A DNA stretch of 35,892 bases, taken from Armatimonadota bacterium. Its GTDB lineage: Bacteria > Sysuimicrobiota > Sysuimicrobiia > Sysuimicrobiales > Humicultoraceae. The stretch covers positions 1 to 35,892 of the forward strand of contig JAVKIA010000025.1 of assembly GCA_031459715.1 (NCBI GenBank), in the 5' to 3' direction. A program made the translations under genes and the position numbers. Below, piece after piece: positions 1-35,892 of this stretch. The first letter of the stretch is position 1. Each line of letters opens with the position of its first letter. The notes beneath the pieces are model-generated. The model had not been told where the DNA came from. It did not search any database and saw only the letters and a list, made by a program, of their open reading frames with translations.

Positions 1-2
1 CC

Positions 3-1676
3 GTACAGACGCTGCGGCAGCTGCTGGTAGCCGCCGGCAACGGGTTGGGCTTTGCCGGGGCCGAGGTGCGGGACTGGCCGGCCCACCGGTTCCGCGCCGT
101 GCACCTCCTGCTGGATGACGCCTCCGACGACTTCCACGTGGCGCTGATTGCGCGCATCCTCAGCAAGTTCAAGTTCAACACCATCGTCGCCCAGGCCGAC
201 TACGTGCGCTGGGAGAGCGCGCGGAACCTCTGGCACCGGTCGGGGGCTTCGAAGGATGAGGTGGTCGTCCTCCTGCGGGCCGCCCGGGAGCACCACCTGG
301 AGGTCATTCCCCTGATCCAGACCTTGGGACATGTGGAGTGGCTCTACACCAACGACCAGAACCTGGACCTGCTGGAGATCCCCCCGGACCAGAGCAACGC
401 CCGCTACGTCTACAACCCTCTGAACCCGCGGGTCTACCAGGTCCTGTTTCCCATCCTGGACGAGGCGGTGCGCCTCTTCCAGCCCCGTTACCTGCACATC
501 GGGCATGACGAGGTGCGCAACGTGGTGCCCTTTCCCTGGTCGGAGGAAGGGAAGCGCCTGGGCTTCGGGGAGCTGTTCGTACGGGACGTGTTGCAGCTCT
601 ACCGGTTTCTGCAGGCCCGCGGCGTGGGCACCATGATGTGGGGAGACGTGCTGCTGACCCACGACTTCGCCCCTCTGGTGCAGCGACTGCCCCGCGACAT
701 CATCATGGTGGACTGGCAGTACCAGGAGGCCACCCGCTATCCCAGCCTGGGCCGCTTCATCCAATGGGGCTTCCCCACCATTGCCGCCACCTGGTGGAAA
801 CCGCAGAACATCGTCGCCTTCGCCCGGGAGGGGGAACAGCAGGGAGCGGCGGGTATGCTGCGCACCACCTGGACGGGACACTTTCAGAACCGCAGCGTGC
901 TGGAGCGTCAGTACCAGCAGATCTACACCTACCTGGTGGCAGCGGACGCCTTCTGGAACCCGGGCGCGGCGGCGGAGGCCTTCTTGAAGCCGAGCCCGGT
1001 AGGTAGCGGCGGGGGAAGCGCTGAGGATCCCGCGGCCCGTTTCCGCCGCGAGTGGCAGCCGACACCACTGCGTACCCAGCCCATCTCCGGGGCGGTGCTG
1101 GATCTGCGCGCCGCCGCCACCCGCAGCCACGTGGACCAGGACGGACGGGGCTGGATCGGCAAGGGGCCAGAGTTCGACCTGCGCGCGCTCTCCCCGGGGA
1201 GGCGCCGTCTGGGGAACATCCTCTTTGAGATTGTGGACCCGGCGCAGAACGGTGGTCGGTCCGTGGTCCTGCTGCGGGGGGCGCGGGAGGAGCTTCGCCG
1301 CCTCCCCCTGCGGGCGCGCATCCCCGTGGGGCGGCGCGCTGCCGCGGTGGCCTTCCTGCACACCACCCCCTTCGCCGGACCCCGCTTCGGCCAGGAGGTG
1401 GGTGCCTACGTGGTCCGCTACACCGACGGGACGCAGGAGACCGTTCCCCTGCTGTACAAGCGCAACATCGGCTCGTGGCTGGACGAGCCGGTCTCCATGG
1501 AGCAGCAGGTGGCCTGGTCAGGACGGACCCGCTCCGGCCTGGAGGTCCGCCTTTCCCTCCTGGTCTGGGCCAACCCGCACCCGGCGAAGGCCATCGCGGC
1601 CATCGAGGTCATCACCGGGGGCAGCGATGCCACGGTGGCGCTCTTCGCCGTGACCCTGCTGGACGCGCTGCCGTAG
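3..1676 (+). CDS. GH20-like beta-N-acetylhexosaminidase, 5' end cut by window
   Basis: Probable family 20 glycoside hydrolase that removes terminal N-acetylhexosamine residues. The reading frame is open to the window edge, and the residues before the first possible start (TTG at 45) already read like the end of a GH20 N-terminal domain (TLRQLL, then DWP). The gene is therefore truncated by the window and does not start at 45. The acid-catalysis motif is visible as HIGHDEV (Asp-Glu at bases 507-512), where the family usually has H-x-G-x-D-E. Other TIM-barrel landmarks are MMWGDVLL, MVDWQYQ and TTWTGHF. A non-catalytic beta-type region follows from about base 1030. It begins an operon of sugar permeases and oxidoreductases, which fits use of an amino-sugar glycan. 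The family call is from motifs only; a related GH20-like clan member is possible. Confidence 0.72.
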   Translation, partial: VQTLRQLLVAAGNGLGFAGAEVRDWPAHRFRAVHLLLDDASDDFHVALIARILSKFKFNTIVAQADYVRWESARNLWHRSGASKDEVVVLLRAAREHHLEVIPLIQTLGHVEWLYTNDQNLDLLEIPPDQSNARYVYNPLNPRVYQVLFPILDEAVRLFQPRYLHIGHDEVRNVVPFPWSEEGKRLGFGELFVRDVLQLYRFLQARGVGTMMWGDVLLTHDFAPLVQRLPRDIIMVDWQYQEATRYPSLGRFIQWGFPTIAATWWKPQNIVAFAREGEQQGAAGMLRTTWTGHFQNRSVLERQYQQIYTYLVAADAFWNPGAAAEAFLKPSPVGSGGGSAEDPAARFRREWQPTPLRTQPISGAVLDLRAAATRSHVDQDGRGWIGKGPEFDLRALSPGRRRLGNILFEIVDPAQNGGRSVVLLRGAREELRRLPLRARIPVGRRAAAVAFLHTTPFAGPRFGQEVGAYVVRYTDGTQETVPLLYKRNIGSWLDEPVSMEQQVAWSGRTRSGLEVRLSLLVWANPHPAKAIAAIEVITGGSDATVALFAVTLLDALP

Positions 1677-1745
1677 GAGGCGACGTTCACAGAGGATGCG
1701 ACGAGATCTCGCCAAAAGAGACCACATCCTGCAGGAGGGTCGCGG

Positions 1746-2744
1746 ATGAGGCTTGCCGGTCGGGTGGTGATCGAGGAGTTTGACTGCGCCGCCCTGCGCG
1801 ACAACCCGCTGGGCGACCCCGCACGCCGTCAGATCCCCGTTTACCTGCCGCCCGGCTACGACCGCAGCGGGCGGCGCTATCCGGTCATCTACTGGCTGCA
1901 CGGTTTCACCGGGACGGGGCTGAGCGCGGTCAACATCAACCCCTGGGTGCCCTCCCTGCCCGAGCTGATGGACCGGGTGATCCAGGAGGGCGCGCCGCCG
2001 GCGATCCTGGTCATGGCCGACGGCTGGACGCGCTACGGCGGCAGCCAGTACCTCAACTCCTCCGCCACGGGGCGCTACGAGGATGCGGTCACGGAGCTGG
2101 TGGCCTACATCGACACCTACTACCGCACCATGGCCTCGCGCAACCACCGCGGCATCGACGGCAAGTCCAGCGGGGGCTACGGGGCGCTGGTGCTGGCCAT
2201 GCGCCACCCCCAGCTCTTCGGCGCTGCGGCCGCGCACAGCGGGGATGTGTACTTCGAAGCCTGCTACAAGGTGGACTTCTGGAAGGCGGTGGATACCCTG
2301 CGCAAGCACGGGGGCCTAGCCGGTTTCCTGCAGGCCTTCCAGGCGGCACCCAAGAAGGCCGAAGAGATGGTGCGGGCCATGGTCTCGCTGGTGGCCATGG
2401 CCATGGCCTACTCTCCCAACCCGTCCAGCCCCCAGGGCTTCGACCTGCCCATCGACCTGGAGACGGGGGAGGTCAACGAGGCGGTCTGGGCCCGCTGGCT
2501 GCAGTGGGATCCGGTGTACCTGGTGGAGCGCCACGCCGAGGCTTTGCGCTCTCTGCGGCTCCTCTACTTCGAGTGCGGCAGCCGCGACCAGTACAACCTG
2601 CACCACGGCGCGCGCCTCCTGCACCGGAAGCTGGAGCGCCTGGGCATCCGCCACGAGTACCAGGAATTCGACGACGACCACACCCAAATCAATTACCGCT
2701 ACGTGGAATCCCTGCGTCGCCTGTGCAAAGTGCTCAGCGCGTGA
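1746..2744 (+). CDS. alpha/beta-hydrolase, esterase D / feruloyl-esterase-like
   Basis: Serine esterase of the putative esterase (esterase D, S-formylglutathione hydrolase-like) family, 332 residues. The nucleophile elbow is G-K-S-S-G with Ser141. The N-terminal YWLHGFTG supplies the oxyanion-hole HG, and the C-terminal DDDHTQ carries the probable catalytic His. No signal peptide is seen, so the protein should be cytoplasmic. The ATG has a good AGGAGGG ribosome site 7 bases upstream. The stop overlaps the GTG of the next permease gene (GTGA), so the two are translationally coupled. In this operon it may deacylate imported glycans, but the substrate cannot be read from the sequence. Confidence 0.82.
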   Translation: MRLAGRVVIEEFDCAALRDNPLGDPARRQIPVYLPPGYDRSGRRYPVIYWLHGFTGTGLSAVNINPWVPSLPELMDRVIQEGAPPAILVMADGWTRYGGSQYLNSSATGRYEDAVTELVAYIDTYYRTMASRNHRGIDGKSSGGYGALVLAMRHPQLFGAAAAHSGDVYFEACYKVDFWKAVDTLRKHGGLAGFLQAFQAAPKKAEEMVRAMVSLVAMAMAYSPNPSSPQGFDLPIDLETGEVNEAVWARWLQWDPVYLVERHAEALRSLRLLYFECGSRDQYNLHHGARLLHRKLERLGIRHEYQEFDDDHTQINYRYVESLRRLCKVLSA

Positions 2745-3685
2745 GCGCCGTCCTCCCGGGGGCGCGGGCCCGCCCGCGCCTGCTGGGCCTCTCCCGCCGG
2801 CAGTGGCGGACCACCCTGGTGGCCTACCTCTTCCTGCTGCCGGCGCTGCTCCTGCTGTCCGTTTTCACCTTCTACCCCGTGGGCTTTGGCACCGTGCTCA
2901 GCCTCTTCGCCTACAATCTACGTACCCTGCTGGGGCTGGAGCCGGCGCGCTTCGTGGGCCTGGAGCACTTCCGCGCGCTGCGCACCGACCGCTTCTTCTG
3001 GATTGCCCTGACCAACACCCTGCAGTACGTCCTGGTGGTCCCGGTCCTGCAGTTTGCCTCCATCCTCCTGGCCGTGGCGGTGAACCGGCGCCTGCGGGGC
3101 ATCGCCTGGTTCCGCGCCGCCTACTACGTGCCGGTGATCACCTCCATGGTGGTGGTGGGGCTGCTGTGGCGGTGGCTGTATGAGCAGGACGGGATCATTA
3201 ACTACGTGCTGCTGTCGCTGGGGGTGATCGCCCGGCCGATCTCCTGGCTGGGCAACCCGGACCTGGCCCTGTACTCGGTGATGTTCGTCACCCTGTGGAA
3301 GGGCCTGGGTTACTACATGGTCATCTACCTGGCCGGCCTGCAGGCTATCTCCCCCGAATACGAGGAGGCGGCCACGCTGGACGGGGCGGGACGGTGGCAG
3401 ATCTTCCGCTATGTGACGCTGCCCCTGTTACGCCCCTCCATCCTGGTGGCCTCCACCATCTCCACCATCGCCGCGCTCAAGGTCTTTGAGGAGGTCTACG
3501 TGATGACGGGGGGCGGACCCGTCTTCCGCACCTTCACCATGTTCTTCTACATCTTCGACGTGGGCTTCCAGAAGTTCGACTTCGGCTACGCCGCGGCTCT
3601 GGCCGTGATCCTGGCGGCCGGGATCATGCTGCTCTCCGCCGCAAACTTCGCCGTCTTCCGCCGGGGCGGCTATGAGTACTACTAG
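2741..3685 (+). CDS. sugar ABC transporter permease, MalF/UgpA type
   Basis: Inner-membrane permease of a carbohydrate ABC importer (CUT1 type), about 314 residues with six predicted helices. The EAA loop that docks the ATPase is visible near the C-terminal third (EYEEAATLDGAGRWQIF). I start it at the GTG at 2741, which overlaps the esterase stop. A longer open frame upstream only reads through the esterase gene out of frame. It overlaps the second permease by 14 bases. No solute-binding protein or ATPase gene is in the window, so these must lie upstream or be shared with other importers. Confidence 0.9.
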   Translation: MSAVLPGARARPRLLGLSRRQWRTTLVAYLFLLPALLLLSVFTFYPVGFGTVLSLFAYNLRTLLGLEPARFVGLEHFRALRTDRFFWIALTNTLQYVLVVPVLQFASILLAVAVNRRLRGIAWFRAAYYVPVITSMVVVGLLWRWLYEQDGIINYVLLSLGVIARPISWLGNPDLALYSVMFVTLWKGLGYYMVIYLAGLQAISPEYEEAATLDGAGRWQIFRYVTLPLLRPSILVASTISTIAALKVFEEVYVMTGGGPVFRTFTMFFYIFDVGFQKFDFGYAAALAVILAAGIMLLSAANFAVFRRGGYEYY

Positions 3686-4508
3686 GATGGCGCCGCGCCG
3701 GATGGTGGGGAAGGTGGGCCTCTACCTGGGCCTGGGTACTCTGGCCCTGTTCACCGCCTTCCCCCTGCTGTGGCTGCTGGGCACCGCCCTGCGCACGCAG
3801 GGGCGGGTTTTCGGCTTCCCCCCGCCGCCGCCCTGGCCCCTGGGGCTGGACAACTTCGTGGCCGTCTGGCGGACGCTGCCCCTCCCCCGCTTCTTCCTGA
3901 ACACCCTGCTCATCACCGGAGCGGGGGTGGGCGCCAACCTCCTGCTGTGCGCTATGGCCGCCTATCCCCTGGCGCGCATGCGCTTCCCCGGCCGCAACCT
4001 GGTCTTCTTCCTCCTGCTGGCCACCCTCATGCTCCCTTCGCATGTAGGCCTGATCGTCAACTTCGTCACCCTGACCCGCCTGCGCCTCATTGACACCTAC
4101 GCGGCGGTGGTGCTGCCCAGCGCGGTCAGCGTCTTCGGCATCTTCCTCCTGCGCCAGCAGTACCTCTCCATCCCCCAGGAGCTGGAGGACGCCGCCCGTA
4201 TCGACGGGGCTTCGGAGCTGGGTCTCTGGTGGCGGGTGATGCTGCCGCTGATCGCTCCGGGACTGGCCGCCCTGGGCATCTTCGAGTTCGTGGCCTTCTG
4301 GAACTCCTTCCTCTGGCCACTGATCGTGCTCAAGTCGCCGGAGAAGTACCCCCTGGCCGTGGGGCTGCTCTACCTCTCCGGGCTCTTCGCCCACAACACC
4401 CGGCTGATCGCTGCCGGAGCGGTGCTGATGACGCTGCCCATCATCGCGGTCTTCCTGTTCACGCAGCGCTACTTCATGCGCGGGATCACCCTGGGAGCGA
4501 TCCGGTGA
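3672..4508 (+). CDS. sugar ABC transporter permease, MalG/UgpE type
   Basis: Second inner-membrane permease of the same CUT1 importer, 278 residues. The EAA motif reads ELEDAARIDGASELGLWW. The C-terminal tail QRYFMRGITLGAIR is typical of the MalG side of the heterodimer. It overlaps its partner by 14 bases and the following DUF4127 gene by 4 bases (GTGA). The same tail motif recurs in a gene remnant at 29849-29926, showing that a second MalG-type gene once existed near the phosphatase gene. Confidence 0.9.
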   Translation: MSTTRMAPRRMVGKVGLYLGLGTLALFTAFPLLWLLGTALRTQGRVFGFPPPPPWPLGLDNFVAVWRTLPLPRFFLNTLLITGAGVGANLLLCAMAAYPLARMRFPGRNLVFFLLLATLMLPSHVGLIVNFVTLTRLRLIDTYAAVVLPSAVSVFGIFLLRQQYLSIPQELEDAARIDGASELGLWWRVMLPLIAPGLAALGIFEFVAFWNSFLWPLIVLKSPEKYPLAVGLLYLSGLFAHNTRLIAAGAVLMTLPIIAVFLFTQRYFMRGITLGAIR

Positions 4509-5998
4509 ATTGCTTCTTCATCCCGCTGGACGACCGCCCGGTCACGCGGGACGCGGTCCTGCACCTGGCCGCCGCCGTCGGCGTCACCGTGCACACGCCG
4601 CCCCGCGCCCTCCTCGGCGGCCCGGACCGCCCGGGTGACGTCCGCGCCCTGTGGGCCTGGGTCCACCGTCAGCTCGCGCAGGAGCCGCCGGCGGCATGCA
4701 TCGCCTCGGCGGAGATGCTGTGCTTCGGCGGGTTGGTGGCCTCGCGCCGGGCCACGCCGCAGTGGCGGAACCTCCTCCCCTGGCTGGACGACCTCTACGC
4801 CCTGGCGGCGACGGTGCCCACCTACGTCTCAGCGGTCATCCCCCGGACGCCGCTGGCTGCGGGAGGAGGTGAGGACCCCGGGTACTGGGAGATCCACGGC
4901 GAGGCTCTGCGGGCCTACTCCGCCGCTGCGGACCGCTACGCCTGGATGGGCGATGCGGCCGCAGCCCGACAGCTGGCGGAGGCCCTGGAACGCCTTCCGG
5001 CCGGGGTGGTGGAGGCCGTCCTGCAGCACCGGCGCCGCCACCTCCTGGTGAACGCCGAGCTGGTCCTGGCCGCATCCCGGGGGACGCTGCGCGCGGTGCT
5101 GGTCGGCCAGGACGACACCACCATCACCGGCCTCTCCCGGATGGACCGCGAGGTCCTGGAACGCCTGGCTGCGGTCGCTGCCGCGGCCAACGTCATCATC
5201 ACCTCCGGCGCCGATGAGCTGGGCGCGGTCCTGTTCGCCCGCTGGCTCAACGCTGTGGCCGGTGCACGCCCGGCGGTGCGGGTGGCCTACACGTTTCCTC
5301 AAGCCAGGGACCGTGTGGCGGCGTACGAGGCGACACCACTGGCCCAGAGCGTACGGGAGCATGTGGAGGCCACAGGATGCCGCCTCGTCTCCTCGGGAGA
5401 GGAGATCCTCCTGTGGGTCCACAACTTCGCCGAGGACCAGCAGCGCGAGGCCCACGACCAGGACGATGTGGTGGACGATGCCGGCGCTGTGGCGGTGCGT
5501 CTGGCAGAGGAGGCTGCGGGCGGGCGGCCCGTGGCCCTGGCCGACGTGCGCTACGCCAACGGAGCCGATCGCTCACTGGTGGCCGCGCTGCTGCAGCGGT
5601 CGGCCTTCGGGGGGGTGGCCGCCTACGCCGGCTGGAACACCGCCAGCAACGCCCTGGGCTCGGCCGTGGCTCAGGCGGTGACGGTCTGGCACCTGGGCCG
5701 CGGGATCCCGGGCGATCCGGCCGCAGCCCGACAGATGCTGCTGGCCCGGCTCCTCGACGACTGGGGCTACCAGGCCGTGGTGCGGCCGCGACTGGCGGCC
5801 CTGCTCCAGGCGCGCGGGAGCAACCCTGCGGCGCTGGGCGCAGACGAGCCCGGGCTGGAGGCGGCCGCGGGTGAGCTTTTCGCCGAGCATGTGCTGCCGC
5901 CCCTTGCAGCCTCTTTCGGGATACACATCGCCCTGCAGCGTGTGACCTTTCCCTGGCACCGCCTCTTCGAGGCGGCGGTCGAGGTGGATGTGGTATGA
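4505..5998 (+). CDS. DUF4127 family protein
   Basis: Protein of the DUF4127 family, 497 residues, which matches the usual size. The family hallmark FIPLDDRPVTRD is at the extreme N-terminus, which supports the GTG start at 4505 (GTGA overlap with the permease stop). Further conserved-looking blocks are ASAEMLCFGGLVASR, DDTTITG, TSGADELGAVLFARW and ADVRYANGADRSL. The function is unknown. No signal peptide or membrane segment is seen, so it is probably cytosolic. Its place between a sugar importer and two FAD oxidoreductases, after a GH20-like glycosidase, suggests a role in amino-sugar or glycoside breakdown. That role is inferred from neighbours only. Confidence 0.85.
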   Translation: MNCFFIPLDDRPVTRDAVLHLAAAVGVTVHTPPRALLGGPDRPGDVRALWAWVHRQLAQEPPAACIASAEMLCFGGLVASRRATPQWRNLLPWLDDLYALAATVPTYVSAVIPRTPLAAGGGEDPGYWEIHGEALRAYSAAADRYAWMGDAAAARQLAEALERLPAGVVEAVLQHRRRHLLVNAELVLAASRGTLRAVLVGQDDTTITGLSRMDREVLERLAAVAAAANVIITSGADELGAVLFARWLNAVAGARPAVRVAYTFPQARDRVAAYEATPLAQSVREHVEATGCRLVSSGEEILLWVHNFAEDQQREAHDQDDVVDDAGAVAVRLAEEAAGGRPVALADVRYANGADRSLVAALLQRSAFGGVAAYAGWNTASNALGSAVAQAVTVWHLGRGIPGDPAAARQMLLARLLDDWGYQAVVRPRLAALLQARGSNPAALGADEPGLEAAAGELFAEHVLPPLAASFGIHIALQRVTFPWHRLFEAAVEVDVV

Positions 5999-7278
5999 GC
6001 CGGACGGTGGTCATCGGTGGCGGCCTGATCGGGCTTTGGTGCGCCTACGAGCTGCGGCGCCGAGGCGCCGAGGTCGTCGTTCTGGACCGCGGCGCGCCCA
6101 CGGCCTCATGCTCCTGGGCCAACGCCGGCTGGGTGGTGCCGGCCTTCTCCAGCCCGCTGCCGGCCCCGGGTCTGCCGGCGCAGTCTCTGCGCTGGCTGCT
6201 GCGTCGGGAGAGTCCTTTCCGCATCAACCCCCGCGTGCTGCCCCAGCTGGCCCCCTGGCTGGCGGCCTTCTGGCGCCGCTGTAATCCCCGCGACTACGCC
6301 GTCGCCTTCGACGCCCTGGCCCGCCTCAACGTCCGGACCAGGCAGCACTACGACGCGCTGCAGGCCGCAGGGGTCGCCTTCGAAATGCACCGCCTCGGTC
6401 TGCTCTTCGCATTCGTGCAGGAGGCGGAGGTCGTGCACATCACCGAGGACCTGGAGCGTATGCGGGCTTACGGCTATCCTCCGCCCGTCCTCCTGGACGA
6501 CCGGCAGGTGCGCGAGATCGAGCCGGCCCTCTCGCCGCGCGTGCGCGCCGCCGTGCTGATCCCCGACGAGCGGTGCGTCCGGCCGGAGAGCCTGGTACAG
6601 GGGCTGGAGGCCCGGCTTTTGGACCTGGGCGTCTCCGTCCGCCGGGGGGAGGAGGTGCGGGGATTCGCCCGCCGGAACGGGACGGTCACCGCCGCGTTGA
6701 CCACGACCGGTCCCCTGGCCGGCGATCACTTCCTCATCGCCGCCGGAGCCTGGTCGGGACTTCTGGCCAGCCGGTGCGGCTTACGCCTGCCGCTTACGGC
6801 GGCCAGAGGGTACAGCATCACCCTGTCTGCTCCCACGCTGCAGGTCGGGCACCTGGTCTACCTGACCGAGGCCAAGGTGGCGGTGACCTCCTTCCGTGCG
6901 GCCCTGCGCTTTGCCGGTACCCTGGAGCTCGCCGGACTCAGCGAGCGCGCCGACCCCAGGCGCCTGGTGGCGGTGCGCCGCGCCGCCGACCTGTATCTGG
7001 CGGAGCGGGCGGGTGGGGCCACCGAGTGGTCCTGGATGGGCCTGCGCCCGGTGACGCCTGATGGCCTGCCCCTCATCGGCCGACTGCCCGGACATGACAA
7101 CCTCTACATGGCCGCCGGCCACGGGATGCTGGGTGTGACCCTGGCTCCGGCCACCGCCTCTGCCATCGCCGGGCTGATGCTGGAGGGGCGGGCAGATGCC
7201 GACCTGGCCCCGTTCGACCCGGCCCGCTTCGTGCCCCGTTCGGCCCGGCCCGCTTCCGGCGGCATCCACCATGACTGA
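5995..7278 (+). CDS. FAD-dependent oxidoreductase, DAO/DadA type
   Basis: Flavoprotein of the D-amino-acid/glycine oxidase (DAO) superfamily, 427 residues. The dinucleotide-binding GGGLIG is at residues 8-13. The C-terminal FAD and substrate block reads MGLRPVTPDGLPLIG, then NLYMAAGHGMLG, as in DadA-type dehydrogenases. It overlaps the DUF4127 stop by 4 bases (ATGA) and the next flavoprotein by 8 bases. DAO-type enzymes oxidise amines or imino/amino acids. With a GH20-like enzyme and a sugar importer nearby, an amino-sugar-derived amine is a possible substrate, but the exact reaction is unknown. Confidence 0.86.
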   Translation: MSRTVVIGGGLIGLWCAYELRRRGAEVVVLDRGAPTASCSWANAGWVVPAFSSPLPAPGLPAQSLRWLLRRESPFRINPRVLPQLAPWLAAFWRRCNPRDYAVAFDALARLNVRTRQHYDALQAAGVAFEMHRLGLLFAFVQEAEVVHITEDLERMRAYGYPPPVLLDDRQVREIEPALSPRVRAAVLIPDERCVRPESLVQGLEARLLDLGVSVRRGEEVRGFARRNGTVTAALTTTGPLAGDHFLIAAGAWSGLLASRCGLRLPLTAARGYSITLSAPTLQVGHLVYLTEAKVAVTSFRAALRFAGTLELAGLSERADPRRLVAVRRAADLYLAERAGGATEWSWMGLRPVTPDGLPLIGRLPGHDNLYMAAGHGMLGVTLAPATASAIAGLMLEGRADADLAPFDPARFVPRSARPASGGIHHD

Positions 7279-8635
7279 TTACGACGTGGTCGTTGTGGGC
7301 GGCGGTCCCGCCGGTGCCGTGGCCAGCGTCGCCGCAGCGCGGGAGGGTGCCCGGGTGGCCTGCGTGGAGCGGTATGGCTTCCTGGGCGGGGCGCTCACCG
7401 CGGCCATGGTGGCGCCGATGATGGGCTTCCACGCCGGAGAGCGGCAGGTGGTCTCCGGCATCCCCCAGGAGATCGTGGACCGCCTGGTAGCGCTGGGCGC
7501 CTCCCCAGGGCACGTGCCTGACCCCATCGACTTCTGCTACACGGTCACCCCCTTCGACTATGAGGGGCTGAAGCGGGTCTTCCTGGAGATGACGGTAGAG
7601 GCGGAGGTGGACCTCTGGCTGCATAGCGTCTTCCTGGACGCCGCCTGCGACGGGGGGCGGGTGGAGCGGGTGCGGGTCTGGCAGAAGGACGGAGTCAAGG
7701 AACTGCAGGCTGCGGTCTACATCGATGCCTCGGGAGACGCCGACCTGGCCGCGGCGGCGGGTTGCCCCGTGGTCACCGGGCGGGAGAGCGACGGGCAGGC
7801 CCAGCCCATGACCCTGATGTTCCGCCTGGGCGGAGTGGACTGGGAGGCGGTCCTGGCCTACCTGGCCGCGCACCAGGAAGAGGCACAGCACGGCCAGGGG
7901 GTGCGGGGCCGCATCGAGGTGGACTGGCTGCGCCGCCTGCCGCTGCGCGGCTTCGCCGGGTTTACCGGCCTGGTCTCTTCCGCGCGGGCCCGGGGAGAGT
8001 GGACCATCCCGCGGGACCGCCTGCTGGTCTTCGAGGGGGTGCGCTCTGGCGAGGCCGTGGTGAACACCACCCGTGTACCCGGGCGGCTGGGCACGGTGGG
8101 ACGTGACCTGGCCCAGGCCGAAGTGGAGGGCCGGCGGCAGGCCTACCAGGTGGTGGACTTCCTGCGGCGGCGGGTCCCCGGGTTCTCGCAGGCGTACCTG
8201 CTGGAGACGCCGGCGCAGATCGGGGTGCGCGAGACGCGCCGCATCGTCGGCGAGTACGTGCTCACCCAGGAGGACATCCTGGGTGCGCGGAAGTTCCCCG
8301 ATGCCGTCGCCTGCGGCGCCTACCCCATCGACCTGCATGACCCGGCCTCCGCCCGCATAGTGGCCCGCCGCCTGCCCACCGGGCAGTACTACACCATCCC
8401 CTACCGGGCGCTGCTGCCCCGGGGCGCGGCCAACCTCATCGCGGCCGGGCGGTGCATCTCCGCCACGCACCAGGCCTTTGCCGCTTTTCGCGTCTCCGCC
8501 ATCGTCATGGCCATCGCCCAGGCCGCAGGGACGGCGGCGGCGCTTTCTGTGCGGGCGCAGATTCCCCCGCGGGAGCTGCCGCCGGCGGATCTGCAGGGGC
8601 GGCTGCGCCAGCGAGGCGCTTTCCTGGGTGTGTAA
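7271..8635 (+). CDS. FAD-dependent oxidoreductase (FAD_oxidored family)
   Basis: Second flavoprotein of the operon, 454 residues, of the family often annotated FAD-dependent oxidoreductase (PF12831 type). The N-terminal GGGPAG is at residues 10-15, followed by the family-typical ERYGFLGGALTAA. Later blocks include YIDASGDADLAAAAG and, near the C-terminus, YRALLPRGAANLIAAGRCIS. I start at the ATG at 7271, next to the nucleotide-binding motif; an in-frame extension upstream reads through the previous gene. It is the last gene of the operon. A roughly 120-base regulatory gap separates it from the cupredoxin. Confidence 0.85.
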   Translation: MTDYDVVVVGGGPAGAVASVAAAREGARVACVERYGFLGGALTAAMVAPMMGFHAGERQVVSGIPQEIVDRLVALGASPGHVPDPIDFCYTVTPFDYEGLKRVFLEMTVEAEVDLWLHSVFLDAACDGGRVERVRVWQKDGVKELQAAVYIDASGDADLAAAAGCPVVTGRESDGQAQPMTLMFRLGGVDWEAVLAYLAAHQEEAQHGQGVRGRIEVDWLRRLPLRGFAGFTGLVSSARARGEWTIPRDRLLVFEGVRSGEAVVNTTRVPGRLGTVGRDLAQAEVEGRRQAYQVVDFLRRRVPGFSQAYLLETPAQIGVRETRRIVGEYVLTQEDILGARKFPDAVACGAYPIDLHDPASARIVARRLPTGQYYTIPYRALLPRGAANLIAAGRCISATHQAFAAFRVSAIVMAIAQAAGTAAALSVRAQIPPRELPPADLQGRLRQRGAFLGV

Positions 8636-8637
8636 GC

Positions 8638-8677
8638 ATCGGGCAAAGACCCTATGCAAATCGTCACCTTGCCCGAT
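8638..8677 (+). promoter_or_regulatory. tandem ATCGGG-N6-CCCGAT-type palindromes before cupredoxin
   Basis: Two 18-bp palindrome copies, 8638-8655 (ATCGGG-N6-CCCTAT, one mismatch) and 8660-8677 (ATCGTC-N6-CCCGAT, two mismatches). Their centres are exactly 22 bp apart, about two helical turns. Possible -10 sequences (TAACAT or CATAAC) lie at 8700-8707. The cupredoxin ATG is 79 bases past the second copy. The same palindrome precedes four other transcription units in this window. The binding protein is unknown. Confidence 0.55.
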
Positions 8678-8756
8678 ATGATGTGCCTGCCGGCTCGGCC
8701 ATAACATCTGCAGCGACATCATCCACGGCAGGATCTGCAGGAACGGAGGGAACCGG

Positions 8757-9203
8757 ATGCGCACACTGGTCTTGATCGTCGCCGCCACCCTGTTGTTGGC
8801 GGCATGCGGCGGCCGCACCGCCCAACAACCGCCGGCGGGGCCCACGCCTGCGGCGGGTCCCACGCCTGCGGCGGAGGCGCCCGCAGCCACCCCCGCCCCT
8901 ACCGGTGAGGCCCGGCCCGCATCTCCGGCGGGCGAGCAGGAAGTCAAGATCACCATGACCGAGTTCAAGTTTGAGCCGCAGACCGTGGAGGTGAAAGCGG
9001 GAAAGGTGGACTTCGAGCTGGTCAACGCCGGCACCGTCGAGCACTCCTTCGTCATCCTGGGCACCGACAAGCGCCTGGATTCGGTATCGCCGGGGCAGTC
9101 CGGGGAGCTGGAGGTGGAGCTGCGACCGGGCACCTATCAGGTTGAGTGCGACATCCCGGGGCACAAGGAGGCCGGAATGGTGATGACCATCGTGGTGAAG
9201 TGA
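8757..9203 (+). CDS. cupredoxin-domain lipoprotein (type 1 copper)
   Basis: Probable membrane-anchored blue-copper electron carrier or copper-binding protein, 148 residues. A lipoprotein signal ends in LLAAC with Cys17. Then comes a Pro/Ala/Thr linker with the repeat AGPTPA, and a plastocyanin-like domain from about residue 62. The copper ligands are complete: His96, Cys131, His136 and Met141, with the usual C-x4-H-x4-M spacing. A GGAGGG ribosome site precedes the ATG. It lies 1.8 kb from the nos operon and shares a palindromic upstream site with it, so it could donate electrons to NosZ. That role is inference. A small hairpin (9209-9228) without a U-run follows. Confidence 0.88.
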   Translation: MRTLVLIVAATLLLAACGGRTAQQPPAGPTPAAGPTPAAEAPAATPAPTGEARPASPAGEQEVKITMTEFKFEPQTVEVKAGKVDFELVNAGTVEHSFVILGTDKRLDSVSPGQSGELEVELRPGTYQVECDIPGHKEAGMVMTIVVK

Positions 9204-9243
9204 GGCCACGGGTGGGTCATCTCACCCGAAGTCTGAGGCAGCT

Positions 9244-9495
9244 ATGCGCGCCGGCTTTGCCGCATTCTGGGTCCTGATGGCCATCCTGGAGGTGGCCCGG
9301 CGGAGCAACCCGGACGTGGTGACCTGGCTGGGCGGTATTGCGCCCTGGCTGGTGGTGCTGATGACCCTGCTGCCCATCGTGGAGATGGTGCGCGAGTTCC
9401 GGCAGCGCCGCCCCGTCCGGGGTGTGCGCACCGCACTGTGGACCGTGCTGGGCGTGGTCACCCTTTTGTTCGGGCCAGCCTGGCTGCGCTTTTAG
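9244..9495 (+). CDS. small hypothetical membrane protein
   Basis: Unrecognised 83-residue protein with two or three hydrophobic segments (around residues 3-17, 27-45 and 64-80). These are separated by a charged stretch (VREFRQRRPVRGVR). A weak GAGG ribosome site lies close to the ATG. It begins 40 bases after the cupredoxin and is probably co-transcribed with it. Nothing in the sequence points to a function; coding status is likely but not certain. Confidence 0.55.
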   Translation: MRAGFAAFWVLMAILEVARRSNPDVVTWLGGIAPWLVVLMTLLPIVEMVREFRQRRPVRGVRTALWTVLGVVTLLFGPAWLRF

Positions 9496-9645
9496 CAGAG
9501 GCGCGGTACGCACCTGACCGGATCTTACCCTCTAACCCTGACGGGAGGAAACGATCGGCCGCAATGCTGCGCTGTCATCGCTGCGGAGGCGTCACTGGCG
9601 CGCGACGCCCACCAGCGGGTGGTCGCGAACCTTATCCCCTGGGAC

Positions 9646-10053
9646 TTACGAAGCCCAGAGTTGAACGCGGAGCCCGGGGATTCGCTGGAACTCCCTGACA
9701 TCCGTCGTCGCCACCTGAAACCCCAGAGCGACTGCAGTAGCGCCGATGAGCAGGTCGTGTGCGCCTACAGCCTGTCTTTTCTTCATGACCTGAGCCCATA
9801 GGCGGGCGTGGATCCGGGCTGCCTGCAGGTCGAACTCAGCGACTGGAAACCGGCTGAGGATCGCCTCGACAAAGCGCTCCCGTTGAGCGCGGGCCGAGGG
9901 GCTGGCCGCCCGGTGAACGCCGTGGAGCAGTTCGCTCGCAGTCACCGCGCTAATCGCCACCGGCTCGCCCTCCTGAGCAGCCAGATACCGATCGAGGTGA
10001 AGACGCCCGCGCTCGGCCTCAATGAACACGGTCGAGTCGATCAGGATGCCCAC
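9646..10053 (-). CDS. vapC: VapC-like PIN-domain ribonuclease toxin
   Basis: PIN-domain endoribonuclease, toxin of a type II toxin-antitoxin pair, 135 residues. The four acidic metal-binding residues are all present: Asp6 (LIDSTVF), Glu41 (TASELLHG), Asp100 (AHDLLIGATA) and Asp118 (ATTDVREF). The gene overlaps the antitoxin gene by 13 bases, the usual antitoxin-first arrangement. VapC toxins cut tRNA or rRNA at defined sites; the target here is unknown. The 150 bases between its 3' end and the small membrane-protein gene hold nothing I can support. Confidence 0.9.
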   Translation of the reverse strand: MGILIDSTVFIEAERGRLHLDRYLAAQEGEPVAISAVTASELLHGVHRAASPSARAQRERFVEAILSRFPVAEFDLQAARIHARLWAQVMKKRQAVGAHDLLIGATAVALGFQVATTDVREFQRIPGLRVQLWAS

Positions 10054-10322
10054 GGCCCCGGCTGAACCGATCCTGCGGCCTCTCTGGCGGCTTCGAGATC
10101 AGCAGCAAAGTCGTCGACGTCGCCGGGGTCTAGGTGAGGGAGGTCGGCAAGAATTCCCGGCAGGTGCCGTAACCTAACGGGAGCTGCGGCCTCAGTAGGA
10201 CCCAGTTCTGCCACAGGTTTGCCTCCTTTGAGGAGGATAAAACGCTCCCCCTGGAAACGCACGCGACCGAGAATGTCGGAGAAGTTCCGCACAGCCTCCG
10301 TGACAGAGAGCCGCCTCGGCAT
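10041..10322 (-). CDS. vapB: VapB/Phd-type antitoxin
   Basis: Antitoxin partner of the PIN toxin, 93 residues. The N-terminal MPRRLSVTEAVRNFSDILGRV has the Phd/YefM-like DNA-binding pattern. ERFILLKGGKPVAEL follows, then a toxin-wrapping tail rich in Asp and Ala. I choose the ATG at 10322 because the domain begins there and a promoter sits just upstream. An in-frame extension to 10439 would place the promoter inside the gene. Antitoxins of this class usually repress their own promoter, which fits the palindromes at 10333-10349. Confidence 0.85.
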   Translation of the reverse strand: MPRRLSVTEAVRNFSDILGRVRFQGERFILLKGGKPVAELGPTEAAAPVRLRHLPGILADLPHLDPGDVDDFAADLEAAREAAGSVQPGPWAS

Positions 10323-10332
10323 GGAGTACACT

Positions 10333-10374
10333 CTGATGGAATCAGATTCTAAAACTATCACAGAAAGCGAGCAA
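10333..10374 (-). promoter_or_regulatory. vapBC promoter with overlapping operator palindromes
   Basis: On the minus strand TTGCTC (10369-10374) and TAGAAT (10346-10351) are separated by 17 bases, a fair sigma-70 promoter. Two overlapping inverted repeats cover the -10 and the start region: GAATC-A-GATTC (10339-10349) and CTGAT-GGA-ATCAG (10333-10345). This is where an autorepressing toxin-antitoxin complex would bind. The start codon is 11-12 bases further on. Confidence 0.55.
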
Positions 10375-10475
10375 CCGCGGGTAAATGGTCCACGCAATGC
10401 CGAATGCCGTGCCCGTCCCCTCCAGCCGCACTCCGGCACGTAGGGGTCGTGATAACGGCCCGACGTGTGGAACTC

Positions 10476-10493
10476 CTCGGGTCCTCACCCGAT
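10476..10493 (+). promoter_or_regulatory. ATCGGG-N6-CCCGAT-type palindrome before rrf2-nosZ
   Basis: CTCGGG-N6-CCCGAT, one mismatch from the window consensus, 103 bases before the rrf2 start. A weak -10-like sequence (GATTGT, 10514-10519) sits about 32 bases from its centre, so the site would occupy an activator position near -40. It is separate from the longer inverted repeat at 10549-10573. Confidence 0.5.
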
Positions 10494-10548
10494 GGAAATT
10501 CCTCTGCCCACCTGATTGTTGCGGGCGGGCCCTGGCCGTAGGCTTTTC

Positions 10549-10573
10549 ATGACAAAGTTCGCATCTTTGTCAT
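10549..10573 (+). promoter_or_regulatory. 25-bp inverted repeat, likely Rrf2 operator
   Basis: A perfect 9-bp inverted repeat, ATGACAAAG-N7-CTTTGTCAT, 23 bases before the rrf2 ATG. The right arm also overlaps a direct repeat (CATCTTTG at 10562-10569 and 10571-10578). Rrf2-family proteins bind palindromes of about this size and often control their own operon. The position downstream of the predicted start site suggests repression. Assignment to this Rrf2 protein is inference. Confidence 0.6.
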
Positions 10574-10596
10574 CTTTGCCCTGTTCTCCTAGACCG

Positions 10597-11073
10597 ATGC
10601 AGCTGACACGTCAGGCCCGGTATGCCGTGCGGACGGTCCTTGACCTCTCCCTGCGCCCCCAGGGCCGGCTGGGAGAGATCGCCGCCCGCCAGGGCATCCC
10701 GCGCAGCTACATGGCGCGGGTCGTCCAGGGCCTCAACCGCGCCGGGATTATCCGCACCAGGCGCGGGGTGGGCGGAGGCGTGCGGCTGGCCCGGCCGGCA
10801 ACCGGGATCACCCTGGGAGAGGTGATCGCTGCGGCCGAGGGCTCGCTGGCGGTCAACCTCTGCGTGCTCTGGAAGGACTGCATCTGTCCGCAACCGTGTC
10901 CGGTCCGCGCTGCCCTCGCCCGCCTGGAAGCCGCCATGAACCGGGAACTGGCGGTCACGGTGGCGGAACTGGCCGCCCGGCTTCCGTCGCCGGCCCGCCG
11001 CCGCGGAGGAGGCGGCGAGCGGGAACAGCCGCCGAGGCGACGTCCGACCATTGAAAGGAGGGAGAGGCAATGA
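10597..11073 (+). CDS. Rrf2-family regulator with Fe-S cysteines (NsrR/IscR-like)
   Basis: Winged-helix Rrf2 transcription regulator, 158 residues. The domain begins MQLTRQARYAVR and contains the wing GVGGGVRLARPA. The cluster-binding cysteines are Cys89, Cys95 and Cys101 (C-x5-C-x5-C, as in IscR and NsrR), with an extra Cys97. The protein is therefore likely a sensor of NO, oxygen or Fe-S status. The start at 10597 fits the conserved N-terminus. A basic, Pro/Arg-rich tail from about residue 130 is longer than usual. It overlaps nosZ by 4 bases (ATGA), so regulator and reductase are made from one message. The nearby 25-bp palindrome is its probable operator. Confidence 0.87.
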   Translation: MQLTRQARYAVRTVLDLSLRPQGRLGEIAARQGIPRSYMARVVQGLNRAGIIRTRRGVGGGVRLARPATGITLGEVIAAAEGSLAVNLCVLWKDCICPQPCPVRAALARLEAAMNRELAVTVAELAARLPSPARRRGGGGEREQPPRRRPTIERRERQ

Positions 11074-13052
11074 AGGTCCGTACGCAGGGGGTGACGGTCG
11101 TTCTGGCCCTCGCCCTCATCCTGGCCCTGGCCCTGATAGTCCGGCAGGGGACCAGTACCGGGCAGTCGCTGCCCCGCGACCTGCAGGAGCTGGTGCAGGC
11201 TCGCAAGCTTACACCGGACCAGGTGCGGGCGGCGTTGCAGACCTACGTCCCCCCGGGGCAGTATGACGAGTACCTGATGTTCTCTTCCGGGGGGCAGTCG
11301 GGGCAGGTCTTGGTCTACGGTCTGCCTTCCATGCGCCTGCTGCGGGTGATCGGCGTCTTCGCACCGGAACCGTGGCAGGGCTACGGGTTCAGCAAGGAGA
11401 CCCGCCAGGTGCTGGGGGAGGGGGAAACTCCGGAGGAGGCCCTCACCTGGGGTGACACCCACCACCCCGCCATCAGTGAGACCAACGGGGAGTACGACGG
11501 GCAGTTCCTCTTCATCAACGACAAGGCCAACGCCCGCATGGCTGTGGTCGACCTGCGGGACTTCGCCACGAAGCAGATTGTGAAGAATCCCAACGCCGCC
11601 AGCAACCACGGTGCGGTGGTCAGCCCCAACACGGAGTACGTGCTGGAGGCCACCCAGTACGCCGCCCCCTTCCCCTTCGGCTACCAGCCTGTGACCCAGG
11701 AATCCTACAATGCCCGCTTCCGCGGTCTGGCCACCTTCTGGAAATTTGACCGGGGCAGGGGGCGCATTGACCCGGCGGCGTCCTTCCAGATCGAGCTGCC
11801 TCCTTACTGGCAGGACCTGGCCGACTTCGGCAAGCTGGAGAGTGACGGCTGGGTCCTCATGAACTCCTTCAACACCGAGCGGGCCATCGGCGGCACCCTC
11901 CAGAAGCAACCGCCCATGGAGATCGGTGCCTCGGCGCGGGACATGGACTACCTGCACATCATCAACTGGAAGAAGGCTGCGCAGTTGGTCGCCCAGGGCA
12001 AGGGCAGGGTGGTCAACGGCATGCGCGTCCTCCCCCTGCAGGTGGCCATCGACCAGGGAGTCCTCTACTTCGCCCCCCAGCCCAAGAGCCCGCACGGCAA
12101 CGACGTGGCTCCCCGCGGCGACTACATCGTTACCGCCGGCAAGCTGGACCCCAACGTCACCGTTTACTCCTTCAAGAAGATCCAGGAGGCCATCAAGGCG
12201 CGGGCTTTCTCCGGGAAGGACCCCTACGGAGTCCCCATCCTGGCCTTCGACCGGGTGGTGGCGGCGCAGGTCAAGGTGGGCCTGGGGCCGCTGCACACCC
12301 AGTTCGACGACAAGGGCAACGCCTACACCAGCATCTTCCTGGACAGCGCCGTATCCAAGTGGACCCTGGGGCCGCCCTACAAGAACGCCGCGGAAGGCTG
12401 GAAGCTGGTGGACAAGATCTCCGTGCAGTACAACATCGGCCACCTGGCCGCAGTCATGGGCGACACCGTCAAGCCGGGCGGGAAGTACCTGGTGGCCCTG
12501 AACAAGTGGTCGGTGGACCAGTACAGGAACATCGGTCCCCTCTTCCCCCAGAACCTCCAGCTCATCGACATCAGCGGCGAGAAGATGAAGCTGCTGAGCA
12601 ACACTCCCGTGGGCCTGGCCGAGCCCCACCTGGCGCAGATCATCCCCATGGACCGGGTGAAGGCGTGGGCCACCTACCCGCAGCCGGGGACCAACCCGCT
12701 GACCATGCGGCCGGACCCGCAGGCCATCAAGGCGGGGCAGGCACGCATTGTCCGCCGCGGGAACACTGTAGAGGTGTGGATGACGGCTATGCGCAGCCAC
12801 TTCACACCTGACCGCATTCGGGTCAAGAAGGGCGACACCGTGATCCTGCACATCACCAACATCGAGCGGACGAAGGACGCCATCCACGGCTTCGCCATCG
12901 ACCGGTACAACATCAACCTATCCCTGGAGCCCGGCAAGTACGAGACGGTGACCTTCCGGGCGAATAAGGTGGGGACGTTTCCCTTCTACTGCACCGAGTT
13001 CTGCTCGGCCCTCCACCTGGAGATGGCCGGCTACCTGGAGGTGACGCCATAG
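11070..13052 (+). CDS. nosZ: nitrous-oxide reductase, clade II
   Basis: Periplasmic multicopper enzyme reducing N2O to N2, 660 residues. All seven CuZ histidines can be located: His131 and His132 (DTHHP), His180 (NHGA), His296 (YLHII), His342 (SPHGND), His409 (PLHTQFD) and His520 (EPHLAQ). The C-terminal CuA cupredoxin domain has His606, then CTEFCSALHLEM with Cys641, Cys645, His649 and Met652. The motif DTHHPAISETNGEYDG is of the clade II (atypical) kind. The leader is a plain hydrophobic Sec-like segment without a twin-arginine motif, also a clade II trait. A strong AAAGGAGGG ribosome site precedes the ATG, and the start overlaps the rrf2 stop. A large hairpin follows before the accessory genes. 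Confidence 0.97.
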   Translation: MKVRTQGVTVVLALALILALALIVRQGTSTGQSLPRDLQELVQARKLTPDQVRAALQTYVPPGQYDEYLMFSSGGQSGQVLVYGLPSMRLLRVIGVFAPEPWQGYGFSKETRQVLGEGETPEEALTWGDTHHPAISETNGEYDGQFLFINDKANARMAVVDLRDFATKQIVKNPNAASNHGAVVSPNTEYVLEATQYAAPFPFGYQPVTQESYNARFRGLATFWKFDRGRGRIDPAASFQIELPPYWQDLADFGKLESDGWVLMNSFNTERAIGGTLQKQPPMEIGASARDMDYLHIINWKKAAQLVAQGKGRVVNGMRVLPLQVAIDQGVLYFAPQPKSPHGNDVAPRGDYIVTAGKLDPNVTVYSFKKIQEAIKARAFSGKDPYGVPILAFDRVVAAQVKVGLGPLHTQFDDKGNAYTSIFLDSAVSKWTLGPPYKNAAEGWKLVDKISVQYNIGHLAAVMGDTVKPGGKYLVALNKWSVDQYRNIGPLFPQNLQLIDISGEKMKLLSNTPVGLAEPHLAQIIPMDRVKAWATYPQPGTNPLTMRPDPQAIKAGQARIVRRGNTVEVWMTAMRSHFTPDRIRVKKGDTVILHITNIERTKDAIHGFAIDRYNINLSLEPGKYETVTFRANKVGTFPFYCTEFCSALHLEMAGYLEVTP

Positions 13053-13076
13053 CCCCCGCGAGGCCCGGCCGGATCG

Positions 13077-13112
13077 CTCCCCTGCCCGCCGCGGACGATG
13101 CGGGCGGGGGAG
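13077..13112 (+). other. strong intercistronic hairpin after nosZ
   Basis: A 13-bp stem (13077-13089 with 13100-13112, one G-U pair) and a 10-base loop lie between nosZ and the next nos gene. No U-run follows, so it is not a classical terminator. It could stabilise the 3' end of nosZ mRNA or partly stop transcription, giving more NosZ than assembly proteins. Confidence 0.6.
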
Positions 13113-13140
13113 GCCGTCCGGAGCTCAGGAGGCCGCAGCC

Positions 13141-13755
13141 ATGGCCACCGGGACGTTGCAGGGACCGGTGAGGTTCGCCCATCCGGCCAGGATGCCGCGG
13201 CGAGGTCGACTGCCGCTGCTGGCGGCGGTTCTGCTGCTGCTGCTCTCCCTGGTCTTCCCCTACTGGCAGGTCACCCTTTATGCCCCCCAATACCCCGAGG
13301 GCCTGCGGGCCCGCGTCTACCTCACGCACGTCGGGGGCGACGCCCAGGAGATCACCACCCTCAACCACTACATCGGCATGCCGGGGCTGGATGTCGCCGC
13401 CCCCCTGGAGCGGCGGCTGGCGGTGCCGCTGGTCCTGCTCTCGGCTGCGGCGCTGCTGCTCTTGGCGGCCCGCCGTCTTCCAGCCAGACGATGGCTGCAG
13501 CTCCTGCTGCGTCTCCCGGTGGTACTCCTGCCCGCGGTTGTGCTGGCCGATCTGGCCTACTGGCTATGGTGGATGGGACACACCATTGACCCTACCGCAC
13601 CCATCACCATCGAACCGTTCATGCCCACCATCCTCGGCCGCGGCGGTGTGATGCAGTTCTCCACATCCGCCACCTTCGGTGTGGGCTTCTTCCTGGCCCT
13701 GGCGGCGTCGGTCCTTTCCCTCTACGACTTCGCCCGCGGGAGGGCGAGGGGCTGA
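13141..13755 (+). CDS. nosB: NosB-like membrane protein of clade II nos clusters
   Basis: Integral membrane protein, 204 residues, lying between nosZ and nosD, where clade II clusters commonly carry nosB. One N-terminal helix (about 25-42) is followed by an extracytoplasmic loop with PYWQVTLYAPQYPEGL and LNHYIGM. Three further helices follow (about 96-114, 125-145 and 181-199). The loop His and Met residues could bind metal or contact the periplasmic machinery. The function of NosB is not established. An AGGAGG site at 13127-13132 supports the ATG. The stop overlaps the nosD start (TGATG). The name rests on position and general form, not on an alignment. Confidence 0.65.
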   Translation: MATGTLQGPVRFAHPARMPRRGRLPLLAAVLLLLLSLVFPYWQVTLYAPQYPEGLRARVYLTHVGGDAQEITTLNHYIGMPGLDVAAPLERRLAVPLVLLSAAALLLLAARRLPARRWLQLLLRLPVVLLPAVVLADLAYWLWWMGHTIDPTAPITIEPFMPTILGRGGVMQFSTSATFGVGFFLALAASVLSLYDFARGRARG

Positions 13756-15167
13756 TGCCTGCCTCCCTCCTCCCATCCCCGCACGGGCCGATGCCGCGGG
13801 CCGCGCTGGCCGTCGCGGCGGGTCTGGCCCTGTCGGTGGGGGTGGCTGCTGCGGCCGGTCCGCCCGCCACCGCCGCGCCCTCCCTGCAGACCCGCATCGA
13901 CGCCGCTCCACCCGGGGCCACAGTGACGGTGCGGGGCGTGGAGCAGGGCCCCGTGGTCATCAGCAAGCCGCTGCGGCTGGTGGGGGAGCCCGGAGCCGTG
14001 ATCGACGGAGGCGGACGGGGGACAGTGGTGCGGGTCACGGCGCCGGGGGTGATCCTCAGCCGCCTTTCCCTGCGCCGCAGCGGCACAGACCTCAATGAGG
14101 AGGACGCCGGCGTGGCCCTCCATGCGCCCGACGCGCTCCTGGAAGACCTGACGCTGGAGGAGGTCCTCTTCGGCCTGAACCTGAAGCGGGCGGATCGCGC
14201 CGTGATCCGTCGGGTGACCATGCGGGGATACGACCTGCCGCCGGGCCGGCGGGGCGACGCGGTGCGGCTGTGGTACAGCCAGCGCGTGGTGCTCAGCGAC
14301 GTGCGCATCCGCCGCCTGCGGGACGTGCTCATCTGGTTCTCCCGCTCCTCGGTGCTGCACGCGCTGGACGTGGCTTCCTCACGCTACGGCGTCCACCTCA
14401 TGTACGCCGACGACCTGCGCCTGCTGGAAGGCACCTTCACCGACAACGCTGTGGGGGCCTACGTCATGTACAGCAGCGGAGTACGCATCGAGGGGAACCG
14501 CTTCCTGCGGCACCGCGGGAGTACCGGGGTGGGGCTGGCCTTCAAGGAGTCCGACGACGTGGTGGCGCGGGGCAACCTGCTGGCCGGAAACCACGTGGGG
14601 CTGTACCTGGACGGGACGCCCCTGCGGGAAGGTGGCCGCAGTGAGATCAGCGGTAACACCATAGCCGGCAACGAGACGGGGATCGTCCTGCTATCCAGCG
14701 CCAGCGGCAACGTGATTGTGGGCAACCGCTTCGACCATAACGCCCGCCAGGTGCGCCTGGAGGGTGGGGCGCAGGCAGTCAACCTCTGGGCCCGCGCCGG
14801 CCGGGGCAACTACTGGAGCGACCACGTCGCCCTGGACGCCGACGGAGACGGCGTGGCCGACCTTCCCTACCGGGCGCAGGAGTGGTTCGAGCGGCTGGAG
14901 GATCGGCTCCCTGCGGCTGCCCTCTTCTGGGGCAGCACCGCCGTGGCGGCGGTGGACTTCGCCAGCAGGCTGCTGCCCCTCTTCCCGCCCCACGTCCTGG
15001 TCGAGGACCCATCGCCGCTGATGGCCCTACCCGTCGTCCCGGAGCACCGAGGGGAACCCGCCTCCCCGCCATTTGCCGCCGCGTCTGCACTGCTGGCCCT
15101 TGGGGGAGGAGCAACGCTCTGGCGGACGGGGGCGCCCCGCCGCTTTAGAAGGGAGAAGCCCAGGTGA
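13755..15167 (+). CDS. nosD: NosD, periplasmic nos maturation protein
   Basis: Right-handed beta-helix protein needed to mature the CuZ centre of NosZ, 470 residues. A signal peptide (hydrophobic stretch about residues 15-36; the true start may be the second Met at residue 13) is followed by many short parallel-helix repeats such as VRIEGNRFLRHRG, NLLAGNHVGLYLDG and NTIAGNETGIVLL. The family-typical YWSDHVALDADGDGVADLPY ends the repeat region. A C-terminal hydrophobic segment (about residues 442-457) may anchor it to the membrane. It overlaps nosB by one base and nosF by four. NosD works with NosF and NosY as one membrane complex, which matches the gene order. Confidence 0.95.
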   Translation: MPASLLPSPHGPMPRAALAVAAGLALSVGVAAAAGPPATAAPSLQTRIDAAPPGATVTVRGVEQGPVVISKPLRLVGEPGAVIDGGGRGTVVRVTAPGVILSRLSLRRSGTDLNEEDAGVALHAPDALLEDLTLEEVLFGLNLKRADRAVIRRVTMRGYDLPPGRRGDAVRLWYSQRVVLSDVRIRRLRDVLIWFSRSSVLHALDVASSRYGVHLMYADDLRLLEGTFTDNAVGAYVMYSSGVRIEGNRFLRHRGSTGVGLAFKESDDVVARGNLLAGNHVGLYLDGTPLREGGRSEISGNTIAGNETGIVLLSSASGNVIVGNRFDHNARQVRLEGGAQAVNLWARAGRGNYWSDHVALDADGDGVADLPYRAQEWFERLEDRLPAAALFWGSTAVAAVDFASRLLPLFPPHVLVEDPSPLMALPVVPEHRGEPASPPFAAASALLALGGGATLWRTGAPRRFRREKPR

Positions 15168-16045
15168 TCCGCCTGGAGGGTATCACTGTCCGCTACGGCC
15201 GACGCACCATCCTCCGCGGCGTCGACCTGCAGATCCCGGCGGGGCAACGCGTGGCCGTCGTGGGGCCCAACGGGGCCGGCAAGACGACTTTGATCCGCAC
15301 CCTGCTGGCGCTCGCGCCCTTCTCCGGGACTGCCACCATCGGCGGGTTCGACACCAGGCGGGAGGGCTGGCGCGCCCGGGCCCTGGTGGGCTACGTCCCC
15401 CAGTCACCGTCCTTTCCCGGCGCGCTCACCGCCGCTGAGGTGATCTCGCTCTTCCAGGAGCTGCGCGGCCTGCCCGCGGCCCCGCTGACTCTGTTGCAGA
15501 CGGTCGGCCTGGAAGATGCCGCGGACAGTCCGGTACGCACCCTTTCCGGCGGTATGGTGCGCCGGCTGGCGCTGGCTGTGGCCTGTATCGGTAACCCGCC
15601 AGTGTGGCTGCTTGATGAGCCGACCAGCCAGCTGGACGCAGCAGGAGAACGACTGGTGCTGGAGTGGCTGGAAGCGGCCGGGCGGGAGGGTAAGACGATA
15701 CTGCTGGCCACGCACCACCTGGATGGGCTGGGCGCGGTCGTAGACCGCGTCGTCCTCCTGGAGGAGGGGCGGATCGCTGCTGCAGCGGAAGTCTCCGCGC
15801 TGTACGCCCGTCGCTGGGTGGAGGTGGTCACGGTGCCACCGATGCCGGCTGGTTTGCCGGCGGCGGTGCGGGTGCTGGCCACCAGCAACGGCCGCCTGCG
15901 CCTGCAGGTGCCGGACGCGGTCCTGGCGGAGGCGGTCCGCACCCTGGGAGGACGGCCGCTGCGGATCCACGAGCCGCGCCTGGAAGACATCCTTCGCCAG
16001 CCGGATCTGCTGCGGGAGGGCCTGCCGCGGGAGGGCCACACGTGA
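15164..16045 (+). CDS. nosF: NosF, ABC transporter ATP-binding protein
   Basis: ATPase of the NosDFY complex, 293 residues. Walker A is GPNGAGKTT at residues 34-42. The signature is LSGGMVRRL, Walker B is VWLLDEPTSQLD and the switch His is in LATHHLD. The C-terminal 90 residues form the extra domain usual in NosF. The GTG start overlaps the nosD stop (GTGA), with AGGGAGAA upstream as ribosome site. It acts at the cytoplasmic face, powering transfer of a sulfur species or conformational work needed for CuZ assembly. Confidence 0.94.
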   Translation: MIRLEGITVRYGRRTILRGVDLQIPAGQRVAVVGPNGAGKTTLIRTLLALAPFSGTATIGGFDTRREGWRARALVGYVPQSPSFPGALTAAEVISLFQELRGLPAAPLTLLQTVGLEDAADSPVRTLSGGMVRRLALAVACIGNPPVWLLDEPTSQLDAAGERLVLEWLEAAGREGKTILLATHHLDGLGAVVDRVVLLEEGRIAAAAEVSALYARRWVEVVTVPPMPAGLPAAVRVLATSNGRLRLQVPDAVLAEAVRTLGGRPLRIHEPRLEDILRQPDLLREGLPREGHT

Positions 16046-16869
16046 ACGCCGTCCGGGTCCTGGCCCGCTGGGACACCCGCGCCGTGCTGCGGGACCGCTG
16101 GTTCATTTCCGCTGCCGTCGCTTTCGGCGCGCTCACCCTCGCTGCCGCCGCACTGGCCCTGGCCAGCCCGTCCATCGCCGGTCTCTCCTCCTTCGACCGC
16201 ATCACCGCCACCCTGATCCACCTGACGATGCTGTTCGCACCGCTGCTCGGCCTGACCGCCGGCGCCGGATGGATCGCTGGCGAGCGCGAAAGCGGCGCCC
16301 TGATCATGCTCCTAAGCCAGCCGCTGCAGCGGGCGGAGCTGTTCGCCGGCAAGTACCTGGGGGTGGCCCGGGCGCTGCTGGCCGCCGTGCTGACGGGATT
16401 CGGCAGCGCCGGGGTGCTCCTGGCGGCCCGCGTGGGTTCGGACCAGCTGCCCGCCTTCCTCTGGCTGGTTGTGCTGGCGCTGCTGCTGGCTCTGGCATCG
16501 CTTTCCCTGGGGTTCCTCCTTTCGGCGGCAGCACCAAACCGCAGCCGAGCCCTGGGTGAGGCGCTGCTTGCCTGGCTCGTCCTGGTTATCGTCAGCGACC
16601 TGGGCATTTTGGGGACCGCCCTCATCCTGCGCCTGCCCGCACCGGTCGTCCTGGTCCTGGCCGCCCTCAACCCGGTGAGCGCCTTCCGCATGGCCGCCAT
16701 CCTGGGCGTCAGCGGCACCGCTGAGCTGCTGGGGCCTGTGGGACTCTACGCGGCAGAGCGCCTGGGCCCGGTGGGACTGCTGGCCGCACTGTGCGCGGTC
16801 CTGGTCTGCTGGGCCGTCGGTGCCTACTACGCCGCCCGGCTGCGGTTTGAGCAGGTGGTGGAGACGTGA
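16042..16869 (+). CDS. nosY: NosY, ABC transporter permease
   Basis: Membrane subunit of NosDFY, 275 residues with about six helices. The block TAGAGWIAGERESGALIMLLSQPL is typical of NosY-like ABC-2 permeases. The final helix (VGLLAALCAVLVCWAVGAYY) is followed by a short basic tail. The GTG start overlaps the nosF stop (GTGA), and its stop overlaps the next gene in the same way. The unbroken coupling nosB-D-F-Y-lipoprotein points to fixed stoichiometry. Confidence 0.93.
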   Translation: MNAVRVLARWDTRAVLRDRWFISAAVAFGALTLAAAALALASPSIAGLSSFDRITATLIHLTMLFAPLLGLTAGAGWIAGERESGALIMLLSQPLQRAELFAGKYLGVARALLAAVLTGFGSAGVLLAARVGSDQLPAFLWLVVLALLLALASLSLGFLLSAAAPNRSRALGEALLAWLVLVIVSDLGILGTALILRLPAPVVLVLAALNPVSAFRMAAILGVSGTAELLGPVGLYAAERLGPVGLLAALCAVLVCWAVGAYYAARLRFEQVVET

Positions 16870-17279
16870 CCGCCAAACGGCTCCGGCCGACCGTCCTGCC
16901 GATCCTGGTGGCGCTTCCGGCTGTGGCCCTTCTGTCTCTAGCCTGCGCGCCCAGGGCGCAGTCGACGGTCGGCGAGGCGGACTGGCAGGCGTACCTGAGC
17001 GCCACGCCACAGCGTCCCGCGGCGCTGCGGCCGGTGATCCTGCAGCTGCGGCTGACAGACCGCCAGGGCGCGCCCCTGGACGTCGCGGACCTGGAGGGCT
17101 ACGCCGGGATGCCGGAGATGGAGCATGGCGAGTCGAGGATCACCTTCCGTCGCACCGCCCCCGGCGTCTACGTCGCCGAGCACACCTTCTCCATGGACGG
17201 CCGGTGGGTCATCAGGCTGCAGGGACGGCGCAACGGCGCCCCCTTTGCCGGCCGCGTGGCCGTGGAGGTGGGCAGGTAA
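16866..17279 (+). CDS. FixH/YtkA-like copper-binding lipoprotein
   Basis: Small lipoprotein, 137 residues, with signal LLSLAC (lipid-bearing Cys27) and a beta-sandwich of the FixH/YtkA kind. Candidate metal ligands are in GMPEMEHG (two Met and a His) and FSMDGRW. It ends the nos operon, starting at a GTG that overlaps the nosY stop. NosL, the usual copper chaperone lipoprotein of nos operons, is not present in the window. This protein may fill that place by delivering copper to NosZ on the outer face of the membrane. The family is fairly clear; the chaperone role is inference. Confidence 0.72.
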   Translation: MTAKRLRPTVLPILVALPAVALLSLACAPRAQSTVGEADWQAYLSATPQRPAALRPVILQLRLTDRQGAPLDVADLEGYAGMPEMEHGESRITFRRTAPGVYVAEHTFSMDGRWVIRLQGRRNGAPFAGRVAVEVGR

Positions 17280-17284
17280 CGACG

Positions 17285-18625
17285 CTACCCTCCGGGCCGC
17301 AGAAGGACTGCGCGGATCCAGGAGGCCGCCATCACGTAGGCGAATAGCCCACCCCCGCCCAGAAAGAGCAGGCTCCCCGCTGTGGCCAGGGTGGGGAACG
17401 CGAAGAGGACGCCGCCGGTCAGCAGCAGGCTCCCCGAGAGGCTGAGGTAGAAAGCAGGCACGCCGGCCGCAGGGTAGTACGGTGCCTCCAGCCGGGGCAC
17501 CTCAGCGGGCGGGATACCCAGCGCAAACCGGTAGTACCACATGAGGAACGGCGTCACCTTGTAAAGCTGGCCCATGATGGCCAGGCTGAGCCAGCCGGCC
17601 AGCAGCAGCACCACGGCCGCCGCGGCCACGCGACGTCCTTGCCCGATCGGGCCACCTCCGGCCCAGGCCGCGGCAAGGACAGACAGGAGCACCGTCTGCC
17701 CCAGGATCGCCCACCAGTGGTGGATGGTGAGGTCAGGCCTGGCCCGCTGCCGTGCGCGCAGGACCCGCAGCAGACTCCCCGCGTAGAGGAGCCCCGAGGC
17801 GGCCATCAGCGCTGCGCCTCCTCTCGCCAGGAGCGGCGCTCCCGCCAGGGCCGCCGCCACCAGAACGAGCACCCCGGCGTTGAGGAGGAGCAGCACGGGC
17901 AGGAGCGGGATCCCCCGGGCGCCGGTACCGGCAGCTGCCTTGCCGGTCTCCGCATCCGCCCTTGCCCCTATCCGGTGCAGCCCGACGAACCGCGGCAGCA
18001 AGTAGGCAGAGACGCTGATCACGAGCTGGACGAACCACCCTCCCAGGCCGAGCGCCGCGTGCACACCCGGGCCGGCATTTGCCATTAGGCCGGGCCAGAA
18101 CGCCCACCTCCAATTGAGCGCCATCAGCAGCCCCCAGGTCGCGGCCAGCAGCAGGTAACCCAGCGCCAGGGTCACGCCGCTCGCCTCCGGCGTCCAGCGG
18201 CGGCGCTGCGGGATCATGCGGGCGGTCAGCCAGAGGAAGTAGACGATGCCGGTCCAGGACACCAGGCCGCCGACGGCAATCCAGGGGACGCGCCGCAGGA
18301 GCAATCCGCAAACCAGCATTGCCATGCCTGCAAGGCTGAGGCCATACTGGACGAGCGCGCCGCGGCCGGGCCGCCGCGGCACCCCTAGCATCGCAGGGAA
18401 CATCTGGTGGATCGACCCCATTGCCAGGAGCGTCCCCCACCCCAGGGTGACCAGGTGATTCGCTGCCAGGACGGGGTAGGTACGGAACGTCCCTGCGGCT
18501 ACCTGAGGAGAGACAGCCGCCAGCCCCGCGCCGGCCACGGGCAGAATGAGGACAGAGGTGACCATGAACGGCACTGCCGGCGTCATGCCAGGGAGGGCGG
18601 CGAGCCGGGCGATCAACCTGCGCAC
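17285..18625 (-). CDS. NnrS/CcoN-like 12-helix heme-type membrane protein
   Basis: Large integral membrane protein, 446 residues with about twelve helices. It resembles NnrS and the subunit I fold of heme-copper oxidases. Histidines sit within helices as in those families: NHLVTLGWGTLLAMGSIHQM and VHAALGLGGWFVQLVI. Such proteins bind heme and/or copper; NnrS relieves nitrosative stress. It is convergent with the nos operon, with only five bases between the two stop codons and no terminator. The start is a GTG at 18625, with AGG close by and GGAGGG further off. It is not a complete oxidase, since no subunit II gene is adjacent. Whether it is NnrS proper or another CcoN-like protein is unsettled. 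Confidence 0.62.
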   Translation of the reverse strand: MRRLIARLAALPGMTPAVPFMVTSVLILPVAGAGLAAVSPQVAAGTFRTYPVLAANHLVTLGWGTLLAMGSIHQMFPAMLGVPRRPGRGALVQYGLSLAGMAMLVCGLLLRRVPWIAVGGLVSWTGIVYFLWLTARMIPQRRRWTPEASGVTLALGYLLLAATWGLLMALNWRWAFWPGLMANAGPGVHAALGLGGWFVQLVISVSAYLLPRFVGLHRIGARADAETGKAAAGTGARGIPLLPVLLLLNAGVLVLVAAALAGAPLLARGGAALMAASGLLYAGSLLRVLRARQRARPDLTIHHWWAILGQTVLLSVLAAAWAGGGPIGQGRRVAAAAVVLLLAGWLSLAIMGQLYKVTPFLMWYYRFALGIPPAEVPRLEAPYYPAAGVPAFYLSLSGSLLLTGGVLFAFPTLATAGSLLFLGGGGLFAYVMAASWIRAVLLRPGG

Positions 18626-18675
18626 ATCGCCTATGGTCCACCCTCCGTGAGCCTGGCGGCAAGAGGAGGAGAGCG

Positions 18676-19140
18676 ATGAGCCTGTACCTGCTGCTCAAGT
18701 TCCTGCACGTGCTGGCGGCCATGGTCGCGGTGGGCACCAACGCCACTTACGGGCTGCTCCTGGCACGCGCTCACCGTGAGCCGGCGCACCTTGGCCACGT
18801 CCGGGAGAGCGTGCGGGCGTTGGACCGGAGTATTGCCAACCCTGCCTATGTTGTGGTCCTGGTCACCGGCCTGCTGCTGGTGTGGGTTGGCCCGGTTCCC
18901 CTGGCCGCTCCCTGGCTGCTTTCCGCCCTGCTGCTGTTCCTCCTGGCCGCCGTCCTGGGCCTGGGGGTCCTGACGCCGCTGACCCGTCGCCAGGGCCAGG
19001 TCCTGCAGCGCTACAGTCCGGACGCCCCGGAGTATGCTTACCTGCGCCGCCGGATCAACCGGATCAGCGGCCTGGCCGCAGCCCTGGTACTGGCGATCCT
19101 CTACCTGATGGTGGTGAAGCCCCCACTGTGGGGCCGTTAA
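18676..19140 (+). CDS. DUF2269 family membrane protein
   Basis: Four-helix membrane protein, 154 residues, of the DUF2269 family. Visible features are an N-terminal KFLHVLAAMVAVGTNATYG helix and an arginine-rich loop before the last helix (YLRRRINRISG). A strong AAGAGGAGGAG ribosome site precedes the ATG. It is divergent from the NnrS/CcoN-like gene with a 50-base shared upstream region, so the two may be co-regulated. The function is unknown. The helix-borne His recalls CopD-like and cytochrome-b-like proteins, but no firm assignment is possible. Confidence 0.75.
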   Translation: MSLYLLLKFLHVLAAMVAVGTNATYGLLLARAHREPAHLGHVRESVRALDRSIANPAYVVVLVTGLLLVWVGPVPLAAPWLLSALLLFLLAAVLGLGVLTPLTRRQGQVLQRYSPDAPEYAYLRRRINRISGLAAALVLAILYLMVVKPPLWGR

Positions 19141-19165
19141 GGCGTCCCTCCACGATGCTGACCGA

Positions 19166-19189
19166 GGTCTCCAGATGAGCCTGGAGGCC
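19166..19189. terminator. hairpin between convergent genes
   Basis: A 9-bp stem (GGTCTCCAG with CTGGAGGCC, one G-U pair) and a 6-base loop sit in the 55-base space between the convergent DUF2269 and radical SAM genes. There is no U-run on either strand, so it is at best a weak two-way terminator. Confidence 0.4.
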
Positions 19190-19195
19190 GCAATC

Positions 19196-20470
19196 CTAAT
19201 AGATGAACTCCTCGACGTCGTAGCGGGCCACCCGAGGGCTCCTCCCCGGGGGGAAGCGCAGACCCTGCTGCAACGCCCGAAGCTGGGCGCGCGTTTCGTC
19301 CTGGGAGAGGGGCCGCACATCCTGTGTGCGATCAGCAACCTGGCGCTCGGAGGGCGGCCTGTAAGCGGATAGGTAGATCAGGTCCCCGGGCCCCAGGGGC
19401 AGGGAGTTGAGCAGGCCCAGGGTGCGGGCCACGTGGCTTCGGGCAAACTCCCTCCCCCCGATCCCCGCCAGGACGACGACTCCCACTGCCAGCCCTGCCG
19501 CCTTCAGGGTCTGCACCAGGGCAGCCACATCCGCCGCCTGCTGCGGCTTGTTCAGCAAGCGGAGCAGGCCGTCGTCGCCGCTCTCCACCCCCAGGTAGAC
19601 GCGGCGCAACCCCGCAGCGCGCAACCGGGTAAAGTCCTCCACGGTCCGGCGCTTCCCGGTGAAGACATCGAGGAAGGCGCCCACCGGGCCGGGCTCGCGT
19701 CCCATCCGCCTGGACCACTCCGCCACCACCAGCAGCCGGGCCAGCAGGTCGTCGACCGGCAACAGCAGGGCGTTGGCCTCACCCAGGAAGATGGCGCGGC
19801 GCAGGCTCACCCCCTCGCCCAGAAACCGGCCCACCGCCTCCACGTGCGCCGCAAACTCCGGAAGGGGTTTCACCCGGAAGGGGACGCCACGGTAGAAGGT
19901 GCAGAAGGCGCATCGGTTCCAGTGGCACCCTTCCGTGACCTGCAGGACCAGCGCCATGTACTGATCAGGCGGAAGGATGCCCACGGGGCGGTAGACCTGG
20001 AAGAAGCGTGCCGCATCGAGTCGCGAGGCCCGGCTGTCAAAGGACGCCGCGGCGGCAACCATGCGTCCCGCCTCCGCCAACGAGGGCTGGGTGGAGGCCG
20101 TCCACAGCAGGTCCACCTCTCCGCGCTCCAGGGCTGCGGCGGCAGCAGCAGCGACGTGCGCGGCGCGGTCGAGGCAGGTCGAGGCCTCTTCCGGGGGCAG
20201 CAGCCGGCGTAGAGGAGTACGGACGCCGCTCACCGTGACCGTGTGCTTTTCGATCATCCGCCCGTCCAGGGCGCGACGGTAGAGCCGCTGTCCGACCCAG
20301 GCGGCGAAGAGGCGGCCAGCACGGTCGTACGTGAAGATGGCCTCCTCGCCGTCCCAGGCCGTGATGACCAGACTCTCGTCCTTCACCGTGATTCGGTGCC
20401 TCTTGCCAGCCGGGGATCCGAGCGATCCAGGCCGGACAGACTGCCCAGACTGCGGCTCCATGATTTCCAT
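19196..20470 (-). CDS. radical SAM enzyme (B12-like/YgiQ-like Fe-S oxidoreductase)
   Basis: Radical S-adenosylmethionine enzyme of unknown reaction, about 424 residues from the chosen start. The cluster motif is GCHWNRCAFC, that is C-x4-C-x2-C, one residue longer than the usual first gap. The rest is TIM-barrel-like: FLGEANALLL, RRVYLGVESGDDGLLRLLNK and VGVVVLAGIGGREF. The first 130 residues are a separate domain that I do not recognise. An in-frame ATG at 20512 exists, but a perfect regulatory palindrome (20511-20528) lies over it. A CAGAAT -10-like box (20482-20487) also suggests transcription starts near 20475. I therefore prefer ATG 20470 (or 20461). No clear ribosome site is seen. Confidence 0.75.
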   Translation of the reverse strand: MEIMEPQSGQSVRPGSLGSPAGKRHRITVKDESLVITAWDGEEAIFTYDRAGRLFAAWVGQRLYRRALDGRMIEKHTVTVSGVRTPLRRLLPPEEASTCLDRAAHVAAAAAAALERGEVDLLWTASTQPSLAEAGRMVAAAASFDSRASRLDAARFFQVYRPVGILPPDQYMALVLQVTEGCHWNRCAFCTFYRGVPFRVKPLPEFAAHVEAVGRFLGEGVSLRRAIFLGEANALLLPVDDLLARLLVVAEWSRRMGREPGPVGAFLDVFTGKRRTVEDFTRLRAAGLRRVYLGVESGDDGLLRLLNKPQQAADVAALVQTLKAAGLAVGVVVLAGIGGREFARSHVARTLGLLNSLPLGPGDLIYLSAYRPPSERQVADRTQDVRPLSQDETRAQLRALQQGLRFPPGRSPRVARYDVEEFIY

Positions 20471-20510
20471 GGACCCGGTCCATTCTGGCAGCGGGATGGG
20501 GGGAAAGCCC

Positions 20511-20528
20511 ATCGGGCAGAAACCCGAT
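20511..20528 (-). promoter_or_regulatory. perfect ATCGGG-N6-CCCGAT palindrome before radical SAM gene
   Basis: All twelve palindrome positions match. The centre is about 35 bases from a possible minus-strand -10 (CAGAAT, 20482-20487). It belongs to the set of palindromes also found before cupredoxin, nos, receiver and CBS genes, and it argues for a downstream start of the radical SAM gene. Confidence 0.55.
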
Positions 20529-20547
20529 ACCCCGATGCCTATTGTGG

Positions 20548-20644
20548 GGGCCGGTCGCGTATTGTGGGGCGACCGTCGCGTGTCATGAGGGCCGGTCGCG
20601 TATTGTGGGGCGACCGTCGCGTGTCATGAGGGCCGGTCGCGTAT
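20548..20644. repeat. 41-bp tandem repeats with internal hairpins
   Basis: Two full 41-bp units (20548-20588 and 20589-20629) are followed by 15 bases of a third (20630-20644). Each full unit holds a perfect 7-bp inverted repeat, CGGTCGC-N10-GCGACCG. The second unit overlaps the stop codon of the MFS transporter, and the third lies within its last codons. The array therefore looks like tandem copying of the gene's 3' end and adjoining sequence. Confidence 0.85.
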
Positions 20645-21865
20645 GGCGAGGGGCCGCTCGCGCAGCAGCAGCAGCAGGAGGAGGGCGGCCGTGGCCGCGG
20701 CCCCGCCGTAGAAGAAGGGAGCAGCCGGGCCCAGCGCATCCCACATCCGCCCCGCGATAATGCTGGCCGGCAGCAGCGCCAGCCCGGTGGCCGTGGCGAA
20801 GGTCCCCAGAGCGGTAGCCCGCAGATGGGCCGGGACCAGATCCACCACAAAGGCTCGCTGGGCCCCCTCGGCCAGCGCATAGTACACTCCGTAGACCAGG
20901 AAGAGGGCTGGAACGGCCCAGGAGGCCAGGGGGACGCGGACCAGCGCGAAGCCGAGGTAGACGACGGCGAAGACGGCGTACCCTGCGACCAGCACGCGGC
21001 GCCGGCCCAGCCGGTCGGAGAGCGCTCCCGCCGGCGTGGACAGCAGTGCGTAGACCATGTTAAAGGCGAAGTAGACCAGCGGAATCGCCGCAGGCGACAG
21101 GCCCAGGTTGCGGGCCCGCAGGATCAGGAAGGCGTCGGAGGAGTTGCCCAGGGCAAAGATCGTGGCCGCCACCGTGAAATGGGCGAAGGGACGCCCCAAC
21201 CGGGTGAAGGCCAGGCGGGGCGGGCGTGCGGCAGCGGCGGGCCGGCCCACATCCCGCAGGAAGAGCGCTGCGGTGAGAATGCCGGCCGCCCCTGGGACGG
21301 CGGCGACCCAGAAGACGGCGCGGTAGTGCTCCGGGGCCAGCGCCAGCGCGGCGAAAGCCAGCAGCGGCCCCACCGCGGCTCCCGCGGTGTCCATGGCCCG
21401 GTGGAAGCCGAAGGCCAGCCCGCGATGCTCCGCTGCCACGGAGTCGGCGATGAGGGCGTCGCGTGGCGCTGTGCGCACCCCCTTGCCCACTCGATCGACG
21501 AACCGGACCGCCAGCACATGCGGCCAGGCCCCCGCCACGGCCAGCAGGGGCTTGGTCAGGTTGGAGAGCGCGTACCCGACTACGACCAGCGGCTTGCGCC
21601 GACCGGCACGGTCGGAGAGCCACCCGGCGAAGACCCGCAGGACGCTGGCGGTGCTCTCCGCAACCCCCTCGATCAGCCCCACGGCAGCCACCGGCGCCCG
21701 CAGCGTCACCGTGAGGAACAGCGGCAGCACCGGGACGATCATCTCCGAGGCGATGTCGGTGAAGAAGCTGACCAGGCCGGCGACGAGGACGTTGCCGCCA
21801 AGAGACCGGAAACGCCGGGAGGGGACGGTGACCTGGGCCACCACGGGAGGGGAACCCTCGGTCAT
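20624..21865 (-). CDS. MFS transporter
   Basis: Major facilitator superfamily permease, 413 residues with twelve predicted helices. The loop 2-3 motif appears as GWLSDRAGRRKPLVVVG and its second-half counterpart as GALSDRLGRRRVLVAGY. Loop 4-5 has RFVDRVGKGVRTAPRDALIAD, common in uncharacterised efflux-type members. The substrate is unknown. The last residues are encoded inside the 41-bp repeat array, so its C-terminus may have been altered by repeat expansion. It lies 79 bases after the DUF6062-like gene on the same strand, with a GC-rich hairpin between them. Confidence 0.9.
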   Translation of the reverse strand: MTEGSPPVVAQVTVPSRRFRSLGGNVLVAGLVSFFTDIASEMIVPVLPLFLTVTLRAPVAAVGLIEGVAESTASVLRVFAGWLSDRAGRRKPLVVVGYALSNLTKPLLAVAGAWPHVLAVRFVDRVGKGVRTAPRDALIADSVAAEHRGLAFGFHRAMDTAGAAVGPLLAFAALALAPEHYRAVFWVAAVPGAAGILTAALFLRDVGRPAAAARPPRLAFTRLGRPFAHFTVAATIFALGNSSDAFLILRARNLGLSPAAIPLVYFAFNMVYALLSTPAGALSDRLGRRRVLVAGYAVFAVVYLGFALVRVPLASWAVPALFLVYGVYYALAEGAQRAFVVDLVPAHLRATALGTFATATGLALLPASIIAGRMWDALGPAAPFFYGGAAATAALLLLLLLRERPLAIRDRPS

Positions 21866-21900
21866 GGCACTACCCCGCTCATGGGTTCAGCGTACCAGAC

Positions 21901-21930
21901 GCGGCCCCGGTCGGGACCCGGGCAGGCCGC
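21901..21930 (-). terminator. GC-rich nested hairpin before MFS gene
   Basis: An outer 6-bp stem (GCGGCC with GGCCGC) encloses an inner CCGG/CCGG stem with a 7-base loop, between the DUF6062-like and MFS genes. It is stable but has no U-run, so it may be a transcription pause, a weak terminator or an mRNA end protector. Confidence 0.4.
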
Positions 21931-21944
21931 GCCGCCGGCCGCTC

Positions 21945-22673
21945 TCAGCGCCAGACAATCCCCGGGGCGCCGGCGACCTTGTGCAGTACCCGTTGCCAGG
22001 AGGACCCTTCCTCTCCCATGGGCTCGTCGTGGAAGCGGTAGTCGTGCTTCCTCCAGAACTCGGAGAGCTCATGGCTCAGCCGCTCGATCAGCCGGCGTTC
22101 TGTCCGCAGCAACCACTCCAGGTCGGCGGAGTCGGCCATCTGCGCCACAACAGCGGCCAGGTGCCGCAGGCACAGGCCCAGGCTGCTCTCGTAGCGGGAG
22201 CGGAAGTCCGCATCCGCCGCGGCCCGCGCTGCCGCTGCCACGTACCGCTCCTCTGCGGCCCACTGTTCCCGGCAGGCGGGACAGGGGCGCCGCCCCGCCA
22301 GCCACGCCCGGATCCCCCGTGCGGCCTCCTGGCGGACCTGGCCGGCGCGCAGCAGCCAGCGCCGTCCCCCACCTGCCCCCACGACCTGCGGCTCGGCAGC
22401 GGCGATGAAAGCGCGGCGGAACTCCTCCAGGAGGTGACGGTAGACGATGGCCACACCGGTGGCGCTGTTGAAGAACGCCGGCAGCCTCCAGGCGTGCACA
22501 GGGCAGAAGCCGCGCGCCGTGGTCAGCTCCTCCCGGAACCAGGGGTCGTTCACCCCCTCGTAGAGAAATCCCCAGAGGAACCTGCGCACACTCTCCAGGC
22601 TGAGGTGGCAGACGGGGCAGTGGCCACGGTCAACAGCCCCCAGCAGGGCGTAAAACAGCATGTCGCGCTGCAC
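21945..22673 (-). CDS. DUF6062-like Cys-rich protein
   Basis: Cytosolic, helix-rich protein of about 242 residues that resembles DUF6062 proteins. Two Cys/His pairs repeat in each half: HCPVCHL, then GFCPVHAWR; and RPCPACREQ, then GLCLRHLAA. This pattern suggests a duplicated zinc- or Fe-S-binding unit. I choose the GTG at 22673, four bases after the upstream gene's stop and with AGGAG upstream, because homologous sequence seems to begin at QRDMLFYALLG. An ATG at 22724 would overlap the previous gene by 47 bases. It is the third gene of an operon with two coiled-coil proteins. The function is unknown. Confidence 0.72.
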   Translation of the reverse strand: MQRDMLFYALLGAVDRGHCPVCHLSLESVRRFLWGFLYEGVNDPWFREELTTARGFCPVHAWRLPAFFNSATGVAIVYRHLLEEFRRAFIAAAEPQVVGAGGGRRWLLRAGQVRQEAARGIRAWLAGRRPCPACREQWAAEERYVAAAARAAADADFRSRYESSLGLCLRHLAAVVAQMADSADLEWLLRTERRLIERLSHELSEFWRKHDYRFHDEPMGEEGSSWQRVLHKVAGAPGIVWR

Positions 22674-22677
22674 CGGG

Positions 22678-23172
22678 CTACTCGCTCCTGTTGCGTCGCT
22701 GCCGCCAGAAGGCGCGCAGCGCATCCGCGGCGGCCGGCCGGACGGACGCGGGCCCCGCCTGCGGACGATCCGACGACACCGCCGCCCCCAGCTGCGCCTC
22801 CCGTTCCGTCAGCGTCCGCTGCAGCCGTGCCCGCCGGGCTTCCTGCTGCGCCAGCGACTCCCGGAACTGGGCGTTGGTCGCCTCAAGCCCGGTGATGTTC
22901 ATCTGCAGGCCGCGGATGGCCTCGTCCGCCAGGTAAGCACGGTGGCGCAGGGCCGCCAGTTCCGCCCGCGCCGCGGCCCATTCGTTGAAGACCTCGGCGA
23001 AGGTGCGGTCGGGCAGGGTGAGGGCGTCGCCGCCGTACGCCAGCAGGATCTTCACACCCTCCTCCGCCGTCCACCCCTTCTCCCGGATGAAGTGGGCAAA
23101 CCTCCTGCCCAGATCCGGGGGCAGACAGACGCGCAGCCGCCGCAGCGGCGGGAAAACGACCTGAGATTTCAT
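22678..23172 (-). CDS. coiled-coil protein, hypothetical (second of pair)
   Basis: Unrecognised 164-residue protein. A short N-terminal domain (RLRVCLPPDLGRRFAHFIRE, then a helix ending KILLAYGGDAL) is followed by a long heptad-rich helix from about residue 55 to 125. The tail is Pro/Ala-rich and ends in basic residues. The start at 23172 overlaps the previous gene's stop by four bases (ATGA); a longer frame upstream to 23211 would overlap that gene further. Its layout mirrors the neighbouring gene at 23169-23651, so the pair are probably old paralogs that may form a heteromeric coiled coil. Confidence 0.68.
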   Translation of the reverse strand: MKSQVVFPPLRRLRVCLPPDLGRRFAHFIREKGWTAEEGVKILLAYGGDALTLPDRTFAEVFNEWAAARAELAALRHRAYLADEAIRGLQMNITGLEATNAQFRESLAQQEARRARLQRTLTEREAQLGAAVSSDRPQAGPASVRPAAADALRAFWRQRRNRSE

Positions 23173-23651
23173 CGGCTTCCCCCAGCCAACCGGCGCGCGA
23201 TGCGCTCCCACAGCCTGCGGCGGTGGGAGGTGGGTGAGGAGGAGGGCGACGCGTTCAACCGGTCGATCAGCGTCTGCAGCGAGGCGTTCTCCTGGCGCAG
23301 CTCCCGCATCCGCTGCCGGTTTTCTTTGAGGGTGTCCCCCAGCGCATGCACCCGTTCGCTGAGGGCGTGCATCCTCATTTCCGCGGCGATGGTGCGGGCG
23401 CGCATGGAAACCAGCAGCGCCGCGGTCTCACGGCGGCGGAGTTCCTGAGCGCGCGGGGTGGCAGCATCCTTCGCCTCACCCGACGCCTCCCACTCTGCCT
23501 CGTCCCGCCCGTAGCGCTCCAGGCCCAGCGCCAGGAGCCAGGGGAGGTCCGCCTCCGGGTCACGCCCCTGAGCCTCCAGAGCGCGACGAATGGCCGCCCA
23601 GTCCTCCTCCAGCAGCTCGACCTCGATCACCCACTCCACTGACGCCCTCAT
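23169..23651 (-). CDS. coiled-coil protein, hypothetical (first of pair)
   Basis: Unrecognised 160-residue protein, first gene of a three-gene operon. An N-terminal domain (VIEVELLEEDWAAIRRALEA, then DLPWLLALGLERYG) is followed by a long coiled coil (about 65-135) and a Ser/Pro- and Arg-rich tail. The start is uncertain: ATG 23651 lacks a ribosome site, whereas GTG 23639 has AGGG upstream. A near-consensus promoter lies about 100 bases upstream, with two hairpins in the leader. The function is unknown; the partner proteins suggest a structural or regulatory complex. Confidence 0.68.
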   Translation of the reverse strand: MRASVEWVIEVELLEEDWAAIRRALEAQGRDPEADLPWLLALGLERYGRDEAEWEASGEAKDAATPRAQELRRRETAALLVSMRARTIAAEMRMHALSERVHALGDTLKENRQRMRELRQENASLQTLIDRLNASPSSSPTSHRRRLWERIARRLAGGSR

Positions 23652-23702
23652 GGCTGAGAAACGAAGAGCCCCTGCCGACCCCGCGATCAGCAGGAGCTAT
23701 CA

Positions 23703-23781
23703 GCCCCCGTAGGGGCAAAAGACGAGCTCCATCGCCTATGGAGTTTAGTTAAGTATAGGCATGGTCGGGGCGGTGTGTCAA
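23703..23781 (-). promoter_or_regulatory. near-consensus sigma-70 promoter with structured leader
   Basis: On the minus strand TTGACA (23776-23781) and TATACT (23752-23757) are separated by 18 bases, the best promoter in the window. Just past the expected start site lies the inverted repeat CTCCAT-N5-ATGGAG (23727-23743), followed by GCCCC-N4-GGGGC (23703-23716). These could be an operator or leader hairpins controlling the coiled-coil/DUF6062 operon. Confidence 0.72.
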
Positions 23782-23895
23782 CACGCGTCCGCCCTCACCT
23801 TACCCTCTCACCTGCTTTGATGCTCCCGGCGCGCCGGGCGGTTGCGCCTGAAGGCACATTGGACGATCATATGGAGGAGGAGAACACGCTGGCAT

Positions 23896-25629
23896 ATGCT
23901 TTCTTTCGCCCTGCTGGGCCTGCTGTCCGTCGGTATCGGCATCGAGCTGGCGGTGACGGCGTTTCTCCTCCTGCGGTTTGTGGAAAGCCGCGAGGCCCAG
24001 GTGGGCTGGTGGGCGGCGGCCTTCGCCCTTTACACCGCTCACGTACTGCTGGAGGCGCTGGCCTTCATCTGGCCGGGCGTGATCATCCTGCGGCACCTCT
24101 TCTTCGTCCTGGCAGCAGCAGCCATCGCCCGCAGCCTGGGACCGCTCCCCCTGCCGCTCTCACCGCTGCTGGCGGTGGTGGCGATCGTCCTCTCCGCGCT
24201 GCTGCTGCCCTCCTTCCCTGGCTGGGCCGCCGTTCCGCCGTCGCTGCTGGGCGGCGCCTGGTTCGTCCTGGCGGCGGTGCGCTACCTCCGCGGGGTGGGC
24301 GGTCTGGAGGAGCGGTCTTCCCTGCTGGTGTTCGGCGGCCTCCTGCTCACCGGGGCCATCTCCCTGGCCTATCCGCTTCTGCGGCCGCAGCCCATCTGGG
24401 TCGGCGTGGGCGCGGGGCTCTCCGGACTCTTCACCATCGCCTTTGCTTTAGGGGTGCTGCTGCGGAGCTGGGCCCGCGCCCGCGACCTGGCCACGGTCAA
24501 CGCCGTGGCCGAGACCCTGAATCGCTCCACTAACATCCAGGAGGCGCTGCAGACATCGCTGCAGCGGATCGTGGAGCTGATGAACCTGCGCAGCGGGTGG
24601 GTGTTCATCCAGGAGGACGGCGGCTATACCCTGGCCGCTCACCGTGCCCTCCCGGAGCCGCTGGCCGCCAATGACGCCGCGGCCATGGCCGGTGACTGCC
24701 GCTGCCTGCAGCTATTGCGCGAAGGGCGGTTGCGCCAGGCCGTGAACACCGTCCCCTGCCTGCGGCTGGAGAACGCCGGTTGGCCACAGGTGCGGCACGC
24801 CAGTGTGCCTCTGTATACCGCGGGCCGTGCGGTGGGCGTGATGAACCTCCTGCTGCCGGAGGGCCGCAACCTGGTGGGCCGGGAACTGGACATGCTGGCC
24901 GCGGTGGGACACCAGATCGCGCTGGCCGTGGAACGCAACCGCCTCTTCGAGGAGGTGCGGGCCAAGGAAGCTGCGCGGGGAGAGCTGATCGAGAAGCTGC
25001 TCACCGCGCAGGAGGACGAACGGCGGCGCATCGCCCGCGAACTGCACGATGAGGCGGGACAGGCGCTGACCGCCCTCATCCTCAACCTGGAGATGGCCGA
25101 GCGGGCGGCTCCGCCGGAGGAGGCCACACGCCTGGAGCGGCTGCGTGCTATCGCCGAGCACACCCTGGGTGAGCTGCGTACCCTGATCTACGAGCTGCGT
25201 CCCACCATCCTGGACGACCTGGGGCTGGGGGCGGCCATCCGCTGGCTGGTCAAGGAAGTAGTAGAGCCCACCGGCATTAAAGTGGACCTGCAGCTCCAGG
25301 GGCTGGAGCGGCGTCTGCCGCATGCGGTGGAGACCGCCGTCTTCCGCATTGCCCAGGAGGCGTTCAATAATATGCTCAAGCACGCGCAGGCCTCCCGGGT
25401 CCGCGTGGCCGTGGGGGTCGACCACCGGGAGGTCAGCATCACGGTGGAGGACAACGGCCGGGGCTTCAACCCGGCGACGGTGCCGCCCAGCCGGACGGGC
25501 CGGGGACTGGGGCTGCTGGGCATGCGCGAACGGGCGGAGCTGCTGGGCGGCAGGCTGGTGGTGGAAAGCACGGTGGGACAGGGCACCCGGGTGCACGGCG
25601 TCTTGCCGCTGCGCGACGGCGGAGGTTAG
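23896..25629 (+). CDS. sensor histidine kinase, multi-helix N-terminus, GAF, HisKA_3
   Basis: Membrane sensor kinase of the NarX/DegS/DosS type, 577 residues from ATG 23896. GGAGGAGGAG lies 13 bases upstream; a TTG 54 bases earlier is an alternative. Six to seven N-terminal helices fill residues 1-195. A GAF domain (about 205-365) carries Cys268, Cys270 and Cys288, a possible metal or redox site. The phosphorylated His384 is in RRRIARELHDEAGQ. The ATPase has RIAQEAFNNMLKHAQ, VEDNGRGFNP and GRGLGLLGMRERAELLGG. The next gene, eight bases downstream, is its response regulator. The signal is unknown; position next to N2O-respiration genes makes a redox or nitrogen-oxide cue plausible. Confidence 0.9.
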   Translation: MLSFALLGLLSVGIGIELAVTAFLLLRFVESREAQVGWWAAAFALYTAHVLLEALAFIWPGVIILRHLFFVLAAAAIARSLGPLPLPLSPLLAVVAIVLSALLLPSFPGWAAVPPSLLGGAWFVLAAVRYLRGVGGLEERSSLLVFGGLLLTGAISLAYPLLRPQPIWVGVGAGLSGLFTIAFALGVLLRSWARARDLATVNAVAETLNRSTNIQEALQTSLQRIVELMNLRSGWVFIQEDGGYTLAAHRALPEPLAANDAAAMAGDCRCLQLLREGRLRQAVNTVPCLRLENAGWPQVRHASVPLYTAGRAVGVMNLLLPEGRNLVGRELDMLAAVGHQIALAVERNRLFEEVRAKEAARGELIEKLLTAQEDERRRIARELHDEAGQALTALILNLEMAERAAPPEEATRLERLRAIAEHTLGELRTLIYELRPTILDDLGLGAAIRWLVKEVVEPTGIKVDLQLQGLERRLPHAVETAVFRIAQEAFNNMLKHAQASRVRVAVGVDHREVSITVEDNGRGFNPATVPPSRTGRGLGLLGMRERAELLGGRLVVESTVGQGTRVHGVLPLRDGGG

Positions 25630-25637
25630 GAGGGCAC

Positions 25638-26291
25638 GTGGCCAAGATCAGGGTCGTCATTGCCGATGACCACGCGGTAGTCCGGGAGGGGGTCAAGATG
25701 ATCCTCAGCCGGGAGCCGGACATCGAGATCGTGGGCGAGGCCGGCAACGGCCGCGAAGCCCTGGACCTGGTGGCCAAGACCAGGCCGCACGTGGTGGTGA
25801 TGGACATCTCCATGCCGGAGATGGGGGGCGTGGAGGCTACCCGCCGCGTCAAGGAAGCCTACCCCAAGGTAAACGTGCTGGCGCTGACCATGCACGAGGA
25901 CGAGAGCTACGTCTTCCAGTTGCTCAAGGCCGGTGCCTCAGGGTATGTACTCAAACGGGGAGCGGCACAGGACCTGGTGCAGGCCATCCGCTCCGCCGCC
26001 CGCGGCGAGGCGTTCCTCTATCCCTCGGTGGCGCGCAGTGTCCTGGCCGACTACCTGAAGCGCGTAGAGGCCGGCGAGGAGCGGCACCGCTTCGACGGGC
26101 TGACGGAGCGCGAGCGGGAGATCCTGGCCCTGATTGCCGAGGGCCTGTCCAACCAGGAGATTGCCCAGAAGCTGTTCATCAGCATCAAGACCGTGCAGAC
26201 TCACCGTACGCACATCATGGAGAAGCTGGACCTGCACAACCGAGCTCAGCTGGTCCGCTACGCCATCCGCAAGGGCCTGATCGAGCCCTAG
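25638..26291 (+). CDS. LuxR/NarL-family response regulator
   Basis: DNA-binding response regulator, 217 residues, partner of the kinase just upstream. The receiver has the acidic pair Asp10-Asp11, phosphorylated Asp56 (VVMDISMPEMGG) and the switch Lys in YVLKRGA. The C-terminal HTH reads LTEREREILALIAEGLSN, with recognition helix SIKTVQTHRTHIMEKL. The GTG start has a perfect AGGAGGG site. It is the only DNA-binding response regulator in the window. It is a candidate for binding the ATCGGG-N6-CCCGAT palindromes, which recall the DosR box in having GGG and CCC arms, though the spacing differs. Confidence 0.94.
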   Translation: MAKIRVVIADDHAVVREGVKMILSREPDIEIVGEAGNGREALDLVAKTRPHVVVMDISMPEMGGVEATRRVKEAYPKVNVLALTMHEDESYVFQLLKAGASGYVLKRGAAQDLVQAIRSAARGEAFLYPSVARSVLADYLKRVEAGEERHRFDGLTEREREILALIAEGLSNQEIAQKLFISIKTVQTHRTHIMEKLDLHNRAQLVRYAIRKGLIEP

Positions 26292-26312
26292 CCGGCCCAC
26301 GATCCCCCGGGG

Positions 26313-26342
26313 TTTTCCGGGAAAATCGGTCAGCCGCCCGAT
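26313..26342 (+). promoter_or_regulatory. regulatory site before lone receiver gene
   Basis: ATCGGT-N6-CCCGAT (26325-26342, one mismatch) is preceded by the 13-bp palindrome TTTTCC-G-GGAAAA (26313-26325). The block GGGAAAATCGG-N7-CCCGAT is identical in sequence and orientation to the one before the CBS operon. A poor -10-like TAGGCT lies at 26364-26369, which would leave a very short leader before the gene. Confidence 0.5.
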
Positions 26343-26385
26343 TCCCCCTCCCCTTTCTCCCGGCTAGGCTGAAACCCAAGACGCG

Positions 26386-26778
26386 ATGGTGTCCAGGGAA
26401 ACGGTTCGAGTCCTCATCGTCGAGCAGTTTCCGACGACCGCGGCGGTCATACGCGCCCTGCTGGCGGGCTCGTCCCGCGTCAGCGTGGTGGGGGAGGCGG
26501 CGGAAGCCCCTCAGGCGCTACGGCTGCTGGAGCACCTCCGCCCCGACGTGGTCATCCTGGACGGGGCGCTGGGGCACCGGGACGGCCACAGCCTCATCCG
26601 GCAGATGAAGGAGGCCCAGCCCGGGGTGCGCCTGATCGTCCTCAGCGACCACCCCGATCCCCTCTACCAGGAGGCGGCCGCGGCCTCAGGCGCCGACCGC
26701 CTCATCCTCAAGGTACATCTGGTCACCGAGCTGCTTCCCGCTATCCGGGCTGTCCTCCCGGAGGCCGGTCCCGCCTAG
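26386..26778 (+). CDS. single-domain response-regulator-like receiver protein
   Basis: Stand-alone receiver domain, 130 residues, with no output domain. The phosphorylation site is present (Asp59 in VVILDGALG) and the Lys in LILKVHL. The usual N-terminal acidic pair is replaced by Glu13-Gln14 (LIVEQFP), so metal binding and phosphorylation may be weakened or altered. The protein may be an adaptor or phosphate sink for the kinase upstream. No ribosome site precedes the ATG (or the adjacent GTG at 26389), and the predicted transcription start is close, so leaderless translation is possible. It has its own copy of the window's shared palindrome. Confidence 0.82.
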   Translation: MVSRETVRVLIVEQFPTTAAVIRALLAGSSRVSVVGEAAEAPQALRLLEHLRPDVVILDGALGHRDGHSLIRQMKEAQPGVRLIVLSDHPDPLYQEAAAASGADRLILKVHLVTELLPAIRAVLPEAGPA

Positions 26779-26787
26779 CCAAGACTC

Positions 26788-27162
26788 TCAGCCGCCCCCT
26801 CTGGCCCGGGCCCGGACGCTGACCCCGATGGTGCGGGTGATCCAGAAGACGTTCCACGCCACAAGAAGCATTCCCAGAATGGCCAGCCGGGTGACGTTGA
26901 CGATGGGCTGGACCCTGAGTCTCCCTTCCGCCACCTCGACCAGGGCCAGCGGCTCCACCCGCAACCCGCCCCCTCCGCCGCCCCCGGTCGCCCCGTCCCC
27001 TCCGGCTTTGGGCGCCTGTCCTCCTCCCAGACCGAACCCGTAGGCGACGGAGGCCACAGGGATGACCTTCCGCCCCTCGATCTCCATCACCTCGCCGAAG
27101 ACGACACGTACCCCCGCCTGTCCCTGCATCTCCCGCAGTCGCTGCTGCAGCTCTTCCAGCAT
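26788..27162 (-). CDS. GerW/YtfJ-family protein with C-terminal helix
   Basis: Member of the GerW (YtfJ) family, 124 residues. The family pattern is clear: VRVVFGEVMEIEGRKVIPVASVAYGFG, then Gly-rich GGGGGGGLRVEPLALVEV. Unlike many members it ends in a transmembrane helix (about 92-110) and a basic tail. In Bacillus the family is tied to spore germination, but it is also widespread in non-spore-formers. It is the third gene after CBS and USP on the minus strand, 22 bases after the USP stop, with a GGAAGGAGGG ribosome site. Here a stress or membrane role seems more likely than sporulation, but the window cannot show this. Confidence 0.82.
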   Translation of the reverse strand: MLEELQQRLREMQGQAGVRVVFGEVMEIEGRKVIPVASVAYGFGLGGGQAPKAGGDGATGGGGGGGLRVEPLALVEVAEGRLRVQPIVNVTRLAILGMLLVAWNVFWITRTIGVSVRARARGGG

Positions 27163-27184
27163 CTCCTGTCCCTCCTTCCCGCGG

Positions 27185-27607
27185 TCAGCGGACGATGAGC
27201 ACGGGGCAGGGGGCTTCCTGCACCACCCGCTGGCTCACCGAGCCCAGCAGTGCCACCTCCAGGCGTCCCAGCCCCCGCGACCCCATCACAATCAGGTCAC
27301 AGCCCCTGGTACGGGCCACCCGCAGAATAGCCTCCGCAGCCGGCCCCTCCAGGACCTCCTCCTCGAAGGGCACTCTCTCCCGCTCCAGAATCGCCGTCGC
27401 TTCACGGGCCACGGCCTCTCCCTCCGCCGGGCGCCGCGCCATCAGCTCCTCCAGGAAGGGGCTGCCCAGGTCCCGGGGGATGGGCTCGTAGGCGGTGACG
27501 ACAATGACCCGCGCCTGCCGCCGCCGCGCTATGTCCACGACCCAGTCCAGGGCCTTACGCGCGTGCAAAGAACCGTCGGTGGCATAGAGGATGGTGGATA
27601 CCTTCAC
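27185..27607 (-). CDS. universal stress protein (UspA family)
   Basis: Universal stress protein, 140 residues, single Usp domain. The N-terminal ILYATDGSLHARKALDW and the nucleotide-binding motif VMGSRGLGRLEVALLGSVSQRV (G-2x-G-9x-G-S type) are both intact, so it probably binds ATP. The gene overlaps the CBS-domain gene by four bases, so the two are translationally coupled. USP and CBS proteins are typical of oxygen-limitation regulons such as DosR, which fits the shared palindrome upstream of this operon. Confidence 0.94.
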   Translation of the reverse strand: MKVSTILYATDGSLHARKALDWVVDIARRRQARVIVVTAYEPIPRDLGSPFLEELMARRPAEGEAVAREATAILERERVPFEEEVLEGPAAEAILRVARTRGCDLIVMGSRGLGRLEVALLGSVSQRVVQEAPCPVLIVR

Positions 27608-28353
27608 ATGGACCGCTCCGGGGGAAGCTTCCCCCCTCCCGGCTTAGCGGCCGGGGCGCTTTCTCCCGCATCCCTTTCAGCGGTGGGCGAGGACGCGGCC
27701 GGGGGTTCGCCCGCCTGGGGCAGGGGAGCCAGGTGGGTGACCTTCACCCCCTGGTCGGCCAGGGCCTGCACCACGTGCAGCGGGTAGGAGGTTTCCAGGC
27801 GGATCACCGCCTGCCCCACATTGTCCACCACGTAGGCGGCCAGGCTGCTGATGTTCACCTGGCAGTCGCGGATGACCCGCACGACCTCCTCCAGGGCGCC
27901 GATCCGGTTCTCGATCTCCACCGTCAGGCGCGTCCCGCCCCGGCTTAGGCCCATCAGGTCGATGAAGGCGTCGAAGATGTCGCTCTCGGTGATGATGCCC
28001 ACCACGCCGCCGTCCTCGACCACGGGGAGACCGCCGATCTTGTTGCGGCGCATCAGCACTGCCACTTCCTCGATGGTCGCCCCCGGCGAGGTGGTGATCA
28101 CATTCTTGGTCATCACCTCGGCGACCGGCGCCTTCATCAAGAGGTAGGAGATCTCCCACACGGAGAGGCTCGTGGCCGGGGAAGGGGAGGCACGCATCAG
28201 GTCGGTCCAGGTCACGATGCCGACCAGGCGCTGGCCCTTCAGCACGGGGAGACGACGGATGCGGCGCTCCTTCATCAGAGCCAGGGCATCGTGGATGGAG
28301 GTCTTGGGGCCAACGGTGATCACCGGCGTGGTCATGCGGTCGCGTACCAGCAT
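27604..28353 (-). CDS. CBS-domain pair plus ACT-like domain protein
   Basis: Regulatory protein of 249 residues. Two CBS domains (about 1-60, beginning MLVRDRMTTPVITVGP, and 78-135, beginning VAEVMTKNVITTSPG) form an adenosyl-ligand-binding module. An ACT-like domain follows (RLTVEIENRIGALEEVVRVI), then a Pro/Ala-rich tail. This architecture matches AcuB-type proteins. The ATG at 28353 has AAGGAGGG seven bases upstream; an in-frame ATG at 28461 would lie beyond the promoter and is rejected. It heads the CBS-USP-GerW operon. The likely ligand is AMP/ATP or a related nucleotide. Confidence 0.88.
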   Translation of the reverse strand: MLVRDRMTTPVITVGPKTSIHDALALMKERRIRRLPVLKGQRLVGIVTWTDLMRASPSPATSLSVWEISYLLMKAPVAEVMTKNVITTSPGATIEEVAVLMRRNKIGGLPVVEDGGVVGIITESDIFDAFIDLMGLSRGGTRLTVEIENRIGALEEVVRVIRDCQVNISSLAAYVVDNVGQAVIRLETSYPLHVVQALADQGVKVTHLAPLPQAGEPPAASSPTAERDAGESAPAAKPGGGKLPPERSM

Positions 28354-28384
28354 GAGAGACCCTCCTTCGCTGTCCACCTCAACC

Positions 28385-28426
28385 ATAGTAGCCCCCGCAG
28401 GCGGAGGGATCGGGTAAAAGCCCGAT
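28385..28426 (-). promoter_or_regulatory. promoter and perfect palindrome of CBS-USP-GerW operon
   Basis: The perfect ATCGGG-N6-CCCGAT (28409-28426) is centred 30 bases from a minus-strand -10, TACTAT (28385-28390). It would therefore sit at about -40, replacing a -35 box, as activator sites do. GGGAAAA flanks its upstream side, as before the lone receiver gene. The CBS start codon is 55 bases downstream. Confidence 0.6.
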
Positions 28427-28485
28427 TTTCCCTCAGGTGCTGTCACGCCCACAGTCGCCACCGTCCCTGCAGGCTGCTATGCCAT

Positions 28486-28528
28486 TCATGCACGCCGCAG
28501 GCGTTACCAGGTCACACCCCGTGCATGA
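28486..28528. repeat. 9-bp inverted repeat with 25-base spacer
   Basis: TCATGCACG (28486-28494) and CGTGCATGA (28520-28528) are perfectly complementary. The pair lies 34 bases past the stop of the PhoD-like gene, between it and the CBS promoter. It could be an mRNA hairpin at the 3' end of that gene or a protein-binding site. No U-run is present. Confidence 0.4.
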
Positions 28529-28561
28529 CCACCACCACGGCCTCCCCGTCCCCGCACCAGC

Positions 28562-29836
28562 CTACTCGACAGGCAGATGGCGCTGGTAGAGGAGCCGGTC
28601 CCGGTCATCCCGCCACTCCAGCGCGATCCCCTCCGGGGCGATGCGCATCCAGCCATAGTTGAACGACCCGGTAGTCGACCAGAGGGTCTCCGGTCGGCCC
28701 TCCGCCCGGGCGGTGCGTGCCAGGCTGGCCGCCAGCGGGCTGGCGATGGCCTCGTAGAGCCCTTCCGGATGACGCAGCAACGCGGCGTAGTGGGTGTCGC
28801 CCACCAGGAAGACGACGTTGGCGATCCTGCGCCCGGCGATGAAGCGCAGGATCTCGTCGCGCTCGAAGGCGTAGCCCTCCCAGGAATCCGCGCCATGGTG
28901 ACGGAGAGGCACGGTGCTGACCACTACTTTTACCTTCGCTGCCGACCGCGCCAGGCCGTCCAGCAGCCACCGTTTCTGCGCGCGGCCGAGCATCGTCTTC
29001 TCTGGCCCATCCAGGCGGAACGCAGGAGTCCGGTACTGCCGGGTGTCCAGGATGAAGAACTCCGCGGTGCGCCCCCAGCGGAAGCTGCGGTAGAGGCGTT
29101 TGGGATCCTCGGATGAAGTCCGGATTGGCCAGAACTCCAGGAAGGCGCGCAGGCCGGTCTCCAGCCGGATGTGCTCGGAGTCGAAGTTGTTCTCGACCTC
29201 GTGGTCATCCCAGATCACCCAGCTCGCCACCGTGGCCAGGTACTCGCGCAGTAACGGATCGCCGCGGTTGATCTGGTACTTCTGCCGGTATTCCTCCAGG
29301 GTGGTCGCCCGGAAGGTCCCCAGGTCGGTGTAGACGGTGTCGCCCAGGAACAGGAAGAGGTCGGCGCCGCGCGCGCGCATCGCCTGGAAGATCCGGAACG
29401 GCCTGAATTCCTCGGCGGTGTCGGCGCCCCACATCAGGGTGACCGGCTGGTCGCGGTCGGGGGGCGGTGGGGTGACGAACGTCCCGACGGGGCTGGGCCC
29501 CTCCCCGGTCGCGAACCGGTACGCGTAGCGGCGGCCGGGCTCCAGGCCCGTGAGGTCGACCTTCAGCGTGTAGCCGGTCTCAGGACCGGTGGTGAACGGC
29601 CCGGTGACGCGCGCCCCGACCAGCACAGGATCTGTCCCGTACTCCACCCGCACAGAGCCGGAGGTGTGGGTGCGGGACCAGAGGACCGCGCTGGTCGCCG
29701 TGACGTCCCCGGCGGCGATCCCCTGGGGGAAGAGCTCGTGCGCGCGTCCAGGCAGCGCTCCCACGCCCGCCGCCACCAGCATGGCCAGAAGCCAACTGAC
29801 CGATAAGTGCCGAAAGCCGCGCCGGGCCACAGGCAT
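28562..29836 (-). CDS. phoD: PhoD-like alkaline phosphatase/phosphodiesterase
   Basis: Secreted metallophosphoesterase of the PhoD family, 424 residues, releasing phosphate from organic esters outside the membrane. A signal peptide (hydrophobic LLAMLVAAGVGALPG) is followed by a fibronectin-like N-terminal domain (VTATSAVLWSRTHTSGSVRVEYG). The catalytic domain has FLGDTVYTD, VIWDDHEVENNFD and FLVGDTHYA, which supply metal ligands. The ATG has AAGGA upstream. It lies only 12 bases after the stop of a sugar-permease remnant, suggesting that it was once the last gene of a transporter operon whose front has been lost. Confidence 0.9.
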   Translation of the reverse strand: MPVARRGFRHLSVSWLLAMLVAAGVGALPGRAHELFPQGIAAGDVTATSAVLWSRTHTSGSVRVEYGTDPVLVGARVTGPFTTGPETGYTLKVDLTGLEPGRRYAYRFATGEGPSPVGTFVTPPPPDRDQPVTLMWGADTAEEFRPFRIFQAMRARGADLFLFLGDTVYTDLGTFRATTLEEYRQKYQINRGDPLLREYLATVASWVIWDDHEVENNFDSEHIRLETGLRAFLEFWPIRTSSEDPKRLYRSFRWGRTAEFFILDTRQYRTPAFRLDGPEKTMLGRAQKRWLLDGLARSAAKVKVVVSTVPLRHHGADSWEGYAFERDEILRFIAGRRIANVVFLVGDTHYAALLRHPEGLYEAIASPLAASLARTARAEGRPETLWSTTGSFNYGWMRIAPEGIALEWRDDRDRLLYQRHLPVE

Positions 29837-29848
29837 GGGGGATCCTTG

Positions 29849-29926
29849 CTAGAACTTCATTCCCGCGCGGGCGATCCCCTGGACGAAATACCGCTGGAGG
29901 ACGAAGAAGAGCACGAGGATCCACCA
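29849..29926 (-). pseudogene. C-terminal remnant of MalG-type sugar permease
   Basis: Read on the minus strand, these bases encode ILVLFFVLQRYFVQGIARAG followed by MKF and a stop. This is the family-specific tail of a MalG-type ABC permease; compare QRYFMRGITLGAIR in the intact permease at 3672-4508. Upstream of about 29926 the frame loses all resemblance and meets a stop at 29969-29971. It is therefore a decayed or deleted gene of which only about 25 codons remain. The breakpoint marks a rearrangement between the phosphatase and the retropepsin-like gene. Confidence 0.75.
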
Positions 29927-30059
29927 GTGGCGTCCGCCCGTGTCTCGTGCCCGATCCGGACTCCTCCTTTACCGGCTCGCCACGCACACGACGACGCTCC
30001 GGGTCACCGTGATGCGGGGCACGACGTTCTGGTAAACTTGTGCACGGCGAGGTGGCGCA

Positions 30060-30437
30060 ATGGGCACGTTCCGGTACGCTATCCGCATCGGCCGCCTCGA
30101 TGGCTCAGCCTTTGAAAGTGTCGAGGCGCTGGTTGACACTGGAGCCACGTACACGCGGGTGCCCAGGCTTGTCCTGGAGCGACTGGGGGTCGCCCCGAGC
30201 ACCCGGCGGCGCCTGCAGACGGCCACAGGCCAGATCATTGAACGCGACGCCGGCCCGGCGCTGGTGACGGTAGACGGTGAGACCGTGGCCACGACGTGCA
30301 TCTTCGGGGATCCCGACTCCGTGCCACTGCTCGGCGCGGTGACCCTGGAAGAGTGCGGGCTAGCCGTAGACCCCATTCGCCAGCAATTGGTTCCCGTCCT
30401 GGGGCTGCTGGCCGCACAGCCCATCCAGGAATCCTGA
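30060..30437 (+). CDS. retropepsin-like aspartyl protease family protein
   Basis: Small clan AA aspartyl-protease-like protein, 125 residues, about the size of one retroviral protease subunit. The catalytic motif is VDTGATYT (Asp26-Thr27-Gly28). The second-half motif is LLGAVTLEECGLAVDP, usual for stand-alone bacterial members. It would act as a homodimer. No signal peptide or membrane helix is seen, so it is cytosolic. A GAGGTGG site precedes the ATG, and TAAACT about 25 bases further upstream may be a -10. The gene lies alone next to a deletion breakpoint; substrates of such proteins are mostly unknown. Confidence 0.82.
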   Translation: MGTFRYAIRIGRLDGSAFESVEALVDTGATYTRVPRLVLERLGVAPSTRRRLQTATGQIIERDAGPALVTVDGETVATTCIFGDPDSVPLLGAVTLEECGLAVDPIRQQLVPVLGLLAAQPIQES

Positions 30438-30474
30438 CCCTGTGGGGGCCGCACGCAGGTCCACCCACGAGCCC

Positions 30475-33162
30475 ATGCGTAGAGTTGACGTAGTGCTCCG
30501 CGACGGGTCGACGGTGCGGCTGCGCCCCGTGCGCCCGGACGACGAGGAGCGGCTGCTGGCCTTCCTCCGCGGGCTATCGGAGGAGTCGCGGGCGCTGCGC
30601 TACCTTATCCGCACCAGTGACGAGTTCCTGAGGGAGGAGGCGCATCGGGAAGCACACGTGGACCAGGTGCAGCGCTTTGGCCTCGTGGCCACCACCGGAG
30701 CGGAAGAGCGGATCGTCGGCCATGCTGTCTTCGGCCGGCGGGACGCGGAGCGGGCCGAGGTGGCCGTGGCGGTGGCTGACGAGTACCAGGGCAAGGGAAT
30801 CGGGACCATCCTGCTGGGCCACCTGGCGGACGCCGCCGCCGCCCGGGGCATCCGTGTCTTCGAGGCGGAGGTGCTGGCGAGCAACCACCGCATGCTGCAG
30901 CTCTTCCGCGACTGCGGCTTCCCCCTGGAGGTGGAGGTGAAGGCAGGCGAGCTGCACGTGCGCTTCCCCACCGCGGTGACGGAGGAAGCGCGCGCCCTCT
31001 TCGAGCAGCGGGAGCGGGTGGCCATGGCCAACGCGCTGCTGCCCTTCTTCCGACCCCGGGGGGTGGCCGTCATCGGCGCCTCGCGGGAGCGCGGCACCAT
31101 CGGCGCCGAGGTCTTCCACAACCTGCTGGCCTACGGCTTCAACGGTCCCGTCTACCCGGTCAACCCTCAGGCGGCGGTGGTGCAGAGCGTCCCCGCCTAC
31201 GCCTCGGTGGAGGACATCCCCGGCCCCGTGGACCTGGCGGTGATCGCCGTACCCGCCGCGGCGGTGAACGCCGTCGCCGAGGCGTGCGGCCGCAAGGGGG
31301 TGCGTGCCCTGGTGGTCATCTCCGCGGGCTTCGCCGAGACCGGGGAGGAAGGTCGGGCGCGGCAGGCGGAGCTGCTGCGCATCTGCCGCGCCCACGGGAT
31401 GCGGCTTATAGGCCCCAACTGCATGGGCATTATCAACACCGACCCCGAGGTGCGCCTCAACGCCACCTTCGCCACGGCGGCACCGCCGGAAGGGCGCATC
31501 GGCTTCTTTTCCCAGAGCGGCGCCCTGGGGCTGGCCGTGATCGACCATGCGGCTACACTGGGGCTGGGCATCTCCACCTTCGTCTCCGTGGGCAACAAGG
31601 CCGATATCTCCGGCAACGACCTGATCACCTACTGGGAGGGCGACCCGCGCACGGACGTCATCCTCCTCTACCTGGAGTCCTTCGGAAACCCCCGGAAGTT
31701 TTCGCGCATCGCCCAGCGGGTGGGGCGAAGGAAGCCTATCGCCGCGGTCAAGAGCGGCCGCTCCCGGGCCGGGGCCAGGGCCACCTCCTCCCACACCGGG
31801 GCCCTGGTGGCCGCCTCGGAGGTGACGGTGGACGCCCTCTTCCGCCAGGCCGGGGTCATCCGCACCGACACCCTGGAGGAGCTCTTCGACGTGGCCCTGC
31901 TGCTGGCGCACCAGCCCGCGCCGCGCGGCCGGCGCGTGGGCATCATCAGCAACGCCGGCGGGCCGGCCATTCTGGCTGCCGACGCCTGCGAGGCGGAGGG
32001 CCTGGAGATCCCCCTGCTGGGGGCGGAGACGCAGCAGCGGCTGCGGGAGGTGCTGCCGCCGCAGGCCAGCGTGTCCAACCCGGTGGACATGGTGGCCTCC
32101 GCCACCGCCGCCCACTACCGGGAGGTACTGCGCGTCGTCGCCGCAGACCCCGCGGTGGACGCCCTCATCGTCATCTTCATTCCCCCGCTGGTCACGCGCG
32201 CCGAGGACGTGGCCGCCGCCATCGTGGAGGGCACGCGGGACCTGCGCGCAGCCAAGCCGGTCCTCACCGTCTTCATGTCGGCGCGGGGGATTCCCCAGAT
32301 CCTCCGCGCCCCCGACGTGCACGTCCCCTCCTACGCCTTTCCCGAGGATGCAGCCATCGCCCTGGCGCGGGTCACCCGCTACGGGGAGTGGCGCGCCCGC
32401 CCCCGCCGCCCACCGCCGCAACTGGACGTGCGCCGCGACGAGGCGGCGGCGGTGGTGGCCGCCGCCCTGCAACGGGGCGCGGGATGGTTGCTCCCTCAGG
32501 AGGTAGTGGCGCTTCTCTCCTGCTACGGCCTGCCCCTGGTACGCCAGGAGATGGTGCGCACCCCGGAGGAGGCGGGGGAGGCGGCCGGGCGCATCGGCGG
32601 CGAGGTGGCGCTGAAGGCCGTGGGGCCGGAGATCGTGCACAAGACCGAACTGGGCGCGGTGCGGCTGTCCCTGCCCCCGGAGCAGGTCCCCGCCGTCGCG
32701 GCGCAGATGGCCGCCGCCCTGGCCGCCCGCGGGGTGAGGCCCGAGGGGTTCCTGGTGCAGGAGATGGTCCCCGCAGGCGTGGAGATGATCGTGGGCGTGG
32801 TGCACGACCCGCAGTTTGGGCCCGTGGTCGCCTGCGGCGCGGGCGGGGTGCTGGTGGAGCTGCTGCGCGATGTCTCCGTGCGCCTCACCCCGCTGAACGC
32901 GGAGGACGCAGCGGAGATGGTGCAGAGCCTGAAGACCTATCCCCTGCTGGCCGGCTTCCGCGGCCAGCAGGCGCACGACACCGCCGCCCTGCAGGACGCG
33001 CTGCTGCGCGTCAGCGCTCTGGTGGAGGACCTCCCGCAGATCGTGGAGCTGGACTGCAACCCCATCATGGTGCTGCAGAAGGGTGCGGCGGTTATCGACG
33101 CACGGGTACGCGTGGCCCCCTACGAGCCTCCTCCCCTGGCGGCAGCGCGGGGGGAGATGTAG
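30475..33162 (+). CDS. GNAT acetyltransferase fused to ADP-forming acyl-CoA synthetase
   Basis: Large Pat/AcdAB-like fusion, 895 residues. An N-terminal GNAT domain (about 1-170; DEYQGKGIGTILLGHL is the acetyl-CoA loop) is joined to a CoA-binding domain (VAVIGASRERGTIG), a ligase domain and a C-terminal ATP-grasp domain (VALKAVGPEIVHKTELGAV to ELDCNPIMV). The phospho-carrier His is present at His440 in SSHTGAL, so the synthetase half may still make acyl-CoA with ATP formation. In the Escherichia coli PatZ homolog the GNAT domain is C-terminal. ATG 30475 matches the domain start; GTG 30442 is an in-frame alternative. Roles could be acetate/ATP metabolism, lysine acetylation, or both. Confidence 0.92.
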   Translation: MRRVDVVLRDGSTVRLRPVRPDDEERLLAFLRGLSEESRALRYLIRTSDEFLREEAHREAHVDQVQRFGLVATTGAEERIVGHAVFGRRDAERAEVAVAVADEYQGKGIGTILLGHLADAAAARGIRVFEAEVLASNHRMLQLFRDCGFPLEVEVKAGELHVRFPTAVTEEARALFEQRERVAMANALLPFFRPRGVAVIGASRERGTIGAEVFHNLLAYGFNGPVYPVNPQAAVVQSVPAYASVEDIPGPVDLAVIAVPAAAVNAVAEACGRKGVRALVVISAGFAETGEEGRARQAELLRICRAHGMRLIGPNCMGIINTDPEVRLNATFATAAPPEGRIGFFSQSGALGLAVIDHAATLGLGISTFVSVGNKADISGNDLITYWEGDPRTDVILLYLESFGNPRKFSRIAQRVGRRKPIAAVKSGRSRAGARATSSHTGALVAASEVTVDALFRQAGVIRTDTLEELFDVALLLAHQPAPRGRRVGIISNAGGPAILAADACEAEGLEIPLLGAETQQRLREVLPPQASVSNPVDMVASATAAHYREVLRVVAADPAVDALIVIFIPPLVTRAEDVAAAIVEGTRDLRAAKPVLTVFMSARGIPQILRAPDVHVPSYAFPEDAAIALARVTRYGEWRARPRRPPPQLDVRRDEAAAVVAAALQRGAGWLLPQEVVALLSCYGLPLVRQEMVRTPEEAGEAAGRIGGEVALKAVGPEIVHKTELGAVRLSLPPEQVPAVAAQMAAALAARGVRPEGFLVQEMVPAGVEMIVGVVHDPQFGPVVACGAGGVLVELLRDVSVRLTPLNAEDAAEMVQSLKTYPLLAGFRGQQAHDTAALQDALLRVSALVEDLPQIVELDCNPIMVLQKGAAVIDARVRVAPYEPPPLAAARGEM

Positions 33163-33396
33163 ATGCGCCATGATCCCGGACAGGTTCCCCTCACGCCGGG
33201 AGGAGCACTGCCGGCTGTTGGCCTGGGAGACCTGCTGGAGACGGAGCGCTACGACATCCTCTCCATCTCCCCGGACGTTGGATCCCAGCCGGCCGGAGCA
33301 CCAGGGACAGAATACCGCCTACCGGATCTGACCTGTGGCGGGAACCCGTCCTTCCCTACCGGAAGTAGCCCTCCGGATACGTCTTCCACCCGATAG
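33163..33396 (+). CDS. possible small protein after the acyl-CoA synthetase
   Basis: An open frame of 77 codons begins directly after the synthetase stop (TAG then ATG). The stretch GLGDLLETERYDILSISPDV looks protein-like, but the second half is low-complexity and no family is recognised. It may be a real small protein, a decayed one, or chance. It occupies most of the 295 bases before the phosphofructokinase, where I see no clear terminator. Confidence 0.25.
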   Translation: MRHDPGQVPLTPGGALPAVGLGDLLETERYDILSISPDVGSQPAGAPGTEYRLPDLTCGGNPSFPTGSSPPDTSSTR

Positions 33397-33457
33397 ACGC
33401 CCACATGCCGCCGCGGGCACTGTATGGTAAGCTCGGGGATTGACAGGAGGTATGCCC

Positions 33458-34483
33458 ATGCGTGTTGGGGTCTTGACCGGTGGGGGGGACGCGCCGGGAC
33501 TGAACGCGGCCATCAGGGCGGTAGCCCGCGCCGGGTGGCGGGAGGGCTATACCATCGTCGGCATCCGGAACGGCTGGCTGGGCCTGCTGACCGACGACCT
33601 GGTGGAGCTGACCCCCGAGGACGTGCGGGGTATCCTGCACCGCGGCGGCACCATCCTGGGCACCTCCCGCACGAACCCCTTCAAAGAGGAGGGTGGCCCG
33701 CAGCGGGTGATGGACTGCCTGCGGGCACACGAGATCGATGCTCTGGTGGCCATCGGCGGGGACGATACCCTGGGTGTGGCCCAGCGCCTCTTGCCGCTGG
33801 GCCTGCGGGTGGTGGGCATCCCCAAGACCATGGACAACGACATCCCCGGCACCGACTACACCATCGGCTTCGACACCGCCGTGAACGTGGTCATGGACGC
33901 CTGCGACAAGCTGCACCCCACGGCGGAAGCGCACCACCGGGTGATGGTGGTGGAGGTGATGGGACGGGACGCGGGCTGGGTGGCGGCGGTGGGCGGGCTG
34001 GCCGGCGGCGCCGACATCATCCTGGTGCCCGAGGTCTCCTTCACCATCGACGAGGTGTGCGAGCGCATCCGGGCGCGACACAACCAGGGCAAGAGCTTCA
34101 GCATCCTGGTGGTGGCGGAGGGTGCCAGGGCCACGGACATCGGGATGCAGATCACTCAGGAGGCGCCGGTGGACGCCTTCGGCCACGTGCGCCTGGGCGG
34201 GATCGGGAACGTGCTGGCCAGGGAGATCGAGGCCAGGACGGGCTACGAGACCCGGGTCACCGTCCTGGGGCACCTGCAGCGCGGCGGCTCTCCCACCGTC
34301 TTCGACCGCGTCCTGGCCACCCGGTTCGGCGTGGCCGCCATCGAGATGATCAGGCAGGGCCGGTTCGGGGTGATGGTCGCCCTGCGGGGCAACCGGATCA
34401 CCTCCCTACCTCTGGAGGAGGCTCTGGTCGGAGAGCACAAGCTCGACCTGACCCTTTACGAACTGGCCAACATCGTCAAGTGA
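33458..34483 (+). CDS. pfp: 6-phosphofructokinase, pyrophosphate-dependent type
   Basis: Phosphofructokinase, 341 residues, phosphorylating fructose 6-phosphate. Two residues mark the phosphate donor. Asp103 in GGDDT takes the place of the Gly of ATP enzymes (Gly104 in E. coli PfkA). Lys123 in PKTMDND takes the place of Gly124. Both are signatures of pyrophosphate-dependent, reversible enzymes. The N-terminal LTGGGDAPGLNAAIR and the MGRDAGWVAA block are intact. ATG 33458 has AGGAGG seven bases upstream; ATG 33452 is too close to it. It sits 16 bases before a LacD-type aldolase gene, giving two consecutive glycolysis-like steps. The donor call is from residues alone. Confidence 0.9.
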   Translation: MRVGVLTGGGDAPGLNAAIRAVARAGWREGYTIVGIRNGWLGLLTDDLVELTPEDVRGILHRGGTILGTSRTNPFKEEGGPQRVMDCLRAHEIDALVAIGGDDTLGVAQRLLPLGLRVVGIPKTMDNDIPGTDYTIGFDTAVNVVMDACDKLHPTAEAHHRVMVVEVMGRDAGWVAAVGGLAGGADIILVPEVSFTIDEVCERIRARHNQGKSFSILVVAEGARATDIGMQITQEAPVDAFGHVRLGGIGNVLAREIEARTGYETRVTVLGHLQRGGSPTVFDRVLATRFGVAAIEMIRQGRFGVMVALRGNRITSLPLEEALVGEHKLDLTLYELANIVK

Positions 34484-34499
34484 GGCGAGGAGGCGCGGC

Positions 34500-35600
34500 A
34501 TGACCAGCATGAGCATGGGGAAGCTGGCGAACCTGCGGCGGCTGGCAGATGGGACCGGCCGCTTCAAGATGCTGGCCATCGATCAGCGCGACTCCCTGCG
34601 CAAGGCGCTGGGCCAGGCCCTGGGACGGGAGAGCGCCCAGGTGACCTACGAGGACATGGCGGCAACCAAGACGCTGATCACTGAGGCCCTCGCTCCTTAC
34701 TCCACCGCCACGCTGGTGGATCCGGTCTACGGGCTGCCCCGCGCCGTGCGCGTCGTCCCCGGGACTGTGGGCCTGCTGGTGGCCACGGAGGAGACGGGAT
34801 ACGAGAAGGCCGGTCCCGGAGGCCGCGAGCGGAAGTCCCGGTTGGTGGATGGGTGGTCGGTGGCCAAGGCCAAGCGGGCGGGAGCCAACGCGGTCAAGCT
34901 GCTCATCTACTACAACCCTGAGGCCTCCGCCGAGGTGCTGGCCCACCAGCAGGGGTTGGTGCGGCAGGTGGGCCAGGCCTGCCGGCAGGAGGACATCCCC
35001 TTCCTCCTGGAGCTGGTCACCTACCCCATCCAGGAGCCCTCCGCGGACACGCCGGAGTTCGCCCGCCGCCGCCCCGAGCACACCCTGGAGTCGGCGCGCG
35101 AGTTCTCCCGCGACGACTACCAGGTGGACATCCTCAAGCTGGAGTTTCCCGGTGACCTGAAGTACACACGGCAGTTCTGCGGGGGAGCCTTCGACGGGAA
35201 GGAACGCGCAGCGGTCTACGACCTGGACCAGGTCCGCCAGTTCTGCCGCCGCCTCGATCAGGTCTCGCGGCGCCCCTGGGTCATCCTCAGCGGGGGCGTG
35301 GACATCAAGGAGTTCCTGGCCAACCTGGAGCTGGCCGTGGAGGCCGGCGCCAGCGGTTTCCTCTGCGGACGGGCCATCTGGAAGGACGTGGTGCCGCGGT
35401 ACCCTGACCTGGAGGAGATGCGCGCCTTCCTGCGCACGGAGGGGACCTACAACTTCCTGCGGGCGAATGCTACGGCGGAGCGGGCGCGGCCATGGTTCGA
35501 CCACCCATGGATCGGAGGGTGGGAGCGGGTGCGCCTCCCCGAAGAGGACGCATCCTGGTACCGGCAGTACGCGGAGGCCGAGCGCGTGGCTGCCCCTTAG
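34500..35600 (+). CDS. class I aldolase, tagatose-1,6-bisphosphate aldolase (LacD) type
   Basis: Schiff-base aldolase of the LacD/deoxyribose-phosphate aldolase superfamily, 366 residues. The N-terminal FKMLAIDQRDSLRKAL is typical of LacD-like enzymes. Candidate Schiff-base or phosphate-site lysines are in AVKLLIYYNP and DILKLEFPG. LSGGVDIKEF and GFLCGRAIW form the C-terminal phosphate-binding end. With the phosphofructokinase 16 bases upstream it probably cleaves fructose or tagatose 1,6-bisphosphate to triose phosphates. GAGGAGG precedes the ATG. The stop codon TAG appears to straddle the edge of an IS630-type element, so the last residues may not be the original ones. Confidence 0.88.
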   Translation: MTSMSMGKLANLRRLADGTGRFKMLAIDQRDSLRKALGQALGRESAQVTYEDMAATKTLITEALAPYSTATLVDPVYGLPRAVRVVPGTVGLLVATEETGYEKAGPGGRERKSRLVDGWSVAKAKRAGANAVKLLIYYNPEASAEVLAHQQGLVRQVGQACRQEDIPFLLELVTYPIQEPSADTPEFARRRPEHTLESAREFSRDDYQVDILKLEFPGDLKYTRQFCGGAFDGKERAAVYDLDQVRQFCRRLDQVSRRPWVILSGGVDIKEFLANLELAVEAGASGFLCGRAIWKDVVPRYPDLEEMRAFLRTEGTYNFLRANATAERARPWFDHPWIGGWERVRLPEEDASWYRQYAEAERVAAP

Positions 35601-35892
35601 TGTCCTAAGTTAGAGATTCGTTGACAAAACCTTCCCACCGTCGTCAAGATCTGGTCTGCCGTTTTCGTCCACACGAAGGGCTTGGGGTGTGCGTTGGAGA
35701 TGGCCAGGTATCAGTTGGTCGCCTCTTCGAGTTCCCGAGTGCTCCGGTGCACACCCCGTCAGAGTTGCTTTTCGGTCAGGGCGGCGAACCACCGCTCCAC
35801 CAGATTGAGCCAGGAAGCCCCCGTGGGGGTGAAGTGCAGGTGGTACCGAGGGCGCTTGGCCAGCCAGCGGCGAATCGCCGGGGCTTTGTGCG
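35597..35892 (-). pseudogene. decayed IS630-family transposase, 3' part, cut by window
   Basis: Read on the minus strand, the frame gives IRRWLAKRPRYHLHFTPTGA, then SWLNLVERWFAAL and, further on, AHPKPFVWTKTADQIL. This is the C-terminal DDE region of IS630-family transposases, including the final catalytic Glu in NLVERWF. Two in-frame TGA stops (35759-35761 and 35711-35713) interrupt it, 15 codons apart, both in positions where homologs have sense codons. The gene is therefore dead. The element edge seems to be at about 35600 (GTGTCCTAAGTTAG), next to a TA within the aldolase stop codon. IS630 elements insert at TA. The left part lies beyond the window. Confidence 0.85.

Follow-up and report, generated by a model that had tools for sequence, protein, structure and literature searches.

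How is N2O reduction switched on in a bacterium whose nosZ gene follows, within the same operon, a gene for an Rrf2 regulator? Clade II nosZ is an important biological sink for this greenhouse gas, and little is known of how it is turned on. We analysed a 35,892-bp contig (C25; hereafter the window) from the 97%-complete genome of an uncultured Armatimonadota bacterium (Sysuimicrobiota in GTDB; G000; GCA_031459715.1) and compared it with relatives from 43 genomes of the order. The original prediction, made from the window alone, was that the nos operon is under dual control, by an activator-type palindrome and by a separate Rrf2 operator. The full explanation that we propose, and to which we give a probability of roughly two in three, keeps this outline: a single nos promoter would be subject to two independent controls, one through a response-regulator box and the other through the operator of an Rrf2 protein carrying a four-cysteine Fe-S site.

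The genes concerned form a clade II nos operon on the forward strand. nosZ (11070..13052) encodes a Sec-dependent clade II N2O reductase (TIGR04246, 845 bits for a cut-off of 625) and is followed by a membrane protein gene without family match (13141..13755), nosD (13755..15167; TIGR04247, 344 bits for a cut-off of 300), genes for a nosF-like ABC ATPase (15164..16045; ABC_tran match) and a nosY-like ABC permease (16042..16869; ABC2_membrane_2 match), both named from their context, and the last of the nos genes, coding for a YtkA/FixH-like secreted protein found by family search (16866..17279). The four-cysteine Rrf2 regulator of 158 aa is encoded just upstream (10597..11073), from the ATG at 10597 to a TGA ending at 11073, and the ATG of nosZ at 11070 joins the two genes by the ATGA overlap that had been predicted. 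The TTG at 10516, given as the rrf2 start in the ORF list, was rejected, the alignment setting the start at 10597. The window NosZ is 81-83% identical to the NosZ of another family of the order (f2) but only 60-61% identical to the proteins of its own family (in G005 and G007). This points to horizontal exchange and fits the mostly horizontal acquisition of nosZ reported for several families of the Sysuimicrobiota, formerly CSP1-3 (PMC11604079).

Ahead of rrf2, the predicted perfect 9-7-9 inverted repeat is present at 10549..10573 (forward strand), where it reads ATGACAAAG-TTCGCAT-CTTTGTCAT. Markov resampling of the 157-bp region gives a perfect repeat with arms of at least 9 and a gap of 0-12 in 0.7% of cases; in the window genome the repeat is found once in perfect form and once with 3 mismatches, and shuffles of the window contain no match within 3 mismatches. 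Conservation is better evidence than resampling that the repeat is not a chance occurrence. Its core, GACAAA-N9-TTTGTC, is found exactly, and at the same place just ahead of rrf2, in the nos regions of three genomes (G011, G020, G032) that belong to another family than the window genome. Among the 43 genomes there are six exact cores, four at nos loci (these three and the window) and two elsewhere; the latter lie inside long ORFs (801 aa in G003, 405 aa in G039) and are therefore taken as chance and set aside. Absence of the repeat from relatives with the same rrf2-nosZ arrangement would have spoken against the prediction; this is mostly not the case, since the core is exact in three of five such relatives. 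In the other two (G005 and G007, with orthologous rrf2), the sequence has diverged at this place, no significant dyad is present, and a search there for a convincing operator found none. A terminator or attenuator hairpin is unlikely, as the dyad has no T-run after it, sits at the start site (see below), and differs in sequence and length across lineages. From its position and its linkage to rrf2, we infer that this palindrome very probably serves as the operator through which the Rrf2 protein, encoded in the same transcript, would repress its own operon.

The second predicted element, a palindrome shared across the window and lying about 55 bases further upstream, is found at 10476..10493 (forward strand), 55 bases from the repeat. 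It reads CTCGGGT-CCTC-ACCCGAT, with three mismatches to ATCGGGC-N4-GCCCGAT, a pattern enriched in the window (10 matches for 4.8 expected, a number reached in 2 of 100 shuffles). This distal box, at about -65, is conserved upstream of nos in relatives and is a putative NarL-type response-regulator site. A proximal box slot at 10499..10516 (forward strand, about -43) lies 23 bp downstream of it (22 in f2) and is half degenerate in the window (7/14 positions); its right half, ACCTGAT at 10510-10516, precedes by 22 nt a -10-like hexamer, TAGGCT (10539..10544, forward strand), identified by promoter footprinting. For this footprinting, 12 nos loci of the order were scored for a box like ATCGGGC-N4-GCCCGAT followed, after a gap of 10 to 35, by TANNNT. 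In 10 of the 12 promoters the box, exactly 22 nt, and the TANNNT of the -10 are present; the summed score is 107 at a gap of 22, at most 55 at every other gap from 10 to 35, and at most 48 in 300 shuffles. The arrangement seen here, in which the box overlies the -35 region and its spacing to the -10 is constant, is what characterizes NarL/DosR-type promoters.

The position of the -10 also locates the repeat. With TAGGCT at 10539-10544, the start site is expected at ~10550-10552, so that the repeat spans roughly -2 to +23. The same holds in the relatives: in eight of the 10 nos promoters with the fixed layout, a dyad covers the predicted start, beginning 4-7 nt past the -10. Taken one at a time, the f4 dyads are weak (shuffle P of 0.001-0.39), yet they occur at the same place. 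In families f3 and f4 the dyad has a different sequence, of the GGAnCC type, and is paired with a different Rrf2 lineage. Rrf2 lineage and operator sequence thus appear to change together while the position is kept, and two distinct Rrf2 lineages would serve nosZ in this order through different putative operators placed identically. Dual control by an activator-type box and a separate Rrf2 operator is in this way strongly supported by position, through the fixed 22-nt spacing and the dyad over the predicted start.

In the mechanism that we propose, a response regulator bound at about -43 and -65 would recruit RNA polymerase to the nos promoter. Its target would be the 18-bp palindromic box lying ~43 bp and, where doubled, ~65 bp before the start, the right half being 22 nt ahead of TANNNT. 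Rrf2 bound at the start site would block the polymerase and so control its own operon, and loss, reduction or nitrosylation of its cluster would lift the repression. With an activator at the box and a repressor at the start site, the operon would need both the signal of the kinase and regulator and the release of Rrf2. We give about even odds to a more general form of this reading, that it is a lineage-specific plan in which a NarL-type box lies 22 nt before the -10 and an exchangeable Rrf2 operator lies at the start, with distinct Rrf2 lineages slotted in, one clade of which has an all-cysteine, single-subunit Fe-S site (Asp/Glu8 and His104 traded for Cys97).

Which protein binds the box? We examined the stretches around boxes throughout the window genome. 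The box recurs genome-wide, and most of the promoter-like copies, including all four perfect ones, have a TANNNT after 21-23 nt; its neighbours are a hydrogenase cluster and genes for an acyl-CoA synthetase, a malic enzyme, a multihaem cytochrome and a sensor kinase (names read from translations). CRP/FNR was set aside as the activator, the 97%-complete genome having no full-length member: it encodes two cNMP-domain proteins, and the larger HTH_Crp_2 matches are partial and located elsewhere. NarL-type (GerE) genes above the cut-off number ten. Of these, four have boxes in their vicinity: one gene on C25, another on C21 and two on C2. The one in the window encodes a NarL-type response regulator (25638..26291, forward strand) and follows the gene of a GAF-HisKA_3 sensor kinase, its candidate partner, found by family searches (23842..25629, forward strand). 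Directly behind the regulator gene, the box search found a box (26325..26342, forward strand) followed, after 22 nt, by TAGGCT, and Usp and CBS-domain genes also follow the kinase/regulator pair (23842-26291). Taken together, the lack of a full-length CRP/FNR and the NarL-type genes near boxes make a NarL/DosR-like regulator the likeliest activator, and it is reasonably probable that such a response regulator binds the upstream box, the best candidate being the one encoded at 25638-26291, acting together with its GAF kinase, or else a paralogue.

That a regulator of another family binds the palindrome is a sizeable, if lesser, possibility, since what favours a NarL-type protein is the proximity of boxes to response-regulator genes together with the absent CRP/FNR. 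Against this alternative stand the four NarL-type genes near boxes and the close packing of the boxes, of which the proximal one covers the -35, which is the pattern published for promoters of DevR, a NarL-family regulator (PMC3029386).

Two further boxes of the window were noted. One is on the reverse strand, at 28409-28426, and is followed by TATGGT after 21 nt. It overlaps the 5' end called for the CBS-domain gene 27604-28461, whose true start probably lies further in. The cupredoxin gene 8757-9203 has a tandem box of its own upstream (8638..8677, forward strand; box search), the two copies starting at 8638 and 8660, 22 bp apart. In the nos operons of f2, rrf2 and nosZ flank a gene whose product resembles this cupredoxin; the 8757-9203 product may therefore be the electron donor of NosZ.

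The second control depends on the nature of the Rrf2 protein. It belongs to the Rrf2 superfamily (PF02082, 101.9 bits for a cut-off of 30; TIGR00738, 102.9 for 73.3) and falls short of the equivalog cut-offs for NsrR (NF008240, 53.7 of 182 bits), IscR (TIGR02010, 65.4 of 207.55 bits) and RirA (NF008886, 63.9 of 193 bits). The predicted fold (mean pLDDT 85) is closest in the PDB to RsrR, then CymR, IscR and NsrR, a ranking that cannot separate Rrf2 subfamilies; the best PDB sequence match is the N-terminal domain of IscR, and the cysteine loop has low model confidence, as is to be expected of a model built without the cluster. The seven nos-linked proteins of this order (L003-L009), the window protein among them, form one side of a branch with support 95/83 in a 45-sequence tree. 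Their nearest relatives are three-cysteine proteins whose genes neighbour that of a nirK-like multicopper oxidase, that of a ba3-type oxidase, or a cox operon. At L001 (G000:C17) and L011 (G014:C11), sister Rrf2 genes immediately precede genes of haem-copper oxidases (cox, ba3-type), suggesting a set of respiration-linked Rrf2 regulators in the order. At L010 (G001:C75), in a genome of the same genus, a three-cysteine rrf2 and a multicopper oxidase gene are found around REC, Usp and CBS genes, and this rrf2 has a GTGGAC-N7-GTCCAC dyad upstream.

The cysteines of the window protein, Cys89, Cys95, Cys97 and Cys101, have the predicted C-x5-C-x5-C spacing, that of IscR, with the extra Cys97 between. 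The published fourth cluster ligand is His107 in IscR (PMC10510648) and Asp8 in NsrR (PMC5411485). Both positions are altered here: the seven clade members have His, Gln or Arg at position 8 (Arg8 in the window), and all seven have Arg104 and Cys97, while the three canonical cluster cysteines are invariant in 7/7. By comparison, Asp/Glu8 or His104 is kept in 52 of the 52 other Rrf2 proteins compared, none of which has Cys97. No further four-cysteine Rrf2 was found among the best matches inspected from 386 genomes. The four-cysteine state thus arose once, and the covariation is a single event, suggestive rather than replicated, of a ligand swap in which Cys97 would replace the usual fourth ligand (Asp/Glu8 or His104). 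We consider it probable that Cys89, Cys95, Cys97 and Cys101 of a single subunit together bind an Fe-S cluster. Of the original description as an Rrf2 protein with NsrR/IscR-type Fe-S cysteines, the family and the Fe-S-type cysteine set stand; the grouping with NsrR and IscR does not, the scores being far under the cut-offs and the equivalents of Asp8 and His107 missing.

What such a cluster would sense bears on how the operon is released. From the genome and the literature, O2 or redox state and NO each appear possible as the signal, neither firmly, and iron or Fe-S status unlikely. The window genome has no match above the cut-off of the curated NirK model (83 of 296 bits) and no convincing NirS, with weak partial cytochrome d1 matches only, so it probably belongs to an N2O reducer without a nitrite reductase of its own; O2 or redox is then no less plausible than NO as the signal. 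The protein might act like RsrR, its oxidised cluster form being the DNA-binding repressor, so that reduction of the cell releases nos and NO plays no role. The RsrR structures are the best fold matches, internal NO is doubtful without NirK or NirS, and NosZ works in anoxia. The RsrR ligands Glu8 and His33 are however Arg8 and Gly33 here, the fold ranking does not distinguish the subfamilies, and the nitrite-reductase search covers NirK and NirS whereas NO may have other sources, including outside the cell. We regard this reading as conceivable but rather doubtful.

The same tentative standing is given to the signal of the original prediction, in which NO destroys an NsrR-like cluster and derepresses nosZ. 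There is a direct precedent in Magnetospirillum, whose NsrR represses nosZ directly and loses DNA affinity with NO (PMC11014258). In RirA, moreover, an added fourth ligand stabilises the cluster at a cost to iron sensing (PMC10510648), so that the fourth cysteine found here is a mild argument against iron sensing, which favours NO. Set against this are the NsrR score of 53.7 bits for a cut-off of 182, the loss of Asp8 in 7/7 and the lack of nitrite reductases of the NirK or NirS model kinds in the genome. The original interpretation is thus broadly correct, but overly specific as to NO and overly hasty in its grouping with NsrR and IscR. That the protein has no Fe-S cluster, its cysteines serving as a thiol switch or as a site for another metal such as copper or zinc, is unlikely: CymR provides a precedent for cluster-free Rrf2 regulators (PMC5411485), copper is the metal of NosZ and C-x-C-x3-C is a motif that could hold other metals, but the three canonical cysteines are invariant in 7/7 and the extra one occurs exactly where both classical fourth ligands are missing.

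With a probable four-cysteine Fe-S repressor at the start site and a putative response regulator at the box, the nos locus yields a concrete, testable prediction on signal and mechanism. As the fourth ligand helps to set what Rrf2 proteins sense, a natural swap at this position also offers a handle on how iron, redox and NO sensing are tuned.

The rrf2-nosZ arrangement is already known, clade II nos clusters being enriched in Rrf2 regulators (PMC6264515); the literature searched describes no four-cysteine variant, operator or promoter plan of this kind, and no experimental study of an Rrf2 regulator at clade II nosZ. A survey for a leading rrf2 with this palindrome had been proposed. When named genomes were scanned with just the Rrf2 protein, nothing was found, and the survey rested instead on a NosZ alignment: among the best 80 named clade II nosZ loci, a sample and not a census, an Rrf2 gene is directly upstream in 10, one gene away in 4 and on the other strand in 3. 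These nosZ-linked Rrf2 proteins come from several phyla and nearly all have His104. In four Planctomycetota loci (L139, L162, L176 and L189), the Rrf2 encoded one gene upstream of nosZ has no middle cysteine and reads C-x6-H-x3-C-x2-H, another ligand variant with histidine in that stretch.

Compared with known regulators, the window protein shares the Rrf2 fold and the three cluster cysteines with NsrR of Streptomyces, E. coli and Magnetospirillum; the small regulon of NsrR in S. coelicolor is a further likeness, and control of nosZ is known in Magnetospirillum (PMC11014258). It differs from NsrR in lacking Asp8, in having Cys97, in being encoded inside the nos operon and in scoring under the NsrR cut-off. 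With E. coli IscR it shares an identical C-x5-C-x5-C spacing, whereas Arg104 occupies the equivalent of His107 and the gene is not linked to isc or suf. RsrR, the redox-sensitive [2Fe-2S] Rrf2 regulator of Streptomyces venezuelae, is the closest in PDB fold, but its ligand residues are replaced here, as given above. The promoter resembles those of the DevR/DosR type in its close-packed boxes, the proximal one over the -35, in the NarL-family regulator and in the Usp and CBS genes nearby; the Dev box itself presumably has a different sequence. Finally, in other phyla too, Rrf2 genes neighbouring clade II nosZ lie just upstream of it; they belong to other lineages, in which His104 is kept and Cys97 is absent.
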